Shown: positions 1-62,221 of the stretch, piece after piece | Position numbering within the stretch: position 1 is the stretch's first letter | Layout: every line of letters starts with the position of its first letter | Source of the DNA: Nitrospirae bacterium GWB2_47_37 | Lineage (GTDB): Bacteria > Nitrospirota > Thermodesulfovibrionia > Thermodesulfovibrionales > Dissulfurispiraceae | Assembly: GCA_001803635.1 (NCBI GenBank) | Contig: MHDU01000045.1 | Coordinates: 1 to 62,221 of the forward strand | DNA: 62,221 nucleotides | Reading direction: 5' to 3' | Notes under the pieces: model-generated | Seen by the model: only the letters and a program-made list of their open reading frames with translations | Databases searched by the model: none | Told to the model about the DNA's origin: nothing | Made by a program: the position numbers and the translations under genes

Positions 1-37
1 TTCCTATAGCTTGGAAAAACACGGCAGGAGAGATAAC

Positions 38-436
38 ATGCAAAAACTATTGAACGTATTCAAGGCGCTTTCCGACGAGACGAGGCTCAGAATACTGAAG
101 CTCCTCGAAAACGGAGAACTTTGCGTATGCGACATCGTGGCCGCCCTCGGCATGATTCAGCCCAAAGTCTCGTTCCATTTAGGAGTAATGAAAGACGCGG
201 GATTGATAAAAGACCGCAAGCAGGGCAGGTGGATACATTACCGCATCGACGATTCCGATATATTCAAACGCCTCATCCTCATCTCGGCTCTGGAACGCAT
301 TCCTGAAACCGCGATAGCGGAGGACAGAAAAAAACTCAGAAAATTTTTAAAGGATAAAAATGAAAAACGGGGCATGAAATCCAAAACCGAATCGTCCGCG
401 TGCCTTTGCGGAAAAGAGGGAGACAGGCAATGTTAA
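38..436 (+). CDS. arsR: ArsR-family arsenic-responsive repressor
   Basis: Winged-helix ArsR/SmtB repressor of 132 aa that would release the ars operator when arsenite binds. The helix-turn-helix and wing region reads through ALGMIQPKVSFHLGVMKDAG, and the metalloid-binding pair sits in the family motif ELCVCD (Cys-x-Cys at the start of the recognition region). The ATG at 38 is preferred over an in-frame TTG at 11 because AGGAG lies seven bases before it. It is the first gene seen of a tight operon and overlaps arsC by seven bases, so translation is probably coupled. The promoter lies at or beyond the window edge. Function from family and neighbours is very likely. Confidence 0.93.
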   Translation: MQKLLNVFKALSDETRLRILKLLENGELCVCDIVAALGMIQPKVSFHLGVMKDAGLIKDRKQGRWIHYRIDDSDIFKRLILISALERIPETAIAEDRKKLRKFLKDKNEKRGMKSKTESSACLCGKEGDRQC

Positions 437-852
437 AGGTCATGTTCCTGTGCACGGGCAATTCATGCAGGAGCCAGATGGCCGAGGGGTTTGCGAGGGA
501 AATCGGAAAGGGTATTATCGAACCTTACAGCGCCGGGCTTATTGCAGCCGGAGTTAATAAAAGGGCAATAGCCGTTATGAAGGAAATCGGAATAGACATT
601 TCCAAACAGAAATCCGAAGAGATAGACGAAGAGCTTCTCGGGAATATGGATATTATCATCACCCTTTGCGGCCACGCAGAGGCTTCATGCCCTTTGACTC
701 CGCCGCATATCAGGCGCCGCCACTGGCCTATCGACGACCCGGTAGAAACTATAGGCGCAGAGGAAGAAATAATGCGCGAGTTCAGAAGGGCAAGGGACGA
801 GATAAAGGGAAAAATAACTGATTTTATAACAGAGGCAAAAAAGGAGGCTTAG
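430..852 (+). CDS. arsC: Arsenate reductase, low-molecular-weight phosphatase type
   Basis: Reduces arsenate to arsenite in the cytoplasm, probably with thioredoxin. The 140 aa protein starts with the phosphatase P-loop CTGNSCRS (C-x5-R-S). The second redox pair, LCGHAEASC, has the C-x6-C spacing of the pI258-type ArsC family, which separates true arsenate reductases from ordinary tyrosine phosphatases. The start at 430 is chosen because the protein then begins directly at the beta strand before the P-loop and a GAGGGAG ribosome site precedes it. It overlaps arsR and is four bases from arsD. Confidence 0.93.
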   Translation: MLKVMFLCTGNSCRSQMAEGFAREIGKGIIEPYSAGLIAAGVNKRAIAVMKEIGIDISKQKSEEIDEELLGNMDIIITLCGHAEASCPLTPPHIRRRHWPIDDPVETIGAEEEIMREFRRARDEIKGKITDFITEAKKEA

Positions 853-856
853 GGCA

Positions 857-1195
857 ATGAAAGTCGAAATTTACGATCCCGCCATGTGCTGTCCAACCGG
901 GCTTTGCGGGCCTGCTATAGACCCGGCGCTGGTCAAAATTAGCGACGCAGTGCTTGCCTTAAAAAAACAGGGGGTCGAAGTTCAGCGGTTCAGCCTCGCG
1001 CAGCAGACCAAGGCGTTTATGGATAACAAAAAAGTGGCGGATCTGCTCCATAATAACGGCAAGAAGGCTCTGCCGGTCATTATAGTCAACGGCGAAGTGT
1101 TAAAAACGGGAGCGTATCCTTCATACGAGGAACTATGCAATGCGCTCGGCATAGAGCCGCTGAAGGCAAAGCCGATTTCATTGCAGATGAAATGA
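857..1195 (+). CDS. arsD: ArsD arsenite metallochaperone
   Basis: Delivers arsenite to the ArsA ATPase. The N-terminal metalloid site is complete: Cys11, Cys12 and Cys17 in DPAMCCPTGLCG correspond to the essential Cys12/13/18 set of the family. At 112 aa it ends before the vicinal cysteine pairs found near the C terminus of the plasmid R773 protein, which are dispensable for chaperone activity there. It lies between arsC and arsA with one to four bases between genes, the usual arsDA order. Confidence 0.93.
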   Translation: MKVEIYDPAMCCPTGLCGPAIDPALVKISDAVLALKKQGVEVQRFSLAQQTKAFMDNKKVADLLHNNGKKALPVIIVNGEVLKTGAYPSYEELCNALGIEPLKAKPISLQMK

Positions 1196-1196
1196 G

Positions 1197-3002
1197 ATGA
1201 CAAAATACATATTCTTTTCGGGCAAGGGCGGCGTGGGCAAAACGACTATGGCATGCGCCACAGCGATCTATCACGCAACTGAGGGCAAAAAAACATTGAT
1301 AGTGACGACTGACCCTGCTTCCAATCTTGCAGATGTGTTTGAGCAGGAGATCGGGCATAAGATAACGCCGATCAACGGCATCGCAAATCTTTATGCTATG
1401 GAGATAGACCCTGATGAGGCGACGCGGGAATATAAAGAGCGCATTATATGCCCTTTCAGGGAGGTGATGCCCGCGGACGTGATCGCCTCGCTCGAAGAGA
1501 ACCTGAGCGGCCCTTGCACTACGGAGATGGCTTCATTCGACAGGTTCATAGATTTTATGGAAGGCGACGAGTACGATGTGATTGTTTTCGATACCGCCCC
1601 AACAGGGCACACAATAAGGCTTCTTGAACTTCCTGTGGACTGGTCGAAACATATTGAAGAATCGGCAAAGGGGAGCGGACAGACATGTCTCGGCCCGGTT
1701 CAGACCATTCAGGAATCAAAAGACAAATACGACAGGGCAACCGCTTTATTGAAAGACCCTCAGAGGACGACTTTTATATTCGTTATGAGACCGGAAGACC
1801 TCTCTCTCTACGAAACAATTAGGGCCTCAAAGGAGCTTGAAACCATAGGCATAAAATCGGGAGAGATAATAATAAACGGCATTCTGCCGGAAGATGTCTG
1901 CGAAATAAATTTTTTCAGGAAGAAATACGAAGCCCAGCAAAAAATAATAAAAGAAACGGAAAGCGCGATAGAAAAGCCGAAGCGGTATATGTTTTTAAGA
2001 GACAATGAGGTAAAGGGGATCGACGCGTTGAAGGGTGTTGCGGAAGAATTGTTCAAAGGCGTAAAACCAAAATTCGGCATAAAGGGCGAGCCGCCGGAGC
2101 GATCCCAACCTGCCCTTGAAATGCCCGACATAAACAGCCTGTGGCTTCCCGGGAAACAAACAAAGGCATTATTCTTCACCGGTAAGGGCGGCGTGGGCAA
2201 AACAACCGTATCGTGCATTGCAGCTCTTTATACCGCTCAAAAAGGTTTTAAGACCCTTCTCGTAACAACAGATCCCGCGGCGCATATAGGAGAAGTGCTT
2301 GACGTTAAAATCGGCAGCAGACCCGTAAGTATAACCGAAAACCTATACGCCGTAATGGTAGATCAGGAAGAAGCGTTCAGGGAATATAAAGAAGGGGTTT
2401 TAAACGACGCGCGCGGCAAATACTCGGAAGACATGCTCGCCGCAATGGAAGAGGAACTCAATTCTCCCTGCACGGAAGAGATGGCTGCCTTTGACAAGTT
2501 CATTCAGTATATAGAAGGCAGAGATTATGAAGTAGTTGTATTCGATACCGCTCCCACTGGCCACACCTTAAGACTCCTTGACCTTCCCTTCGATTACGCA
2601 AAACAGGTGGAGATGATGGTTTCCGCTGCGGAAAGCGCGGAAGTGAAAGAGACCGCCCGGAGCAGATTTGCGGAGATAATAGAAATATTGAAAGATAAAA
2701 ACCGCACTATCTTCAGCCTTGTGCTTTACCCTGAATCGACGCCTATTATGGAATCATACCGCGCCATGCTCGATTTAAAAGATGCCGGGATACATACGCA
2801 GCTTGTGGTCGCAAATATGATATTGCCTGAAGAAGTATGCACGAATGATTTTTTTAGAAACAGAAGGCGGATGCAGATGAGGTATTTGAAAGAGATTGCC
2901 TACAAGTTCAAACTGCCGGCGCTTCAAATCCCTTTAACTCAGGACGAAATAAAAGGGCTTCGTTCCCTGAACTCCGTTCTGAAAATTATATTGTATAGCT
3001 GA
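1197..3002 (+). CDS. arsA: ArsA arsenite-transporting ATPase (two-domain)
   Basis: Soluble ATPase that energises an arsenite efflux pump. The 601 aa chain is an internal duplication: each half has a deviant Walker A GKGGVGKT (residues ~9-16 and ~327-334) and the signal-transduction motif DTAPTGHT. The three metalloid-binding cysteines known from the R773 enzyme are all present: Cys107 (SGPCTTEM), Cys164 (GQTCLGP) and Cys425 (NSPCTEEM). No ArsB or Acr3 pump is visible downstream, so the partner must lie upstream of the window or elsewhere. This is the last gene of the operon; a weak hairpin follows. Confidence 0.95.
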   Translation: MTKYIFFSGKGGVGKTTMACATAIYHATEGKKTLIVTTDPASNLADVFEQEIGHKITPINGIANLYAMEIDPDEATREYKERIICPFREVMPADVIASLEENLSGPCTTEMASFDRFIDFMEGDEYDVIVFDTAPTGHTIRLLELPVDWSKHIEESAKGSGQTCLGPVQTIQESKDKYDRATALLKDPQRTTFIFVMRPEDLSLYETIRASKELETIGIKSGEIIINGILPEDVCEINFFRKKYEAQQKIIKETESAIEKPKRYMFLRDNEVKGIDALKGVAEELFKGVKPKFGIKGEPPERSQPALEMPDINSLWLPGKQTKALFFTGKGGVGKTTVSCIAALYTAQKGFKTLLVTTDPAAHIGEVLDVKIGSRPVSITENLYAVMVDQEEAFREYKEGVLNDARGKYSEDMLAAMEEELNSPCTEEMAAFDKFIQYIEGRDYEVVVFDTAPTGHTLRLLDLPFDYAKQVEMMVSAAESAEVKETARSRFAEIIEILKDKNRTIFSLVLYPESTPIMESYRAMLDLKDAGIHTQLVVANMILPEEVCTNDFFRNRRRMQMRYLKEIAYKFKLPALQIPLTQDEIKGLRSLNSVLKIILYS

Positions 3003-3003
3003 A

Positions 3004-3023
3004 ATAGTTGTAACTATCTTTTT
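3004..3023 (+). terminator. Weak hairpin plus T-run after arsA
   Basis: A short inverted repeat ATAGTT/AACTAT with a two-base centre is followed by CTTTTT, directly after the arsA stop. The stem is only five or six A/T-rich pairs, so this is a possible rather than a convincing terminator. Confidence 0.35.
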
Positions 3024-3031
3024 CCTGCTCT

Positions 3032-4258
3032 TCATTCCTGCCTTTTTTCAATTTTTTCAAGTTCTTCATATGCTTTCTTTGCGCAATCCGGGCACATGCC
3101 GTGGCTGAACTCGGCCTCTGAATGGTCTCTGATATACAATTCCATCTGCTCCCAGTACCCCTTATCGTCACGTATCTTTTTACAGTAAGAGCATATAGGC
3201 AGGATGCCCCGCAATGTCTTGACCTCTGCAAGGGTCTTCCGAAGATTTTTCGTGCGTTCTTCTATAAGCAGTTCCAGTTCTTCTCTGTGTCTGCGTAATT
3301 CTTCCTCAATTCGCTTGCGGTTTACAATTTCCTGTTCCAATGATTCATTCTTAACGGCGAGTTCCGCAGTGCGTCTATTGACCATAATTCTGAGCATTGC
3401 CGACCAAAAAATTGCCGTCACAGCAATAACTCCCAGAACAACAAGGGTAATAAGGAAATATTTTTTGTACTTACGCCATGGATCATCAAAGCCGAGCCAC
3501 TTCTCATAAATCCTGTCATATTCTTCGCCCGATTTAACGATCAAGAGCCCCTGATTGAGCTTTTCGCGCAGTTCATCCGCGCCTTTCCTCACGCCGAATG
3601 AAAAAACGCGCTTATAGTCAGGAACGAGCGGCCCGGCTTTCAGGCCCTTTATTGAATGCTTTTTTATTGCCAGAATGCCGATCAGCTTCGAGCAAAGGAA
3701 CGCGTCATTTTTCCCTGACGCAATCATCTTTAAGCCTTCGGGAATAGTGTCAACAAGCACAATTTCTCCCTGGAATTTATGCTCCAGAAGCGCGTGATGA
3801 GCGGCATCCGACCGCATGACAACTATTTTCTTTCCATGCGCGGATTCCATGTCGCGAATTTCGGCGCTGCCGGAGCGTACAAAGAAGGTATCAAAAGTCT
3901 CTGTATGGGAAAGGCTGAAATCCACCAAACGCTGTCTCTCGGGCGATTTTGCCACAATAGGCAATATATCCAATTGGCCTGAAACAAGACCGTTCCACAT
4001 TACGTCCCATGTCCCGGTCGTAATGACGATCGGCAGGTCCATGGCTTTTGCAACCGCTTTAATAAGTTCAACTGAAAAGCCGTCGGCCTGCCCATTTTCA
4101 TCAACAATAGCAAAGGGCGGAAATTCAATCTCGCTGCCTACCTTAATCGCAGGCTTACTGTTTGACGCATAGCTGACAGCGATCGTAAGACTTACGGCGA
4201 TAATCACGGATAAAATGCAAAGGGATCGAATCATTAATTTTTTGTCCAATACATTCAT
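3032..4258 (-). CDS. Periplasmic substrate-binding sensor with membrane anchor, coiled coil and Cys-rich tail
   Basis: A 408 aa protein with a signal or anchor segment at residues ~10-30, a bacterial extracellular solute-binding family 3 domain (~35-265), one transmembrane helix (~270-292), a coiled coil (~300-350) and a C-terminal module with ICSYCKKIRDDKGYWEQ and later HGMCPDC. That Cys-x2-Cys ... Cys-x2-Cys module is common at the ends of bacterial response-regulator and PAS proteins and is probably metal-binding, but its function is not established. There is no kinase or output domain. It lies 33 bases downstream of a hybrid kinase that has almost no periplasmic sensor, so the two probably work together (inference). 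Confidence 0.75.
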   Translation of the reverse strand: MNVLDKKLMIRSLCILSVIIAVSLTIAVSYASNSKPAIKVGSEIEFPPFAIVDENGQADGFSVELIKAVAKAMDLPIVITTGTWDVMWNGLVSGQLDILPIVAKSPERQRLVDFSLSHTETFDTFFVRSGSAEIRDMESAHGKKIVVMRSDAAHHALLEHKFQGEIVLVDTIPEGLKMIASGKNDAFLCSKLIGILAIKKHSIKGLKAGPLVPDYKRVFSFGVRKGADELREKLNQGLLIVKSGEEYDRIYEKWLGFDDPWRKYKKYFLITLVVLGVIAVTAIFWSAMLRIMVNRRTAELAVKNESLEQEIVNRKRIEEELRRHREELELLIEERTKNLRKTLAEVKTLRGILPICSYCKKIRDDKGYWEQMELYIRDHSEAEFSHGMCPDCAKKAYEELEKIEKRQE

Positions 4259-4291
4259 TTTCGCATTTTTATCCTAACATAAACCCTCTGC

Positions 4292-5797
4292 TCATGAAAT
4301 CTTCTCTTTATCCAGCGCCTGCCTCACCCTTTTTAAAAGCACGTCGGGAGATACCGGTTTGGGAATGAACTCCATCCCCTCTTCAAAAACTCCCTTCTTG
4401 TGGATAATATCTGCCGTATATCCGCTCATAAAAAGCGCCTTTATGCCCGGGTTTATTTCCTTTATCTCTTCATACGCTGCCTTGCCGTCCTTCTTCGGCA
4501 TTATCACATCGAAGAGGAGAAGCCGAACCGTGTCTTTATTCTCAGTGAATTTATTCACCGCATCTTCGCCGTCAACGGCCTCTATAATTTTATATCCGAA
4601 CTTCTCAAGCACTTTCTTCGCGAGTTCTCTTACCTCGACGTCATCCTCGGATACGAGTATCGTTTCGGAGCCGCCTTTTATCTCCGCTGTTTGAACCGTC
4701 TTTTCGAGCTGCGTTTCCGCATCCCTTCCTATTAGAGGCAGATATATCATAAACGTCGCGCCCTTTCCGGGCTCGCTGTAAACGGAGACATAGCCGTTAT
4801 GCTGCCGGATGCTGCCGTATGCCGTGGCCAGCCCCAGACCGGTGCCCTTGCCGACCTCCTTTGTGGTGAAGAACGGCTCGAATATTTTTCCCCTTGTTTC
4901 CTCGTCCATGCCGACTCCGGTATCCGATACCGACACAAAGGCATACTTTCCGGGCTTTCCATATCCGTGCGCCTTCATATAACTTTCGTCAAGCTCGGCA
5001 AGGCCGGTCTCTATGGTCAGAATGCCGCCGTCCGGCATCGCGTCCCGCGCATTCGTAACGAAATTCATCAGCACCTGCTCTATCTGCCCCCCATCGGCCA
5101 TTACCGTAAGTTCTTCGTCCGCAACGTCTACCCTGAACTCTATGTCCTCGCTTATCAGCCTTGAAAGCATCTTTTTTATCCCGCGTATTATGTCATTGAC
5201 GTTAACCGGCTTCAGGCTCATTATCTGCTTCCTGCTGAAGGCTAAAAGGCTGTTCACAAGATGAGCCGCCTTTTCCGCGGAACTAAGTACCTCTTTGATA
5301 TACGGGCTGCCGGGGTCGTCTTCCTGCATCTTCATCTGCAAGAGATTGGCATAGCCTATTATCGTAGTCAGTATGTTATTGAAGTCATGCGCGACGCCTC
5401 CCGCCAGAGTGCCGACAGCTTCCATCTTTTGAGCGTGGCGAAGTTGTTCCTCCAGCCCGCGCTGTTCTTCTTCGCGGCGTTTAAGCTCGGCCTGAGATTT
5501 TTCAAGCTCCACAACCCGATGCTCAAGCTCCTCGTTAAGTACGCAGATCTTTTCGCCTGTTTTTAGCGCATCCTCTTTTGAACGATATATTTTTTTAGTA
5601 TAGCCGGAGATAAGACTATGAAGCACTACCGCGGTAATTGCAACGTAAAACCATCCCTTGTAAGTTTGGAATAATGTAAGGGTTTCATGGTCTTCTATCA
5701 TTTTAGCCAGCAATGTATCCGAAAGAAAAATCCACATCCCACCTACGACAGCGTAAATCAACACGATCTTTAGTGGAATCAGGTTATCCCTTTTCAT
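4292..5797 (-). CDS. Membrane hybrid histidine kinase with C-terminal receiver
   Basis: A 501 aa sensor kinase. Two transmembrane helices (~8-28 and ~48-66) enclose a periplasmic loop of only about 20 residues. A coiled coil follows, then a HisKA domain with the phospho-acceptor in GGVAHDFNNILTTI, an HATPase domain (N box NFVTNARDAM, G boxes DTGVGM and GTGLGLA) and a receiver domain (~375-495) with the acceptor Asp in LLFDVIMPKKDG. It precedes the substrate-binding-type sensor gene on the same strand, and transcription would start in the intergenic region near 5.8 kb. The ligand is unknown. Confidence 0.88.
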   Translation of the reverse strand: MKRDNLIPLKIVLIYAVVGGMWIFLSDTLLAKMIEDHETLTLFQTYKGWFYVAITAVVLHSLISGYTKKIYRSKEDALKTGEKICVLNEELEHRVVELEKSQAELKRREEEQRGLEEQLRHAQKMEAVGTLAGGVAHDFNNILTTIIGYANLLQMKMQEDDPGSPYIKEVLSSAEKAAHLVNSLLAFSRKQIMSLKPVNVNDIIRGIKKMLSRLISEDIEFRVDVADEELTVMADGGQIEQVLMNFVTNARDAMPDGGILTIETGLAELDESYMKAHGYGKPGKYAFVSVSDTGVGMDEETRGKIFEPFFTTKEVGKGTGLGLATAYGSIRQHNGYVSVYSEPGKGATFMIYLPLIGRDAETQLEKTVQTAEIKGGSETILVSEDDVEVRELAKKVLEKFGYKIIEAVDGEDAVNKFTENKDTVRLLLFDVIMPKKDGKAAYEEIKEINPGIKALFMSGYTADIIHKKGVFEEGMEFIPKPVSPDVLLKRVRQALDKEKIS

Positions 5798-6002
5798 AAA
5801 AGCATTATATCACCGAATGAGATATATTGAAAATTCAAATGCAATTTATGCGCGACCATATGCAAATTTTGCATCCGCCCCCTCCCTGCTGCCGTAAAAA
5901 TATAAATTGTTTTTGATTCATTAATACGCTTCATGCTTTATTATCCTTTATTTCCCAGCTATAAATTCAAAATTTAGACAACCTATAAAAAAATGTTGTT
6001 AA

Positions 6003-6020
6003 TTGGCATAGTAATTGCTT
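6003..6020 (+). promoter_or_regulatory. Sigma54-like -24/-12 promoter
   Basis: TTGGCATAGTAATTGCTT matches the sigma54 consensus TGGCAC-N5-TTGCW, with GG at 6005-6006 and GC at 6017-6018, exactly twelve bases apart. Only the C of the -24 box differs. It points at the envelope operon that starts at 6100. The window encodes two sigma54-type activators. Confidence 0.6.
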
Positions 6021-6032
6021 CAACTGTAACGG

Positions 6033-6061
6033 TTGACAGTCGCCATTTTTGGTGCTATATA
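6033..6061 (+). promoter_or_regulatory. Sigma70-like promoter of envelope operon
   Basis: TTGACA at 6033-6038 and TATATA at 6056-6061 are separated by exactly 17 bases, giving a strong housekeeping-type promoter about 35 bases before the ATG at 6100. The -35 box overlaps an inverted repeat TCAAC/GTTGA (6020-6036), which could be an operator. Confidence 0.6.
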
Positions 6062-6099
6062 TCAGACAAGAGGATCATTTCCGGCTCAAGGAGGCATGT

Positions 6100-6552
6100 A
6101 TGAGAACAAAAAGGATCGTAGGATTGGCAGTAACGGTAATATTTCTTTTGACCGCGTCGGCAGCCATAGCAGCATGGCATGGGTATCGCGGAAGCGGCGG
6201 ATGGGGCATGGGAACCCAGTATCAGAGAATGTATAATCCCGCAGCAGCAGAAACCCTTTCAGGAACGGTCGAAGCGGTGGATAAAATCACACCCATGAAA
6301 GGAATGTACTCCGGCGTCCATATAACGCTTAAAACAGACAAGGAGACTATTTCCGTCCATCTGGGCCCTGAATGGTATATCGAAAGGCTCGACACCAAAA
6401 TTGAGAAAGGCGATAAAATCGAGGTCAAGGGTTCGAGGGTAACATTTGCGGGCAAGCCGGCAATAATAGCGGCAGAGGTCAAGAAGGGCGATAATGTCCT
6501 GATTCTCAGAGACAAGGCAGGCATTCCCGCATGGTCAGGGTGGAGAAGGTAG
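6100..6552 (+). CDS. Secreted small protein, OB-fold-like
   Basis: A 150 aa protein with a clear signal peptide (MRTKRIVGLA through AAIAA), so it is probably periplasmic. The mature part is rich in beta strands. The pattern LSGTVEAVDKI ... GPEWYIERLDTKIEKGDKIEVKGSRV resembles small periplasmic OB-fold-type domains of unknown function. The start at 6100 is set by the GGAGG just upstream and by the signal peptide. It leads the operon that continues with an ABC transporter and probably shares its promoters, though a hairpin follows the gene. The precise role is unknown. Confidence 0.72.
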   Translation: MRTKRIVGLAVTVIFLLTASAAIAAWHGYRGSGGWGMGTQYQRMYNPAAAETLSGTVEAVDKITPMKGMYSGVHITLKTDKETISVHLGPEWYIERLDTKIEKGDKIEVKGSRVTFAGKPAIIAAEVKKGDNVLILRDKAGIPAWSGWRR

Positions 6553-6577
6553 AATTAGTCGAAACGCAGAAAAAATA

Positions 6578-6605
6578 GGCCCTGCCTTGAGCCGGAGGCA
6601 GGGCT
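6578..6605 (+). terminator. Intra-operon hairpin (attenuator or processing site)
   Basis: Nine perfect base pairs (6579-6587 with 6596-6604, GCCCTGCCT and its complement) with an eight-base loop lie between the secreted-protein gene and the ABC ATPase gene. There is no T-run after it, so partial termination or an mRNA-stability element is more likely than full termination. Confidence 0.5.
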
Positions 6606-6623
6606 GTTAAAAAGGAGACAGCC

Positions 6624-7328
6624 ATGTCATTAATAGCTGCGGAAAATATTCAAAAGGATTACAAAACAGGCGAAGTAACCGTTAAGGCATTAAAGGGGCT
6701 GAGCTTTGAAATAGCTCCCGCGTCTTTTGTCTCTTTCGTAGGCCCTTCGGGCAGCGGAAAGACCACTCTCTTAAACATCATCGGGTGCCTTGATAAGCCC
6801 ACAATAGGTTCATTAACAGTAGCGGATACCGATGTCCTGCATCTTGACAGAAAGCAGAGCGCATCATTCAGGGGCAGTAACATAGGTTTTATATTTCAGG
6901 ATTTCAATCTTATCCCCGTGCTTACCGTTTATGAAAATATTGAATATCCTTTGCTTATGGTACAGAACACACCCGCTTCAGAAAGGAAGAAAAGAGTCAC
7001 AGCCCTCCTTGATGCTGTAGGTATGATTGACCAGAAAGATAAATATCCCGACCAGATCTCCGGAGGGCAAAAGCAGAGAGTTGCTGTTGCAAGGGCATTG
7101 GTCACAAATCCCAAGCTTGTTCTTGCGGATGAGCCGACCGCAAACCTTGATCACAAGACAGCTTATATGGTTATCGACCTCATGAAGAAGATGAGGGACG
7201 AGTTTAAGACCACCTTTATCTTCTCCACACACGACCAGAAGATAGTCGGAGAGGCGGAAATACTCTACACGCTTGAAGACGGTGAATTGATCGGCAGGCA
7301 GGCCAAAGGAGGCAAAGGCAATGGGTAA
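6624..7328 (+). CDS. ABC transporter ATP-binding protein (LolD/MacB type)
   Basis: A 234 aa cytoplasmic ATPase of the family that powers FtsX-type permeases. Walker A GPSGSGKTT (~39-47), Q-loop FIFQDFNLIPVLTVYENIEYP, signature ISGGQKQRVAVARAL, Walker B LVLADEPTANLD and the H-loop STHD are all intact. It overlaps the permease gene by eight bases. LolD-like in sequence, but its neighbours do not include a second lolC/lolE-type permease, so it may serve a dedicated mechanotransmission or lipoprotein-release complex rather than general lipoprotein export. Confidence 0.92.
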   Translation: MSLIAAENIQKDYKTGEVTVKALKGLSFEIAPASFVSFVGPSGSGKTTLLNIIGCLDKPTIGSLTVADTDVLHLDRKQSASFRGSNIGFIFQDFNLIPVLTVYENIEYPLLMVQNTPASERKKRVTALLDAVGMIDQKDKYPDQISGGQKQRVAVARALVTNPKLVLADEPTANLDHKTAYMVIDLMKKMRDEFKTTFIFSTHDQKIVGEAEILYTLEDGELIGRQAKGGKGNG

Positions 7329-8559
7329 TCTCTTTAAAATAGCGATAAGAAACCTCTTGAGATATAAAAGAAGGACATTGCTTACCGCTTCGTTAATAAC
7401 GATCGGCGTTGTATTTGTCCTTGTGTTCATTTCCGTTTCAGGCTCGTTCAAGAACATGATGATAGGGCAGATAACGGATTCATATATGGGACACCTGCAA
7501 GTGCACCGGAAAGGTTATGTCGCATCCATAGATAACCTTCCCCTCAACCTCAATCTGAAGGCAAGTACCATTGCACGACTCGAAAACATCCTCGATAAAC
7601 AGCCGGAAATAGAGGCATACTCGCCGAGGATAAAGTTCGGAGGCATGTTCAGCAACTTTGTTGAGACCACCAATATCAGACTGGTAGCTGTTTATCCCGA
7701 CAGGGAATTCAGGACAGTCCCGCTTCTCCCGTTAAGGATAACGAGCGGAGGGAAGACCCTTAACAGGGGAGAAATCCTTATACCCGATCTCCTTGCAAAG
7801 GGCATGAAAGTGAATATTGGAGACATGGTCGTAATTGTCGCGACCAATGTGGACGGCTCGGTGAACGGGAAGCAGTTCAAGGTCGCCGGTATCGTCGAAG
7901 GAATAACCGGGCCAGGAGGCAGGGATGGGTATATCCATATCGAGGATGCAGCGGAACTCCTTAGGATGGAGAAAATGGAGATTAGCGAATTTGCAATACG
8001 GCTTAAAGATTTCGGCAAGCTCGGCAAATTCAGCGAAAAACTGGATGGCCTTCTTTCAAAGGAACTCAACCAGCAGAACAAACCCATATTTGAACTGCAC
8101 ACATGGGAAAAACTCTCGCCCTTCTTCAACATAGCCAAGATGATAGATGTGATGACGTTTTTCATAAAACTTATGCTAATAGCCATAGTTCTCATCAGCA
8201 TCATGAATGTGATGATAATGGCGGTGTATGAGAGAATACGCGAAATAGGCACGATCGCCGCAATAGGAACTCTGCCAAGTAGGATATTGAACATGTTCGT
8301 GATCGAGGGTTTCTGCCTCGGAATTGCAGGAACAATTATCGGCAATATCGCCGGCATCGTTATCATTTTCACCCTCAATATGATGAAGATGACTTATAAT
8401 TTCGGACAGCAGAAGGGACTTATACTTCAAGCGAATATTAATCCGGCGGATATTCTCGTCATATCGGTAACCGTAATAATCGTCTCGGTCTTAGCCAGTC
8501 TCCAGCCCGCGTTCAAGGCGTCGCGCATGGAGCCGATCAAGGCACTGAGGCACATATAA
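7321..8559 (+). CDS. FtsX-like ABC permease (MacB/LolC type)
   Basis: A 412 aa inner-membrane permease with the topology of the family: a first helix (~19-40), a large periplasmic domain (~41-280) and three C-terminal helices (~282-312, ~328-358, ~376-398). It ends with the family motif around LASLQPAFKASRMEPIKALRHI. It probably forms a homodimer with two copies of the upstream ATPase. Fourteen bases separate it from the LolA-like gene. Confidence 0.9.
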   Translation: MGNLFKIAIRNLLRYKRRTLLTASLITIGVVFVLVFISVSGSFKNMMIGQITDSYMGHLQVHRKGYVASIDNLPLNLNLKASTIARLENILDKQPEIEAYSPRIKFGGMFSNFVETTNIRLVAVYPDREFRTVPLLPLRITSGGKTLNRGEILIPDLLAKGMKVNIGDMVVIVATNVDGSVNGKQFKVAGIVEGITGPGGRDGYIHIEDAAELLRMEKMEISEFAIRLKDFGKLGKFSEKLDGLLSKELNQQNKPIFELHTWEKLSPFFNIAKMIDVMTFFIKLMLIAIVLISIMNVMIMAVYERIREIGTIAAIGTLPSRILNMFVIEGFCLGIAGTIIGNIAGIVIIFTLNMMKMTYNFGQQKGLILQANINPADILVISVTVIIVSVLASLQPAFKASRMEPIKALRHI

Positions 8560-8572
8560 AAAGGAGACGGAA

Positions 8573-9301
8573 ATGCTTAAAATAATCGGGTTCATCCTCA
8601 CATTAATAATCGCTATGCCGGTTTATGCAATAGACGGAGCAGCGCTTTTGAAGCAGGTGGACAGGAACCTCAGCCCCGAGTCGTACGAGTCTTATAGAAA
8701 ACTCATCAACATAGAGCCGGACGGCAGGAAAAAAGAGTTTACCCTGTTCACCGCAAAAAAAGGGATGGACAAGGTTGCGTCCCTATTTCTCGCTCCCGCA
8801 AGCGAGAAAGGCCGGAGCACTCTGCGACTCGGCGACAATATGTGGCTTTACATCCCCAATGTAGGCAAGCCGGTCAGGATAACAAGCCTCCAGTCCGTAG
8901 TCGGAGGGGTATTCAACAATGCCGACATCCTACAGCTTGATTATGCCGCCGAATACAATGTAGAAAAGGTTGAGGAAAAGGGAAACGAATATCTCCTTTA
9001 CCTGAAGGCAAAGACAAAAACCGTAGCCTATGACAGGCTGAAGGTATGGGCCGACAAAGGGAAAAAGCTCCCGACAAAGATTGAGTGCCTGACAGAGGCG
9101 AATATGCTTATTAAGACTCTCTATTTCAAGGATATTAAAGATTTCGGAGGCGGGATCGTGAGGCCGGCGGTTATAGAGACCGACAGCCCGCTTTACAAGG
9201 GATATAAATCGGTGATGATATTCGCCGGAATCAAGGAGAGAAAATTCAAGGACGAGGTCTTCACCCTGACCTTTATGCCGAATTTAGAGTCGTTGAGATG
9301 A
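8573..9301 (+). CDS. Outer-membrane lipoprotein-sorting protein-like (LolA fold)
   Basis: A 242 aa secreted protein with a signal peptide ending near PVYAIDG. It matches the pattern of the COG2834-type outer membrane lipoprotein-sorting proteins: an unclosed beta barrel with segments such as LWLYIPNVGKPVRI-like strands and DRLKVWADKGKKLPTKIE. Proteins of this kind are often encoded beside FtsX- or MMPL-type exporters and presumably carry a hydrophobic cargo across the periplasm. A ribosome site AAGGAG precedes the ATG. Confidence 0.8.
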   Translation: MLKIIGFILTLIIAMPVYAIDGAALLKQVDRNLSPESYESYRKLINIEPDGRKKEFTLFTAKKGMDKVASLFLAPASEKGRSTLRLGDNMWLYIPNVGKPVRITSLQSVVGGVFNNADILQLDYAAEYNVEKVEEKGNEYLLYLKAKTKTVAYDRLKVWADKGKKLPTKIECLTEANMLIKTLYFKDIKDFGGGIVRPAVIETDSPLYKGYKSVMIFAGIKERKFKDEVFTLTFMPNLESLR

Positions 9302-9307
9302 CATTAA

Positions 9308-11470
9308 ATGATTAAGAAGCGGGTCTTTATAACACATAGGGACTGTCCCTATTTACGGACGAAACGAAGCGGAGTCGTAGAATGGGGACTGTCCCCTGCG
9401 CTGATAATCGCAATTTTCATATTCGCATCTTCAGCCCGCGCGGAAGAGAGCAGACCCGCTTCTTTGCCCGAATACAACCTCAGCGTCTCCTTTGATATTG
9501 CCGGCTCAAAAATTACCGGAATGGCGGACATAAATGCGCGCGCCGGTCGGGAACTGACGGTGCATACGGGAGACCTGAAAGTTCTCGATGTCCATATCGG
9601 AGATAGGCAAATTAATATAAACATAAAAAATGATCAGTTCAGGATAACACCCGAAACCGATGCGATCGTAACTATAAAATATGAGGCTGTATTTAAAGAT
9701 TCGAAAACGAATATTATCGGCAAAAAAGGCGTAATACTCAGAGGCACGTGGTATCCGCTTGTGGAAGGCATGTTCGTTTACAGCCTGAAAGCGGCTCTCC
9801 CTGACGGACACATCGCCATTTCAGAGGCTGAAAAGATCACAATGGATAAAAGGGGCGACACTGCACATTTTGCCTTTGACTTTCCCTATCCCCTTAATGA
9901 CGAGGACGGAATATCGCTGATCGCCTCTAAGAATTTTGTCGTCTCAAAGGACACTTATAACGGCATAGAAATAGTCGCATACCTCTTACCCGAAGAGGCG
10001 CATTTCGCAAAGACATTTATTGAGCATACAAAACGCTATCTGAAAACCTATGAAAAACTCCTCGGCAGCTATCCCTATAAAAGACTTTCCATTGTTGAGC
10101 ATTTTCAGCAAGCGGGCTATTCCATGCCTACGTATATCTTCCTCGGCAGGGAGGATTTCAAGCTGCCTATAGAGGAAACACCGTTGGGACATGAGATCGT
10201 TCACCAGTGGTTCGGCAATTATGTCTATACCGATTATGACAAGGGGAACTGGAACGAAGGGCTGACAATATATTTTGCAGACCATTCTTATAAAGAGCAG
10301 AAAGACAGAGGATGGAAATGCAGGAGACGGATACTCTCCGGATTTAAAAGCCATGTGAAGGATAAAAAAGAATTCCCCCTTAGAGAGTTTTCAGAGCGGT
10401 ATGATTCGGCATCGAGGTCTATCGGATACGGCAAGGCGGCAATGGTAGTGCATATGCTCAGAAAAATGACGGGTGATAAATTATTCTATGCCTCAATAAG
10501 AGATTTCATAAAGGGAAATAGGTTCAGGGTTGCCGCATGGGACGACATTAAAATCGTTTTTGAGAAAAGTACGGCTAAAGACCTGTCGTGGTTTTTTAAT
10601 CAATGGATAGATAAGAAAGGGACGCCTGAGCTTTCAATGGACAATATCGGCATCAACAAGGCACAAAAGCGGTTCAGCATAAATTTTGATATTATTCAGA
10701 AAAAAACCGAATTCAAATTACCGATACCGGTGGCATTTTATTCAAGGGGTAAAAAAACAACCCGAATTTTTACCCTTGATAAAGAGCGTGAAAGATTCAG
10801 CATTATCCTGCCGGAAAGACCGGACGAGATCGTCATTGATGAAGACTATGATCTTTTCAGGGCATTATCCGTCGATGAAGACCCTCCCACGCTTGAGCGA
10901 CTTGCCTCGGATGAAAACAAATCCATCATTCTGCCTGCTGATCGTAAAGACAGGTATAGAGAAATCATAGATGTCTTTAATGAAAAGGGCGAGAGAATAA
11001 AGTTAGCTTACCTTAAATCCGGTTATCCTCCTCGCAAAGGTCATGTTGAGAATGAAAAGAAGCGGCGCCCCGGTTTTTTAACTAAAAATGGTGAACGGAA
11101 AAAACGGTTCTTTTCAAAAGAGATGACAGAGATAAACGATGAGGCGATGAAGGCTTCATCCATCGTCGTGCTCGGCATGGATAATCCCGTTATTAATAAA
11201 TTATTCGGTAAAACAGAATTCACAAAGGATTACGGCAGCCTGCTGCGCGTGGACATAAAAAAGAATCCCCTCAATCCTGAAAAGGTTGTGGTGGTAGTCA
11301 ATATTTCAGACAATACTTCCGGACGGCAAAAGGCGGTCCCTGCGTTTGAGCAAATCTTTGAATATCCGTTTTACAGCAATTATTATTTAAAAGACGGACA
11401 GATAATAAAGGAATTAAAAGAAACACCGAGGGGTATTAGAATAAACCCGGATTACAGGACAATGAAATGA
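9308..11470 (+). CDS. Secreted M1-family metallopeptidase-like protein
   Basis: A 720 aa exported protein with a gluzincin zinc site: HEIVH from about residue 295, followed after 17 residues by the Glu of WNEGL (classic M1 peptidases have 18). An N-terminal beta domain precedes it and a helical or beta C-terminal part follows. The N terminus is unusual: 21 or so residues (~11-31) are encoded by a REP-like palindrome (9339-9396), and the hydrophobic core of the signal peptide only starts after it. No ATG, GTG or TTG start lies between the palindrome and the hydrophobic core, so the ATG at 9308 is needed for export. Its stop overlaps the next gene (ATGA). Confidence 0.82.
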   Translation: MIKKRVFITHRDCPYLRTKRSGVVEWGLSPALIIAIFIFASSARAEESRPASLPEYNLSVSFDIAGSKITGMADINARAGRELTVHTGDLKVLDVHIGDRQININIKNDQFRITPETDAIVTIKYEAVFKDSKTNIIGKKGVILRGTWYPLVEGMFVYSLKAALPDGHIAISEAEKITMDKRGDTAHFAFDFPYPLNDEDGISLIASKNFVVSKDTYNGIEIVAYLLPEEAHFAKTFIEHTKRYLKTYEKLLGSYPYKRLSIVEHFQQAGYSMPTYIFLGREDFKLPIEETPLGHEIVHQWFGNYVYTDYDKGNWNEGLTIYFADHSYKEQKDRGWKCRRRILSGFKSHVKDKKEFPLREFSERYDSASRSIGYGKAAMVVHMLRKMTGDKLFYASIRDFIKGNRFRVAAWDDIKIVFEKSTAKDLSWFFNQWIDKKGTPELSMDNIGINKAQKRFSINFDIIQKKTEFKLPIPVAFYSRGKKTTRIFTLDKERERFSIILPERPDEIVIDEDYDLFRALSVDEDPPTLERLASDENKSIILPADRKDRYREIIDVFNEKGERIKLAYLKSGYPPRKGHVENEKKRRPGFLTKNGERKKRFFSKEMTEINDEAMKASSIVVLGMDNPVINKLFGKTEFTKDYGSLLRVDIKKNPLNPEKVVVVVNISDNTSGRQKAVPAFEQIFEYPFYSNYYLKDGQIIKELKETPRGIRINPDYRTMK
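9339..9396 (-). repeat. REP-like palindromic element inside the peptidase gene
   Basis: GGGACTGTCCC at 9339-9349 and GGGGACTGTCCCC at 9384-9396 flank an inner imperfect stem with arms around TTTACGGAC and GTCGTAGAA. In reverse complement it matches the element at 62032-62081, including the two GGGACAGTCCC boxes and the inner TCTACG ... CCGTAA stem. It sits in frame in the 5' end of a coding sequence. Confidence 0.85.
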
Positions 11471-12759
11471 AACGTCTATTTTTAGCCCTGTTGTTTATAA
11501 TCGGTTTCACCGCCCTTGTACGCGCGGAAGAATACACCTTTGACATATCCGAGATAGAAAAAAAGCCCTATCACATAGGCGGCTATGCCGAATTTAAACC
11601 TGTATTTTTCGGGCTGGATAAGAAGGCATCTCTTTTTAAGCTGAAGTTTTACAACCGTGACGAAGGGGCAACTCTTGAAGAGTATAATTCCACATTGCAG
11701 TTAGAGGGAAGTTTACAGAAGGGCATTGCGGGCCTTTTTATAAAGACGAATACGGATTATAAAAAATCATACCTCGGCGAAGATCAGCAGACAACGATTT
11801 ATGACGGATTTCTTTCATTAAAGCCTTCGTCATCGCTGACAATAGATCTCGGCAAGAAAACCCTGAAATGGGGCAAAGGATATGCGTGGAATCCTACGGC
11901 CTTTGTGGACAGGCCGAAAGACCCGGACGAACCGGAGCAGAGCATGGAAGGATTTATCTTGGCATCGGCGGATTACATAAAAAGCTTTGACGGCGCGCTC
12001 AAAACCGTTTCGTTTACGCCTGTCCTGATCCCTGTTTACAACCACATGAACAATACCTTCGGGGACATAAACAAGCTGAATTTCGCGGGAAAGCTCTACT
12101 TTCTTTTTTACGACACCGACATTGATTTCATCATCTTTACGGGCGGAAGCAAGACAACGAGATACGGCGCGGATTTTTCAAGAAATATCACCCCGAATTT
12201 TGAGATACACGGCGAGTTTTCATTCATAAACGACTACAAAAAGAAATTCATCGACGGCAATGGAAACAGCTTTGAAAAAGAGTACGATGCAAAAAACTAT
12301 CTGATAGGGATTCGTTATCTCACGGAAAAAGACACAACTTATATATTTGAATATTACAGGAATGGTACGGGCTTTAGCTCCGGCGAAATGAGGGATTATT
12401 TTTCGTTCATCAACAAGGGCTATGATTCGTACATCTCGACAGGCAGCGCAACTCTCATTAAGAAGGCTTTAACCCTTACGGAAGGCAATTACGGCAAACC
12501 GAATCCTACGAGGGATTACATTTACCTCCGCGTAAGTCAGAAAGAGCCGTTCGACATGCTTTATTTCACGCCTTCGGCTACTGTGATATTGAATGCAGCC
12601 GATAAGAGCTTCTCTCTCTCTCCGGAATTGTCGTATACCGGAATCACAAATTTAGAATTGCGGGTTAAGGCCGCTTTTATATCGGGAGAGCGGCTGACCG
12701 AATACGGAGAAAAGCAGAATGATTACAGGACGGAACTAAGGGCAAGGTATTATTTTTAA
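11467..12759 (+). CDS. Outer-membrane beta-barrel protein
   Basis: A 430 aa protein with a signal peptide (MKRLFLALLFIIGFTALVRA) followed by alternating amphipathic strands with many aromatic and glycine residues, and a chain ending in the aromatic ELRARYYF, which fits a terminal barrel strand. A stretch LKWGKGYAWNPTAFVDRPKD resembles porin-like proteins of DUF1302-type families, but I do not assign it to a named family with certainty. It is the last gene of the envelope operon and overlaps the peptidase stop. It converges with the HNH gene (four-base overlap). Confidence 0.8.
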   Translation: MKRLFLALLFIIGFTALVRAEEYTFDISEIEKKPYHIGGYAEFKPVFFGLDKKASLFKLKFYNRDEGATLEEYNSTLQLEGSLQKGIAGLFIKTNTDYKKSYLGEDQQTTIYDGFLSLKPSSSLTIDLGKKTLKWGKGYAWNPTAFVDRPKDPDEPEQSMEGFILASADYIKSFDGALKTVSFTPVLIPVYNHMNNTFGDINKLNFAGKLYFLFYDTDIDFIIFTGGSKTTRYGADFSRNITPNFEIHGEFSFINDYKKKFIDGNGNSFEKEYDAKNYLIGIRYLTEKDTTYIFEYYRNGTGFSSGEMRDYFSFINKGYDSYISTGSATLIKKALTLTEGNYGKPNPTRDYIYLRVSQKEPFDMLYFTPSATVILNAADKSFSLSPELSYTGITNLELRVKAAFISGERLTEYGEKQNDYRTELRARYYF

Positions 12760-13043
12760 TTCAGGCTGTTAAGGTATTCCTCCCATTCCATGGGGAGCAT
12801 GTGTTTTTTCTTGTTGTTGCATTCCTTACAGGCGGTTACGATATTGTTTTTAACGGATTTACCGCCCCTGATAAGGGGCACTATGTGATCCATGGTAAGT
12901 TCTTTGGGATGGACTTCGGCTTCGCAGTAGTAACATCTGCCTTGCGAACACTTCTTTTTCCACCATGCGCTCTTGCGGAGTTCGCGGGCCTTGGCTTTCT
13001 CTCTCTTTATATCGACTTCCGAAACTTCAGGCACAAACCGCAT
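12756..13043 (-). CDS. HNH endonuclease-family protein
   Basis: About 95 aa with a treble-clef HNH site: CYYC, then TMDHIVPLIRGG, then NIVTACKECNNKK. This arrangement binds zinc through the two Cys pairs and a catalytic metal through the His residues. A longer start at 13109 has a plausible AAGGA site but would overlap the DUF507 gene by 61 bases, so the start at 13043 (MRFVPEVSEV) is given. It is linked to DUF507 and ribosomal genes and is probably a chromosomal, not a mobile, HNH protein. The substrate is unknown. Confidence 0.8.
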   Translation of the reverse strand: MRFVPEVSEVDIKREKAKARELRKSAWWKKKCSQGRCYYCEAEVHPKELTMDHIVPLIRGGKSVKNNIVTACKECNNKKKHMLPMEWEEYLNSLN

Positions 13044-13048
13044 CGAGC

Positions 13049-13327
13049 CTATCTTTTCCCTTTTCGCGCGCTCTCTTCTTCGAAATACTTTCTGTAAAGC
13101 ACTTCCCATTCAGTGCTTCCTTCGACGAGCTTCTTTGAAAATGACTCGAGTTTCCTGCGCACGGCTTCGTCAATGTCTTCGCCTATCTTTAATTCGCTTG
13201 TTATCGTCCTCTTTATTTCCCTTCTCAAAAGGCCGGCGTCTTCTTTCAGGGTTATAAGACCCTTTTCCATCAATCCTTTGAGGACGATGTGGGTGGTATG
13301 GGAAATCTTATCGTCGGAGAGCATCAT
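13049..13327 (-). CDS. DUF507 family protein, second copy
   Basis: A 92 aa helical protein of the DUF507 family, with the family features of a C-terminal EVLYRKYFEEE-type segment and an N-terminal MLSDDKISHTTHIVLKGL helix. Its start (ATGATG at 13322-13327) overlaps the stop of the first DUF507 gene, so the two are translationally coupled and may form a heterodimer. Function is unknown. Confidence 0.8.
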   Translation of the reverse strand: MMLSDDKISHTTHIVLKGLMEKGLITLKEDAGLLRREIKRTITSELKIGEDIDEAVRRKLESFSKKLVEGSTEWEVLYRKYFEEESARKGKR

Positions 13328-13605
13328 AATATGATATTCCGCTCCCTTACCAGCTTCTGCTTTGTCATGTCGAAGAGCTTGCGGTAATCGAGCCTTCCTC
13401 TTTCGATATCCGTTTCGTATTTTCTTAGAAGCTGACGGACTTCGTCATTGAGCCTGTCCTCGGCCATAAGTTCTTCGAGGAGCAATTTTTCGGTTTCTTC
13501 GCTCAACGCGTCTACGGAAATATCAGGCTCTATCAATTCTTTTTTCATGAGGTTTTCGACAATGTGCTTCGCCATTGACGGCACCCAGCTTTTAGGTATC
13601 CTCAT
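13324..13605 (-). CDS. DUF507 family protein, first copy
   Basis: A 93 aa protein related to its downstream neighbour: both have an N-terminal helix (VPSMAKHIVENLMKKELI here), a central acidic part and a C-terminal DYRKLFDMTKQKLVRER-type segment. It lies two bases after rpsR. The pair therefore sits in the ribosomal/ssb operon where rplI is often found in other bacteria. Function is unknown. Confidence 0.8.
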   Translation of the reverse strand: MRIPKSWVPSMAKHIVENLMKKELIEPDISVDALSEETEKLLLEELMAEDRLNDEVRQLLRKYETDIERGRLDYRKLFDMTKQKLVRERNIIL

Positions 13606-13606
13606 G

Positions 13607-13831
13607 CTACCTTTCCATAAACGGAAGGAGGGCTATATTCCTGGCCCTCTGTATCGCGACCGTCAGTTCCCTCTGGTGCGCGGAACAGGCGCCGGTCATT
13701 TTACGTGAAAGTATCTTGCCGCGCTCCGTTATGTAATTCCTCAGCGTCTTAATATCCTTGTAATCTATAAACGCTGTTTTGTCGGCGCAGAACCTGCAGA
13801 ACTTTTTTCTCTGAAATCTCTTCTGCCGCAT
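13607..13831 (-). CDS. rpsR: 30S ribosomal protein S18
   Basis: A 74 aa protein that binds the 30S platform as a heterodimer with S6. The motif [21 protein letters not shown] and the C-terminal [18 protein letters not shown] are typical. The start at 13831 is chosen over an in-frame ATG at 13846 because AAAGGAG is placed correctly before it. It is third in the rpsF-ssb-rpsR order. Confidence 0.96.
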
Positions 13832-13856
13832 CTTGTCTCCTTTCATTTCTTTCTTT

Positions 13857-14258
13857 TTAAAAAGGCTCTAAATCGCTGATCTCATCGGGCGGCGCCGTAT
13901 CGGAAGTCCCGGAATCGACTGTCGATGCCTGCCGCGATTCCCTCTTGGGTAAAAACCTCACGCTGCTCGTTATTACTTCGACCTTGCTCCTCTGCGTCCC
14001 CTCGGATTCCCATTTCCTCTCCCGGAGCCTGCCTTCCACGAGTACGGGATTGCCTTTGCTGAGATATTGGCCGCAGCTTTCCGCCTGTTTCCCGAAAACA
14101 ACGGCATCTATGAAAAGCGTGTCTTCCTTCATCTCGTCGCCCTGCTTGTACTTTGACGTCACGGCAAGCCTCATGGTCGTAACCGGCGTTCCTCCCGGCG
14201 TATACCGCACGTCGGGGTCTTTGGTGAGATTGCCTATCAGTATTATTTTGTTAAACAC
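13857..14258 (-). CDS. ssb: Single-stranded DNA-binding protein
   Basis: A 133 aa protein with an N-terminal OB fold ([25 protein letters not shown]) and a short acidic tail ending in DLEPF, the hallmark used to recruit repair and replication proteins. It lies between rpsF and rpsR, the common arrangement. The linker is shorter than in the E. coli protein. Confidence 0.95.
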
Positions 14259-14267
14259 AGCCGTTCC

Positions 14268-14624
14268 CTACTCAGCCGCTTTAACTTCCTGAGAGGCAGG
14301 GGTTCCCGCGGCCTCTTTCGGAAGCGCTTCAATCTGTTTTTTCTCCAGCTTTATGACCATGAATTTAATGACAGGATCGAAGACCTTGAAATAACCCTCG
14401 ATCTTCTTTATAGCCGGCGCGGGGGCCTTGAACAAAAACAGCATATACACGCCTATCTTCTGCTTGTTCAACTCGTACGCGAGCTTTTTCTTGCCCCAGT
14501 TGTCGATCTTAATAATATCCCCCCCTGCGTTCTTGATAAGGTCGGATATTTTGTCTGAGGCTGACTTAAGTTCGTCTTCGCTGAGGGACGGATTAAGGAT
14601 TACTACATTTTCGTAGATGTTCAT
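14268..14624 (-). CDS. rpsF: 30S ribosomal protein S6
   Basis: A 118 aa protein; NIYENVVILNPSLSEDEL at the start and DNWGKKKLAYELNKQKIGVY inside are characteristic. The start at 14624 follows GGAGG by five or six bases, and that ribosome site is part of an RNA structure listed separately. The last part (PKEAAGTPASQEVKAAE) is a disordered tail. Confidence 0.96.
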   Translation of the reverse strand: MNIYENVVILNPSLSEDELKSASDKISDLIKNAGGDIIKIDNWGKKKLAYELNKQKIGVYMLFLFKAPAPAIKKIEGYFKVFDPVIKFMVIKLEKKQIEALPKEAAGTPASQEVKAAE

Positions 14625-14631
14625 CAAACAC

Positions 14632-14675
14632 CTCCATCCGGATTTAAGCCCTTTCACTAAGGGAAGGGCATGGAG
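14632..14675 (-). promoter_or_regulatory. S6:S18-binding leader of rpsF mRNA
   Basis: In the mRNA sense an outer stem CTCCAT/ATGGAG (14670-14675 with 14632-14637) and an inner stem GCCCTT/AAGGGC (14664-14669 with 14648-14653) are separated on the 3' side by an unpaired stretch TTAAATCCGG containing CCG. This is the layout described for the autoregulatory S6:S18 mRNA motif, in which the conserved CCG bulge mimics the 16S rRNA site. The outer 3' arm contains the ribosome-binding site, so folding should repress translation. Confidence 0.72.
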
Positions 14676-14729
14676 AAAACTTCTGCCGTAAAAACGGCTT
14701 TATTTTATACCATACGGGCTGTTATAAAA

Positions 14730-16115
14730 TCAAATCAGCTTGTATTCCTTAAGTTTTTTATAAAGGGTATTTCTGTTGATCCCCAATACCTTTGCGGCGC
14801 GCACCTGATTGCCGTTGGTCTCCTTCATAACGATGCTGAAAAGCGCCTTTTCGACTTCGGACACGACGGTTTCATATAAGTCGGAGTTTTCGATCTTTTT
14901 CATCTTGTCTAAAAAACCGTTGAGCTTGCCTTCGAGGAACTCCTTAATCGAGCAGGAATAGTCGTTCATAAACAAATCCCTTCGCTCTATAAGACTTCCC
15001 TTAGAGAGTATGGATGACCTTTTGATCGTATTTTCGAGTTCCCTCACATTGCCGGGCCAGTTATAGCCGGCGAGGGCTTTCCCCGCGTCCTTGGAAAAAT
15101 CCTTCGGCGGAAGATCGAATGCCATGATCGATTCCTCAAGAAAATGGCGGGCAAGCGGCATTATATCGTCTCCCCTCTCTCTAAGCGGCGGCAGCTTTAT
15201 CTCTATAACGTTCAACCGGTAGTACAGGTCTTCCCTGAAAAGGCCCTTTTTCACGCACTCTTTAAGGTCTTTATTTACGGCGCCTATTATCCTGACGTCG
15301 GCCTTTATGATCTTGCCGCTTCCGAGCGGGCTATATTCTTTATCCTGAAGAAAGCGCAGCAGTTTCGCCTGCAAGTCTATGTCTAATTCCGATATCTCAT
15401 CGAAAAAAAGAGTCCCGCCGTCGGCGGCCTGAATCTTTCCGGCAGTCTTGACGACCGCGCCGGTGAAAGCTCCTTTTTCCCATCCGAACAACTCCGCCTC
15501 CATAAGCTCTTTTGGGATCGATGCGGAATTTATCGCTATGCACGGCCCGAACTTCCTCCTGCTGTTATTATGTATAGCCCTCGCGACAAGTTCTTTGCCG
15601 GTTCCGCTTTCGCCGGAAATAAGGACGGTCACGTCCTTTGGCGCAACCCGGCCTATGTCTTTAAACACCTTAAGTATTGTCTTGGATTTGCCGATTATCC
15701 GGAAGGGCATGGATTCTTCCTTGCCCTGTCTCAAACTGAGGAGTTCTTCCCTCATGGCTATATCTCTGAATGCCCTTTCGACGGTTATTTTGAGTTCCTC
15801 GATATCAAACGGCTTTTCGAGATAGTCGTACGCGCCTTCCTTCATCGCGTCTATAGCGCTCTCCATTCTTCCGTGAGCCGTAACCATGACCACAAGGGCG
15901 TCCGGATTAAATACCCTTATCTCCTTCAACGCGTCCAAACCGCTGCCGTCCGGAAGCATGAGGTCGAGGAGTATCAATTTGACTTTATCTACGGCCTTGA
16001 GACCGGACTTAATGTTCGTCTTTGATTCGATATCGTAACCGAGCGGTTCGAGGGCCTTTCTAACGACCCATATTACGCCTTCATCGTCATCTATTATCAG
16101 TATCTTTTTATTCAT
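14730..16115 (-). CDS. NtrC-family sigma54-dependent response regulator
   Basis: A 461 aa regulator: receiver domain (~1-120, acceptor Asp in LILLDLMLPDGSG), AAA+ sigma54 activator domain (~140-375; Walker A GESGTGKE, sigma54-contact loop EKGAFTGA, Walker B GGTLFFDEI) and a Fis-type helix-turn-helix at the end (GNQVRAAKVLGINRNTLYKKL). Its start overlaps the stop of the upstream kinase gene, so the two form a pair. Targets are not visible from sequence; the sigma54-like promoter at 6.0 kb is one candidate. Confidence 0.92.
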   Translation of the reverse strand: MNKKILIIDDDEGVIWVVRKALEPLGYDIESKTNIKSGLKAVDKVKLILLDLMLPDGSGLDALKEIRVFNPDALVVMVTAHGRMESAIDAMKEGAYDYLEKPFDIEELKITVERAFRDIAMREELLSLRQGKEESMPFRIIGKSKTILKVFKDIGRVAPKDVTVLISGESGTGKELVARAIHNNSRRKFGPCIAINSASIPKELMEAELFGWEKGAFTGAVVKTAGKIQAADGGTLFFDEISELDIDLQAKLLRFLQDKEYSPLGSGKIIKADVRIIGAVNKDLKECVKKGLFREDLYYRLNVIEIKLPPLRERGDDIMPLARHFLEESIMAFDLPPKDFSKDAGKALAGYNWPGNVRELENTIKRSSILSKGSLIERRDLFMNDYSCSIKEFLEGKLNGFLDKMKKIENSDLYETVVSEVEKALFSIVMKETNGNQVRAAKVLGINRNTLYKKLKEYKLI

Positions 16116-17203
16116 TGCGTTTGCCTGTTGCCTATAACCTGAAGGGGAAGGTATACGCTGAACGTCGAACCTTCGCCCTCCCTGCTTTTGACCTTTATAA
16201 TCCCCCCGTGATCTTTTATTATCTTTTTCGATAATGAGAGGCCGAGGCCGCTGCCCCCGTCCTTTTTTGTATAGAACGGCAGAAATATCCTGTTAAGCTC
16301 GTCCTTCGTTATGCCGGAACCGCTGTCCTCTATGCTTATGACCAGCCATCTCTGTTTTTTTCTTCCGGCGTCCCTCCTGCCCGCTCCCATGCTCTCATAG
16401 ATTACCATATATTCCTCGGAAGGTCTCGTGGATATATGCAAAAGCCTTTTCCGCGACGGCTTCATCGCCTCGACCGCGTTCTTAAGCAGATTAATAAAGA
16501 CCTGCAGCAGTTTGCTCTCGTCGCCCGCAATGTTCGGAAGGCTCGGATCATATAATTTGGTGACCGTGACCTTTTTCTTTTCGAGGTCCGCCCTCATCAC
16601 CTTAAGCGCATGCTCTATAACCTCATGGATATTCAACTGATTGAGCACGGGCCTTCTCGTCATTGTGAGATAACTGTGCAAAACGGAATTGAGCCTGTCC
16701 GCCTCTTTCAGTATCAACCCCACGCACTCGGCGGCCTCGGCGTTCACGGCACTCGAATTCAATATCTGGGCGGCCCCCTTTATTCCGCTCAACGGATTTT
16801 TTATCTCATGCGCGACGGAGCCGAGCAGATAGAGGAGCGAATCGAAATGGTAATCCTCTCGCTCGGTAAGAGAAAGGTTTTCCCTTATGCAGAGCAGCGC
16901 GCCCTCAAGCCTGTTGTCGATATAAAACGGAGAGAGGTTGAGATCTATATTTGCCGCCCTGCCGATGTCCACTTCCATTTCCTTATAATTAAACGAACGG
17001 CCTTCGTCTATTGTCTTCCTTACGAGTATTGCGATATCTTCCGCGTCCGAAAACAAATCCTTGAACCGGATATGTTTTATCTCTTTGTAACTCCTGCCTA
17101 TAAACTCCTCGCCGGCCTTATTCGTAAAGACCAGCCTGCCTTTTTCGTCGAACAGGAAAATACCTTCATCAAGATTATTGACTACGTCTTCAAGAGACAC
17201 CAT
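16112..17203 (-). CDS. Cytosolic PAS histidine kinase (NtrB type)
   Basis: About 363 aa, without transmembrane segments: PAS domain (~1-110; GIFLFDEKGRLVFTNKAG), HisKA with the acceptor His in LGSVAHEIKNPLSGIKG, and HATPase (NLLKNAVEAM, DSGSGIT, GGSGLGLSL). A short predicted insertion around MGAGRRDAGRKKQ lies in the ATPase domain. Starts at 17233 and 17215 also exist, but the former lies inside a heptamer array, so 17203 (MVSLEDVV) is preferred. Both ends of the gene touch heptamer repeats of similar sequence in opposite orientation. Confidence 0.88.
   Translation of the reverse strand: MVSLEDVVNNLDEGIFLFDEKGRLVFTNKAGEEFIGRSYKEIKHIRFKDLFSDAEDIAILVRKTIDEGRSFNYKEMEVDIGRAANIDLNLSPFYIDNRLEGALLCIRENLSLTEREDYHFDSLLYLLGSVAHEIKNPLSGIKGAAQILNSSAVNAEAAECVGLILKEADRLNSVLHSYLTMTRRPVLNQLNIHEVIEHALKVMRADLEKKKVTVTKLYDPSLPNIAGDESKLLQVFINLLKNAVEAMKPSRKRLLHISTRPSEEYMVIYESMGAGRRDAGRKKQRWLVISIEDSGSGITKDELNRIFLPFYTKKDGGSGLGLSLSKKIIKDHGGIIKVKSREGEGSTFSVYLPLQVIGNRQTQ
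16115..16142. repeat. Degenerate heptamer array at kinase/regulator junction
   Basis: Roughly four seven-base units of the TGCCTRT/AACCTGA type. In reverse complement the units resemble the AGGCAAT-type array at 17221-17255 at the other end of the same gene. The array encodes the last residues of the kinase. Confidence 0.55.
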
Positions 17204-17220
17204 GAAATAGAGCATAAAAC

Positions 17221-17255
17221 AGGCCGCAGGCAATAGGCAAGAGGCTATAGGTTAT
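17221..17255. repeat. Five-unit heptamer array (AGGCNAT type)
   Basis: Five consecutive seven-base units in perfect phase, each starting AGG, consensus AGGCNAN, 35 bp in all. It occupies the junction between nadD (whose stop codon it contains) and the kinase gene. Confidence 0.8.
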
Positions 17256-17881
17256 TGCCCGTATAAATCATGGCCGTATATATACCTTTCGACCGGCTCC
17301 GGCAAAAGGTATTTTATGCTCAGGCCTTCCCTCAAAAGCCTCCTTATATCTGTTGACGATATGCCTAAAGGCGTAATTTCAAGCGGAATCACTTTTTTAC
17401 CGCTCTTCAACTTAAAAAAATCCTCGCCTGCCCTTTGCCCGGCTTTTACATACGGCGACTTCACGGCATCCGCAATATCGAAACCGGGCCTTGCCACCAG
17501 TATAAAATCCGTCATGCTTATGAGAATATCGGGCTGCCACCAGTTGGGCATATCGATAAAGGCATCTATTCCGAGTATAAAAAAAAGTTCGTCCTCCGGG
17601 TAAATCTCGCGCAGCCTCTGAATGGTGTTTACCGTATACGATTTTTCTTCCTGCCTTAATTCGACATCCGAAACGACAAAATCCACATTGGAATCCGTAG
17701 CGAGCTTTGTCATCGCATACCGGTGCGAGGCGTCTATAGTATCCGCCGTCTTAAAGGGAGGATTGCCCGACGGAACAAAAACAACCTTATCGAGACCTGT
17801 TTTATCCCGCGCCTCTTCGGCAGCCCGCAAATGTCCGAAATGAATGGGATTGAATGTGCCGCCCAAAATTCCAATTTTCAT
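17252..17881 (-). CDS. nadD: Nicotinate-nucleotide adenylyltransferase
   Basis: A 209 aa enzyme that makes deamido-NAD from nicotinate mononucleotide and ATP. GILGGTFNPIHFGHLRAAEEA is the nucleotidyltransferase motif and ISSTDIRRLL the C-terminal ISSTxIR motif. It follows proA and a small gene, the common proA-nadD neighbourhood. Confidence 0.95.
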   Translation of the reverse strand: MKIGILGGTFNPIHFGHLRAAEEARDKTGLDKVVFVPSGNPPFKTADTIDASHRYAMTKLATDSNVDFVVSDVELRQEEKSYTVNTIQRLREIYPEDELFFILGIDAFIDMPNWWQPDILISMTDFILVARPGFDIADAVKSPYVKAGQRAGEDFFKLKSGKKVIPLEITPLGISSTDIRRLLREGLSIKYLLPEPVERYIYGHDLYGQ

Positions 17882-17912
17882 AAATAGAGTTGCAGAGTTG
17901 AGGAGTGCGGAC

Positions 17913-18191
17913 TCAGAGCCCCATTTTCTCCAATGCGTCTTCTCCCCGCGCCCTCGATGCCGGGGCTTCTTCCGGGAGATAAAGCATTACCCCGCCCTTA
18001 ACCGGCCTTATCACTATCTTGCCTTCCGCTGCAAGCTGGGTGGTTGTCTTTATAGGGTCCTCCCCCTCGAAATATTTCTTAAACGCGTCGTTAAAACCGG
18101 AATATACGGTGTGTATACCCTTATACCCGTCTTTCCTCAGGCTCACTATCGCCTTTTTTACAAACTCTTCGAAACTCAATTTCTCGGACAT
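17913..18191 (-). CDS. Conserved small protein of unknown function
   Basis: A 92 aa acidic/basic mixed protein with no signal peptide or membrane segment. It has a helical N-terminal half (LSFEEFVKKAIVSLRKDGYKG) and a strand-rich second half (IVIRPVKGGVMLYLPEE), which could be a small winged-helix fold, but I do not recognise the family. It is placed between proA and nadD with short gaps and AGGAGG before its ATG, so it is expressed with them. Confidence 0.7.
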   Translation of the reverse strand: MSEKLSFEEFVKKAIVSLRKDGYKGIHTVYSGFNDAFKKYFEGEDPIKTTTQLAAEGKIVIRPVKGGVMLYLPEEAPASRARGEDALEKMGL

Positions 18192-18227
18192 AACTCCCTC
18201 CTTTGTCCCCTTGATTTGTATTTGTAA

Positions 18228-19484
18228 TTATTCTCTCAGTTGGCCGCTCCCCAATACTATAAACTTCGTACATGTCAGCTCTTCGAGTCCCATAGGCCCC
18301 CTCGCGTGTATTTTATCGGTCGATATTCCTATTTCCGCGCCGAGCCCGAACTGGAAGCCGTCATTCAGTCTGGTGGACGCGTTAACGAGCACCGCAGAGG
18401 AATCGACCTCCCTCAAAAACCTCATTGCCCTGTCGTAATTCATGGTAACTATGGAATCGGAATGCGCCGAGCCGTATTTCGCAATGTGATCCATCGCGTC
18501 ATCTATATTCTTTACGACCTTTACATTTAAAATGAGGTCGAGATATTCGTTAAAAAAGTCCTCTTCTTTAACATCATCGATATCCGAATATACAGCCGTA
18601 GTCTTCGGACAGCCCTTTAATGCAACCCCGGCGTCCTTAAACCTCTTAAGCATCTTAGGCAAAAACATCCCCGCAACGGCTTCGTCGACGAGCATTGTCT
18701 CCATCGCGTTGCAGGTTCCGGGCCTCTGCACCTTTGCGTTAAAACATATATCCTCGGCCATGCCGGGATCCGCGTCCCTGTCCACGAAAACATGGCAGAC
18801 CCCTTTGTAATGCTTAAGCACTGGAATCCTCGAATTTTCGGTAACCGTCCTTATAAGCCCCTCGCCGCCGCGCGGAATTATCAGGTCTACTAAACCCTCG
18901 AGCTTCAACATCTCCATGACCGCTTCCCTGTCCGGAATGTCTATAAACGTAACGGCGCCTTCATGGATGCCTTCTGACTTTGCGACATCCCTGAGGATGG
19001 CGACGATAGCCCTGTTGGAATTGATAGCCTCCGAGCCGCCGCGCAGTATGACCCCGTTCCCGGCCTTAAGGCACAGGCTTGTCGCATCCGCCGTAACGTT
19101 CGGGCGCGCCTCATATATTATGCCGATAACTCCTATCGGAACCCTCATCCTGCCGACGGCCATGCCGTTAGGACGCTGCCGCATCCTTGTTATCTCGCCT
19201 GCGGGGTCGGGCAGTTGGGCTACCTCTACAAGTCCATGCGCCATTTCGGCAATGCGCTTTTCATTCAGGGTCAACCTGTCGATCATCGCCATGGAGAGCC
19301 CTTTCTTTGCCGCATATGCTATATCTTTTTTATTCTCCGAGATGAGTTCTCCGGCACTGTCCTTAAGCGCCCCCGCCATTTTTATGAGGGCCGCGTTCTT
19401 CCGTGCCGATGACGCCCTCGCAAGGCTTCTTGCGCCTTCCTTCGCTTCCTTTGCCTTTGCAAGAACAAACTGCTTTATATCCAT
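18228..19484 (-). CDS. proA: Gamma-glutamyl phosphate reductase
   Basis: A 418 aa NADPH-dependent dehydrogenase of the ALDH superfamily, second step of proline synthesis. The catalytic Cys is in KVQRPGTCNAMETML, and NASTRLNDGFQFGLGAEIGIST near the end is diagnostic. GGAGG precedes the ATG. No proB is in the window. Confidence 0.96.
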   Translation of the reverse strand: MDIKQFVLAKAKEAKEGARSLARASSARKNAALIKMAGALKDSAGELISENKKDIAYAAKKGLSMAMIDRLTLNEKRIAEMAHGLVEVAQLPDPAGEITRMRQRPNGMAVGRMRVPIGVIGIIYEARPNVTADATSLCLKAGNGVILRGGSEAINSNRAIVAILRDVAKSEGIHEGAVTFIDIPDREAVMEMLKLEGLVDLIIPRGGEGLIRTVTENSRIPVLKHYKGVCHVFVDRDADPGMAEDICFNAKVQRPGTCNAMETMLVDEAVAGMFLPKMLKRFKDAGVALKGCPKTTAVYSDIDDVKEEDFFNEYLDLILNVKVVKNIDDAMDHIAKYGSAHSDSIVTMNYDRAMRFLREVDSSAVLVNASTRLNDGFQFGLGAEIGISTDKIHARGPMGLEELTCTKFIVLGSGQLRE

Positions 19485-19499
19485 ACAACCTCCGTCTTT

Positions 19500-19513
19500 A
19501 GTTCATAGTTCAT
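19500..19513. repeat. Two heptamer units (AGTTCAT)
   Basis: Two identical AGTTCAT units just upstream of proA, followed 20 bases later by the reverse complement ATGAACT. It is a minimal example of the heptamer class seen elsewhere in the window. Confidence 0.4.
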
Positions 19514-19624
19514 GGCCTGCTTCATCGTCAGCAATGAACTATTAAATTATCCTCAAAATGACGTTTAAAATCAACAAATTTTTAGCAGCCTGATTTTAAT
19601 CATAAAACATTCGGGCCTGATTTT

Positions 19625-19633
19625 TGTTATAAT
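19625..19633 (+). promoter_or_regulatory. Extended -10 promoter of ferredoxin gene
   Basis: TGTTATAAT is a perfect extended -10 box (TGn-TATAAT), about 35 bases before the ferredoxin ATG. No good -35 hexamer is visible, as is usual for extended -10 promoters. Confidence 0.65.
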
Positions 19634-19667
19634 ATCCCTAAATTTAACATATTTCAGGAGGTTTTCT

Positions 19668-19850
19668 ATGGCAACACCTACAGTTGATACTGACCTTTGC
19701 ATCGGATGCGGCTCATGCGTGGAAGTATGTCCGGAGGTATTCGAACTAAGGGATGACAAGGCATGGGTAATAGGCTATGACAAGTGCAATACCTGCGATT
19801 GTCAGGAAGCGGCAAACATCTGTCCCGTCGAAGCGATAAAATTCGAGTAA
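19668..19850 (+). CDS. Small [4Fe-4S] ferredoxin
   Basis: A 60 aa electron carrier. Cys11, Cys14 and Cys17 in CIGCGSC plus the Cys of ICPVEAI near the end are the expected ligands of one [4Fe-4S] cluster. Cys21 and one of the cysteines in CNTCDC occupy the positions of the disulfide in single-cluster ferredoxins of the Desulfovibrio and Thermotoga type. AGGAGG lies six bases before the ATG. It is monocistronic, with its own promoter and terminator. Confidence 0.9.
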   Translation: MATPTVDTDLCIGCGSCVEVCPEVFELRDDKAWVIGYDKCNTCDCQEAANICPVEAIKFE

Positions 19851-19866
19851 TGCGTTATAGCGTTGG

Positions 19867-19908
19867 GCGTTTATAGCGTTAATATATTTACGCTATAAAC
19901 GCTTTTTT
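19867..19908 (+). terminator. Rho-independent terminator of ferredoxin gene
   Basis: A 13-bp perfect stem (19867-19879 with 19890-19902), a ten-base loop and TTTTTT. The 3' arm also contains the stop codon of the convergent Nudix gene. The 5' side is built from GCGTT-containing seven-base units, similar to the heptamer arrays elsewhere. Confidence 0.85.
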
Positions 19909-20450
19909 GCCAGTTCTATAAACCCGTAGACCTTCATATCTATATAATCTCCGCCTTCCCCGCGAGCATGAAGGGTTTCGTATATCTTATCGAGCGGAGT
20001 TTTGATCACCTCGATGCTCTCGCTCTCATCGGCGGGATATTGTTCCTTAACGGCATCCGGCGCAGCATAGGAGTTAAGGGCGAGAAATACCGTTAAAATC
20101 TCGGTAGACATACCCGACGAGACGGGACCTTCGGTCAAATGAACAAACTCATCGGAAATGTATCCAGTCTCTTCTATAAGCTCGCGTCTTGCGGCATCGA
20201 CTAAGCTCTCGCCTTTATCATTTAAGCCTGCGGGAAATTCTATTACAAAACCGTTCAATACGGGCCTGAACTGCCTTATCAAGAGGAATTCCTTATGCTC
20301 CGTCACAGGCACAACCACGACTATGCCGTCGCAGTTCACCCTTTCAACGGCTTCCCATTTCCTGATGCTTCCGGAACTGTCCTTATAGGTAATGATCAGT
20401 GTTCTGAGAAACCTGCCTTCCCACACTATTTTCTTATCGATAATTTCCAT
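19893..20450 (-). CDS. Nudix hydrolase, ADP-ribose pyrophosphatase type
   Basis: A 185 aa hydrolase of nucleoside diphosphate derivatives. The Nudix box is complete, from GLNDKGESLVDAARREL to IEETGYI. The N-terminal strand pair (WEGRFLRTLIITYKDSSG) is typical of ADP-ribose pyrophosphatases. It lies three bases after the HIT gene and is co-transcribed with it. Confidence 0.9.
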   Translation of the reverse strand: MEIIDKKIVWEGRFLRTLIITYKDSSGSIRKWEAVERVNCDGIVVVVPVTEHKEFLLIRQFRPVLNGFVIEFPAGLNDKGESLVDAARRELIEETGYISDEFVHLTEGPVSSGMSTEILTVFLALNSYAAPDAVKEQYPADESESIEVIKTPLDKIYETLHARGEGGDYIDMKVYGFIELAKKRL

Positions 20451-20453
20451 TTT

Positions 20454-20798
20454 TCATCCCGGAGGCCAGTGCATAGGCCTTCCGCCGAGGACGTGCAAAT
20501 GAATATGGTAAACAGTCTGCCCGCTCTCCGGATTGCAGTTGGTCACTATCCTGAACCCCCGCTCCGCAATACCCTTATCGGACGCGATTTTATTGGCAAC
20601 CTTTATCAGATGCCCTATGAGATTATTGTCTTCCTCTTTAATATCAAGGGTTGTCGGGATATGCTTTTTGGGGATCACGAGGGCGTGAACGGGCGCCTGA
20701 GGGTTTAGGTCTTCAAAGGCAAGGGCGTACTCGTCTTCATAAATTATTTTTGCAGGTATCTTCTTTTCGATAATTTTACAGAATATACAATCGCTCAT
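20454..20798 (-). CDS. HIT-family hydrolase (HinT type)
   Basis: A 114 aa purine-nucleoside phosphoramidase-like enzyme. CIFCKIIEKKIPAKI at the start and the histidine triad YHIHLHVLGG at the end are diagnostic. The start at 20798 is preferred over 20804 because AGGAGG lies seven bases before it and only one base before the other. Confidence 0.92.
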   Translation of the reverse strand: MSDCIFCKIIEKKIPAKIIYEDEYALAFEDLNPQAPVHALVIPKKHIPTTLDIKEEDNNLIGHLIKVANKIASDKGIAERGFRIVTNCNPESGQTVYHIHLHVLGGRPMHWPPG

Positions 20799-20995
20799 AT
20801 ACATTCCTCCTCGTGCCTATATTTTTTCAAAGCCTATGCCAAGCGATGGGATTGACTTGAAGCGACTTCGGCAGCCCAAGCCATGACAGGATGTCGAGGG
20901 CGGGCTGGCGCAGCTTCGGAGAATGGCCGGATGCCGGCCGAGAATGAAGCGGAAAGCCGATACCATCGCATTAATCCGTCTTCCCGCATGTCTTA

Positions 20996-21316
20996 TTACT
21001 TTTCTATTTTCCTATAAAAACATGTCCTATTCCCCGTGTGGCATGCGATGCCGCCGTGCTGCTTGACTTTGATCAAAAGCGTGTCCATATCGCAGTCGTA
21101 AAATATTTCCTTCACTTCCTGCACATTGCCCGATGTTTCGCCCTTTTTCCAGTACTTCTGCCTCGACCTCGACCAGAAGTGCGTGAATCCGGTATCCACG
21201 GTCATCTCCAAGGACTTTTCGTTCATATACGCCATCATCAGGACGTCTCCGTTTTCAACGTCCTGTATGATGGCGGGGATAAGGCCCAGTTCATCATATT
21301 TAAGTTCCGGCAGCAT
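20996..21316 (-). CDS. hisI: Phosphoribosyl-AMP cyclohydrolase
   Basis: A 106 aa single-domain HisI, third step of histidine synthesis. [24 protein letters not shown] is the substrate region, [12 protein letters not shown] the Mg/Zn-binding region and [15 protein letters not shown] the Zn motif. It is not fused to HisE. No other his genes are nearby. Confidence 0.95.
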
Positions 21317-21434
21317 AAAACCTCCTCATAACAATATTAAAAGCTGACCGCGTTCGACCCCGCGGAAAACCGTCGATAAAGCCTATGATACCATTACGCC
21401 GCACCGCATATCCAATATAACCTTCAATTGTCTA

Positions 21435-21443
21435 TGTTATAAT
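21435..21443 (+). promoter_or_regulatory. Extended -10 promoter of the ntrYX-der operon
   Basis: TGTTATAAT, identical to the box before the ferredoxin gene. It overlaps an ATG at 21442, which argues that the first gene starts further down, at 21472. Confidence 0.6.
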
Positions 21444-21471
21444 GGAAATAAATTTTTTCTTATATGTCAAG

Positions 21472-22065
21472 ATGAAAAAGGCAAAAAAACAGCGTAGAAA
21501 TGGATTATTGAAGCATTGGAGTATCGGGTTACTCCTCTTCGGTTGTCTCTTCCTGTTTGCCGGCCCCGGCCTTGCCGGCGAGATTTCGGTCGTCGACGTA
21601 AGAATAAACAACAACGACATATACGTTACGACCTCTGTAAAGCCCGACCGGAAATTCATCGATGACATGAATAACGGAATCTCCAAGGAATTAGTGTTCT
21701 ACATAGATCTCTTCAGGGTCTGGAACGTATGGCCGGATGAGTTCGTCACCGGCAGGAAACTGGTAAAGACATTAAAAAGCAATCCCATAAAACGCGAGAA
21801 TGTATCTATGAACATCGACGGAAATATCCATACGGAAAAGAGATTCAAGGACATCGAATCCATGATTGAAGGCGTCATGAATATAACCGATATCAAATTG
21901 ACAAATACAAGGGAACTCGAACCGGGCTCATACTTCGTTAAGGTAAGCGTGGAATCGAAGATAAGGAAATTGCCGCCGGTTATCGGATACCTGCTCTTTT
22001 TTGTGCCTGAAAAAGAGACCAGTATCTCAAAAAATTCGGCGACCTTTCAGATAAACGTAAAATGA
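21472..22065 (+). CDS. DUF4390 domain secreted protein
   Basis: About 197 aa with an N-terminal signal or anchor segment (SIGLLLFGCLFLFAGPGLA) and an exported beta-rich domain of the DUF4390 type, which is typically encoded directly before an NtrY-like kinase. The function is unknown; the position suggests that it modulates the sensor kinase. It overlaps the kinase gene by four bases. The start at 21442 was rejected because it overlaps the promoter. Confidence 0.8.
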   Translation: MKKAKKQRRNGLLKHWSIGLLLFGCLFLFAGPGLAGEISVVDVRINNNDIYVTTSVKPDRKFIDDMNNGISKELVFYIDLFRVWNVWPDEFVTGRKLVKTLKSNPIKRENVSMNIDGNIHTEKRFKDIESMIEGVMNITDIKLTNTRELEPGSYFVKVSVESKIRKLPPVIGYLLFFVPEKETSISKNSATFQINVK

Positions 22066-24092
22066 AACTGCTCAAACCGTTAATAATCGTTTTCTCCCTG
22101 CTGTTCACGGTAGGACTCATGACGGCCGTGGAGCTTTATTTCATAAAACTTCCCTCCGTGGATATAACCACCCGGCTTTTGCTTATGAGCCTCCTTACCG
22201 TCAATATCTTAGCGCTGCTGACGCTCGTGTTTTTCGTAGGCAAAAACCTCTTCAGGCTGTATATGGAGCGGCAGCATAAAATACTCGGGTATAAATTCAG
22301 GACGAAGCTCATGACTATCTTCGTCATTCTGACCCTCATACCGTCCGCCTTTCTTTTTATTGCGGCAAGCGGCCTCGCAACGAATTATATCAACCAGATA
22401 TTCTCCCCTCAAATGAAAGAACCCTTTTATAAATCCGTTGACCTTGCGCGCGCTGTCTATGATCTCGAACGCGAAAGGGTGCTGTTCGCGGCGCGGGAGG
22501 TCTTAAAGGGAAGCCGGCCTTTTTCATCGGTGATGTCCGTTAAAAAGCACTTAGAACCTCCTCCTGACGCATCGGATACAATAAAGGATGCGTTTAACGG
22601 CAAAGAGGGCACTGAGGTCATTTCAAAGGAGAACGGAGATATTGTACGCGCCGCTGTCCCGGACCGTTCCGGCGGTAAAAGAGGGGTTATAGTAACGGAA
22701 ATAATCCTCCCGAAAACGATTACGGAACGCGCTGAAAAAATAAAGGAGCTTTATGAGGATTATCTCAAACTCGAATCCTTTAGAGAACCGCTGAGGCTCA
22801 ACTATATCCTTATTTTAGGATTTTTAACCGTTATGATCGTCTTCACTGGATTATGGGCTTCGTTAAAAATATCGAGGGGCATCACCATCCCCATCCAGAG
22901 CCTTGCGATGGCAACGGAAACAGTCGCATCGGGAAACCTCGACGTCAGGGTAGATGTAAAAAGCGAAGATGAGGTGGGCCTTCTCATAAATTCGTTTAAC
23001 GAAATGGTAAGGCAATTAAAGGACAATAAGGACTCCCTCGAAAGGGCTTATATCGAATCGGATAAACGAAGGCTCTATCTCGAAAACATCCTCGAAAACA
23101 TCAATTCAGGAGTCATATTTTTGGACAACACCGGAAAGATACTGACTATCAACAAAGCGGCATGCTCTATATTGGGCGTAAAGCATGAAAATATAACGGG
23201 GAAAAACTATATCGAGCTTATTTCAAGCCTTAATTCCGAAGATCTCGCCGCCATGGTGAGGGATATAGAAGGCAAAGAAATAAGGGAAATAAAAAAAGAG
23301 GTCAAGATAAACATAAACGGCAAGATCCTTATAATCATGGTCTACATTTCGGGAATAAGGGAATCATACACGTCAGGGTCTCTCGGCATGCTCGTCGTCT
23401 TCGATGACCTGACGGATATCATTAAAGCGCAGAAGGCGATAACGTGGCAGGAAATCGCGCGCAGGCTGGCGCATGAAATTAAAAACCCGCTCACGCCGAT
23501 TAAACTGTCTACCGAAAGGCTCATCAAAAAATGGCATCGGAAAGAGGAAGACCTTGACGCGGTCTTTGAAAAATCCACAAAGACCATTATTGCGGAGGTG
23601 GAGAGTTTAAGGAGGCTGGTGGATGTGTTCTCGCGCTACGGCAGGATGCCGGAAATCAACAAGTCGCCCTCAAATATCGCCGAACTCACGGATGCCGCGG
23701 CATCCCTGTACAAGGGATTCAAGGATCTGGATATACATGTCGCCATGCAGGAAAATATCCCGCAGGTCAACATCGATGCGGAACAATTCAAACGCGTGCT
23801 GATAAATATTATCGATAATGCCATAAAGGCCGTAGACGGAAAAGGACTCATTGATATTTCCGTGAAGATTCATGAGAATAATGTCATAATCGATATAGCG
23901 GATACGGGGCCCGGAATAAAAGACGAAGAAAAAGAAAAGCTGTTCATACCGTATTTTTCCAAAAGGAAGGACGGTACCGGCCTTGGCCTCGCCATAGCCG
24001 ACAAGATAGTGACGGATCACGGGGGTCGGATACTGATCAGGGACAATGCCCCGCAAGGCAGTATCTTTACAGTCGAAATACCTATAAGCTGA
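22062..24092 (+). CDS. NtrY-like membrane sensor histidine kinase
   Basis: A 676 aa kinase: several N-terminal transmembrane helices (~7-27, ~37-60, ~85-107), an extracytoplasmic segment (~110-245), another helix (~248-268), HAMP (SRGITIPIQSLAMATETVASGN), PAS (~345-450), HisKA with the acceptor His in ARRLAHEIKNPLTPIKLS, and HATPase with KDGTGLGLAIADKI. This is the NtrY layout. The response-regulator gene follows after 11 bases. Confidence 0.92.
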   Translation: MKLLKPLIIVFSLLFTVGLMTAVELYFIKLPSVDITTRLLLMSLLTVNILALLTLVFFVGKNLFRLYMERQHKILGYKFRTKLMTIFVILTLIPSAFLFIAASGLATNYINQIFSPQMKEPFYKSVDLARAVYDLERERVLFAAREVLKGSRPFSSVMSVKKHLEPPPDASDTIKDAFNGKEGTEVISKENGDIVRAAVPDRSGGKRGVIVTEIILPKTITERAEKIKELYEDYLKLESFREPLRLNYILILGFLTVMIVFTGLWASLKISRGITIPIQSLAMATETVASGNLDVRVDVKSEDEVGLLINSFNEMVRQLKDNKDSLERAYIESDKRRLYLENILENINSGVIFLDNTGKILTINKAACSILGVKHENITGKNYIELISSLNSEDLAAMVRDIEGKEIREIKKEVKININGKILIIMVYISGIRESYTSGSLGMLVVFDDLTDIIKAQKAITWQEIARRLAHEIKNPLTPIKLSTERLIKKWHRKEEDLDAVFEKSTKTIIAEVESLRRLVDVFSRYGRMPEINKSPSNIAELTDAAASLYKGFKDLDIHVAMQENIPQVNIDAEQFKRVLINIIDNAIKAVDGKGLIDISVKIHENNVIIDIADTGPGIKDEEKEKLFIPYFSKRKDGTGLGLAIADKIVTDHGGRILIRDNAPQGSIFTVEIPIS

Positions 24093-24103
24093 CGGAGTTG
24101 ACA

Positions 24104-25474
24104 ATGTCAAAAAAAACAGTGCTCATAGTCGATGATGAGGAAGGCATAAGGGAAAGCCTCTCGGGGATAATGGAGGATGAGGGATACGAAGTACTGACGG
24201 CCTCTTCGGGAGAAGATGCATTAACCGTCGCAAAAGAGCAGCGTCCCGATATAGTATTTCTCGACGTATGGCTGCCTGAAATGGACGGAATAGAGGCGTT
24301 ATCGCGGCTTAAAGAGCTGGACAACAATATCCCGGTCATTATGATTTCAGGGCACGGGAACATCGAGATCGCCGTTAAGGCGGCGAGGTCGGGCGCGTAT
24401 GACTTCCTTGAAAAACCGCTATCGCTCGAAAAGGTAGTCATCGTTGCTGAAAGGGCGCTTGAACGTAAGATCCTCGAGGAAGAAAACCGCTCGCTTAAAG
24501 AAAACCTCGCAAAAAAATACAGGCTAATAGGCGATTCCGGAAAAATGGGCCTTTTACGACAGCAGATAGAACTGGCAGCTCAAAGCAACAGCAGGGTTCT
24601 TATCCTTGGAGAAAGCGGCACCGGCAAAGAACTTGTAGCGCGGCTGTTGCACGAAAAAAGCCGGCGTTCCGCCGGGGCATTTGTTGAGGTAAACTGCGCG
24701 GCAATACCGCAAGAGCTTATCGAAAGCGAATTATTCGGCCATGAAAAAGGCGCATTTACCGGCGCTACCGAGAAAAAGAACGGCAAGTTCGAGCTTGCGG
24801 ATAAAGGCACGATCTTCCTCGATGAGATAGGCGATATGACCCTTCAAACGCAGGCAAAGGTTCTCAGGGTGATAGAGACGCAGGTCTTTCAACGGGTGGG
24901 CGGCAGTAAAAATATAAATGTAGACGTAAGGATTATCGCGGCAACAAATAAAGACCTTTTAGAGGAGGCGAAAAACGGGAAGTTCAGGGAAGACCTTTAT
25001 TTCAGGCTGAACGTGATCCCGATAACGGTCCCTCCCTTAAAGGAAAGAACCGGCGATATTCCTCAATTAGTCCCCTACTTCATCGAACTTTTCGCATCGG
25101 GAAACGGCGTCAGGGCCAAAGAAATCGCCCCGGACGTAATAAAGGCGTTTCAAAATTACGACTGGCCCGGCAACATAAGGGAACTGAAAAATGCCGTCGA
25201 AAGGCTGATGATTATGTCTCCTTCCGGCATTATCGCTAAGGCAGACGTGGATTCCCTCGGAATTTTAAAGCCGCAGCAGGCGCCGAAGGAATACGATTAT
25301 TTTTCATACAGGGAGCTTAAAGACGCACGGGACGCCTTTGAAAAGGATTTCATCATCAGGAAACTTCAAGAGAATGAATGGAATATATCCAAAACCGCCG
25401 AGGCCACCGGCGTCGAGAGAAGCAACCTTCACAAGAAAATCAAGGTGTATGAAATCACGGAGACCAAGGACTGA
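24104..25474 (+). CDS. NtrX-like sigma54 response regulator
   Basis: A 456 aa regulator: receiver (acceptor Asp in VFLDVWLPEMDG), AAA+ domain (GESGTGKELVARLLH, EKGAFTGA, GTIFLDEIGDM) and a C-terminal helix-turn-helix (NISKTAEATGVERSNLHKKIK). The ATG at 24104 has GGAG six bases before it; an upstream TTG at 24098 is rejected. It is the partner of the preceding NtrY-like kinase. Confidence 0.93.
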   Translation: MSKKTVLIVDDEEGIRESLSGIMEDEGYEVLTASSGEDALTVAKEQRPDIVFLDVWLPEMDGIEALSRLKELDNNIPVIMISGHGNIEIAVKAARSGAYDFLEKPLSLEKVVIVAERALERKILEEENRSLKENLAKKYRLIGDSGKMGLLRQQIELAAQSNSRVLILGESGTGKELVARLLHEKSRRSAGAFVEVNCAAIPQELIESELFGHEKGAFTGATEKKNGKFELADKGTIFLDEIGDMTLQTQAKVLRVIETQVFQRVGGSKNINVDVRIIAATNKDLLEEAKNGKFREDLYFRLNVIPITVPPLKERTGDIPQLVPYFIELFASGNGVRAKEIAPDVIKAFQNYDWPGNIRELKNAVERLMIMSPSGIIAKADVDSLGILKPQQAPKEYDYFSYRELKDARDAFEKDFIIRKLQENEWNISKTAEATGVERSNLHKKIKVYEITETKD

Positions 25475-25476
25475 TC

Positions 25477-26820
25477 ATGAAACCGGTTATCGCAATCGTA
25501 GGAAGGGCTAACGCAGGCAAATCAACCCTCTTTAACCGCATGATAAGGATGCGCGCCGGGCACACGAAATCCGCCGCCATTACGGAAAGCATCCCCGGAG
25601 TCACAAGAGACAGAAACTACGGAGATTCGGAATGGGACGGCAGGGAGTTTATCGTGGTGGATACGGGCGGTTTCTATGCCGAAGACGTTCCCCTCGAAGA
25701 TAGAGAAATAGTCCGGCAGGTGAAAGAACAGGCGTTGTTCGCGGTCGAAGAAGCGGACATTATCATACACCTGCTCGACGGCAAAGAGGATATTAATCCA
25801 TCCGACATAGAACTGGCGAATATCCTGAGGGCGTCCGGGAAAAAAATCCTTTGGGTTGCGAATAAAATAGACACTCTTGCGAAAGAAAACAAGGCCCTCG
25901 AATTTTACCGGATCGGGGCCGACGAAATTATTCCGGTATCCGCGATGTCGGGGTACGGCTTTGACGAATTCATGGATAAGATCATATCTTCCCTTTCCTT
26001 TGAGTCTCATCCTGCTCAAAGCGCCCCTCCCGCGGAAATCGCTAAAATCGCCGTAACGGGCAGGCCGAATGTCGGGAAGTCCACCCTGATAAATTCTCTC
26101 CTCGACAAAAAGAGACTTATAGTCAGCCCGGTTCCGGGCACTACGAGGGATTCTGTAGATTCGATATGTTCCTATTACGGGAAAAAATATCTGTTCATAG
26201 ACACTGCGGGCATAAGGAAAAGAGGTAAGATATATTCCATAGAATTGTTTTCCGTTGTGAGGGCGGTAAAAAGCATAGAAAAGGCCGACGTTGCGATAAT
26301 AGTCATCGATGCGTCGGAAGGGGTGGTCGAACAGGATAAAAGGGTAGCCGGCATCGTCGAGGAATACGGCAAGGGCGCCATATTCCTTTTAAACAAATGG
26401 GATCTTATAAAAGAGCCTGAAAAAGAATACAAAAGAATTACCGGCATATTGAACAACGCTATGTGGTTCATGAATTATGCGCCGTGCATTACGGTATCCG
26501 GACTCGAAAAAAAGAGGATAACCAAAATATTTCCGGTTATAGACGAGATCATCACCGAACGCAAAAAGCGCATACCCACTCCCGAACTCAACAAACTCCT
26601 TTCGCGTATACTCGCTTCAAAACCGTTCCCGTCTTACAGAGGCAGGGAGTTGAAGTTTTTTTATATAACCCAGACCGGAATCGAGCCGCCGGCCTTCACC
26701 ATATTCGTCAATTATCCCGATGGCGTTAAGGCTCACCACATAAGGCATATAGAGAAAAAAATACGGGAAGCTTATTCTTTTAAAGGCACTCCCATACGTA
26801 TCCATGTGAAGTCTCGCTGA
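25477..26820 (+). CDS. der: Ribosome-assembly GTPase Der
   Basis: A 447 aa double GTPase needed for 50S subunit assembly. The two P-loops are GRANAGKSTLF and GRPNVGKSTLI, each followed by DT(G/A)G and NK(I/W)D motifs, and a KH-like C-terminal domain ends the protein. The first P-loop has Ala-Asn-Ala in place of the more common Pro-Asn-Val, and a serine- and proline-rich linker (~180-188) joins the G domains. It follows ntrX by two bases. Confidence 0.95.
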   Translation: MKPVIAIVGRANAGKSTLFNRMIRMRAGHTKSAAITESIPGVTRDRNYGDSEWDGREFIVVDTGGFYAEDVPLEDREIVRQVKEQALFAVEEADIIIHLLDGKEDINPSDIELANILRASGKKILWVANKIDTLAKENKALEFYRIGADEIIPVSAMSGYGFDEFMDKIISSLSFESHPAQSAPPAEIAKIAVTGRPNVGKSTLINSLLDKKRLIVSPVPGTTRDSVDSICSYYGKKYLFIDTAGIRKRGKIYSIELFSVVRAVKSIEKADVAIIVIDASEGVVEQDKRVAGIVEEYGKGAIFLLNKWDLIKEPEKEYKRITGILNNAMWFMNYAPCITVSGLEKKRITKIFPVIDEIITERKKRIPTPELNKLLSRILASKPFPSYRGRELKFFYITQTGIEPPAFTIFVNYPDGVKAHHIRHIEKKIREAYSFKGTPIRIHVKSR

Positions 26821-26859
26821 AATATGGTAAAATAAATGGATAAAATCTCAGGGGAAGGC

Positions 26860-27831
26860 ATGAACAATATTCTCGTTACAGGATGTTGCGGTTTTATAGG
26901 CTCTAAAGTTTCCGAAACGCTCCTCGGACGGCAGGCATCCGTCGTAGGGGTGGACAATATAAATAACTACTATGACCCGCGGCTGAAAGAATGGAGGCTT
27001 GAACAATTAAAGGGCATGGACAACTTCAGCTTTCATCAATGCGATATAGCGGACTTCAACTCCGTCAAAACGGTATTTTCGAATTATAAGATAGACGCGG
27101 TTATAAATCTTGCGGCTATGGCAGGGGTCAGGGCGTCCGTAGAAAACCCATGGGCGTATCTCGACACAAACCTGAAAGGCACGCTTAACCTCCTCGAATG
27201 CTGCAAAGACCGCAGCGTAAAGAAATTCGTTCTTGCATCGACGTCGAGCGTTTATGGAGACAATAAAAAAATGCCCTTCAACGTAAACGACAACACAAAC
27301 CACGCGCTTGCGCCCTATGCGGCCACCAAAAAAGGCGCGGAAGTGCTGTGTTACAGTTATCACTACCTTTACGGCATGGATATAAGCGTTTTCAGATATT
27401 TCACCGTATACGGCCCGGCAGGCCGACCCGACATGAGCATTTTCAGGTTTATAAAAAATATAGACATGGGCAGGCCTATACCCGTTTTCGGAGACGGAAA
27501 ACAGACACGGGATTTCACTTACATAGACGATATTGCGGACGGAACCATACGCGGGTTAAAGGATGTCGGGTATGAGGCATTCAACCTCGGCAATGACAGG
27601 CCGGTGGAACTGATGTACGTTATCAATCTCATCGAAGACCGACTTGGGAAAAAAGCGGACTTCCAGTGGCTTCCGCTGCACCCCGCGGATATAACGGCCA
27701 CATGGGCGGACATCGATTTATCGAAACAGGTTCTCGGCTGGTCGCCGAAGACTTCAATAGAAAAAGGCGTTGAAAAGACCCTGTCGTGGTATATGGAAAA
27801 CAGGGACTTTGTCAAAAGCCTGAAAGATTAG
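26860..27831 (+). CDS. NAD-dependent nucleotide-sugar epimerase
   Basis: About 323 aa short-chain dehydrogenase of the UDP-glucuronate/UDP-glucose 4-epimerase group. It has the Rossmann motif TGCCGFIGSKV, the catalytic Ser/Thr region STSSVYG and the YAATK form of YxxxK. The sequence DNINNYYDPRLKEWRLEQL matches UDP-glucuronate 4-epimerase-like enzymes, so capsule or lipopolysaccharide sugar supply is likely. The start at 26860 follows GGGGAAGG; an ATG at 26836 lacks a ribosome site. Confidence 0.88.
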   Translation: MNNILVTGCCGFIGSKVSETLLGRQASVVGVDNINNYYDPRLKEWRLEQLKGMDNFSFHQCDIADFNSVKTVFSNYKIDAVINLAAMAGVRASVENPWAYLDTNLKGTLNLLECCKDRSVKKFVLASTSSVYGDNKKMPFNVNDNTNHALAPYAATKKGAEVLCYSYHYLYGMDISVFRYFTVYGPAGRPDMSIFRFIKNIDMGRPIPVFGDGKQTRDFTYIDDIADGTIRGLKDVGYEAFNLGNDRPVELMYVINLIEDRLGKKADFQWLPLHPADITATWADIDLSKQVLGWSPKTSIEKGVEKTLSWYMENRDFVKSLKD

Positions 27832-27846
27832 CTTAAGGAGGAGATT

Positions 27847-28266
27847 ATGCAAAAAATACTTGTGGCCCATGACGGCTCCAAATCTTCGGATAAGGCGTTG
27901 AAAAAGGCGGTAGAACTTGCCGCCAAGTTTAATACTTCCCTTACGGTTCTATCCGTAATTCCGGAACTGTACCTTACGGAACTATCGAGCGTGGACAGGA
28001 ACCGGATATTCGATGCCCTCTCGCGGGAGACTACCGAGGCCATGGAAAAAATACGGAAGTCCCTTTCGGGCAAGTCGATGGATGTTAAAACCCTCATAAG
28101 GCAGGGAGACCCCGCTGAGAAAATACTCGAGACCGCGCAAAAAATGAAGGCGGAACTGATTGTGACGGGCTCTCACGGCAGACACGGGACGAAGAAATTT
28201 CTCTTAGGCAGTGTTTCGTCAAAGGTTGTGGATTATTCCAAGTGCCCTGTGCTGGTAGTCAAATAG
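27847..28266 (+). CDS. Universal stress protein (UspA family)
   Basis: A 139 aa cytoplasmic protein. KILVAHDGSKSSDKALKKA at the start and the ATP-binding motif GSHGRHGTKKFLLGSVSSKV (G-x2-G-x9-GS) show the ATP-binding class. AAGGAGG precedes the ATG. It is probably the last gene of the operon. Confidence 0.92.
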   Translation: MQKILVAHDGSKSSDKALKKAVELAAKFNTSLTVLSVIPELYLTELSSVDRNRIFDALSRETTEAMEKIRKSLSGKSMDVKTLIRQGDPAEKILETAQKMKAELIVTGSHGRHGTKKFLLGSVSSKVVDYSKCPVLVVK

Positions 28267-28307
28267 CTCATAGTTTTTCTGCCGTCAGCTATTAGCTATC
28301 AGCCGAT
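28265..28307. repeat. Heptamer-like repeats (AGCTATY type)
   Basis: About five imperfect seven-base units of the AGCTATT/AGCTATC type, with one eight-base unit, fill the gap between the usp stop and the convergent GGDEF gene. Confidence 0.5.
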
Positions 28308-31169
28308 TCATGCGAGGCATACCGTATTCTTGCCCGCCTTCTTGGCATTATAAAGAGCCCCGTCTGCCTTGGCTATCAATGCATTGAGATTATCGGCGTC
28401 CATATTATACGTAGCGACGCCGAAGCTTGCGGTTATGACATCCCTTTTCTCTCCGTGCCCCACAGTTAAATGGTTTGCCTCTATGGACGTTCTTATGCGT
28501 TCCGCCACTTCAAAGGCGGTCGTCTTATCGGTATTGGGCAGGGCAATAATAAATTCCTCTCCGCCGTATCTCACGCCGATATCGGACAAACGGATATTTT
28601 TACCTATAGCGTATGAAATACCCCTGAGAGCCGTATCCCCGGCTCCGTGGCCGTACGTGTCGTTAAAATCCTTGAAATTATCTATATCGAGCATTATCAG
28701 ACTTAATGCGTGATTATTCCTGTCGGCTATGGCTAACTGCTTTTCGATGAATGCCTCGAAATAACGCCTGTTATAGAGACCGGTAAGCGGGTCTATGATG
28801 GCAAGCTTCTTGTTGAGATCGAGCAGTCTCATGTTATTTACCACAGGCGCAAACAGCGCTATAAAGCCGTCTATAGTCTCCTTTATATCATGCGTGAAGA
28901 AGCCCGGCGATTTGCTGTACAAATGAAGAATGCCGGTTATGGAGCCTCCGATGTTCAAGGCAAAGCAGTAATAGCTCCCGGATTTAGCGGCAAGCCTTTG
29001 ATACGGACAGGCATATTCAATCGACAGATCGTTTGCAATGAAACTCCCCGCGTATATGTAAGCCTTGCATTTATCCAATCCGGGAAACGCGATCTCCTGA
29101 AATCCCGATTCATTTACGCTAATCACGTATTCCACGCGTTTCCTGTCCTCATCTATATTTAACAAATAAGCAGCGTCTATTCGGCCCTCTCCCTTTCTCA
29201 GAATAAGCAGGTAATGTTTAAGTATTCCGTTTACCTCCTCCTCCGTCAATGCCCTCGTAAGATCCTTGTAAAAAGACGCTATGGTATTAAGAGTATTGTG
29301 AGTCGATTTGAGATCGGTAACGTCCGTTATAAAGGCAAACGCTCCGGTCGCCTTGCCTGAGGAGTCGGTCATAGGCGATGCGGATACGATAGCATAAATA
29401 TCCGAGCCCGCCTTATGCTTGAGGGTTATTTCATAACTTTCCGATATTCCCTCCTTCCTTCTTTCCAGCGCATGCTCGAACACCGCCTTGTTTTTTTCGT
29501 CTACGAGATCATATATGCTTTTGCCTATCAGTTCTTCTTCCTTGTAACCGAGGAACGTGGAAAGAGACCTGTTGACCTTCAGTATGATTCCGTCCAGTCC
29601 GACCTCCCAGTATCCTTCCTTGGCGGTTTCGATCACCTTCTGATTCCTTTTTTCGAGGTTGTAAAGTTCCGTAATATCGGTGAGTACCTGGACTATCTCT
29701 TCTATTTCGTTCTCATTATTTACCGTAGGCGTTATGCTTGCCGTAACCCATGCAATAGAGCCGTTCTCCTTCCGCACGCCCCGTATCACATTCTTTATAG
29801 CAACGCGCCTTTCAATCGAGCGCGATACGCACAGATTATCCGTATCGAGGACGCGTCCGGTTTCATCCATGACCGAAATTTTAAGGGAGTTGTAGTGTCT
29901 TCCTACAACCTCGCTCTTTATCATGCCGAATATGTCGAGCGCGGTCCGGTTTATCTCTTTTATAATTCCCTCCCTGTCGTATATAACAAGGCCTTCCGAA
30001 AGGGTCTTTATAATGTTTTCAAAACGGTTCCTCTCGCCCTTTATATATTCGGCCTCCACAAACCTGTCCGTTATGTCCTTAAAAATTCCGTTGGCCGCGA
30101 ATTTCCTTACCCTGAACGAACCGTCTATCACCTTATCTTTAAGATGGAATATAAAGGTAGTCACAACGGGACTGCCGTTTGCAAGTTTTACGAACTCGGC
30201 CCACTGCTCGCTGTTTTTAAGCAACTGCACAAACGGTATTCCCATAGCGCTGTCTGCGCCGTCGAAACCGAGTTCCTTCGCGCCGTGCCTGTTCACATAC
30301 AGTATTGTTCCTTCATCGTTCAATTCGAATTCGATAAATCCGGTCTGAAGCATATCGAGGGATTCTTTAAACCTCTGCAACTGGTCTTTTATCCCTTTTG
30401 TGATATTTTCATGAAGAAGGCTTATTATATCGGTCTGGGTAACTATCCCGTTTAACTGCAGCCGGTCGTCAACAACTACCAGATGCCTTATTCCGCGCTC
30501 GTTCATTATCTTTATGGCGTCGTAAAGCAGCGTGTTGGAATTGACATATATAATATTTTTACTGCACACGTCCCTCACCGGAGTATCACCGGGAACCTTT
30601 TTGGTAAGAAGCCTTACAATGTCCCTTTCAGTGAGAATGCCGACGGTAGACTCTTCCGAAACCACAAGTATGCAGCTCCTCTTCTCCCCTGTCATTTTGC
30701 ATATGGCGGACTTCAGGGTATCTCCGGGCGCAACCTTCAGTATCTCTTTCGTGCTTACGGTATCTATAGTAGTATGAACCTTGAAAAATTCTTCCTCCAA
30801 TTTTTTTATGATGTCCGAATAGGTTATTATCCCCTTCAGCCTGCCCTTTCTGTCGGTAACGATAAGCCTCCTTATGCGACTCCTTTCCATCGTATCGAGG
30901 GCCGAAATAATATCCGCGTTTTTATAAATGGTAACCGGATTCTTCGACATGAGATCCGAGACGGCTATCCCGTTAATTCCATGTTCCGTGGCCGCTATCC
31001 TCGCTACATCCCGTTCCGTGATTATCCCTACCGGCATGCTCCCTTCGGTCACTACGATGCTGCTTATATTCTTATCGGCCAGTCTTTCGACCGCCTCGCT
31101 CAAGGTACTTTCCTTGGGCACGGCGACTATATCCGCCGTCATCAGTTCATATACTCGATGCACCGACAT
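28308..31169 (-). CDS. CBS-PAS-GAF-like-GGDEF diguanylate cyclase
   Basis: A 953 aa cytoplasmic signalling protein. Two CBS pairs (~1-125 and ~135-260) are followed by three PAS domains (~270-370, ~385-500, ~510-630), a GAF-like region (~645-790) and a C-terminal GGDEF domain with the active-site loop RYGGEEF. No EAL domain is present. The CBS tandem, which usually binds adenine nucleotides, suggests that cyclic di-GMP synthesis is tuned by energy charge (inference). It lies directly against the stop of the upstream NAD-binding protein gene. Confidence 0.9.
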   Translation of the reverse strand: MSVHRVYELMTADIVAVPKESTLSEAVERLADKNISSIVVTEGSMPVGIITERDVARIAATEHGINGIAVSDLMSKNPVTIYKNADIISALDTMERSRIRRLIVTDRKGRLKGIITYSDIIKKLEEEFFKVHTTIDTVSTKEILKVAPGDTLKSAICKMTGEKRSCILVVSEESTVGILTERDIVRLLTKKVPGDTPVRDVCSKNIIYVNSNTLLYDAIKIMNERGIRHLVVVDDRLQLNGIVTQTDIISLLHENITKGIKDQLQRFKESLDMLQTGFIEFELNDEGTILYVNRHGAKELGFDGADSAMGIPFVQLLKNSEQWAEFVKLANGSPVVTTFIFHLKDKVIDGSFRVRKFAANGIFKDITDRFVEAEYIKGERNRFENIIKTLSEGLVIYDREGIIKEINRTALDIFGMIKSEVVGRHYNSLKISVMDETGRVLDTDNLCVSRSIERRVAIKNVIRGVRKENGSIAWVTASITPTVNNENEIEEIVQVLTDITELYNLEKRNQKVIETAKEGYWEVGLDGIILKVNRSLSTFLGYKEEELIGKSIYDLVDEKNKAVFEHALERRKEGISESYEITLKHKAGSDIYAIVSASPMTDSSGKATGAFAFITDVTDLKSTHNTLNTIASFYKDLTRALTEEEVNGILKHYLLILRKGEGRIDAAYLLNIDEDRKRVEYVISVNESGFQEIAFPGLDKCKAYIYAGSFIANDLSIEYACPYQRLAAKSGSYYCFALNIGGSITGILHLYSKSPGFFTHDIKETIDGFIALFAPVVNNMRLLDLNKKLAIIDPLTGLYNRRYFEAFIEKQLAIADRNNHALSLIMLDIDNFKDFNDTYGHGAGDTALRGISYAIGKNIRLSDIGVRYGGEEFIIALPNTDKTTAFEVAERIRTSIEANHLTVGHGEKRDVITASFGVATYNMDADNLNALIAKADGALYNAKKAGKNTVCLA

Positions 31170-32102
31170 TTATCGCCTCTCCTTAATAAATAGTTTCAAA
31201 GCTTCCCCGTATTTCATGGGAACGAACCCGAAAGACTTTTCTACGGACTCCTTATCGCAAATATTATCGAGTTGAAGCAGGCTCAACTGCTCTGCGGTAA
31301 CGGAAGGAATTTTTTTGCCTAAAAAATTTCCTATCCCCTTTGATATTCCGTAAAACGGCAGGCTCATTTTTATGAACTTGATCGGAATATGAATGACGGG
31401 TTTGCTTATACTTAGGGCTTCCATAAGCTGAAGGACTATTTCATTGTATGTAAGATGTTCCGGTCCTCCGAACTCGTAAATCCGTGATCCGTAATCCGTG
31501 TTCCGTAATCCGTTTAAAAATAATGTCATAAAACACTTCACCCAATCTTCCACGTATATCGGCTGTAATTTTGCCTTGCCGCTGCCCGGAACAGGAATAA
31601 AAGGCCCCACCCTTACAAGCTCTTTAAGTTTTTCGGTAAAACCGTCGCCTTCTCCCACTACAAGGGACGGCCTGAAGATTGTATATGCTATGCCGCTTGC
31701 CTTTACAATCTCCTCGGCCTCGGCCTTTGTTTTGTAATACTTGGCCCATGACGCCGCAGAAGCTCCCAGCGCACTCTGATAAAATATATGCCTCACGCCG
31801 GCCTTCCGCGCTTCATCTGCAAGATTTCTTGTGCCTTCCACATGAACCTTTTCAAAGGTCATGCTTCCCTTTTCTTCGATTATACCTACGAGATGAATAA
31901 CAGTATCGCAGCCGTCGAGCTTCCCCTTAAGGCTCTCCCTGTCCGTAATATCACCGATAGCCGCCTCGAATCCGAGAGATCTGCAAATCAGCGCCTTATC
32001 TTCAGACCTCACGAGGCACCGGGCATTGCATCCTTTTGCTCCGAGCGCATTCATCAGATGTTTGCCTATAAATCCTGTTCCGCCTGCTATAAAAAACATC
32101 AT
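31170..32102 (-). CDS. NAD(P)-binding SDR protein, NDUFA9-like
   Basis: About 310 aa, atypical short-chain dehydrogenase with FFIAGGTGFIGKHL at the N terminus. The pattern FRPSLVVGEGDGFTEKL and QPIYVEDWVKC matches the complex I NDUFA9/YbjT-like group. A 35-bp heptamer array (31479-31513) forms part of the coding sequence, giving the residues around RNTDYGSRIYE. The start is at one of two adjacent ATGs (32102 or 32099) after GGTGG. Confidence 0.83.
   Translation of the reverse strand: MMFFIAGGTGFIGKHLMNALGAKGCNARCLVRSEDKALICRSLGFEAAIGDITDRESLKGKLDGCDTVIHLVGIIEEKGSMTFEKVHVEGTRNLADEARKAGVRHIFYQSALGASAASWAKYYKTKAEAEEIVKASGIAYTIFRPSLVVGEGDGFTEKLKELVRVGPFIPVPGSGKAKLQPIYVEDWVKCFMTLFLNGLRNTDYGSRIYEFGGPEHLTYNEIVLQLMEALSISKPVIHIPIKFIKMSLPFYGISKGIGNFLGKKIPSVTAEQLSLLQLDNICDKESVEKSFGFVPMKYGEALKLFIKERR
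31479..31513. repeat. Five-unit heptamer array (RATCCGT type) inside a gene
   Basis: Five consecutive seven-base units of consensus RNTCCGT in perfect phase, 35 bp. It is embedded in the coding frame of the SDR protein without breaking it. Confidence 0.85.
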
Positions 32103-32156
32103 TCCACCGCCCAAATCAATCGGCTCTAAGTTTAAGAATATTTAAAACCGCTCAAA

Positions 32157-32756
32157 TTAAGCCATCATTTTCTTTAACCTTTCAAACGATAACCTTTCTA
32201 TCTCCCTGTGCAGACTGTTCCCATGCGCGTCCATCGTAACCATAGCCGGAAATTCCTCCACCTCAAGCTGCCACATCGCCTCGGGCTCGCCGAACTCCTC
32301 TATCTTCCATCCTCCTGCTGTGCCCTTGATCCTGTCCGCAAGATATGCCGCCGCTCCGCTTATGGTATGCAAATAAACGCACCCGCATTCCTTCAGCGCG
32401 GCGAGGGTTTTATCCCCCATTCCGCCCTTGCCTATAATACCCCTTATTCCGTACGCCTTTATAATGTCGGCTTCATACATCTCAACCCTCATGCTCGTTG
32501 TAGGCCCCGCGGCTATAAGCTTATAGGCATCATCTGTTTTGGAAATAATCGGACCGCAGTGATAGATTATTCCTCCTTCGAGGTCAAAGGGGATTTCTTT
32601 TTTGTCCGGCCTTTCGTGAAAAAGGAATTTATGTACACTGTCGCGGCCGGTAACAATCCGTCCGCTGATAGAAACAATATCTCCGATCTTGAGATTGAGG
32701 ACAATATCTTCCGTCAAAGGCGTATTTATTTTTTTGACCGCTGATTTTTCTACCAT
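32157..32756 (-). CDS. Class I fumarate hydratase, beta subunit
   Basis: About 199 aa C-terminal-domain subunit of the oxygen-sensitive iron-sulfur fumarase (or a related tartrate dehydratase). GDIVSISGRIVTGRDSVHK and GPTTSMRVEMYEADIIKAYGIRGIIGKGGM are characteristic. The start at 32756 follows AAGGGGAAGG and overlaps the alpha-subunit stop by seven bases. It acts with the alpha subunit in the citric acid cycle or its reductive branch. Confidence 0.88.
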   Translation of the reverse strand: MVEKSAVKKINTPLTEDIVLNLKIGDIVSISGRIVTGRDSVHKFLFHERPDKKEIPFDLEGGIIYHCGPIISKTDDAYKLIAAGPTTSMRVEMYEADIIKAYGIRGIIGKGGMGDKTLAALKECGCVYLHTISGAAAYLADRIKGTAGGWKIEEFGEPEAMWQLEVEEFPAMVTMDAHGNSLHREIERLSFERLKKMMA

Positions 32757-33622
32757 ATAAGCCTTCCCCTTCTGTTGGCCCAGCATGAGAAAGAGACATC
32801 GACAAAATAAGACGCGGGATGACGGTGTCCCGCCCCGATCTTCACTCCAATGACGGTAGTTTCGCCCCCCAGTCCGGCAACGCCTATGCCGAGACCGTTG
32901 ATGTCGCTTAAAATCCTCTGTTCGAGTTCGGTTATCGCATTATCAGGATTGTTATCCGTAATCCTTCTCATCAACTGAATCTTCGATAAAAACGCGACCT
33001 GATCCTTTGCCCCGCCTATGGCGACGCCGATAGTGTAAGGCGGACAGCCCTTGCCCTGCGCCTTAAAAACCGCATCCAGCACGCATTTTCTCACGCCGTC
33101 AAAATCGCGCTCCGCCAAAACTTCAAGGTCGCCGGCTTTTTGACCGACGGCTAATGACTGCGGCAATTTATAGGTCTGACCGAGGTTCTCGCTGCCCCCG
33201 CCCTTTAACATCAAATCCACTATCAGGAACTGATCTTCCGTTTCATCCATATAAATAAGCGGGAAGTGATCGCCCGTGTTATCGCCGGTGTTCTTCCCTG
33301 TTACTATGTCGACGGCATTCGGCCTGAGGGGAACTTTTTTCGTAGCTATGCGCGTGGCTTCCATAACAGTCTCTTTTACCAGTTGATGGCTGATTCCTTT
33401 AGGCACCTTAATAAAAAAAACCGGGAAGCCCGTATCCTGACATATAGGGCGTGATGTGGTCCTCGCAAGGGATATATTGCTGAGGATTATCTCCATAGAT
33501 CCCTTCGCAAGAGGAGACGTTTCGCGCGAATACGCGTTTTTTAACGCCTCCTCCACGTCGCTCGGAACGGATACGGCAACCTTTTTGTAAAGTTCTATTA
33601 TGCCGTCGCGGAGCTTAAGCAT
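32750..33622 (-). CDS. Class I fumarate hydratase, alpha subunit
   Basis: A 290 aa iron-sulfur subunit. Three cysteines in PICQDTG, GKGCPPYTIG and FSCWANRR are the [4Fe-4S] ligands of the class I family. NTGDHFPLIYMDE is also typical. Its start overlaps the stop of the upstream AcsE-like gene. Fumarate is more likely than tartrate as substrate given the metabolic context, but sequence alone does not settle it. Confidence 0.88.
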   Translation of the reverse strand: MLKLRDGIIELYKKVAVSVPSDVEEALKNAYSRETSPLAKGSMEIILSNISLARTTSRPICQDTGFPVFFIKVPKGISHQLVKETVMEATRIATKKVPLRPNAVDIVTGKNTGDNTGDHFPLIYMDETEDQFLIVDLMLKGGGSENLGQTYKLPQSLAVGQKAGDLEVLAERDFDGVRKCVLDAVFKAQGKGCPPYTIGVAIGGAKDQVAFLSKIQLMRRITDNNPDNAITELEQRILSDINGLGIGVAGLGGETTVIGVKIGAGHRHPASYFVDVSFSCWANRRGRLIW

Positions 33623-34404
33623 CAGGAAATATCCGCCGGCGAAAATACCGTTTCATCCCTGAACGCCCTTATGAGATACACAGTCTTCATAACCTCGGCG
33701 TCCGTCACATCGACCATCGCGGCATCGAGCCCTGCGCCGGCAAGGTAACAGAGAAATCCCGCATTCACATGCGGTTTCAGTTTCTTCGGCAGCCCTGTCG
33801 ATACATTAGAAATCCACGCAACCGTGTTTATAGGAGGATCGACCATCTCGACCAGAGCCCTTACGCATTCATGGGTATTGAGGAGATGTTCCTGCCCCAT
33901 GCCCCCGGCTATATGCACTACCGAGGGATCCGCGAATAACCGCTCATTCGGTATATCGGCGGCATTGGCCTTTTCTATCAACTCTTCGAGAATAAGGAGC
34001 TTGGCCTCTATGGTTGTCGGCACGATCCCCTTCAATGCCCTGATTATAAGGCTTGCCTTAAACCTGTTCGTAATATCGAGAATATCATCGCAGCTTTTTT
34101 CGTCCGCGGAAAGATAGTTTATCAGCGGAGGCTCCTTGCACAGGGTAAGCGTTTTTTCCAATGCCCTTGCGTTCCTCGAATCGAGACATAAAGGCAGGCC
34201 TGACGCCTCCTGAACCGTTTCCGCAACCATCGGAAGCGTCTCTTCGTCCCCTATGCCGTCGGTGGAACACTGCACATTGATAAAATCCGCTCCTTTTTCG
34301 GCAAGCGACTTTGCGATTGCGGCTATCGTTTTTCTGTCCCGGCCATTGACCGCCTCCATATAAGCCTTGTTCCTTGAGTTAAGATTCTCCGCTATAACAA
34401 GCAT
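33622..34404 (-). CDS. Methyltetrahydrofolate methyltransferase-like enzyme (AcsE/DHPS fold)
   Basis: A 260 aa TIM-barrel pterin-binding protein. CLDSRNARALEKTL, ADPSVVHIAGGMGQEH and ISNVSTGLPKKLK match pterin-binding Asp and Asn positions of the methyltetrahydrofolate:corrinoid methyltransferase family used in the Wood-Ljungdahl pathway. It lacks the motifs expected of a folate-synthesis dihydropteroate synthase. No corrinoid protein is nearby, so AcsE identity is probable, not proven. Confidence 0.78.
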   Translation of the reverse strand: MLVIAENLNSRNKAYMEAVNGRDRKTIAAIAKSLAEKGADFINVQCSTDGIGDEETLPMVAETVQEASGLPLCLDSRNARALEKTLTLCKEPPLINYLSADEKSCDDILDITNRFKASLIIRALKGIVPTTIEAKLLILEELIEKANAADIPNERLFADPSVVHIAGGMGQEHLLNTHECVRALVEMVDPPINTVAWISNVSTGLPKKLKPHVNAGFLCYLAGAGLDAAMVDVTDAEVMKTVYLIRAFRDETVFSPADIS

Positions 34405-34460
34405 AAAACACCTCCTGCTGTTCTTATAATGAGAAGTATATCAAAAAGCGGGGTGTTGCG

Positions 34461-36572
34461 CTATCGCCTGACGTTCAAAATGCCGTCCATCTGCGATATC
34501 TTATTCACGAGGCCGGCGAGCTGTCTCCTGTTCTTTATTTCGAGGATAAGCTCGAACAGAGCCCTTTTATCGTAAGTTGCGTTAGCCTTAAGAGAACTTA
34601 TGTTCACATCCACCGATGATATCAATGCGCTTAGATTTGCAAGTATTCCCGGCTTGTCCATCGTTTCGATATACAACCGCGTAGGAGATGTAATATCGCT
34701 GTCATGGCTCCATTCGACCTCGATAAGCCGTTCGCCGTCCACCGCTGACCTCTCGATATTGTCGCACTCCCTGCGGTGTATCGTAACTCCCTTTCCCTTT
34801 GTTATGAACCCCACGATATTGTCTCCGGGGACAGGGAAACAGCATTTCGCTACATGATACAGCACGTTGTCCACTCCCTTTATGCTGATGACGCTCTTCT
34901 TATCCTTGGGAGTCTTTACGAGTTTCGGGAGTTCCGCCTCCCCGCTCTTTTCGAAGGCGAGCCTGTTGACGACCTGATGAGCCGATATCTTGCCGTATCC
35001 TACGGAGACGTAGAGGTCTTCGATGGAATTGTGGCTGAAGTGCTTTAATGCCTCTTCCATCTTTGCCGACTTAAGGATCGAAAGAGGGAGGCTGTGTCTC
35101 CTTACTTCCTCCCCCACGAGGTTCGTTCCGAGTTCTACGCTCTGCTTCCTCTCCTCGGTCTTTATCCATTGCTTTATCCTGCTCTTCGCCCTCTGAGTGA
35201 CTACGAACTTAAGCCAGTCCTTGCTCGGCCCATGAGACGGCGACGTCATTATCTCCACTGCATCCCCGCTGTTCAGTTTATACCGCAGCGGCACTATCCT
35301 TCCGTTAACCTTAGCGCCTACGCATTTATGCCCGACCTGCGTGTGAATGGCATACGCGAAATCCACCGGCGTAGAATCCACAGGGAGTTCTTCGATCTCG
35401 CCCTTAGGCGTAAACACGTATACGGTTTCGGGAATCACCTCTCCCTTGACTGCCTCGAGGAATTCCTTCGCGTCCGATATATCTTTGACAAGGTCCCTGA
35501 GCCACGCTATATATCTGGTGTTCTTTTTATCTATGCCGTCTTTTTCCTTGTATCTCCAGTGGGCCGCAATCCCTTCCTCCGCTATATCGTTCATGTCCCC
35601 GGTCCTTATCTGGAACTCGACCCTGTCTCCGCCCGGGCCCATAACTGTGGTGTGAAGAGATTGATACATGTTCGATTTCGGAAGGCTGATAAAATCCTTA
35701 AACCTGCCGGGCACAAGGGGCCACAGCGAATGGATAATGCCGAGTATGTCGTAACAATGACCGACGGTGTCCGTTATAATCCTGAGGCCTATGACGTCAT
35801 GCACCTGCTCGAATGGTATCTTCTGCTTGACCGTCTTCTGATAGATGCCGTAAAAATGTTTCACCCTTCCTTTTATCTTTGCCGATATGCCGGATGCGGT
35901 CAATTTATCTTCGATTATTTTTTTTACCTCATCGATATATTTCTTTTGCTCTTCCTTGCGTTTCGCGACCTTCTTCTGGAGGTCATTGAAAAGGTCGGGC
36001 ATCAGCGTCCTGAAGCTCAAGTCCTCGAACTCCGTCCTCAACCACCCCATTCCGAGCCTGTTGGCGAGAGGCGCGTAGATATCGAGGGTCTCCTCGGCTA
36101 TCCTCCTCCGTTTATCTTCAGGAAGGTGATCGATGGTCCTCATGTTATGAAGCCTGTCCGCGAATTTAATAAGGATAACCCTCACATCCTTCGACATGGC
36201 AAGGAGCATCTTCCTGAAATTCTCTGCCTGCGCCTCTTCCTTTGTTTTAAACTCGACCCTGCTCAGCTTTGTCAGCGCATCTACCAGAAAAGCCACCTCG
36301 CTGCCGAACATATCCGTTATATCTTCCGTCGATGTACCGGTATCTTCTACGGTATCGTGGAGAAGGCCTGCGGCAATAGTCGAGGTGTCTAACTTCATAT
36401 CCGCAAGAATATCCGCCACCGCGAGCGGGTGGTGTATATACGGCGACCCCTCGACGCGCCTCTGGCTGCAGTGAGCCTCTCGCGAAAAAACATAAGCCTT
36501 CTTTATTATCTCGACGTCGGCCTTCGGGTTGTAGGAGAGCACTTTTTCCGTCAGTTTGTTTATTGTAGCCAT
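34461..36572 (-). CDS. Bifunctional (p)ppGpp synthetase/hydrolase (RelA/SpoT)
   Basis: A 703 aa stringent-response enzyme. The HD hydrolase domain is intact ([10 protein letters not shown] and [10 protein letters not shown], ~46-80), as are the synthetase domain (~240-350; [21 protein letters not shown]), TGS (~395-455; [14 protein letters not shown]) and a C-terminal ACT domain (~630-703). Both activities are expected. It is divergent from murA, with about 42 bases between the start codons. Confidence 0.95.
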
Positions 36573-36614
36573 ATTTTCATTATACCTCTTTTGAAATATG
36601 TTAAGATAGTTGTC

Positions 36615-37871
36615 ATGGATAAGCTTATTATCAGAGGCGGAAAACAGCTTAAAGGAGAAGTTTCGATAAGCGGCGCTAAAAACGCGGCGCTTCCCATAAT
36701 GACCTCATCGATTTTGGCATCCGGCAGGAGCGCCTTCGCGAGAATACCGGATCTTATGGATGTCAGGACAATGGGAAGACTCCTGTCGAACATGGGAGCG
36801 AGCTATTCTTATAATGAAGGCTCGGCAACCATCGACAGCGCTTCAATGAACAAATTCGAGGCCCCTTACGAATTGGTAAAGACCATGCGCGCGTCGGTTT
36901 TAGTGCTCTGCCCGCTTGTGGCGAGGTTCGGAAGGGCAAAGGTCTCTCTGCCCGGTGGATGCGCCATCGGAGCAAGGCCCATAAATCTTCATCTCATGGG
37001 TCTCGAAAAGATGGGCGCAAAGATCAGGCTCGAATCGGGCTACGTCATCGCAAAGACAAGCCGCTTAAAAGGCGCATCCATCTACCTCGACACCGTTACG
37101 GTAACAGGCACCGAAAATCTTATGATGGCTGCGGTTTTAGCAAAAGGCACGACGATCCTCGAAAACGCCGCGCGCGAACCGGAGGTTATCGATCTCGCAA
37201 ACTGTCTTATTTCGATGGGCGCCAGGATAAACGGCGCGGGCGAAAGCGTTATCGAAATAGAGGGAGTCGATGAACTCAAGCCGCTGAAAAATTACGCGAT
37301 AATCCCGGACAGGATAGAGACCGGAACATTCATGAGCATAGCCGGAATAACCGGAGGCGATCTGGTTCTGAAAGACTGCAGGCCCGAACATCTCGACGCG
37401 GCAATGATGAAGCTGAAGGATACGGGAGTTATATTCAAAGAAACAAAAAGGGGATTAAGGGTAATAGGCCCGAAAAACCTTATTGCTAAAGACGTAAAGA
37501 CTATACCCTATCCGGGCTTTCCGACCGATATGCAGGCGCAGTTCATGGCGATGATGACGATAGCGAAAGGCACGAGCGTTATAAAAGAGACCATATTCGA
37601 AAACAGGTTCATGCATGTGGCGGAACTCAAAAGGATGGGGGCGGACATAAGCATAGACGGCGGAACTGCCGCTATAAAAGGCGTTGAAAAACTCAGAGGT
37701 GCCCCTGTCATGGCAACCGATCTGCGGGCGTCCGCGTCTCTTGTAGTCGCCGCGTTACGCGCCGAAGGAGAGACCGTAATACACAGGATATACCACCTCG
37801 ACCGGGGATATGAAAAGATGGACGAGAAACTCAAAAAGGTCGGGGCGGATATAGAGAGAGTAAAAGGCTGA
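36615..37871 (+). CDS. murA: UDP-N-acetylglucosamine 1-carboxyvinyltransferase
   Basis: A 418 aa enzyme for the first committed step of peptidoglycan synthesis. It begins [20 protein letters not shown] and has the active-site loop [10 protein letters not shown] with Cys116, so it should be sensitive to fosfomycin by family knowledge. The start at 36615 is set by homology; a longer open frame upstream runs antisense into the relA/spoT gene. Confidence 0.96.
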
Positions 37872-37938
37872 CCGAAAGTTCTTCAGCATCGGCATATCCA
37901 AAATTTCAATTGACAAAATCCTTATTTCCACTACACTT

Positions 37939-37952
37939 ATGATATAAATCAT
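37939..37952 (+). promoter_or_regulatory. FNR/NnrR-like operator upstream of norC
   Basis: ATGATATAAATCAT contains the FNR/CRP-type core TGAT-N4-ATCA with symmetric flanks. A TATAAA box follows at 37973-37978, so the dyad would be centred roughly 40 bases before the transcription start, the position used by class II activators. Regulators of this family (FNR, NnrR, DNR) control nor genes in denitrifiers. Confidence 0.65.
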
Positions 37953-38063
37953 AGCGCGCGATTGCACTCCCGTATAAAATTAATCGACTCTTTAAAAAGG
38001 GGATTGGGAAGCGCCGATACTCGGCGCCCGTTTTCAGTAAGCAACAATCTTAGGGAGGTGCGT

Positions 38064-38738
38064 ATGAGCAACAAGGGAGCAAGGAATCTCTTCATCTTCG
38101 GCAGTCTCTTCTTCTTCCTCATCTTTATCGTTCTTACCTTCGATACGATGGGGAAGCTCGACAAGAGGGCTCCGGAGATTACCGAAGAGGTAAATGCAGG
38201 GAAGATGGCGTGGCATAAGTACGATTGTATCGGATGCCATACCATCTTTGGCAACGGGTCGTATTTCGCGCCCGACATGACAAAGGTAGCTGAGAAAAAA
38301 CCGAAAGGGTATCTCAAGCAGTTTTTGATGGATCCGAAGGCGGTCAATCCCAAGGCATCCATGCCGAAGCTGGGCATTACTTCCGATGAAGCGGACAAAC
38401 TTATATCCTTCCTCGAATGGATATCAAAGGTAGACACCAACGGCTGGCCTCCTAAACCTATATTGGCCGGCGCTGTCGGCGTAGCGGTTAAGGAACTCAC
38501 GGAAGGGCAGAAGGTCTACCAGTCGCTCGGATGCTCGAACTGCCATATGATCAGCGGCATAGGCGGGACAACAGGGCCCGACCTCACCGGCGTTGGAAGC
38601 AAGAGGGACGGCGCATGGCTCTCAGGCCACTTCAAAAACCCGAAGGCGTATGTGCCGAATTCGGCTATGCCTGCGTATGGACATTTGAACGAAAAAGACC
38701 TGAATGTCCTTACGGATTATATGGTCTCACTTAAATAG
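38064..38738 (+). CDS. norC: Dihaem NorC-type cytochrome c subunit
   Basis: A 224 aa membrane-anchored cytochrome. An N-terminal helix (~10-30) is followed by a NorC-like domain with CIGCH at residues 55-59 in WHKYDCIGCHTIFGNGSYFAPD, then by a second cytochrome c domain with CSNCH at ~157-161. Standard NorC is monohaem and about 150 aa, so this is an extended form. GGGAGGTG precedes the ATG; a longer upstream frame is rejected. It is 14 bases before norB. Confidence 0.88.
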   Translation: MSNKGARNLFIFGSLFFFLIFIVLTFDTMGKLDKRAPEITEEVNAGKMAWHKYDCIGCHTIFGNGSYFAPDMTKVAEKKPKGYLKQFLMDPKAVNPKASMPKLGITSDEADKLISFLEWISKVDTNGWPPKPILAGAVGVAVKELTEGQKVYQSLGCSNCHMISGIGGTTGPDLTGVGSKRDGAWLSGHFKNPKAYVPNSAMPAYGHLNEKDLNVLTDYMVSLK

Positions 38739-38752
38739 GAGGTGATGTAAAA

Positions 38753-40114
38753 ATGACGATAAAACATGAAAGCCAAAAGATAGCGCAGAACTTTTATACG
38801 TTCGCCGTGCTTTTGTTTCTGGTTCAAGTAGTAGTAGGCATAATAGCCGCATTGCAGTTTATGTGGCCTGACTTCTTTATCCTGAACTTCAATATTATAA
38901 GGTCGCTTCACATCAATGCACTGGTTGTATGGCTCCTTGTAGGAATGATGGGAGCGACGTATTACGTTGTCCCGGAAGAATCCGAAACCGAGATATGGAG
39001 CCTCCCGCTCGCGAAATTCCAGTTTTGGGCAACCGTTGCAGCAGTAACAGCAGTGGTTCTCGGCTACATTATTATGGGATTATACCCGCAGGCAAACACC
39101 CTTGTATTCGGCACACGGCTTTTAAATGAAGGCAGGGAATATATCGAGGCTCCGCGCTGGGCAGACATCCTGATTGTTGTCTCGATTCTCCTCTTTCTTT
39201 TTAACAACTTCATGACAATGCTCAAGACAAAGAAATGGACAGGGATACAGGGAGTTCTCCTCGGCGGACTCACAGTGCTGGCCCTTATGTATTTACCCGG
39301 CATGTTCTATACAAAGAGCATGGTAAAAGATCAATACTGGTGGTGGTGGGTAGTCCACCTCTGGGTGGAAGGCGCTTGGGAAGTCATTGCAGGCGCGCTG
39401 CTCGCCTTCATGCTAATGAAGACAACCGGCGTAAAGAGGGAAGTTGTAGAGAAGTGGATGTACATCGAAGTAGGGCTCGTCATGTTCACAGGCATTCTCG
39501 GAATAGGTCATCACTACTATTGGATAGGAACCCCTTCTTACTGGCTGTGGATAGGCGGTATATTCAGCTCGCTCGAACCCGTCCCGCTTCTCATCATGGT
39601 ATGGGACGCATTCAGAACTACAAGAGAGACGAGGGTCGTAACGAATAAGGCGGGGCTTTACTACACTGTTGCACACGCCATATTCAATTTCGTGGGCGCG
39701 GGACTTTGGGGAGTCATCCATACGCTTCCTCAAGTGAACAAATGGACTCACGGCACGCAGATAACGACGGCTCACGGACACTTGGCCTTCTACGGCGCAT
39801 ACGTTCTCCTGGTGCTCGCTATGATATACATAACGCTTCCGGCGATCAGGGGCGTGAAGGAATTCAACCCGTCACGGGCATTTAAATCGTTCTGGATAAT
39901 GACCATTTCGATGGTATTCATCGTCCTCACAATAACCGGCGCGGGAATGGTGCAGACATACATGGAAAGGCTCATGGGCCTCGATTATGTCGCCGTTAAA
40001 GCGAACTATAATCTATGGTTCTGGATATTGAGGGCCGTATTCGGAGTCGGCTTCCTCTACGGAGTAGTGATATTCGTCATAGACTACTTCAAGCTCGGCA
40101 AAGAACGGACATAA
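38753..40114 (+). CDS. norB: Nitric oxide reductase large subunit (cNOR)
   Basis: A 453 aa membrane protein with about 12 helices that reduces NO to N2O. Haem-copper-type metal ligands are present: His202 in HLWVEGAWE, His253-His254 in GIGHHYYWIG, the Glu of SSLEPVP (~275), and the haem His in HGHLAFYGA (~341-343). The Glu of HLWVEG and the Glu of SSLEP mark a true NOR rather than an oxidase. No quinol-oxidase N-terminal extension is seen, so electrons should arrive through the dihaem NorC. norQ and norD are not next to it. Confidence 0.93.
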   Translation: MTIKHESQKIAQNFYTFAVLLFLVQVVVGIIAALQFMWPDFFILNFNIIRSLHINALVVWLLVGMMGATYYVVPEESETEIWSLPLAKFQFWATVAAVTAVVLGYIIMGLYPQANTLVFGTRLLNEGREYIEAPRWADILIVVSILLFLFNNFMTMLKTKKWTGIQGVLLGGLTVLALMYLPGMFYTKSMVKDQYWWWWVVHLWVEGAWEVIAGALLAFMLMKTTGVKREVVEKWMYIEVGLVMFTGILGIGHHYYWIGTPSYWLWIGGIFSSLEPVPLLIMVWDAFRTTRETRVVTNKAGLYYTVAHAIFNFVGAGLWGVIHTLPQVNKWTHGTQITTAHGHLAFYGAYVLLVLAMIYITLPAIRGVKEFNPSRAFKSFWIMTISMVFIVLTITGAGMVQTYMERLMGLDYVAVKANYNLWFWILRAVFGVGFLYGVVIFVIDYFKLGKERT

Positions 40115-40124
40115 TATCTCCCGG

Positions 40125-40155
40125 AAAGGGGGCTGCTTAGGCAGCCCCCTTTTTT
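40125..40155 (+). terminator. Rho-independent terminator of norCB
   Basis: GGGGGCTGC (40128-40136) and GCAGCCCCC (40141-40149) form nine G/C pairs with a four-base loop TTAG, extended by A-T pairs and followed by TTTTTT. This is one of the strongest terminators in the window. Confidence 0.92.
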
Positions 40156-40158
40156 ATT

Positions 40159-40167
40159 TGGTATAAT
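40159..40167 (+). promoter_or_regulatory. Extended -10 promoter before the repeat element
   Basis: TGGTATAAT fits TGn-TATAAT. It lies between the norB terminator and the inserted repeat element, so transcripts starting near 40174 would carry the whole element as a 5' leader into the haem-protein gene. Confidence 0.5.
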
Positions 40168-40183
40168 ATCGCAATGCGTAATG

Positions 40184-40354
40184 ACATATAGTACATGTCT
40201 GCTTCAACGCCTTTATAAGTGTTGTTTTTTATGTAAAGCAAAGATGCCGTATGCTTTATCAAACAGATGCCGCCGATGCGAAGGACGGATATAAGAGAAT
40301 GTGGATAAAAAGTTTCGTTGATAAAGTCATTGAAGCGGACCTGCACTATATGTT
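40184..40354 (+). repeat. MITE-like inverted-repeat element, copy A
   Basis: A 171 bp element whose ends are inverted repeats of about 30 bp, containing CTGCTTCAACGCCTTTAT at the left and its counterpart ATAAAGTCATTGAAGCGG at the right. The outermost bases are ACATATAG/CTATATGT. Copies B (57709-57879, inverted) and C (61468-61643) share ends and interior. The start codon of the next gene lies in its right end. No transposase is encoded. Confidence 0.88.
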
Positions 40355-41267
40355 GAAAAACTCGCTTATAAGAATCATTACGCTGCTTATTATTTTTACT
40401 GTTCCTGCTGTAAGCCACGCAACAACGGAATACGCGCGTCAGACGGGGCTTCGATGCGTGGAATGCCATGTCGATGCAACAGGCGGCGGAAAGCTTACGG
40501 AGACGGGAGAAAGGTTCATCGAAGAGATGAAGGTAAAGGGCCTCTACAAACCTTTATCGAAAACTCAGAAGGTCATAAGGTTTTTTGTCGGATATGTACA
40601 CATGTTAACTGCGATTGCGTGGTTCGGCACAATCCTCTATGTTCATATACTTTTAAAACCAGCGTACGCTGCCCGGGGTCTGCCGAAGGGCGAGTTGTTT
40701 TTAGGCTGGCTTTCCATAATAATTCTATCCGTTACCGGCATTCTCCTTGCCATATCGAGAATACCTTCATGGGAGATTCTATACACGACAAGATTCGGCA
40801 TTCTCCTGAGCATAAAGATAATCTTGTTTATGATAATGGCTTCGACCGCGGCCATAGTCACCTTCATCATAGGGCCTAAACTAAGGAAGAAAATAACCGC
40901 TGCCGGTATGCCTAAATCAAAAAAAGAATTCACCATCGAAGATTTGCACAGTCTTGACGGCAAAGAAGGAAGGCCCGCATACGTTGCTTACAAAGGCAAA
41001 ATATACGATGTAACGGCAAGCAGACTATGGAAAGGAGGGGATCATGTCAGGAAGCACCTCGCCGGACATGACCTTACTGATGCGCTGAAAACCGCTCCTC
41101 ACGGAGAAGAGAAAATATTATCTATGCCGGAAGCCGGGATATTGGTAGAGGCCGGGGTTAAAGAGACAAGACCCATGCCTGTAAAAATATTCTACATCAT
41201 GGCTTATACCAATCTCGTCTTTGTTTTCCTGATAACGTTCATCATAGCGCTGTGGAGATGGTGGTAA
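40350..41267 (+). CDS. Membrane haem protein: c-type haem + CopD-like membrane domain + cytochrome b5-like domain
   Basis: A 305 aa protein with a signal segment (MLKNSLIRIITLLIIFTVPAVSHA), one CXXCH (GLRCVECHVDATGGG), several membrane helices (~70-185) resembling a CopD/DUF-type bundle, and a soluble domain (~195-275) with PAYVAYKGKIYDVTASRLWKGGDHVRKHLAGHDL, a prokaryotic cytochrome b5-like module with two His. A last helix ends the protein. It probably relays electrons to the NOR. The first codon lies inside the repeat element; there is no clear ribosome site, and an alternative start at 40251 would translate part of the element. Confidence 0.78.
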   Translation: MLKNSLIRIITLLIIFTVPAVSHATTEYARQTGLRCVECHVDATGGGKLTETGERFIEEMKVKGLYKPLSKTQKVIRFFVGYVHMLTAIAWFGTILYVHILLKPAYAARGLPKGELFLGWLSIIILSVTGILLAISRIPSWEILYTTRFGILLSIKIILFMIMASTAAIVTFIIGPKLRKKITAAGMPKSKKEFTIEDLHSLDGKEGRPAYVAYKGKIYDVTASRLWKGGDHVRKHLAGHDLTDALKTAPHGEEKILSMPEAGILVEAGVKETRPMPVKIFYIMAYTNLVFVFLITFIIALWRWW

Positions 41268-41283
41268 TCCCAATTTTCGTCGT

Positions 41284-41326
41284 ATGATTTAACTCATATC
41301 GCCTTACCTTCCCCTCATGGTATAAA
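41284..41326 (+). promoter_or_regulatory. FNR/NnrR-like operator and TATAAA box before the ferredoxin gene
   Basis: ATGAT-TTAA-CTCAT at 41284-41297 differs by one base from the norC operator symmetry. TATAAA at 41321-41326 follows, placing the dyad centre about 41.5 bases before a start site near 41332. That start would coincide with the ATG at 41333, so the mRNA could be leaderless. Confidence 0.55.
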
Positions 41327-41332
41327 TAAATC

Positions 41333-42289
41333 ATGAGAGGCGCGAAATCATTGCACATATACAGAAGAATCACGCAGTTAGGCTTTATACTCTTTGTCTT
41401 TCTCATGCCCGTCTTCGACATACTGAGGTATGATACAACTGCGAAAGAACTCTATTTATTCGGAGAGGTCTGGTCACTCGGGTTAAAGGACGGCATTCTG
41501 CTCGATCGATCAATCGGCGGCGCAACCCACGTTGCGGTTCAGTTTTTTCTTAAGGCTATCCTGCCGTGGGTTATAGTCCTTTCGATATTCCCCGTGCTCG
41601 GCCTGCTGCTCGGAAGATTCTTCTGCGGATGGTTATGTCCCGAAGGGGCATTATTCGAGCTTGCGGATTTTTTGAGCTTGAAACTGCTCGGCAGAAGAAG
41701 CCTTTACAAAAATAAACCTAACGATCCTGAAATAAAAAGAGGGCATAAACTCTTATACGGGACATTGGCCGTTCTGTCTCTCCTCATCGTGCCGCCGCTC
41801 ACCGGCATAGCGCTTACAGGCTATTTCATAGCGCCGAAAACCATCTGGCATCAGATAACAACAGGCAGTCTTACATTCGGGGTAGAGGCGGGAATAATCG
41901 GTGTATCGATATACATGCTCATCACATCCATCCTCGTGCGCCATACTTTCTGCAAATACGTATGCGCCGCCGGCCTGATGCAGATGCTCTTCGGCTGGAT
42001 AAGCCCCGTATCCCTCGGGATAAAATTCGACAGGGAAAACCTCTCGAAATGCACGGACTGCAAAGGATGCGAAAGGGTATGCCTTATGAACGTCAAACCG
42101 AGGCTGCCGAAAAAAGACATCAACTGCGTGAATTGCGGGGAGTGCATAACCGCCTGCAAAAAGGAACTCGGCGACGCCTGCCTCTTCAGCTACACCTTCG
42201 GGGATAATGTTGCTGAAGATGCCACAAAGGATATGGCTCAATTTCTGCAGCTAAAACACGGGTTACCTCGACCCGGCGAGAGTCGATAG
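41333..42289 (+). CDS. Membrane polyferredoxin (NapH/NosR/CcoG-like)
   Basis: A 318 aa integral membrane protein with about five helices, the cytoplasmic cysteine motif FFCGWLCPEGALFE and its partner HTFCKYVCAAG, as in NapH and NosR, and two C-terminal [4Fe-4S] motifs (CTDCKGCERVC and CVNCGECITAC). It would take electrons from quinol or flavin and pass them on. Its position after norCB and the matching upstream operator suggest a role in NO metabolism. If not leaderless, a TTG at 41351 is an alternative start. Confidence 0.83.
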   Translation: MRGAKSLHIYRRITQLGFILFVFLMPVFDILRYDTTAKELYLFGEVWSLGLKDGILLDRSIGGATHVAVQFFLKAILPWVIVLSIFPVLGLLLGRFFCGWLCPEGALFELADFLSLKLLGRRSLYKNKPNDPEIKRGHKLLYGTLAVLSLLIVPPLTGIALTGYFIAPKTIWHQITTGSLTFGVEAGIIGVSIYMLITSILVRHTFCKYVCAAGLMQMLFGWISPVSLGIKFDRENLSKCTDCKGCERVCLMNVKPRLPKKDINCVNCGECITACKKELGDACLFSYTFGDNVAEDATKDMAQFLQLKHGLPRPGESR

Positions 42290-42393
42290 CGGAAGCCGGG
42301 CGGAACTATATGGCAAAAATATTATGGTCAGATACTGATTTACACTTGCATTGAGGTAGTTATTTAGCAAAGAAATTGAGCCGTATCCTTTTA

Positions 42394-43656
42394 TTACAAA
42401 TACCTCTCGATTATTATATTCACCTTAGTCCCCCTGCCCGGTTCGCTCTCTATTCGCATGCCCCACTCATGGGCATTCACGAGATGCTTGACGATGGCAA
42501 GACCGAGCCCTGTCCCGCCCAATTCCCGCGACCTTGTCCTGTCAACACGGTAAAATCTTTCTCCGAGCCTGTGCAGATGGCTTCCGGGGATGCCGACACC
42601 CGTATCCTGAACATAAAGAGCAAGCACGCCTCCCGAGTAGTCCATGCCTACCGTTACGCCGCCTATTTCAGTGAACTTAATGCTGTTGTCGACGAGATTG
42701 AGTATTATCTGAATAAGCCTGTCTTTGTCCGCGTGTATCTCCTGTATTCCTGCGGCTATGGACTTTTTCAAATAAAGCCTTTTTTTGTCCGCCTTTTCTT
42801 TGAGAGTCATAAATACGGTATCCACGACCTGTTCGAGGCTTACAGGAGCTTTTTTAATCGATATATCGCCGAGTTCTATTCTCGAAAGAGTGAGCAGATC
42901 GTCCACAAGGCTGTTGAGCCTTTCGCTGTGGCCTTTTATCATACCCAAAAATCTTGCGGCATTCTCTTTGTCTTCAAGCGCTCCGTCAAGAAGCGTCTCA
43001 GCAAACCCCTTAATCGCAGTTATAGGCGTCTTTATCTCATGAGACACGTTCGCTACAAAATCCTTTCTCATTTCTTCGAGCTGCCTCAGCCTCGTAATAT
43101 CGTGCAGGGTAAGCACCGCTCCGTTTATTATATCCCTCGAATATACCGGCACTGCCGTAGCGATAAGATACATATCCCCGCGAGGCCTCGATACCGTAAT
43201 TTCCTCGGAAACTATATCTCCCGAATCCATCGCTTTCCTGAAACCATCCACGAACTGCGCGTTCCTCAAAACTTCCACTATCTGTTTTCCCTCTATGTCC
43301 TTTGCCTCGGATATAAGGTCCCTGAATGCCTGATTAACAAGGATTATCGTGCCGCGCCCGTCCGCTATAAGCACGCCGTCGGACATTCCCCTCAATATCG
43401 CTTCCATCCTCCGCATTTCGGCTTCGGCAAAATCGAGGCTCGACCTCGTCTTTTCCATTATAGACGCTATATCGCTCACGACACCGGCGAGATCGGGGTT
43501 GCCGATAGAAAATAATCTCGCGTTGAAATTCCCCGCAGACAGCTCCTTCAAAAAATAAGAGATATCCTTTATCGACATTGAAATGCCGGTTAAGCGGGCG
43601 ACTAAAAATATTACCGCGATGGAAAGGATTATGATTATTAAAAGCTCATGGTTCAT
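42394..43656 (-). CDS. phoR: PhoR-type sensor histidine kinase
   Basis: A 420 aa kinase with an N-terminal transmembrane helix (LLIIIILSIAVIFLVARL), a HAMP-like segment, PAS (~95-190), HisKA with the acceptor His in VANVSHEIKTPITAIKGFAE, and HATPase ending with GGTGLGLAIVKHLVNAH. It overlaps a four-unit heptamer array at its start codon. Together with phoB it probably responds to phosphate; no pst genes are in the window. Confidence 0.88.
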   Translation of the reverse strand: MNHELLIIIILSIAVIFLVARLTGISMSIKDISYFLKELSAGNFNARLFSIGNPDLAGVVSDIASIMEKTRSSLDFAEAEMRRMEAILRGMSDGVLIADGRGTIILVNQAFRDLISEAKDIEGKQIVEVLRNAQFVDGFRKAMDSGDIVSEEITVSRPRGDMYLIATAVPVYSRDIINGAVLTLHDITRLRQLEEMRKDFVANVSHEIKTPITAIKGFAETLLDGALEDKENAARFLGMIKGHSERLNSLVDDLLTLSRIELGDISIKKAPVSLEQVVDTVFMTLKEKADKKRLYLKKSIAAGIQEIHADKDRLIQIILNLVDNSIKFTEIGGVTVGMDYSGGVLALYVQDTGVGIPGSHLHRLGERFYRVDRTRSRELGGTGLGLAIVKHLVNAHEWGMRIESEPGRGTKVNIIIERYL

Positions 43657-43671
43657 GGCTCATGGCTCATA
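43644..43671. repeat. Four-unit heptamer array (GYTCATG type) at phoR start
   Basis: Four units of consensus GYTCATR in perfect phase. The second unit contains the phoR start codon on the minus strand. Confidence 0.75.
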
Positions 43672-43684
43672 GAAAAAAATAATT

Positions 43685-43719
43685 GCTATGAGCTATCAGC
43701 TATGAGCTATCAGCTATGA
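43685..43719. repeat. Five-unit heptamer array (GCTATSA) at phoB end
   Basis: Five units alternating GCTATGA and GCTATCA, 35 bp in perfect phase. The array includes the phoB stop codon and lies in the phoB-phoR intergenic stretch, 13 bases from the GYTCATG array. Confidence 0.88.
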
Positions 43720-44415
43720 TTCGATTAGGTAGCCGATGCCGCGCATGGTCTTTATATACTTCGGATTATTAGGGTCTTTTTCTATCTTTACCCTGAGCCT
43801 TCTTATATGGACGTCCACGGTCCTCGGCTCCACATATACGTCGCTGCCCCATACCGCATCGAGCAGTCGATCCCTGTTGTAAATCTTATTCGGCCTTTCG
43901 GCGAGGTATAGAAGCAGCTTAAACTCGGTGGCGCTCAATTTTATCTGCCGCGTATCTACAGTAACCGTATATTTCTCTTTATCTATGACCATGTCTCTTA
44001 CCTTTAAAATTCCTGATGCCGCCGATTCGACAGCAGGTTCCGCCTTCTCCGCCCTTCTCAATATCGCCTTTGTCCGGGCCGCAAGTTCCCGGGTGCTGAA
44101 GGGTTTAGTGATATAATCGTCCGCCCCCATTTCAAGACCGAGCACCTTATCGAATTCCTCGCCCTTTGCGGTCAGCATTATGATGGGCAGACGCGATGTG
44201 TTCGGCGCGTTCCGGATCATCTTACAAAGCTCAAGCCCCTGAATGCCCGGAAGCATGAGATCCAATATCACGAGGTCATACTTGTTTTTCTTTATCTTCT
44301 TTAAAGCATCCTCTCCGTTATACGAAGAATCCACGGCAAAGCCTTCTTTTTTCAGGTTGTACGAGATAAGCTCGACTATGTCCGCTTCATCGTCTATGAC
44401 AAGTATCTTCTTCAT
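43714..44415 (-). CDS. phoB: PhoB-type response regulator
   Basis: A 233 aa OmpR/PhoB-family regulator: receiver with acceptor Asp in LVILDLMLPGIQG and the switch residue in MLTAKGEEFD, then a winged helix (LSATEFKLLLYLAERPNKIYNRDRLLDAVWG, VEPRTVDVHIRRLR, KTMRGIGYLIE). It is upstream of phoR and five bases after aroB. Confidence 0.92.
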   Translation of the reverse strand: MKKILVIDDEADIVELISYNLKKEGFAVDSSYNGEDALKKIKKNKYDLVILDLMLPGIQGLELCKMIRNAPNTSRLPIIMLTAKGEEFDKVLGLEMGADDYITKPFSTRELAARTKAILRRAEKAEPAVESAASGILKVRDMVIDKEKYTVTVDTRQIKLSATEFKLLLYLAERPNKIYNRDRLLDAVWGSDVYVEPRTVDVHIRRLRVKIEKDPNNPKYIKTMRGIGYLIES

Positions 44416-44419
44416 TTCG

Positions 44420-45505
44420 CTAACGCCCTTTGCTTAACGCCTTTGTTATATCTTCGATATTAATGCCCTTCCGAATGCTCACCGTTCCTATTTTTTCGGG
44501 AAGAATAAACTTCATCTCTCCGGCCTCGGTCTTTTTATCGAGCATCATGTGAGGAATAAGATTATCTGCATTCAGGCCCTCCGGCAGTTCCGAAGGAAGG
44601 CCGTAAGAGTCTATCAACGCCTTTATCTCCGACACCTGCTTAGTATCCATGAGTCCCGTTATTTCGGACAGCCTTGCCTCGATATGCATGCCTATCGCGA
44701 CCGCTTCGCCGTGCAAAAATTTTGAATATCCGGTCCCGGTCTCTACGGCATGTCCGACGGTATGACCGTAATTGAGGATCGCCCTTAATCCGGATTCCCT
44801 TTCGTCTTTGGAAACAACCTCTGCCTTTATCCCGCATGAGCGTTTGATGATATGCGTTAAGCGGTCGGCATCGAGCGTCAGGATGGCATCTCTGTTCTTT
44901 TCAAGAGATTCAAAAAGCTCCTCATCCCATATAACGCCGTATTTTATTATCTCCGCGATGCCGCACAAAAGCTCCCTTTTGGGCAAAGTTTTGAGCGTAT
45001 CGATGTCTATCCACACGAGCTTAGGCTGATAAAAAGTGCCTATCATATTTTTGCCTGATTCATGATTTACGCCTGTCTTGCCGCCTACGGAACTGTCCAC
45101 CTGAGAAAGAAGGGTTGTAGGAACCTGAATGAAATGAATACCCCGCATGTATATCGACGCCGCAAAGCCTGTTATATCTCCTATCACCCCTCCACCGAGA
45201 GCGATAACGCAGGAATTCCTGTCGAGTTTGTTTTTTAAAAACTCCGTCAGTATTTGGTATGTCTGGTTGTAATTCTTATATATCTCGCCGTCCGGGATGA
45301 TGACGCTAAAGCACTCGAAGCCTGCGTTTCTAATCGAATTCATAACAGCATCGCCATACAGCTTAAATACCGTCGGATTGCTCACAATCGCGGTCTTAGG
45401 GCTGAAGCGGAATTCCTTCATGCGCTCCCCGATGCCGGAGAGAATTCCGGCGTCGATTACAATGTCATAGCTTCTCTCGCCGAGATCAACTTTTACCGTT
45501 TGCAT
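44420..45505 (-). CDS. aroB: 3-dehydroquinate synthase
   Basis: A 361 aa NAD- and Zn-dependent enzyme of the shikimate pathway. GGGVIGDITGFAASIYMRGI and YGHTVGHAVETGTGYSKFLHGEAVAIGM carry the nucleotide- and zinc-binding residues. It is followed by phoB and phoR. Shikimate kinase is encoded 8 kb away at 53.5 kb beyond a defence-type island, and the two genes are often neighbours, so the island may have been inserted between them. Confidence 0.95.
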   Translation of the reverse strand: MQTVKVDLGERSYDIVIDAGILSGIGERMKEFRFSPKTAIVSNPTVFKLYGDAVMNSIRNAGFECFSVIIPDGEIYKNYNQTYQILTEFLKNKLDRNSCVIALGGGVIGDITGFAASIYMRGIHFIQVPTTLLSQVDSSVGGKTGVNHESGKNMIGTFYQPKLVWIDIDTLKTLPKRELLCGIAEIIKYGVIWDEELFESLEKNRDAILTLDADRLTHIIKRSCGIKAEVVSKDERESGLRAILNYGHTVGHAVETGTGYSKFLHGEAVAIGMHIEARLSEITGLMDTKQVSEIKALIDSYGLPSELPEGLNADNLIPHMMLDKKTEAGEMKFILPEKIGTVSIRKGINIEDITKALSKGR

Positions 45506-45587
45506 TTCATCTCCGGTTTATAAGTATATTCCCACATACTGTTTAAAATAATGCTTCTAACATCAACTTCATGGGCATAAGTTATTT

Positions 45588-45935
45588 TCATGTTGTCTCT
45601 TCAATTATTCTTTTTACATTTTTTTCCAAAGGTTCCAAATCTTCTTCTATTGTCTGCCAAACTATATCTAAATCTACGCCGAAGTATTCGTGTATCAAAC
45701 GGTTTCTCATTGCGATAGTTTCCTGCCATGGAATTTCAGGATACATTTCTCTGATATTATGCGGGAGCTTGCTTGCCGCCTCGCCGATGACTTCAAAGCT
45801 TCTCACAACCGCTTTAATGGTCTTTTTATCGTTGGAAAAATCTTCTCTATTCATACCGGCAGTGAAATCCCGTATATCGCAAATGGATTCAAGGATATCA
45901 TTCAGGTAATCCAGCAAAATTCTTTCCTCAGACAT
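45588..45935 (-). CDS. HepT-like toxin (HEPN ribonuclease)
   Basis: A 115 aa HEPN-fold protein of the DUF86 type. The active motif RNRLIHEY fits R-x4-H-x-Y of HepT. It overlaps the MntA-like nucleotidyltransferase gene by eight bases. The family forms a toxin-antitoxin pair in which the nucleotidyltransferase neutralises the ribonuclease by adenylylating its tyrosine. Confidence 0.9.
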   Translation of the reverse strand: MSEERILLDYLNDILESICDIRDFTAGMNREDFSNDKKTIKAVVRSFEVIGEAASKLPHNIREMYPEIPWQETIAMRNRLIHEYFGVDLDIVWQTIEEDLEPLEKNVKRIIEETT

Positions 45936-46221
45936 ATCTGACCTCTTGTAAAATTCTTTTGCCGATATTGGGCTTGAGCGCTTTTTTGGTAACTATCTCT
46001 ACAGGTGCGCCAAGTAGTTGAGACAGGGCGCACTCAAGCTTGAAGAATCTTACAAACCCTATCGGCTTCTCAAGTTCCACAAGAATATCTATGTCGCTTT
46101 TTTCATTCTGTTCACCCCTTACATACGAGCCGAATATGCCTATCTCTTTTAGGCCATACTGTTCTTTAAACTCGTCCTTGTGTTTCTGGAGCATATCTTT
46201 TATTTCTTCAAAGTTCTTCAT
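45928..46221 (-). CDS. MntA-like antitoxin nucleotidyltransferase
   Basis: About 97 aa minimal nucleotidyltransferase with the GS-x10-DxD site in GSYVRGEQNEKSDIDILVE. The ATG at 46221 follows GAGAGGTG; a GTG two codons earlier is less well placed. It is upstream of and overlapping its HepT-like partner. Confidence 0.9.
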   Translation of the reverse strand: MKNFEEIKDMLQKHKDEFKEQYGLKEIGIFGSYVRGEQNEKSDIDILVELEKPIGFVRFFKLECALSQLLGAPVEIVTKKALKPNIGKRILQEVRYV

Positions 46222-46313
46222 TTTCACCTCTCTGTTAGAATTATACTTGTTTTTATACGATTAAACTCAAGCTTTCTCCCCGCTGTCCCGCCACATGCGG
46301 GATTTGATGGCCC

Positions 46314-46385
46314 TCATTCTCCCCACACCCCGGCAATCTTTGCCTTTATCTTTCCTTCAAAAATCTCAATCAGCTTCTTATTCGC
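46314..46385 (-). pseudogene. Decayed tail of a restriction-subunit gene, fragment 2
   Basis: Reads ANKKLIEIFEGKIKAKIAG then VWGE and a stop. It is about 90 percent identical at DNA level to the fragment at 47035-47175 over 70 bases. It begins inside the last codons of the PIN gene and has no start codon of its own. The sequence looks like the C-terminal coiled coil of a type I specificity subunit. Confidence 0.6.
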
Positions 46386-46785
46386 CGTGCGCCAGATATT
46401 CTTTTGGCGTCAATATTTTTAAACCAAAAGGAATGTCGGTCAAATCAAGAAGGTCTTTGTCGCCTGTTATCAGAACGGCAGCGTTAGCTTCAAGACAGCA
46501 TTCAAGCACCATATTATCTTTCGCATCTCTGCAGAGTTTAAGTCGTGTGCGCGGAAATACTATTTTTGCATTTACAACGAAAGCGGCAATGCCTGTAATT
46601 AATGTTTCTAATTGAAGATGGGTTATTTTACCTGCGGCCTCAAGCTCCAAAGGCACATTCCGATATTCGTTCAGGAGATTTGCAGAAACAAAAACATCGC
46701 CTTCCGCAGATGTTTTCTTGACAGCTTTTTCAGGAACACCGCCAAAAGCAAAGGCGGAAATAAGGACGCCGGTGTCAATGACTAT
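46378..46785 (-). CDS. PIN-domain toxin, canonical start codon missing
   Basis: The frame encodes a full PIN ribonuclease of the COG1569 type: IVIDTGVLISAF at the start, SANLLNEYRNV, CRDAKDNMVLE and ITGDKDLLDL carry the acidic residues. The expected start (MKIVIDT in relatives) reads NKIVIDT here, and between the preceding in-frame stop and this point there is no ATG, GTG or TTG. The junction with the antitoxin stop reads AAATAAGATAG where an overlapping TAATG would be expected, suggesting loss of a few bases. The first usable start is an internal GTG at 46656, which would remove the first catalytic Asp. It may be a dead toxin or may use a rare start. Confidence 0.6.
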   Translation of the reverse strand: MVIDTGVLISAFAFGGVPEKAVKKTSAEGDVFVSANLLNEYRNVPLELEAAGKITHLQLETLITGIAAFVVNAKIVFPRTRLKLCRDAKDNMVLECCLEANAAVLITGDKDLLDLTDIPFGLKILTPKEYLAHGE

Positions 46786-46786
46786 C

Positions 46787-46975
46787 TTATTTCTTTTTTG
46801 CGTAAGCCTTTCTCCTTACTGTTTTAACTGCATCGTCAACATCTTTCATCGTCAGTTTCGTGCCTTTAAATGCCTCTTTTGCTACTTTAAAAGCAGCATC
46901 AAGCCTTTCCTCCGGTGAAAGAACCGAAAGAATATAGTCCTCCGGATTTATCTTTTTTGCTGTTGCAACGCCCAT
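46787..46975 (-). CDS. Putative antitoxin of the PIN module
   Basis: A 62 aa basic protein (VATAKKINPEDYILSVLSPEE ... VRRKAYAKKK) placed directly before the PIN gene in antitoxin position. AGGAGG lies seven bases before the ATG at 46975. I do not recognise a named family. It is helical and lacks a clear ribbon-helix-helix signature. Confidence 0.65.
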   Translation of the reverse strand: MGVATAKKINPEDYILSVLSPEERLDAAFKVAKEAFKGTKLTMKDVDDAVKTVRRKAYAKKK

Positions 46976-47034
46976 CACTGCACCTCCTGCATATTCATAC
47001 TTATTATTATTCTATATCAATAGAGCATTTTAAT

Positions 47035-47175
47035 CTATTCTCCCCACACCCCTGCAATCTTTGCCTTTGTCTTGTTTTCAAAAATCTCAATCAGTTTCTT
47101 ATTCGCCTCAACGAGCTTTTGCTCTTCCTCAATCTGTGAAACAATTTGTTCTTGGACAGAGAGGGCAAGAATCAT
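47035..47175 (-). CDS. 46-aa coiled-coil remnant of an HsdS-like tail, fragment 1
   Basis: Starts at an ATG that overlaps the hicA stop codon (TAATG) and reads SVQEQIVSQIEEEQKLVEANK to VWGE. VQEQIV followed by a long helix is the conserved C-terminal pattern of type I specificity subunits. It may be only a gene relic, or a small coiled-coil protein translated by coupling to hicA. A sister fragment lies at 46314-46385. Confidence 0.5.
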   Translation of the reverse strand: MILALSVQEQIVSQIEEEQKLVEANKKLIEIFENKTKAKIAGVWGE

Positions 47176-47366
47176 TATTTCGGAGCGGGGATGCCAAGCT
47201 GTCTGCAAATCTTGAAGGCAAGCAAATCGGCAATCTCGTTATGCCGCGGGATAGTGGTTGATTTTGAGTTATCGGCAAGGTTTATATAACGGCTGTGTTT
47301 TGCGCCTTCACGCAGAAGTGCGCAACCGCAATATTCAAGATGCCTGATAAGCTCTTTTCTTTTCAT
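47175..47366 (-). CDS. hicA: HicA-type mRNA interferase toxin
   Basis: A 63 aa double-stranded-RNA-binding-fold toxin with KRKELIRHLEYCGCALLREGAKHSRY, where the His of GAKHSRY is the catalytic residue of the family. It overlaps hicB by four bases. Here the antitoxin comes first. Confidence 0.88.
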   Translation of the reverse strand: MKRKELIRHLEYCGCALLREGAKHSRYINLADNSKSTTIPRHNEIADLLAFKICRQLGIPAPK

Positions 47367-47563
47367 ACTTCTATTTCTTCTAAAACAACCGATCTTTTAG
47401 GCAGCAAAGACAAGTCTACCGGTTTTTGCATTTCTGCAATTGCATCAATCAAATTTTCCCTTGCTTCTTCAATAGTCTTGCCTTGTGTCATAGCGCCGGG
47501 AACATCATCTGTCCATGCTACCCACCACTCACCGTCTTTGACAAAAGTCGCTTTTACCTTCAT
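47363..47563 (-). CDS. hicB: HicB-type antitoxin
   Basis: A 66 aa partial RNase H-fold antitoxin (FVKDGEWWVAWTDDVPGAMTQGKTIEEARENLIDAI). It is short and lacks the C-terminal DNA-binding domain of longer HicB proteins. It is the partner of the overlapping hicA gene. Confidence 0.87.
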   Translation of the reverse strand: MKVKATFVKDGEWWVAWTDDVPGAMTQGKTIEEARENLIDAIAEMQKPVDLSLLPKRSVVLEEIEV

Positions 47564-47591
47564 ATCTGCCTCCTACTAACCGTATCTATTA

Positions 47592-47690
47592 CTATTCTAC
47601 AGTCTCTCCCCACACCACGGCAATAATCTTTTCAATCCGCCTTACCGCCGCTTGGCGTAAAGACGCATTACCTGTTGTCCTATTTTGTCC
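47592..47690 (-). pseudogene. Possible third gene tail ending in VWGE
   Basis: The minus strand reads NASLRQAAVRRIEKIIAV and then VWGETVE before a stop, without a credible start. The end resembles the other two fragments only in the last residues, so homology is less certain. Confidence 0.35.
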
Positions 47691-47694
47691 ATAC

Positions 47695-48321
47695 TTATAA
47701 TTCTAAAGGTTGCCAATCCTCGCCATAGTCCTCTTTATTGAATTCATCAACTGCGTATTTTTGTTTAAAGTGTATATATTCTTTTTTAAAATCCTCATAA
47801 AATCGGGTAAGCTGCGCTCTTGTTACAGTCATCTTGAAGCATATTCCGTCTCCATAATAGGCAGATGCGCCTTTGAAATTGTAGACATCAAAAAACAGAA
47901 TTATGTCAATGTAATCATCAGGCAACAATCCTTTTTCAGTCTTTTCCTTCTCTCGCTCAATCCTTTTTTGCTTAACTTCGTCTTTTTCTAATACCACTTT
48001 CCATTTGCTTTCCAAAAACGGGAAATGTTGTTCAGGATAGATTGCTATCGTTACATCAGGATCAAGAGACTCCCAATAATCAGGTTGATTGATCTGTAAG
48101 ACTTTCTTTAGCAAGGGCAATATCCCGCACTCCCTATGTTCATTTGCGAGCATTGCTCCGGGACTTCTGCTGCCCCAATATTCATTTGAACGCTTGAGTA
48201 TAGCGTCGTTTATAACGCTCTCACCTTGCCAGCAATAAAAAAATTCATATTCAACCCATCCATCCTGAAACCCCTTGTATCTGATTTCCAACGAAAGATC
48301 CTCTTGTTTCAAAATAGCCAT
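47695..48321 (-). CDS. Uncharacterised protein in the restriction-modification island
   Basis: A 208 aa soluble protein rich in aromatic and charged residues, without signal peptide or membrane segment. Segments such as DGWVEYEFFYCWQGESVINDAIL and FKMTVTRAQLTRFYEDFKKEY suggest an alpha/beta fold resembling small immunity-type proteins, but I do not recognise the family. It lies 15 bases downstream of hsdS on the same strand, so it is probably part of that operon. Confidence 0.65.
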   Translation of the reverse strand: MAILKQEDLSLEIRYKGFQDGWVEYEFFYCWQGESVINDAILKRSNEYWGSRSPGAMLANEHRECGILPLLKKVLQINQPDYWESLDPDVTIAIYPEQHFPFLESKWKVVLEKDEVKQKRIEREKEKTEKGLLPDDYIDIILFFDVYNFKGASAYYGDGICFKMTVTRAQLTRFYEDFKKEYIHFKQKYAVDEFNKEDYGEDWQPLEL

Positions 48322-48335
48322 CTGTAACCTCGCCT

Positions 48336-49730
48336 TTATATATCAATCCGCTTTGTCCCAAGTATCAATGCTTCTATCTCAGCTTTAATTTCGAGAGACT
48401 TCTTCTCAGCGGCTTCGCGCTCACAGGTAATTTCCGAATAAGCCTTTCTTACGCTGTTAATGATAGTCTTTTGAATCTCAACAGGGGGTAGAGGGATTTG
48501 CAGATTCGCAAGAAAATCAGCAGGAACACGCTGCTGTCCGGCAGAGCCGATAAAATATCTCTGTGCGGCTTGCCGCAAGTGACCGAGCCGGAGCAAAGTC
48601 CAAATATAATCTGGCATAAGCCTGTTTTTATCTTTTGATCTGATTACATGAAATTCTGTCGATCCGAAGCCAATGTCATTATTCAGGTTTCTTGCTACGG
48701 CACATTTCCCATTTTGCATACACGGCGTTATTTTGGCCCATATGACATCATCATTAATAAAACGTGTATATCCATTCTTTACTTCACGACATTTACGAAT
48801 CTGTGGAGCCGCGATCTCTCCGGTCTTGTCGGACACAGCCTCCATAGGAATAAAGGAGACCAATTCATCATCAGACAACAAAACATTGTCCGTCGGATTT
48901 ATAAAGGCTTCATCGGATAACACCACCATAGGATGCTTATGTGATAAGAGCAGTTCCGACAATTTCCATTTCCAACGGTTAAACTCTACACCCCATCTTT
49001 CAATTTCGTCCCAATAGATTAAAAAGGACTTCTGACGCTTTTCTAATGGATAAAGTTCAATCCCTGCGTCCTTGAGTGCCATTTCGGTGATGCTCTTTTC
49101 GAGAATGCTTACCTTTTCTATAGCCTCTCTAATTTCTCTTTGCGCCTTTACCCATCTATCAACAATAGCTTGCTGGATTGGCAGCGACGGTAAAGGGATC
49201 TCTAGAGATTCAAAATAATCAAGTTTCACTTCTTTCCGTCCCTCAGCGCCGACCTTATTTCTCCAAAGATGGGCTTTAAGAAAGCTTGCCTGTATTATGA
49301 GATGTAAGAATTTAGGAACAAGCATGGAATGATCAGGTTCATAGACTGCAAAGTGGTTTGTAACGATAACATTGCGCCATTGATCAGGCACAATGGCAAC
49401 AGCTCCATTTTTTAAATCAATCTTCGCTACAACAATATCACCGGGTCTTGCAAAAAACAAATCCATCGTATATTCTCTTGTGGGCTCGACTTCACGACGA
49501 TCAATAGAGCCGTCAAAATGAATGGTTATAGGCTGAAGGTCTGAAAATTTGAAAAGGTTACGATCAACTTTTTCTTTTCTTATTCTTAAAACTGTTCCAA
49601 TTGGCTGCATGACGCCACTCGACCAATGCCACTTGATGCCATGAAAACTTGCAGGGTCCCAACGAGAAAAATGCTTGAACCAGACAGCAAAGGCTTTCGG
49701 AAAGTCTTGCACTGTTTCTGTCATGTCCAT
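48336..49730 (-). CDS. hsdS: Type I restriction-modification specificity subunit
   Basis: A 464 aa DNA-recognition subunit with two target-recognition domains separated by conserved helices. The two repeats end in IPLPSLPIQQAIVDRWVKAQ and QIPLPPVEIQKTIINSVRKAY, each followed by a coiled coil. It overlaps the methylase gene by ten bases. No hsdR gene follows. Confidence 0.88.
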   Translation of the reverse strand: MDMTETVQDFPKAFAVWFKHFSRWDPASFHGIKWHWSSGVMQPIGTVLRIRKEKVDRNLFKFSDLQPITIHFDGSIDRREVEPTREYTMDLFFARPGDIVVAKIDLKNGAVAIVPDQWRNVIVTNHFAVYEPDHSMLVPKFLHLIIQASFLKAHLWRNKVGAEGRKEVKLDYFESLEIPLPSLPIQQAIVDRWVKAQREIREAIEKVSILEKSITEMALKDAGIELYPLEKRQKSFLIYWDEIERWGVEFNRWKWKLSELLLSHKHPMVVLSDEAFINPTDNVLLSDDELVSFIPMEAVSDKTGEIAAPQIRKCREVKNGYTRFINDDVIWAKITPCMQNGKCAVARNLNNDIGFGSTEFHVIRSKDKNRLMPDYIWTLLRLGHLRQAAQRYFIGSAGQQRVPADFLANLQIPLPPVEIQKTIINSVRKAYSEITCEREAAEKKSLEIKAEIEALILGTKRIDI

Positions 49731-52036
49731 GATTCCTTAAGTATGAAGGCTTCTGGATTTTTTTGAAACTTTCTATAAAGTTCTAAACAATTTTCTTTCA
49801 AGCCGGAAGGCATATTATCATTCAGATAAAGCTCGTTGTAATCGGGCTCTCCTGTCGCAGTAATCCCGACCTTTTCAGCATCATACATGAAAATCGGATA
49901 ATTAAATTTTTCTTTGAGAAGCGCTCTGGCTTCTTTTGTAATTATATCATCAAGCTCCTTGAGGGTTTTCTTTGCCTTATCTTTTTCTTCCTTGAATTTT
50001 GCATTCGCTTTTTTAGCTTTATTGAAAGCCTGCGCCTTTTGCTCTTTTGAATGATTCTTCATTCCCTCAGGCAAAAAGTCATTCTGATTATAGTTTGGCT
50101 TTGCTATAACCTCTTGAAGTTTGGTTTTCTCGTCCCTATGCTTCTCTTCGATTTCAATCAAGGTTGAAGCTTTCAGAGCATCGAATTTCGCCTTTCCCTT
50201 TTCTGTAAACTTTTGCATAAAAAGAAGAGAAGCCTTGACGCTCGCCCCGGATGAGAAAAAAGTCTCTTGGGGAAGTGAAATAACCGCTCTTATGAATGCT
50301 CTGTCTTCACAATATTCCCTGACATAAGCGAGTGAAGGATTGTTGAATATACCTTCCGGCAGGACTATCCCAAGCATGCCCCCAGATTTCAGCAATGCAA
50401 GACAACGCTCGATAAAGAGGATTTCTGTTTTGATCCTGTCTGTCTTGGGCAAGTCAAAGAGACTTAGAATAGATTTTCCGACAGCAGCCTTGACCTTATC
50501 TATCGCTTCTTTGTACAGCTTTCCGTAGTCAGTGCTGTATTTCTTTTCAACATCCTCAGGAATGGCCACATGGGATTCTTCGATTTTGTCCTCTTTCTCA
50601 ACATTTGCGCCAAAAGGCGGATTAGTGAGCACGATATCAAAGCGTTCTTCGAATATTCCGTTGACGTTGATAAATCCGTCATGGTGATGAACGCCACCAT
50701 GCCCATCGCCATGCATGATCATATTCATCTTGCTTGTCCGCGCCATCCTGTCATTTGCGTCACAGCCGTAAATGCAGGTGTTGGCAAGCTTCCATATACG
50801 GGAAACCTGCCGGTCGTTCCGGGTTGACTCAACTCTGCTGGCGTATGGATTGATTTGCCTCTGCAACTGCTCATATTTCTGGCGCAATAGTTCGGCCTTC
50901 TTTTTCTTCGTATATTTCTTCGCCTCGATTTCTTCCTTATATTTCCGGTATTCATTGTCCACATCACGCAATATCTGTTCTCTTACTATCTCGAAAAATC
51001 TAATCAGGAAGCCGCCGGAGCCGGAAGCAGGATCGCAAATAATGTCTCCTTCTTTGGGGTCAACCATTCTGATCATGAACTCGACGATTGTGCGGGGAGT
51101 GAAGAATTGGCCTATTTCACCGCGAAATGTCCGCCCCAGGAATTTCTCAAAGGCGATCCCTTTTACGTCTTCAGATGTATCGGAAAGATTGTAGCGTTCA
51201 AGTTTCTCTATGATGTCTTTGACTGTATTGAACTTGAGATTTATTTTTTCATCCCATTCAAAAATCTTATCAGCGCGGTATTCTTTCTTCGTTTCGGAAA
51301 ACAGCGTATCTATTGGATCTTCATACAGGTCTTTCTGTTGAATCAGGAAATCCTTGGTAAAAAGATTTTTTCTCTGTCTGCCTACTTTAAGTCGCCTCTC
51401 GAAACAGACTTTGACGAAGAGTATCTTAGCAATTTCATCGAATGCTGCTGCAGGATCAAGCTTTTCCCTGTTCCGAATGATGTTATGGCATTGATGCAGA
51501 AGGTCGGCGAATTCATCTTCCCGAAAAACCTTCAGGCGTGAAATAATTTCTTCGATCTCTTTATCGGTTGCATCTACATGTGGAATGTCCTCAATCTCGT
51601 CAAAATTGGGCATTCTCCGTTCAAGATCAACCTTCCAGTATTTGCTTTCGCGGTTGTTATGAGTAACAAAAAACTTTGCACGTTCATACTGGGCATAATT
51701 TGCGCCCTGCCAATAGGTTTTATTGTCAATCGTTACATTGTCTGCTTTACACTCAACAACAATTAATGCTGTTTTCTTATCAGTCTTTTCCTGTGGCGTG
51801 CGCCAGATAAGAAAATCCGCCCTCGCGTCTCCTGATCCTCTGCCGATAACGGATTGCTCTTCATCCATTTGATCAAGACTGTATCCATATTCGTTGACTA
51901 AAACACAAAGGTATTCTTGACGGACTCGCTCCTCAGGAGTTTCTATCAGCCATTTTTTGCGGATGTGACTGTATATTTCTCCGCTTCTTCTTTCAACTTT
52001 AGGTTGAGCGCTGATTTTGATCGCTTCTTTTTTCAT
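49721..52036 (-). CDS. hsdM: HsdR-N nuclease-like domain fused to N6-adenine methylase
   Basis: A 771 aa fusion. The first ~200 residues match the HSDR_N domain at the start of type I restriction subunits, with a PD-(D/E)xK-type core (DARADFLIW ... LIVVECKADNV). The rest is an HsdM-type methylase: GQFFTPRTIVEFMIRM, motif I DPASGSGGF and motif IV TNPPFG. With hsdS it forms a two-gene system that could both cut and methylate without a separate helicase subunit. Many HsdM proteins carry this N-terminal domain; whether it cuts DNA is untested. Confidence 0.85.
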   Translation of the reverse strand: MKKEAIKISAQPKVERRSGEIYSHIRKKWLIETPEERVRQEYLCVLVNEYGYSLDQMDEEQSVIGRGSGDARADFLIWRTPQEKTDKKTALIVVECKADNVTIDNKTYWQGANYAQYERAKFFVTHNNRESKYWKVDLERRMPNFDEIEDIPHVDATDKEIEEIISRLKVFREDEFADLLHQCHNIIRNREKLDPAAAFDEIAKILFVKVCFERRLKVGRQRKNLFTKDFLIQQKDLYEDPIDTLFSETKKEYRADKIFEWDEKINLKFNTVKDIIEKLERYNLSDTSEDVKGIAFEKFLGRTFRGEIGQFFTPRTIVEFMIRMVDPKEGDIICDPASGSGGFLIRFFEIVREQILRDVDNEYRKYKEEIEAKKYTKKKKAELLRQKYEQLQRQINPYASRVESTRNDRQVSRIWKLANTCIYGCDANDRMARTSKMNMIMHGDGHGGVHHHDGFINVNGIFEERFDIVLTNPPFGANVEKEDKIEESHVAIPEDVEKKYSTDYGKLYKEAIDKVKAAVGKSILSLFDLPKTDRIKTEILFIERCLALLKSGGMLGIVLPEGIFNNPSLAYVREYCEDRAFIRAVISLPQETFFSSGASVKASLLFMQKFTEKGKAKFDALKASTLIEIEEKHRDEKTKLQEVIAKPNYNQNDFLPEGMKNHSKEQKAQAFNKAKKANAKFKEEKDKAKKTLKELDDIITKEARALLKEKFNYPIFMYDAEKVGITATGEPDYNELYLNDNMPSGLKENCLELYRKFQKNPEAFILKESWT

Positions 52037-52109
52037 TCCCCCTCCGAACAGCGTTTAAATCCTCTTGCATCCTTACGGGGCATAGTTTTTTAATGCAATT
52101 CCCGCTTCT

Positions 52110-53501
52110 TCATTTCTTCGCCACTTCCCAATAACCGCCCTTATCGGGTCCTATGCGTTTTAGAATACCTCTTTCTTTCAATTTTACAATATTCTTTTTG
52201 ATTGCCTTATCGCTTATCCCAATGCTTTCGGCTAATTCCTTAATGGTTACTTGAGTCTGTTTTCTCATCATTTCTAATATTTTCTGGGAACTTTTCTGGG
52301 AACTTTTCTGGGAACTTTTCTGGGTAGCAACTATTGCCTTTTCTTCTACTAACTTTTCTCCAACCTCTTTCCGGGTAGTTTTTTCTACGCCCTTTTTACC
52401 CTCGTAATAACTCTTCCGTTTGAATATTGTGATAAACTTTGTCCCCACTTCGCTGAACTCGGCATCCGGTTCTTTGGAGAGTATCAGTTTGATGCCCCGT
52501 CCCCATTTTTCGATGAAGTGGACACGATGAAGCAACTCGGCAATCAGCTCGTTTCTTCTTTCAGAGACCATCTTTGTTTTGATGGCCTTTATAGTCAGGC
52601 CGCCATAGAGCAGGCCGGGGCTTCTTATCTCAACCCTGTTTTTAAAAACGGCAATATTGACGGAGTCGTACTCACGATAGTCCCTATGGCAAAAGGCATT
52701 AATGATTGCTTCTCTGAATGCCGCCTTATCTATCTCCGGGACATCCACTCTTCTCAAACCCTCCAGCCGCATACCGATATGAATGTTCTTCAGGATATAT
52801 TCCTCAGCCTTTGCTATCAGGTGAAAAATATCTCCCTCAAAGTCCTGCATATCGATGGTGAATGTTGTGTCTGTTGTGCCGAATACCGCGCAACGCAGCC
52901 GGGCATTAGGAAAAAAAGTCTGCGGCTTTCTGGCGAACAATATCACCGCCGCATTGAGCAGTTTCCCATCAACAAGGAGTTTCAGCTTTTCAAGAGCGTT
53001 ATGGATGGTGTCATATTTCAGCCCTGAATTTTTCAAAAAATATTTAACTTTCTGTGCGCTTATGTCCGTAAGTTTTGCCTCTTTACAGATTTCGGCGTCC
53101 CATCTTAACTTATCTCTGTTCTTCCTAACGAACATTCCTTCAAGCGCTTTTGTGCTCAAATGCCGGTCTTCATCCGCCACCCTGATGTATGCCCTGCCGT
53201 ATGCAAAATAGGGAACGTCGCTTCCTTTGAATCTGACTTTTATACAGGACTTCCCCTCTATCTTTATACGGCTGATGCCGGGATAAATTTTAGGTTCGAT
53301 ATTGTCTGATATGGCTTTTGATATATCGCGCAGCGTCTTGTCCGTAACACTCTGACCGACGACAAGACCGGCGTTTTTAATCCCAAAGTATAATTCGCCC
53401 TGCTGATGTTTATTAAGGATAGCAGATATTGATATTACCGCCTCTTTAATCTCGGACGTGGATTTCTTAAGTTCTAAGGTTTCGGATTCTGTAAATTTCA
53501 T
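52110..53501 (-). CDS. AlbA_2 (Schlafen-type) ATP-binding transcriptional-regulator-like protein
   Basis: A 463 aa protein. The N-terminal AlbA_2/divergent AAA_4 domain (ESETLELKKSTSEIKEAVISISAILN, LYFGIKNAG) is followed by the RecG-like HATPase-type region (EAIINAFCHRDYREYDSVNIAVF, WGRGIKLIL), and a winged helix ends the chain (VTIKELAESIGISDKAIKKNIVKLKERG). Four KSSQ tandem repeats link the last two. Such proteins are common near restriction and defence genes; a regulatory role is likely but unproven. Confidence 0.82.
   Translation of the reverse strand: MKFTESETLELKKSTSEIKEAVISISAILNKHQQGELYFGIKNAGLVVGQSVTDKTLRDISKAISDNIEPKIYPGISRIKIEGKSCIKVRFKGSDVPYFAYGRAYIRVADEDRHLSTKALEGMFVRKNRDKLRWDAEICKEAKLTDISAQKVKYFLKNSGLKYDTIHNALEKLKLLVDGKLLNAAVILFARKPQTFFPNARLRCAVFGTTDTTFTIDMQDFEGDIFHLIAKAEEYILKNIHIGMRLEGLRRVDVPEIDKAAFREAIINAFCHRDYREYDSVNIAVFKNRVEIRSPGLLYGGLTIKAIKTKMVSERRNELIAELLHRVHFIEKWGRGIKLILSKEPDAEFSEVGTKFITIFKRKSYYEGKKGVEKTTRKEVGEKLVEEKAIVATQKSSQKSSQKSSQKILEMMRKQTQVTIKELAESIGISDKAIKKNIVKLKERGILKRIGPDKGGYWEVAKK
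52279..52325. repeat. 12-bp tandem repeat coding for KSSQ
   Basis: Nearly four copies of a 12-bp unit TTTTCTGGGAAC. On the coding strand it gives KSSQKSSQKSSQ. Because the unit is a multiple of three, copy-number change would keep the frame. Confidence 0.85.
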
Positions 53502-53525
53502 ATTCAGATTATGCCGGCAGCCTCA

Positions 53526-54032
53526 TTATATCCCCTTCACCTTTTCTATTATCTCCTCCGCGACTTCCATGGGGCTTTTATCTTCGGTATCTATCATTAT
53601 ATCCGCCTTTTCATAATACGGCCTTCTGAATTCGAGGAGTTCTTTTATTTTTTGAAGCGGGTTTTCTACCTGAAGAAGCGGCCTGTCGTTGTTTATGCTC
53701 GTCCTTTCGAGGATTGTTTCAGGAGATGCGGTAAGGCAGAATATAACGCCTCTTTTTCTCAGGTTGTCCATATTTTCCTGCTTGAGTACCGCGCCGCCGC
53801 CTGTAGATATTACCGCTTTCTCCATTTCGGAGAGCCGCTTTATGACACCGGACTCTATCTCTCTGAATTTAGGTTCGCCGTATTGTTTGAATATCTCGGT
53901 TATGGTCGTCTTCTGTTCCTTTTCGATCTCGGTATCGGCGTCCACCAGCGTGTAGCCCAGCTTTTGGGCAAGTATCCTGCCCACCTCCGTCTTTCCCGTC
54001 CCCATAAAACCCGTAAGCACAATGTTTTTCAT
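53526..54032 (-). CDS. aroK: Shikimate kinase
   Basis: A 168 aa kinase of the shikimate pathway. Walker A GFMGTGKTEVG, the shikimate site DADTEIEK, ESGVIKRL and STGGGAVLK are all present. It lies between the AlbA_2 gene and the divergent nuclease gene. Confidence 0.94.
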   Translation of the reverse strand: MKNIVLTGFMGTGKTEVGRILAQKLGYTLVDADTEIEKEQKTTITEIFKQYGEPKFREIESGVIKRLSEMEKAVISTGGGAVLKQENMDNLRKRGVIFCLTASPETILERTSINNDRPLLQVENPLQKIKELLEFRRPYYEKADIMIDTEDKSPMEVAEEIIEKVKGI

Positions 54033-54035
54033 GTC

Positions 54036-54063
54036 GCCCCTGTTGCCTATTATGTATTGTCTA
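54036..54063. repeat. Degenerate heptamer units upstream of aroK
   Basis: Four imperfect units of the TTGCCTA/TTGTCTA type between the aroK start and the nuclease gene. They resemble the units at 16115-16142 and 17221-17255. Confidence 0.4.
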
Positions 54064-54077
54064 TCTTAATATACCCC

Positions 54078-54614
54078 ATGAAACAATCTTATTATACAAG
54101 AATTGCGGTAATTATTTGCCTCATTTTATTCATCCCATTCCTCTCCGACGCGGCGCAGGCCGCTAAGTTCCGCGTCACCAAGGTACACGACGGAGATACC
54201 GTAAGCATAAGAGTAAGCGGCTTTGCAAAAATCCCGGTCAAAACCGAGAAGGTCAGGCTTATAGGGATCGATGCGCCCGAACTTAAACAGGAACCGTGGG
54301 GAAGGCTCTCAAAAAGATATTTAAAAAAACTCATAAGCGAAAGCGACTGGGTGGTCTATCTGGAGTTCGACGTTGAACAGCACGACAAATACGGCAGGCT
54401 CCTTGCCTATCTCACGGACAAAAATGGAAAGATGATAAACGAAAAGATGATCGAAACAGGGCATGCGATTCTTTATACTATCCCGCCTAACGTAAAATAT
54501 GCGGAAAGGTTTACCGGGGCCCAGAAAAAGGCAGAGCTACGCAAGGCCGGAATATGGCGCAAAGGAGGATTAAGAAAAAGTCCGGAGCAATGGAGGATGG
54601 AACATCCGAGGTAA
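54078..54614 (+). CDS. Secreted thermonuclease (SNase family)
   Basis: A 178 aa exported nuclease with a signal peptide (YTRIAVIICLILFIPFLSDAAQA). The active-site elements VHDGDTVSI, VRLIGIDAPE and DKYGRLLAYL match the Asp, Arg and Glu residues of staphylococcal nuclease. The ATG at 54078 starts the signal peptide; the open frame upstream is antisense to aroK. Confidence 0.92.
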   Translation: MKQSYYTRIAVIICLILFIPFLSDAAQAAKFRVTKVHDGDTVSIRVSGFAKIPVKTEKVRLIGIDAPELKQEPWGRLSKRYLKKLISESDWVVYLEFDVEQHDKYGRLLAYLTDKNGKMINEKMIETGHAILYTIPPNVKYAERFTGAQKKAELRKAGIWRKGGLRKSPEQWRMEHPR

Positions 54615-54635
54615 ACAGTTTTATTTTCAGCGCAT

Positions 54636-55724
54636 TTACGAGGCGCTTTTCACTACCGCCTCAGCTATATTATCCAAGGGCAGCACCTTATCCGCCGCTC
54701 CCATCTCTATAGCCCTTTTCGGCATTCCGAATACAATTGATGAAGCCTCGTCCTGAGCAACTGTAAATGCCCCTGCCTCTTTCATCTCACGCAGTCCACG
54801 GGCGCCGTCCTCTCCCATTCCGGTAAGAATAACTCCTACGGCGTTCTTGCCCGCGCATTTCGCAACGGATCTGAAAAGCACATCCACCGACGGCCTCACG
54901 AAATTTACCATCGGGCCGTCCGAGATATCCACGTAATACATAGCGCCGTTGCGTTTCACGGTCATATGCTTGTCTCCCGGCGCGATCAATGCCGTGCCTC
55001 TCAAAATCCTGTCGCCGGTCTGCGCCTCTTTTATATCGAGCCGTGACATTGTGTTAAGCCTATCGGCGAAAGAACGGGTAAACATTGGAGGCATGTGTTG
55101 AACTATAACGATACCCGGCGTAGATTCGGGCATTGCGGTGACTATTTCGGTAATCGCCTGAGTCCCTCCTGTGGACGCGCCTATGGCGATTATCCTGTCG
55201 GTGGTGGTTTGGAGTTTTGAACCTTGCGTTTGAAGTTCGGATATTTTTTCATCTCCGGCCGCTATATTTTGAGGTTTACTCCTAACTCCTAACTCATAAC
55301 TCATAACCCGTCTTGCTTTCGCCCTTGCGGCTATCCTCACTTTCCTGATAATCTCGTCGCTAAGACCGGCAATGCCGGTGGAAACATCGATTGCGGGCTT
55401 CGATACATAATCCACCGCGCCGAGTTCGAGGGCCTTAAGCGTTGTTTCACAGCCGCGCTGCGTAAGAGAGCTTACCATCAAGACAGGTATAGGATCGGTC
55501 CTCATCAATTCTTCGAGGAAGGTGAGGCCGTCCATTCTCGGCATCTCCACATCGAGTGTAATAACGTCGGGCCTGAGGCTTCTTATCTTGTTTACTGCGA
55601 AAATAGGGTCTTGAGCGGTTCCTATGACCTCTATATCTCCGGCGCTGCCGAGTATTTCGGTAAGGAGATGCCGTATAACCGCGGAATCGTCTATTATGAG
55701 AACCTTAATCTTATTGTCTGCCAT
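54636..55724 (-). CDS. cheB: Chemotaxis protein-glutamate methylesterase
   Basis: A 362 aa protein: receiver (~1-125; acceptor Asp in VITLDVEMPRMDG), linker (~130-180) and methylesterase domain with the Ser-His-Asp triad in GASTGGTQ, VQHMPP and TGMGEDGARG. It is alone here, without other che genes. The linker contains a heptamer array coding for the residues around SYELGVRSK. It lies 12 bases after pgi. Confidence 0.94.
   Translation of the reverse strand: MADNKIKVLIIDDSAVIRHLLTEILGSAGDIEVIGTAQDPIFAVNKIRSLRPDVITLDVEMPRMDGLTFLEELMRTDPIPVLMVSSLTQRGCETTLKALELGAVDYVSKPAIDVSTGIAGLSDEIIRKVRIAARAKARRVMSYELGVRSKPQNIAAGDEKISELQTQGSKLQTTTDRIIAIGASTGGTQAITEIVTAMPESTPGIVIVQHMPPMFTRSFADRLNTMSRLDIKEAQTGDRILRGTALIAPGDKHMTVKRNGAMYYVDISDGPMVNFVRPSVDVLFRSVAKCAGKNAVGVILTGMGEDGARGLREMKEAGAFTVAQDEASSIVFGMPKRAIEMGAADKVLPLDNIAEAVVKSAS
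55276..55310. repeat. Five-unit heptamer array (TAACTCM) in cheB linker
   Basis: Five consecutive seven-base units of consensus TAACTCN in perfect phase, 35 bp, within the interdomain linker coding region of cheB. Confidence 0.85.
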
Positions 55725-55736
55725 GATTATCGCCGG

Positions 55737-57062
55737 TTAAAGGCTTAAAGGGTTCCTTTGCCTGTATGACTCGAATTCTCTTTTCCTGTCTTCATATCCC
55801 TTTTTACCCATCATCCCGTATGTGAGATTCTTCCCCTCTTCGACTCCGGGCTGGTTAAAGGGGTTGATGCCGTATAAAAGGCCGGTGACAGCCGTGCTTA
55901 TCTCGAAGAAATGAAACAACTGTCCAAGATGATAGGCGTCTATCTTGGGAACTTTGATCGTTATGCTCGGCCTCCCGTTCTTTGTAAGCGCTATTTCCGA
56001 CGCCTCCTGCTCTATTTTTATTAATTCTCCGAGCGTATGCCCGGAAAGATAACTCAGCCCTTCCATATCCTGAAAGACCGCGGGTATTTCCATATCCGCG
56101 CCGTAATCCTCCACAGACAGGAAAACGACAACTTTGTCCTCCGGGCCTTCCATCCACAACTGTAATTGCGAATGCTGATCCGTCGTGCCTACCGACGGAT
56201 AAGGCGTGAGTCCCCTGCCTTCTTTGCCGAGGCTTTCGGCCCAGAGCTGGCAGAACCATTCGGAAAAAGATTTCAAACGGTCGGCGTAAGGCATAATAAC
56301 GGTAATATTCTTGTTTTTAAGCTGCTGCATAAGATACAGCCCCGACGCAAACATATATGCGGGATTTCGGCGCAAGTCCTGATTCATGCATTTATCGTGA
56401 ATATCCTTCGCACCCTTCAACATTTCATCCGAATCTATGCCTATCGCCTCCGCGAGCAGGAGTCCGACAGCGCTTAAAACAGAGTATCTGCCGCCTACGC
56501 CTTGAGGAACCGATAAAGACCTGAGCCCGTAATCATTTACGATTTTTCTGAGATTACCCTTTTCGGGATCGGTTGTGACGATCATATGATCCTCCGCTTT
56601 CAGGGATTGCTCTTTCAATTTTTGCCGGATAATCATAAACGAGGCTATGGTCTCTGCCGTGCTGCCCGATTTCGTTATCACATTTACGACCGTATTTTTT
56701 AGGTCTGCAATGTCGAGTATGTTCTTCAATGTCATCGGGTCTACATTGTCGTAAATAAAAACCCTCGGCTTGTTCTTGAAATTATGAAAGGGTCTCAGTG
56801 AATCCATGATAGATCTCGGCCCGAGCGCCGAACCGCCGATGCCGAGCAGAATAAAGTTTTCGAACCCCGCCGCATATTTGCCTATCTCTTTTATTTGAGA
56901 TGTATCCGCCTTATGCAGATCGAGGAATTCGAGTTCGGGATATTTTCTCTGAGTCAGAGATTCGTTGATTTTCTTTATATCTATACTGTCGAAATCGTCG
57001 GATACGAGCCCGTTTTTGCCTATGGAATTTTGCATGAGATTGGAAAAATCTATCTTTATCAT
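55737..57062 (-). CDS. pgi: Glucose-6-phosphate isomerase
   Basis: A 441 aa glycolytic/gluconeogenic isomerase. LGIGGSALGPRSIMDSL, NVITKSGSTAETIASF and VGGRYSVLSAVGL are diagnostic, and the C-terminal HQLGQLFHFFEISTAVTG region contains the catalytic His/Lys part. The length is that of the shorter bacterial class. Confidence 0.94.
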   Translation of the reverse strand: MIKIDFSNLMQNSIGKNGLVSDDFDSIDIKKINESLTQRKYPELEFLDLHKADTSQIKEIGKYAAGFENFILLGIGGSALGPRSIMDSLRPFHNFKNKPRVFIYDNVDPMTLKNILDIADLKNTVVNVITKSGSTAETIASFMIIRQKLKEQSLKAEDHMIVTTDPEKGNLRKIVNDYGLRSLSVPQGVGGRYSVLSAVGLLLAEAIGIDSDEMLKGAKDIHDKCMNQDLRRNPAYMFASGLYLMQQLKNKNITVIMPYADRLKSFSEWFCQLWAESLGKEGRGLTPYPSVGTTDQHSQLQLWMEGPEDKVVVFLSVEDYGADMEIPAVFQDMEGLSYLSGHTLGELIKIEQEASEIALTKNGRPSITIKVPKIDAYHLGQLFHFFEISTAVTGLLYGINPFNQPGVEEGKNLTYGMMGKKGYEDRKREFESYRQRNPLSL

Positions 57063-57093
57063 ATCAGAACCTCCGGGTGCGGCAGTGCCACGG

Positions 57094-57240
57094 CTAATCT
57101 TTTCTGCGCGGCTTTTTTATCTGACTCTTTACCGCCATCATCACGAGCAGCGCCAATATCAGGGCAATGCCTAAGAACTTCGTGAGCTTAAGCGCCATTA
57201 ATATCAAAAATATGGCTATTATAATAAGCCAGTTAAACAC
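57094..57240 (-). CDS. Small membrane protein after ATP-synthase subunit I gene
   Basis: A 48 aa frame from a GTG that directly follows the stop codon of the subunit I gene, to a TAG at 57094. One or two hydrophobic helices (NWLIIIIAIFLILMALKL, FLGIALILALLVMMAV) are followed by a basic tail (KSQIKKPRRKD). The tight coupling and clear membrane pattern support a real gene. The function is unknown; it may accompany ATP-synthase assembly. Confidence 0.55.
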   Translation of the reverse strand: MFNWLIIIAIFLILMALKLTKFLGIALILALLVMMAVKSQIKKPRRKD

Positions 57241-57612
57241 TCAATTTTCCCTTTTGGCCGCAAGCAAGCCTTCTTTGACCATGATAATAAATACTATCGT
57301 AAAACCGGCGAGAAGTCCATACGCCTTTATAATCCCGAATATGGCGAGTATTATCAAAACGGAAGAAATCACCAAAAGCCTGAACATGCCTAAAATCATC
57401 ATCTTTGCCCGCGCCTGTCCTGCTCCGAGCAATGCCGTCACGCTCCACACGATCCCCTTCAGATTTCCTATGCCGACAAGGCCGCCGATCAATACGCTCA
57501 GAGAAAATCTCCATTCCGTAAAAAATATCGAGATAACCGCCGCCGCTGTCAGCGCAACCACCGACTGCTTGTATATCCTCTTAACCATCAACTCCCATGA
57601 TCCCTGTTCCAT
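57241..57612 (-). CDS. ATP synthase subunit I (AtpI-like)
   Basis: About 123 aa with four hydrophobic helices and the pattern SLSVLIGGLVGIGNLKGIVW typical of ATP synthase I chain proteins, which help assemble the c-ring. Starts at 57612 (weak GAGG) and 57585 are both possible. A repeat element lies between it and the AtpZ-like gene. The ATP synthase structural genes are not in the window. Confidence 0.75.
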   Translation of the reverse strand: MEQGSWELMVKRIYKQSVVALTAAAVISIFFTEWRFSLSVLIGGLVGIGNLKGIVWSVTALLGAGQARAKMMILGMFRLLVISSVLIILAIFGIIKAYGLLAGFTIVFIIMVKEGLLAAKREN

Positions 57613-57708
57613 AATAACCTCGACTATTTTGACGTTGTAAATGTGCCGAAAAAACTTTCCATACGATACCTTATAACGAACCCTCCCGCCATTTAAAGGC
57701 AATTTCAG

Positions 57709-57879
57709 CATATAGCGTAGGTCTGCTTCAATGACTTTATCGGCAGAACTTTTTAACTACATTCTCCTATGCCCGTACTTCGCATCGGCGACATCTATTA
57801 TGATAAAGCATATATTATCTTTGCCCTGCATAAAGAACAACACTTATAAAGGCGTTGAAGCGGACTTGCGCTATATGTT
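57709..57879 (-). repeat. MITE-like inverted-repeat element, copy B
   Basis: A 171 bp element in opposite orientation to copies A and C. It has CTGCTTCAATGACTTTAT at one end and ATAAAGGCGTTGAAGCGG at the other, with outer CATATAG/CTATATG. It sits 19 bases after the AtpZ-like stop and about 96 bases before the subunit I start. Confidence 0.88.
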
Positions 57880-57898
57880 ATCACGGATGTCGTATTAT

Positions 57899-58111
57899 TC
57901 ATTTCTCCTGTTTCCTCGCCACCCTTACCAATTCCATAAATCCCGCTATTATACCGAGGATCAAAAATATCACCGTCAGATACGGCGACGTTCCGAACAA
58001 TTTATCCAGCCAGTATCCTATGGCAAGCCCCACAAAGGTTGAGATCACAAGATTTATGCCTACGCTGCTCGCCTCTATAAGCTGTCTGAATAAGGGTTTT
58101 TCAGGTTCCAT
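57899..58111 (-). CDS. AtpZ/AtpI-family membrane protein
   Basis: About 70 aa with two transmembrane helices (GINLVISTFVGLAIGYWLDKLFG and YLTVIFLILGIIAGFMELV), the pattern of AtpZ/AtpI family proteins that precede ATP synthase operons and may carry Mg or Ca ions. GGGGGTG precedes the ATG at 58111. It overlaps the torD-like gene by 11 bases. Confidence 0.85.
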   Translation of the reverse strand: MEPEKPLFRQLIEASSVGINLVISTFVGLAIGYWLDKLFGTSPYLTVIFLILGIIAGFMELVRVARKQEK

Positions 58112-58655
58112 TCCGCTCACCCCCTAATGCCTCATATTCGGATAATATAAATTCCTTCATAACATTTGCAACCTCTTTGTAGAACACCGTGCCGGCATGC
58201 CTGCGAACCTCATCGCAGTATTCGGGTATCCACCTTACAAGGTGTTCGTCGAGAAATTTCCATTGCAGGTCATGAAGGCCGTTCTCTATCAGATAGCTCA
58301 TGAAAAGCATTTCCATCGATATGTGGTCGGGCATCAAACCCGTTTCCTCGCCCATCACAAGACCGGTCGATCCATAAAGCGCCTGCACTTCCTCCGCGGC
58401 CCTCCCCCAAAGCCCCGGCCTGTCGCCCAACGGATAGTTATAAAGCGATTCGCACGGCATAAACCGGCCGTCGGGCCTGAGAAAGACGTTCATAAAATCC
58501 ATCCTTATCTCCCCAGGCATTTCCTCGAACTTCATCTGAAACATATCCTTAGCATGAAGGATCAGTTCATCCGAAGGCTCTTTCATGAAAATGCCCGCAA
58601 AGAGCCTGTAAAGTTCGGCCCGCTCGATATCCTCTTCGTTGTCATAAAACGGCAT
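58101..58655 (-). CDS. TorD-family molybdoenzyme chaperone
   Basis: A 184 aa all-helical cytoplasmic protein of the TorD/DmsD family. YRLFAGIFMKEPSDE, FMPCESLYNYPLG (the E-x-x-Y pattern) and DHISMEMLFMSYLIE are characteristic. Such chaperones bind the twin-arginine signal of molybdopterin enzymes. No molybdoenzyme is in the window; an upstream 11-haem cytochrome gene is the nearest redox partner. Confidence 0.9.
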   Translation of the reverse strand: MPFYDNEEDIERAELYRLFAGIFMKEPSDELILHAKDMFQMKFEEMPGEIRMDFMNVFLRPDGRFMPCESLYNYPLGDRPGLWGRAAEEVQALYGSTGLVMGEETGLMPDHISMEMLFMSYLIENGLHDLQWKFLDEHLVRWIPEYCDEVRRHAGTVFYKEVANVMKEFILSEYEALGGERNGT

Positions 58656-58689
58656 GGCTTATCTCCCGCAATAAAGATAACCTTTCCAA

Positions 58690-58723
58690 ATAAAAAGAGG
58701 CAAAGGTTTTTTCCCTTTGCCTC
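58690..58723 (-). terminator. Rho-independent terminator after the multihaem cytochrome gene
   Basis: GAGGCAAAGG (58697-58706) pairs perfectly with CCTTTGCCTC (58714-58723). On the minus strand the stem is followed by TTTTTATTT. It ends the cytochrome transcript before torD. Confidence 0.9.
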
Positions 58724-58746
58724 CGGATATGCTTAATGTTAGTCGC

Positions 58747-59928
58747 CTATTTCTGTTTATGGCACTTTGCGCAATCGGTTGCCGCACTTGCAATCTTGCC
58801 GTTGTGGCACGCGCCGCAGAATTTCCCTTTATACAGGTCGTCCATCTTCATTTTTTTAACGCCGCGCTTCATGGGCCATATTTTTGTATGGCACTCTTCG
58901 CATTTAAAAGCAGCCGCGTGAAATTCGTGGCTGAAATTCACAGGAGCCATTCCCCCGGACTTATAGGTTATCGGCGACTTGGGAGGCGCGACTTTGGCAT
59001 GGCAGGTTGTGCAGTCTGCGGATGCCTTTTTGCCGTTGTGGCATGAGTAACAAAGCGCGTCCTTGCCGTGATCCGTAAATGCAATCTTTGCCGTGCCTTT
59101 CTTCATCTTGAAGAGCTTTGTATGGCACTCGTCGCATTTGAACATCGCCGTGTGGTTCTTATGGCTGAAGTTCACGGCCGTATCGCCGCCTCCGATCTTT
59201 ATGTCGGGCATGGATATTTCGGATTTCCTCTTGTCATGACATTCGGCGCATCTCTTTAATTCGACCTTATTTCTGAACTCGCCGCCGTGGGCTACTCCAA
59301 GATGGCAGTCGAGGCAGTTCACGCCTTTGTCGAGATGTTTCTTATGATTCGGATCTATATCGCTTCTCAGCTTTTCGGTCAGAATATCCGGCAGGCCGTA
59401 AGACTTCCTGAACTCAGGATTCTTTACCCCGTCCATCTTCCTGAACTTTACTCCGACTGACATTAACTTCTCGCTTCTTGTCTTCCGGTTGTAGCTGTCG
59501 GTGTGGCAGAAGAGGCATATATCGTTCGGAACAAGATGAGTCGCGTACTGAGGGTCTGTTGCCGCCCTTGTAAGGATCTCGGTCATATTCTCTCTCGACT
59601 TAAGCACAAAATTGGTTAAATCCCTGAGACCGCCGATCTTTGCCTTCATATATCCGACAAAGCCCGGCATGCCGTGGCAGTCGAGGCATTTAACCTCTGC
59701 GCGGGCATGTATATTCTGCTTCCATGTGTAAACCTCGCCGTACGGTCCTGGTTTTCTGTCCGGATGACAGTTCTGACAGAACCCGGGTTCGCTCGTGAGG
59801 TGAAGCGATTCGATCGATACGAATGTCCACGCGGCGATTATCGCGAGGATAATCAATATGGACAGCTTAGGATTCTTTACAATGAAATCTTTGACCTTTT
59901 GCACCGCACTCCCTATAAACTTAAACAT
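58747..59928 (-). CDS. NapC/NirT-type cytochrome fused to two trihaem modules (11 haems)
   Basis: A 393 aa membrane-anchored cytochrome with one N-terminal helix (LSILIILAIIAAWTFVSI) and eleven CXXCH motifs. The first four resemble a NapC/NirT quinol dehydrogenase, a fifth follows (RCAECHD), and two tandem modules of three haems end the protein, each starting VNFSH and continuing with (K)C(D/E)ECHTK, a second CXXCH followed by NGK, and a closing CXXCH. It could carry electrons from quinol to periplasmic reductases or extracellular acceptors. Confidence 0.9.
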   Translation of the reverse strand: MFKFIGSAVQKVKDFIVKNPKLSILIILAIIAAWTFVSIESLHLTSEPGFCQNCHPDRKPGPYGEVYTWKQNIHARAEVKCLDCHGMPGFVGYMKAKIGGLRDLTNFVLKSRENMTEILTRAATDPQYATHLVPNDICLFCHTDSYNRKTRSEKLMSVGVKFRKMDGVKNPEFRKSYGLPDILTEKLRSDIDPNHKKHLDKGVNCLDCHLGVAHGGEFRNKVELKRCAECHDKRKSEISMPDIKIGGGDTAVNFSHKNHTAMFKCDECHTKLFKMKKGTAKIAFTDHGKDALCYSCHNGKKASADCTTCHAKVAPPKSPITYKSGGMAPVNFSHEFHAAAFKCEECHTKIWPMKRGVKKMKMDDLYKGKFCGACHNGKIASAATDCAKCHKQK

Positions 59929-59965
59929 TCAATCTCCCCTCCGCTCTATGAGTCATCGACGATTA

Positions 59966-61249
59966 TTATATCTTTGACAATACCTCAAAAGCGTCATTTA
60001 CTGTTTTATTTATATCCTTGTTCGTATGAGCGATCGAGATAAAACCGGCCTCGAACTGCGACGGCGCGAAATTTATCCCGCGGTCCAGCATGCCTCTGAA
60101 GAATTTTGAAAACTTCTCCGTATCGGATGTCTTTGCCGTCTTGTAATCGATAATATCGGCATCGGTAAAATATGTGCAGAACATAGTTCCCGCCCTGTAA
60201 AATTTTGTTTTAACGCCCGCGCGTTTCGCAGCGTCCTTCATGCCTTTTTCGAGATGCCGCATTGTATTTTCGAGTTTCTCATACGTACCTTTTTTTGAAA
60301 GTATCTTTAATGTCTCTATGCCGGCAGTCATGGCAAGAGGATTTCCGGACAATGTTCCGGCCTGATAAACCGGGCCTTCGGGAGCGATCATAGACATTAT
60401 CTCTTTCCTGCCGCCGTAAGCGCCCACGGGAAGCCCGCCTCCAATCACCTTGCCGAGGCATGTCATATCCGGCTTTATGCCGTAATACGCCTGAGCGCCT
60501 CCATAAGATACCCTGAAGCCGGTCATCACTTCGTCGAATATAAGGACGACCCCGTATTTCTTTGTCTCTTCCCTTAATGTTTCCAGAAAACCGGGTTTGG
60601 GCAGAACGCATCCGATATTGCCCACCACAGGCTCTATAATCACACAGGCTATCGATTTCCATTCTTTCTGAATTAAATCCTTAAATGCCTTTATATCATT
60701 CAAAGGAAGCGTCATGGTATTTTTTGCGCAGGATTTCGGAACTCCGGGGCTGTCCGGGACTCCGAATGTCGTTGCGCCCGAGCCCGCCTTTACAAGAAGG
60801 CCGTCCGCGTGACCGTGATAACATCCCTCGAACTTTATTATTTTATCCCTTTTTGTAAATCCCCTCGCCGCCCTTATGGCGCTCATCGTAGCCTCTGTGC
60901 CGGAATTTACCATGCGTATCTTTTCGATGGAGGGATAGGCGTTCATTACCATTCGCGCAAGTTCTATCTCCAAAGGGGTAGGAGCGCCGAAGCTTGTGCC
61001 GTTATCTACCGCTTTCTTCAGGGCTTTGACGACAGAGGGATGGGAATGTCCGGCTATCATAGGGCCCCATGAGAGGACGTAGTCTATGTATTCGTTGCCG
61101 TCAACGTCGTAGATCTTGGAGCCTTTTGCGTTCCGTATAAATAAAGGGGAGCCGCCGACTGCCTTAAAGGCGCGAACAGGGCTGTTCACGCCGCCGGGCA
61201 TCAATGCAACGGCCTTTTCGTAAAATGCCTTCGATTTCCTTGTATTCAT
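59966..61249 (-). CDS. hemL: Glutamate-1-semialdehyde 2,1-aminomutase
   Basis: A 427 aa PLP enzyme of the C5 pathway to tetrapyrroles. The start at 61249 follows GGGAGAGAG; upstream residues are not homologous. [32 protein letters not shown] and the PLP-lysine region [18 protein letters not shown] are typical. It precedes the multihaem cytochrome gene. Confidence 0.95.
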
Positions 61250-61362
61250 CTCTCTCCCCAACGACCCCAACGACCTGCAAATCCCCCCAAAAACGTGAAA
61301 ATTTAGCACAAACGGCTTATGTTTGTCAAAAAAAACGGTCGGACTATAATCAATAGTCATCA

Positions 61363-61416
61363 GGATGTGAGGCATCCTTCAAAAGCCTAAGGCTTTTTCA
61401 GCACGCCTCACATCCC
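61363..61416. repeat. 54-bp palindrome made of two element ends
   Basis: The left half (GGATGTGAGGC ... AAAAGCC) and right half (GGCTTTTTCAGC ... ACATCCC) are inverted copies of one another. Each matches an end of the element at 61674-61842. Together they look like an element that has lost its interior. Confidence 0.75.
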
Positions 61417-61467
61417 GTTAAAATGATGGGTCAAAGGTATGGAAAGTATGGCGGAAAAGACTTCAAT

Positions 61468-61643
61468 AACACAAAGCACACATCCGCTTCAACGCCTTTA
61501 TAAGTGTTGTTCTCTGTGCAAGGCAAGGATTTTGTATGTTTCATTAATAAATAGATACCGTCGATGCGGATGACGTGCATAAGAGAATGTAGTTTAAAAG
61601 TTTCGTCGATAAAGTCATTGAAGCGGACCCGCGCTTTATGTTG
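61468..61643 (+). repeat. MITE-like inverted-repeat element, copy C
   Basis: A 176 bp element with CCGCTTCAACGCCTTTAT at the left and ATAAAGTCATTGAAGCGG at the right, the same orientation as copy A. The outermost ends are more diverged (ACACAAAG/CTTTATGT). It lies in a long intergenic region between two copies of another element's ends. Confidence 0.88.
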
Positions 61644-61673
61644 AGATATTTCAAATCTTTAATTGCAAGTTCC

Positions 61674-61842
61674 GGGATGTAAGGCGTGCTGAAAAAGCCC
61701 TTTACTCATATGAAATATTATAACAACAGTCTCTTTCTCGTGAGCTACAACATCGTTTTCTTATTCAATGAGACAAAGGTAATCTCCGGATTGCACAGGC
61801 AATTACACTTAGTAAAGGCTTTTGAAGTATGCCTTACATCCC
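61674..61842. repeat. Second inverted-repeat element, 169 bp
   Basis: The ends GGGATGTAAGGCGTGCTGAA and, in reverse complement, GGGATGTAAGGCATACTTCA continue as AAAAGCC(Y)TTTACT, giving terminal inverted repeats of about 33 bp. The interior of about 100 bp has no convincing gene. Confidence 0.75.
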
Positions 61843-61969
61843 AATCATGGAGAAATTCAGGGCACTTGACAAAATAATCGCACTCCTGTTATTCTTGAGA
61901 CAAGTTCTCAATTAAGGAGATGATTCATGGACGGGGTAAAGGTTAAGTATTAAAGATGATAAAGGCGAA

Positions 61970-62131
61970 ACAGATATGGCTTAGCATTTTCGCTCATTCT
62001 CGGAAGGCTTCCACGCCTTCATGGTCAGGGCGGGGACAGTCCCGAATCTACGGCTTCGCCCGTAATTCTGGGACAGTCCCCTTGTCACGCTCGGGCCGCC
62101 TAAGTCCGCTCAAACACTAAGCCATATCTGT
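61970..62131. repeat. Inverted-repeat-bounded REP-like element
   Basis: ACAGATATGGCTTAG (61970-61984) and its perfect reverse complement (62117-62131) bound a 162 bp segment. Inside, at 62032-62081, are two GGGACAGTCCC boxes around an inner stem with arms CTACGG and CCGTAA, the same core as at 9339-9396. Confidence 0.8.
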
Positions 62132-62198
62132 ACAACTGTTTAGCGGTATATTTTTTTACTAATCACTTGAGATTAAGTCTCTTTATCTGGAGGTTTTC

Positions 62199-62221
62199 AT
62201 GTGCGTAGCATTGATAGGCGG
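62199..62221 (+). CDS. Start of a gene cut by the window end
   Basis: TGGAGG lies five bases before the ATG at 62199, and the visible residues are MCVALIG. An MC(V/L)A start is seen in HypC-type hydrogenase maturation proteins, but seven residues are too few for assignment. Confidence 0.45.

Follow-up and report, generated by a model that had tools for sequence, protein, structure and literature searches.

Six packed genes at the locus

Six contiguous, closely packed open reading frames occupy positions 6100-12759 of the plus strand of the window (the whole 62,221-nucleotide stretch of DNA analysed, from a Nitrospirota genome, G000; Table 1). They are joined by overlaps of 8 bp (ATPase and permease genes) and 4 bp and by gaps of 71 bp (OB and ATPase genes), 13 bp and 6 bp. 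The coordinates in the open reading frame list are those of a sequence-only reading of the same DNA, and its family assignments were confirmed, that of the first protein as OB-like being weak (no convincing family; a weak match to MamS alone, NCBIfam E = 8e-4). The OB gene starts at the ATG that follows AAGGAGG; a TTG at 6049 is merely an in-frame start further upstream.

Table 1. Features of the locus (positions are those of the window).
Feature	Position	Strand	Remarks
Sigma54-type -24/-12 element	6003..6019	+	12/14 consensus positions; predicted to serve the OB gene, not the module's own
OB-like protein, small, secreted	6100..6552	+	Local neighbour; 5' of the module in several Nitrospirota only
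Hairpin between OB and ATPase genes	6579..6604	+	Fold z -2.7; conserved; loop UUGAGCCGG
Block missing at the identical site in G001	6611..12755	+	Alignment of the window with L164 joins 6610 to 12756
Core gene 1, LolD/MacB-type ABC ATPase	6624..7328	+	ABC_tran, 7e-34
Core gene 2, FtsX/MacB/LolE-type (type VII) ABC permease	7321..8559	+	FtsX, 1e-15, and MacB_PCD
Core gene 3, soluble periplasmic LolA-like carrier	8573..9301	+	PF17131 LolA_like, 2e-39; 13-bp gap 5'
M1-like metallopeptidase	9308..11470	+	Peptidase_M1, 7.5e-15; 6-bp gap 5'; at the carrier/barrel junction
58-bp dispersed repeat	9339..9396	+	In-frame insertion in the M1 signal-peptide region; 22 copies (full or partial) genome-wide
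Core gene 4, 18-stranded outer-membrane barrel, OprD/AlgE-type fold	11467..12759	+	4-bp overlap with the M1 gene

Four of the six genes form the conserved unit

The sequence-only reading had treated all six genes as one envelope system. A reference-genome search with the barrel returned 339 relatives, and 80 loci were fetched for a neighbourhood survey, in which adjacency was counted only on contigs long enough to test it. The LolA_like carrier (PF17131) adjoins the barrel in 76 of 78 testable loci, and the permease and the ATPase are present in 64/67 and 59/61 testable barrel loci, respectively; the four genes keep an identical order in ~60 of the 80 loci, across several phyla. Mean pairwise identities are 73% (ATPase), 70% (permease), 75% (carrier) and 58% (barrel), and the pairwise distances of the four proteins mirror one another (r = 0.57-0.74). 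The M1 peptidase was found in none of 62 testable module loci, and the OB gene adjoins the module in 6 of 38 testable barrel loci. The strongly conserved unit is four genes, encoding the ATPase, the FtsX permease, the LolA_like carrier and the barrel (the module); the OB gene and the M1 peptidase gene are local neighbours outside it. Six genes as a conserved unit were ruled out by the M1 count: the six families do not recur together elsewhere, and the four-family core does. Planctomycetota and some Deltaproteobacteria have, in addition, a Nitro_FeMo-Co (PF02579) domain, either placed between the permease and the carrier or forming part of the latter by fusion.

Many relatives that lack the module have an OB gene of high identity, and the gene is widespread in the window's taxonomic order; in five or six Nitrospirota loci it precedes the module. 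Close relatives of the M1 protein numbered two (69% in G030, 51% in G025), both encoded near an OB gene, in G025 directly after it; neither contains the 58-bp repeat. The zinc motif HExxH-X17-E (HEIVH-X17-E) is kept in all three aligned relatives, and the exopeptidase motif GxMEN is absent from all three, AGYS(M/L)P(T/S)Y standing at the expected place in the alignment. Because GxMEN is missing, aminopeptidase activity should not be assumed; the protein may trim or clear exported material, and may be dispensable in the other module loci. The carrier/barrel junction elsewhere holds a chromate transporter (ChrA; L034, L049, L060) or a hybrid histidine kinase (L051), and thus appears to take local additions. 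One could still suppose that all six genes act as a single functional system, with the OB protein and the peptidase as working parts, as the tight packing with overlaps, the OB gene before the module in those five or six loci and the M1 relatives near OB genes in G030 and G025 would allow. We hold this to be very improbable in view of the M1 and OB counts, the frequency of the OB gene without the module, and the ChrA or kinase genes found at the same junction in other genomes.

The sigma54-type element is a predicted promoter of the OB gene

The sigma54-type site TTGGCATAGTAATTGCT (TTGGCAT-N5-TTGCT) starts exactly at 6003, matches 12 of 14 consensus positions and is the sole one found in the window, where ~1 would be expected per 62 kb, both strands counted. 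A sigma70-like pair (TTGACA-17-TATATA) lies downstream of it, so both kinds of box noted earlier in this promoter region are present; rpoN is encoded in the genome. No block other than the sigma54 box is conserved across the eight divergent regions compared 5' of OB genes. A site was found before 9 of 20 OB orthologues, against 0.3 expected from shuffles and none on the reverse strand. The element lies 51-105 bp 5' of the OB gene in G001, G030, G007, G019, G027, G013 and G025, and precedes the OB gene also where the module is absent (G001, G007, G019, G027, G013); no such site was found upstream of the OB gene in L043, L050 and L058, which have both OB gene and module. Since the box occurs without the module and is missing before the OB gene in these three module loci, we take it, from sequence comparison, to be a real and conserved element that is in all likelihood the promoter of the OB gene. 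The claim that six genes lie behind a sigma54-like promoter thus stands for the site, which is to be assigned to the OB gene. Sigma54 control of the ATPase-to-barrel block is putative only, because the site travels with the OB gene and a stable hairpin intervenes. At the other module loci a strong upstream sigma54 site was found in 6 of 49 (reverse strand, 0), and in at least 3 of those 6 it lies immediately before a Spy/ZraP-type gene, itself upstream of the ATPase gene.

Metal and stress genes near the module

Spy/ZraP-type metal-stress chaperone genes lie directly upstream of the module in 13-16 loci (13/81 in the count set against controls), chromate transporters near it in 8/81, and ars genes near it in 10/81 plus the window; each count was 0/20 in control regions. 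Upstream in the window is an ars operon (arsR 11-436, arsC-like 400-852, arsD 857-1195, arsA 1197-3002), and ars genes also precede the OB gene in G001 and G007. A link of the module to envelope or metal(loid) stress is suggestive at this level, since metal genes occur at 12% of loci and the control set is just 20 regions. Control of zraP by ZraSR is of the sigma54 type (PMC4987338). Module loci with a Spy/ZraP-type gene and a strong sigma54 site directly 5' recall this envelope-stress response, a likeness of regulatory context alone and in a minority of loci. Environmental metal(loid)-resistance islands may gain an envelope component through the module.

Permease and carrier have Lol-like folds, and the core is separate from the Lol genes of the genome

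The AF2 model of the permease (pLDDT 81) matches LolE/LolC best (Z up to 29.6), with MacB next; ATPase and permease are encoded by two unfused genes, unlike the single chain of MacB. The carrier, whose signal peptide lacks a lipobox Cys, scores 135.6 bits against PF17131 (gathering cut-off 30), its sole Pfam match at E up to 0.1 with none to PF03548 (LolA family), and matches the solved LolA-superfamily structures 3buu, 4z48 and 3bk5. The AF2 model of the barrel (pLDDT 86.7) is 18-stranded. Its structural matches at Z 20-23 include BenF, OprD/Occ, AlgE, chitoporin and Wzi, Omp85 not being among the matches listed. The Pfam profile search gave zero family matches for the barrel, no sequence relative of a solved structure was found, and none of the 65 homologues of the barrel that were searched gave a DUF1302 match at E up to 0.1. 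Its conserved WGKGYAWNP segment is predicted, by strand counting of the model, to be an extracellular loop. The folds agree with the earlier proposal of an envelope system over inner membrane, periplasm and outer membrane, as carried by the ATPase/permease pair, the carrier and the barrel.

The permease scores 128.1 bits against TIGR02212 (LolC/E equivalog; cut-off 362.45), against which another gene of the genome, C44, scores 392.9; the ATPase scores 219.7 bits against TIGR02211 (LolD equivalog; cut-off 307.75). A PF03548 LolA is encoded on another contig, C73. Standard Lol orthology was ruled out by the sub-cut-off scores of permease and ATPase together with these separate canonical LolC/E and LolA genes, in line with the sequence-only reading, which had not recognised the set as a named export pathway. 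The permease loop equivalent to the LolA hook of LolC/LolF is ~5 residues shorter than in LolF and forms a short hairpin in the model. The module thus shares with canonical Lol (LolCDE/LolF, LolA, LolB) a LolE-like type VII permease fold, a LolD-like ATPase and a LolA-fold carrier, and differs from it in its sub-cut-off scores, in a carrier of PF17131 rather than PF03548, in the shortened hook-equivalent loop and in a porin-type barrel where Lol has LolB.

It could be argued that the module is a second dedicated lipoprotein-sorting pathway, whose carrier would be loaded with particular lipoproteins and whose barrel would replace LolB, inserting them or exposing them at the surface. The best scores of permease and ATPase are indeed to LolE/C/F and LolD profiles and structures, and Borrelia BBJ23-29 has been interpreted in a comparable way (PMC13078400). 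Nevertheless, scores well under the Lol cut-offs, the shortened loop, the absence of a conserved lipoprotein gene from the module and the presence of canonical Lol genes in the genome make it rather unlikely.

The module is patchily distributed

The module was found in Nitrospirota, many Deltaproteobacteria, Planctomycetota, Omnitrophota, Auribacterota and one Aminicenantes bin, at ~48–90% identity across phyla, and a close version occurs in 4/60 genomes of the window's taxonomic order and 11/295 of phylum Nitrospirota. The core-protein tree intermixes phyla in places. Because bins can hold foreign contigs, no single cross-phylum placement proves transfer. Cross-phylum identity of that range in only 11/295 Nitrospirota genomes makes the module look mobile: as judged from these comparisons, it is patchily held and apparently transferable between phyla.

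A genome of the same genus (G001, L164) is without the 6.1-kb ATPase-to-barrel block and keeps the OB gene, its promoter and the flanks, which hold in both a sensor kinase, an HNH gene, the ssb/rpsF genes and an NtrC-type regulator. In G030 only a barrel remnant, the last ~46-50 codons, stands after the OB gene. For G001 and G030, loss of the block is no less likely than its insertion in the window genome; the OB gene directly before the ATPase gene in other Nitrospirota and the G030 remnant favour loss, and at larger scale patchiness and cross-phylum identity favour transfer.

A proposed trans-envelope route and its relation to known systems

We consider it probable that the four core genes are a horizontally mobile trans-envelope transport module that moves a lipophilic substrate from inner to outer membrane. 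ATPase and FtsX-type permease would form a homodimeric type VII ABC exporter that extracts the substrate (lipid, lipoprotein or another hydrophobic compound lodged in the membrane) from the outer leaflet of the inner membrane. The substrate would be handed to the soluble LolA-like carrier, which would bring it to or through the OprD/AlgE-type outer-membrane barrel, presumably as an accessory route under envelope or metal(loid) stress alongside the housekeeping Lol pathway. The barrel need not receive the cargo of the carrier, as the barrel fold is of a common type, near that of passive porins. Type VII ABC transporters of the LolCDE/MacB fold with known transport are exporters or extractors. 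Retrograde or maintenance transport, in which lipids would be taken from the outer membrane and returned, or the composition of that membrane merely adjusted, would suit a carrier and barrel that are workable both ways, no finding fixing the direction; we judge it very unlikely against the export or extraction by known transporters of this fold.

The kind of layout is already known, since comparable sets with other parts exist in Borrelia BBJ23-BBJ29, in AmeABCDEF and in two genomes of the window's taxonomic order, G035 (L039; LolA-like protein, two FtsX, ATPase, barrel) and G027 (L037; barrel, LolA-like protein, RND). In Borrelia, an ABC ATPase, one MacB/LolE-like permease, a LolA-like protein and a barrel were proposed to export a non-polar ligand (PMC13078400). 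This cluster of ATPase, single permease, LolA-like protein and outer-membrane barrel resembles the module, except that the Borrelia barrel is of the Omp85 family and accompanied by TPR proteins, whereas the module has a barrel with best fold matches of OprD/AlgE type and no TPR protein, and occurs in several phyla. With MacAB-TolC the module has permease fold and mechanics in common; it differs in the separate ATPase and permease genes, in a LolA-like carrier rather than an adaptor, and in having no TolC-type tunnel.

AmeABCDEF of Castellaniella, a monoterpene efflux system, combines an RND pump with a DUF1329 protein of the LolA superfamily and a DUF1302 barrel (PMC6394551). An inner-membrane pump, a LolA-superfamily periplasmic protein and a barrel are thus common to both; the module's engine is ABC rather than RND, and the carrier and barrel families differ. 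By analogy the module might act against hydrophobic toxicants or damaged lipids, as a pump for efflux or repair, a reading that the RND, LolA-like and barrel set in the window's taxonomic order and the neighbouring stress and metal genes would also suit. We regard it as possible but tentative, as the engine is of another class, the barrel has no DUF1302 match and metabolic genes for hydrophobic compounds do not recur nearby.

Returning to the transport module as first proposed, these comparisons suggest a variant of a known, little-understood layout of transporter, LolA-like carrier and outer-membrane barrel, in a new combination of parts. A literature search, which covered few subscription journals, found no published description of the four-gene module. 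We put forward with reserve that it could constitute an export pathway not described before and spread across phyla: a type VII ABC transporter, together with a PF17131 carrier, would deliver a lipophilic or lipoprotein substrate through a porin-type 18-stranded barrel, as a transferable module for envelope or metal(loid) stress. PF17131 proteins have solved structures, yet how LolA-like carriers outside Lol work, and what their outer-membrane cargo is, is the question addressed; with one engine, one carrier and one barrel the module is a small, testable unit for it.

A conserved hairpin 3' of the OB gene

The loop of the hairpin downstream of the OB gene, UUGAGCCGG, is complementary to the ribosome-binding leader of that gene, CCGGCUCAAGGAGG, over 12 nt exactly in the window. 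The exact leader motif occurs once in the genome. The hairpin matched no Rfam family. It could act as a 5'-3' mRNA element, or be a terminator of the usual sort whose loop is atypical. Loop and stem are conserved in 14/20 OB orthologues; hairpin and leader co-occur in 14/20, and in the remainder both are largely missing. Compared by hand among the orthologues, the stems pair despite changes (CCCTGC/GCAGGG, CCCTGT/ACAGGG, CCTTGC/GCAAGG), and in G031 the OB leader and the hairpin loop are altered together.

Sequence elements around the OB gene and within the M1 gene

In the hairpin downstream of the gene for the secreted OB-like protein, the loop is invariant; its sequence, UUGAGCCGG, complements the Shine-Dalgarno leader of the same gene. 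Leader and hairpin were found together in 14 of the 20 OB orthologues at L134-L153, and the paired stem positions change in concert; no Rfam family was matched by the hairpin. Leader and hairpin may constitute an anti-Shine-Dalgarno 5'-3' mRNA element. An ars operon lies upstream in the window, and genes of the ars type also precede the OB gene in two related genomes, G001 (L164) and G007 (L165).

The signal-peptide region of the M1-like metallopeptidase gene contains one in-frame insertion of a 58-bp dispersed repeat, bounded by GGGACTGTCCC-type palindromes and present in the genome (G000) in 22 full or partial copies. A stand-alone M1-like protein of ~1000 aa (L040, contig C46), conserved with its relatives in the family of this genome, shares 46% identity with the M1 protein of the operon.

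Coordinates of features in the window
Feature	Position	Remarks
OB Shine-Dalgarno leader	6080-6093	
OB 3' hairpin	6579-6604	orthologue loci L134-L153
ars operon (arsR, arsC-like, arsD, arsA)	11-3002	upstream
58-bp dispersed repeat	9339-9396	other copies on C70, C65, C34, C37 and other contigs of G000

Variation in module layout

The carrier/barrel junction, between core genes 3 and 4, is a spot that takes added genes. A chromate transporter lies there in three loci (L034, L049, L060) and a hybrid histidine kinase, 59% identical to the window kinase (4292-5797), in one (L051). Between permease and carrier, a Nitro_FeMo-Co (PF02579) domain is encoded in L064, L068, L076, L080, L092 and L054; in the Planctomycetota loci among these it is fused to the carrier. 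Distant versions of the layout comprise barrel, LolA-like protein and RND (L037, G027), and LolA-like protein, two FtsX, ATPase and barrel (L039, G035).
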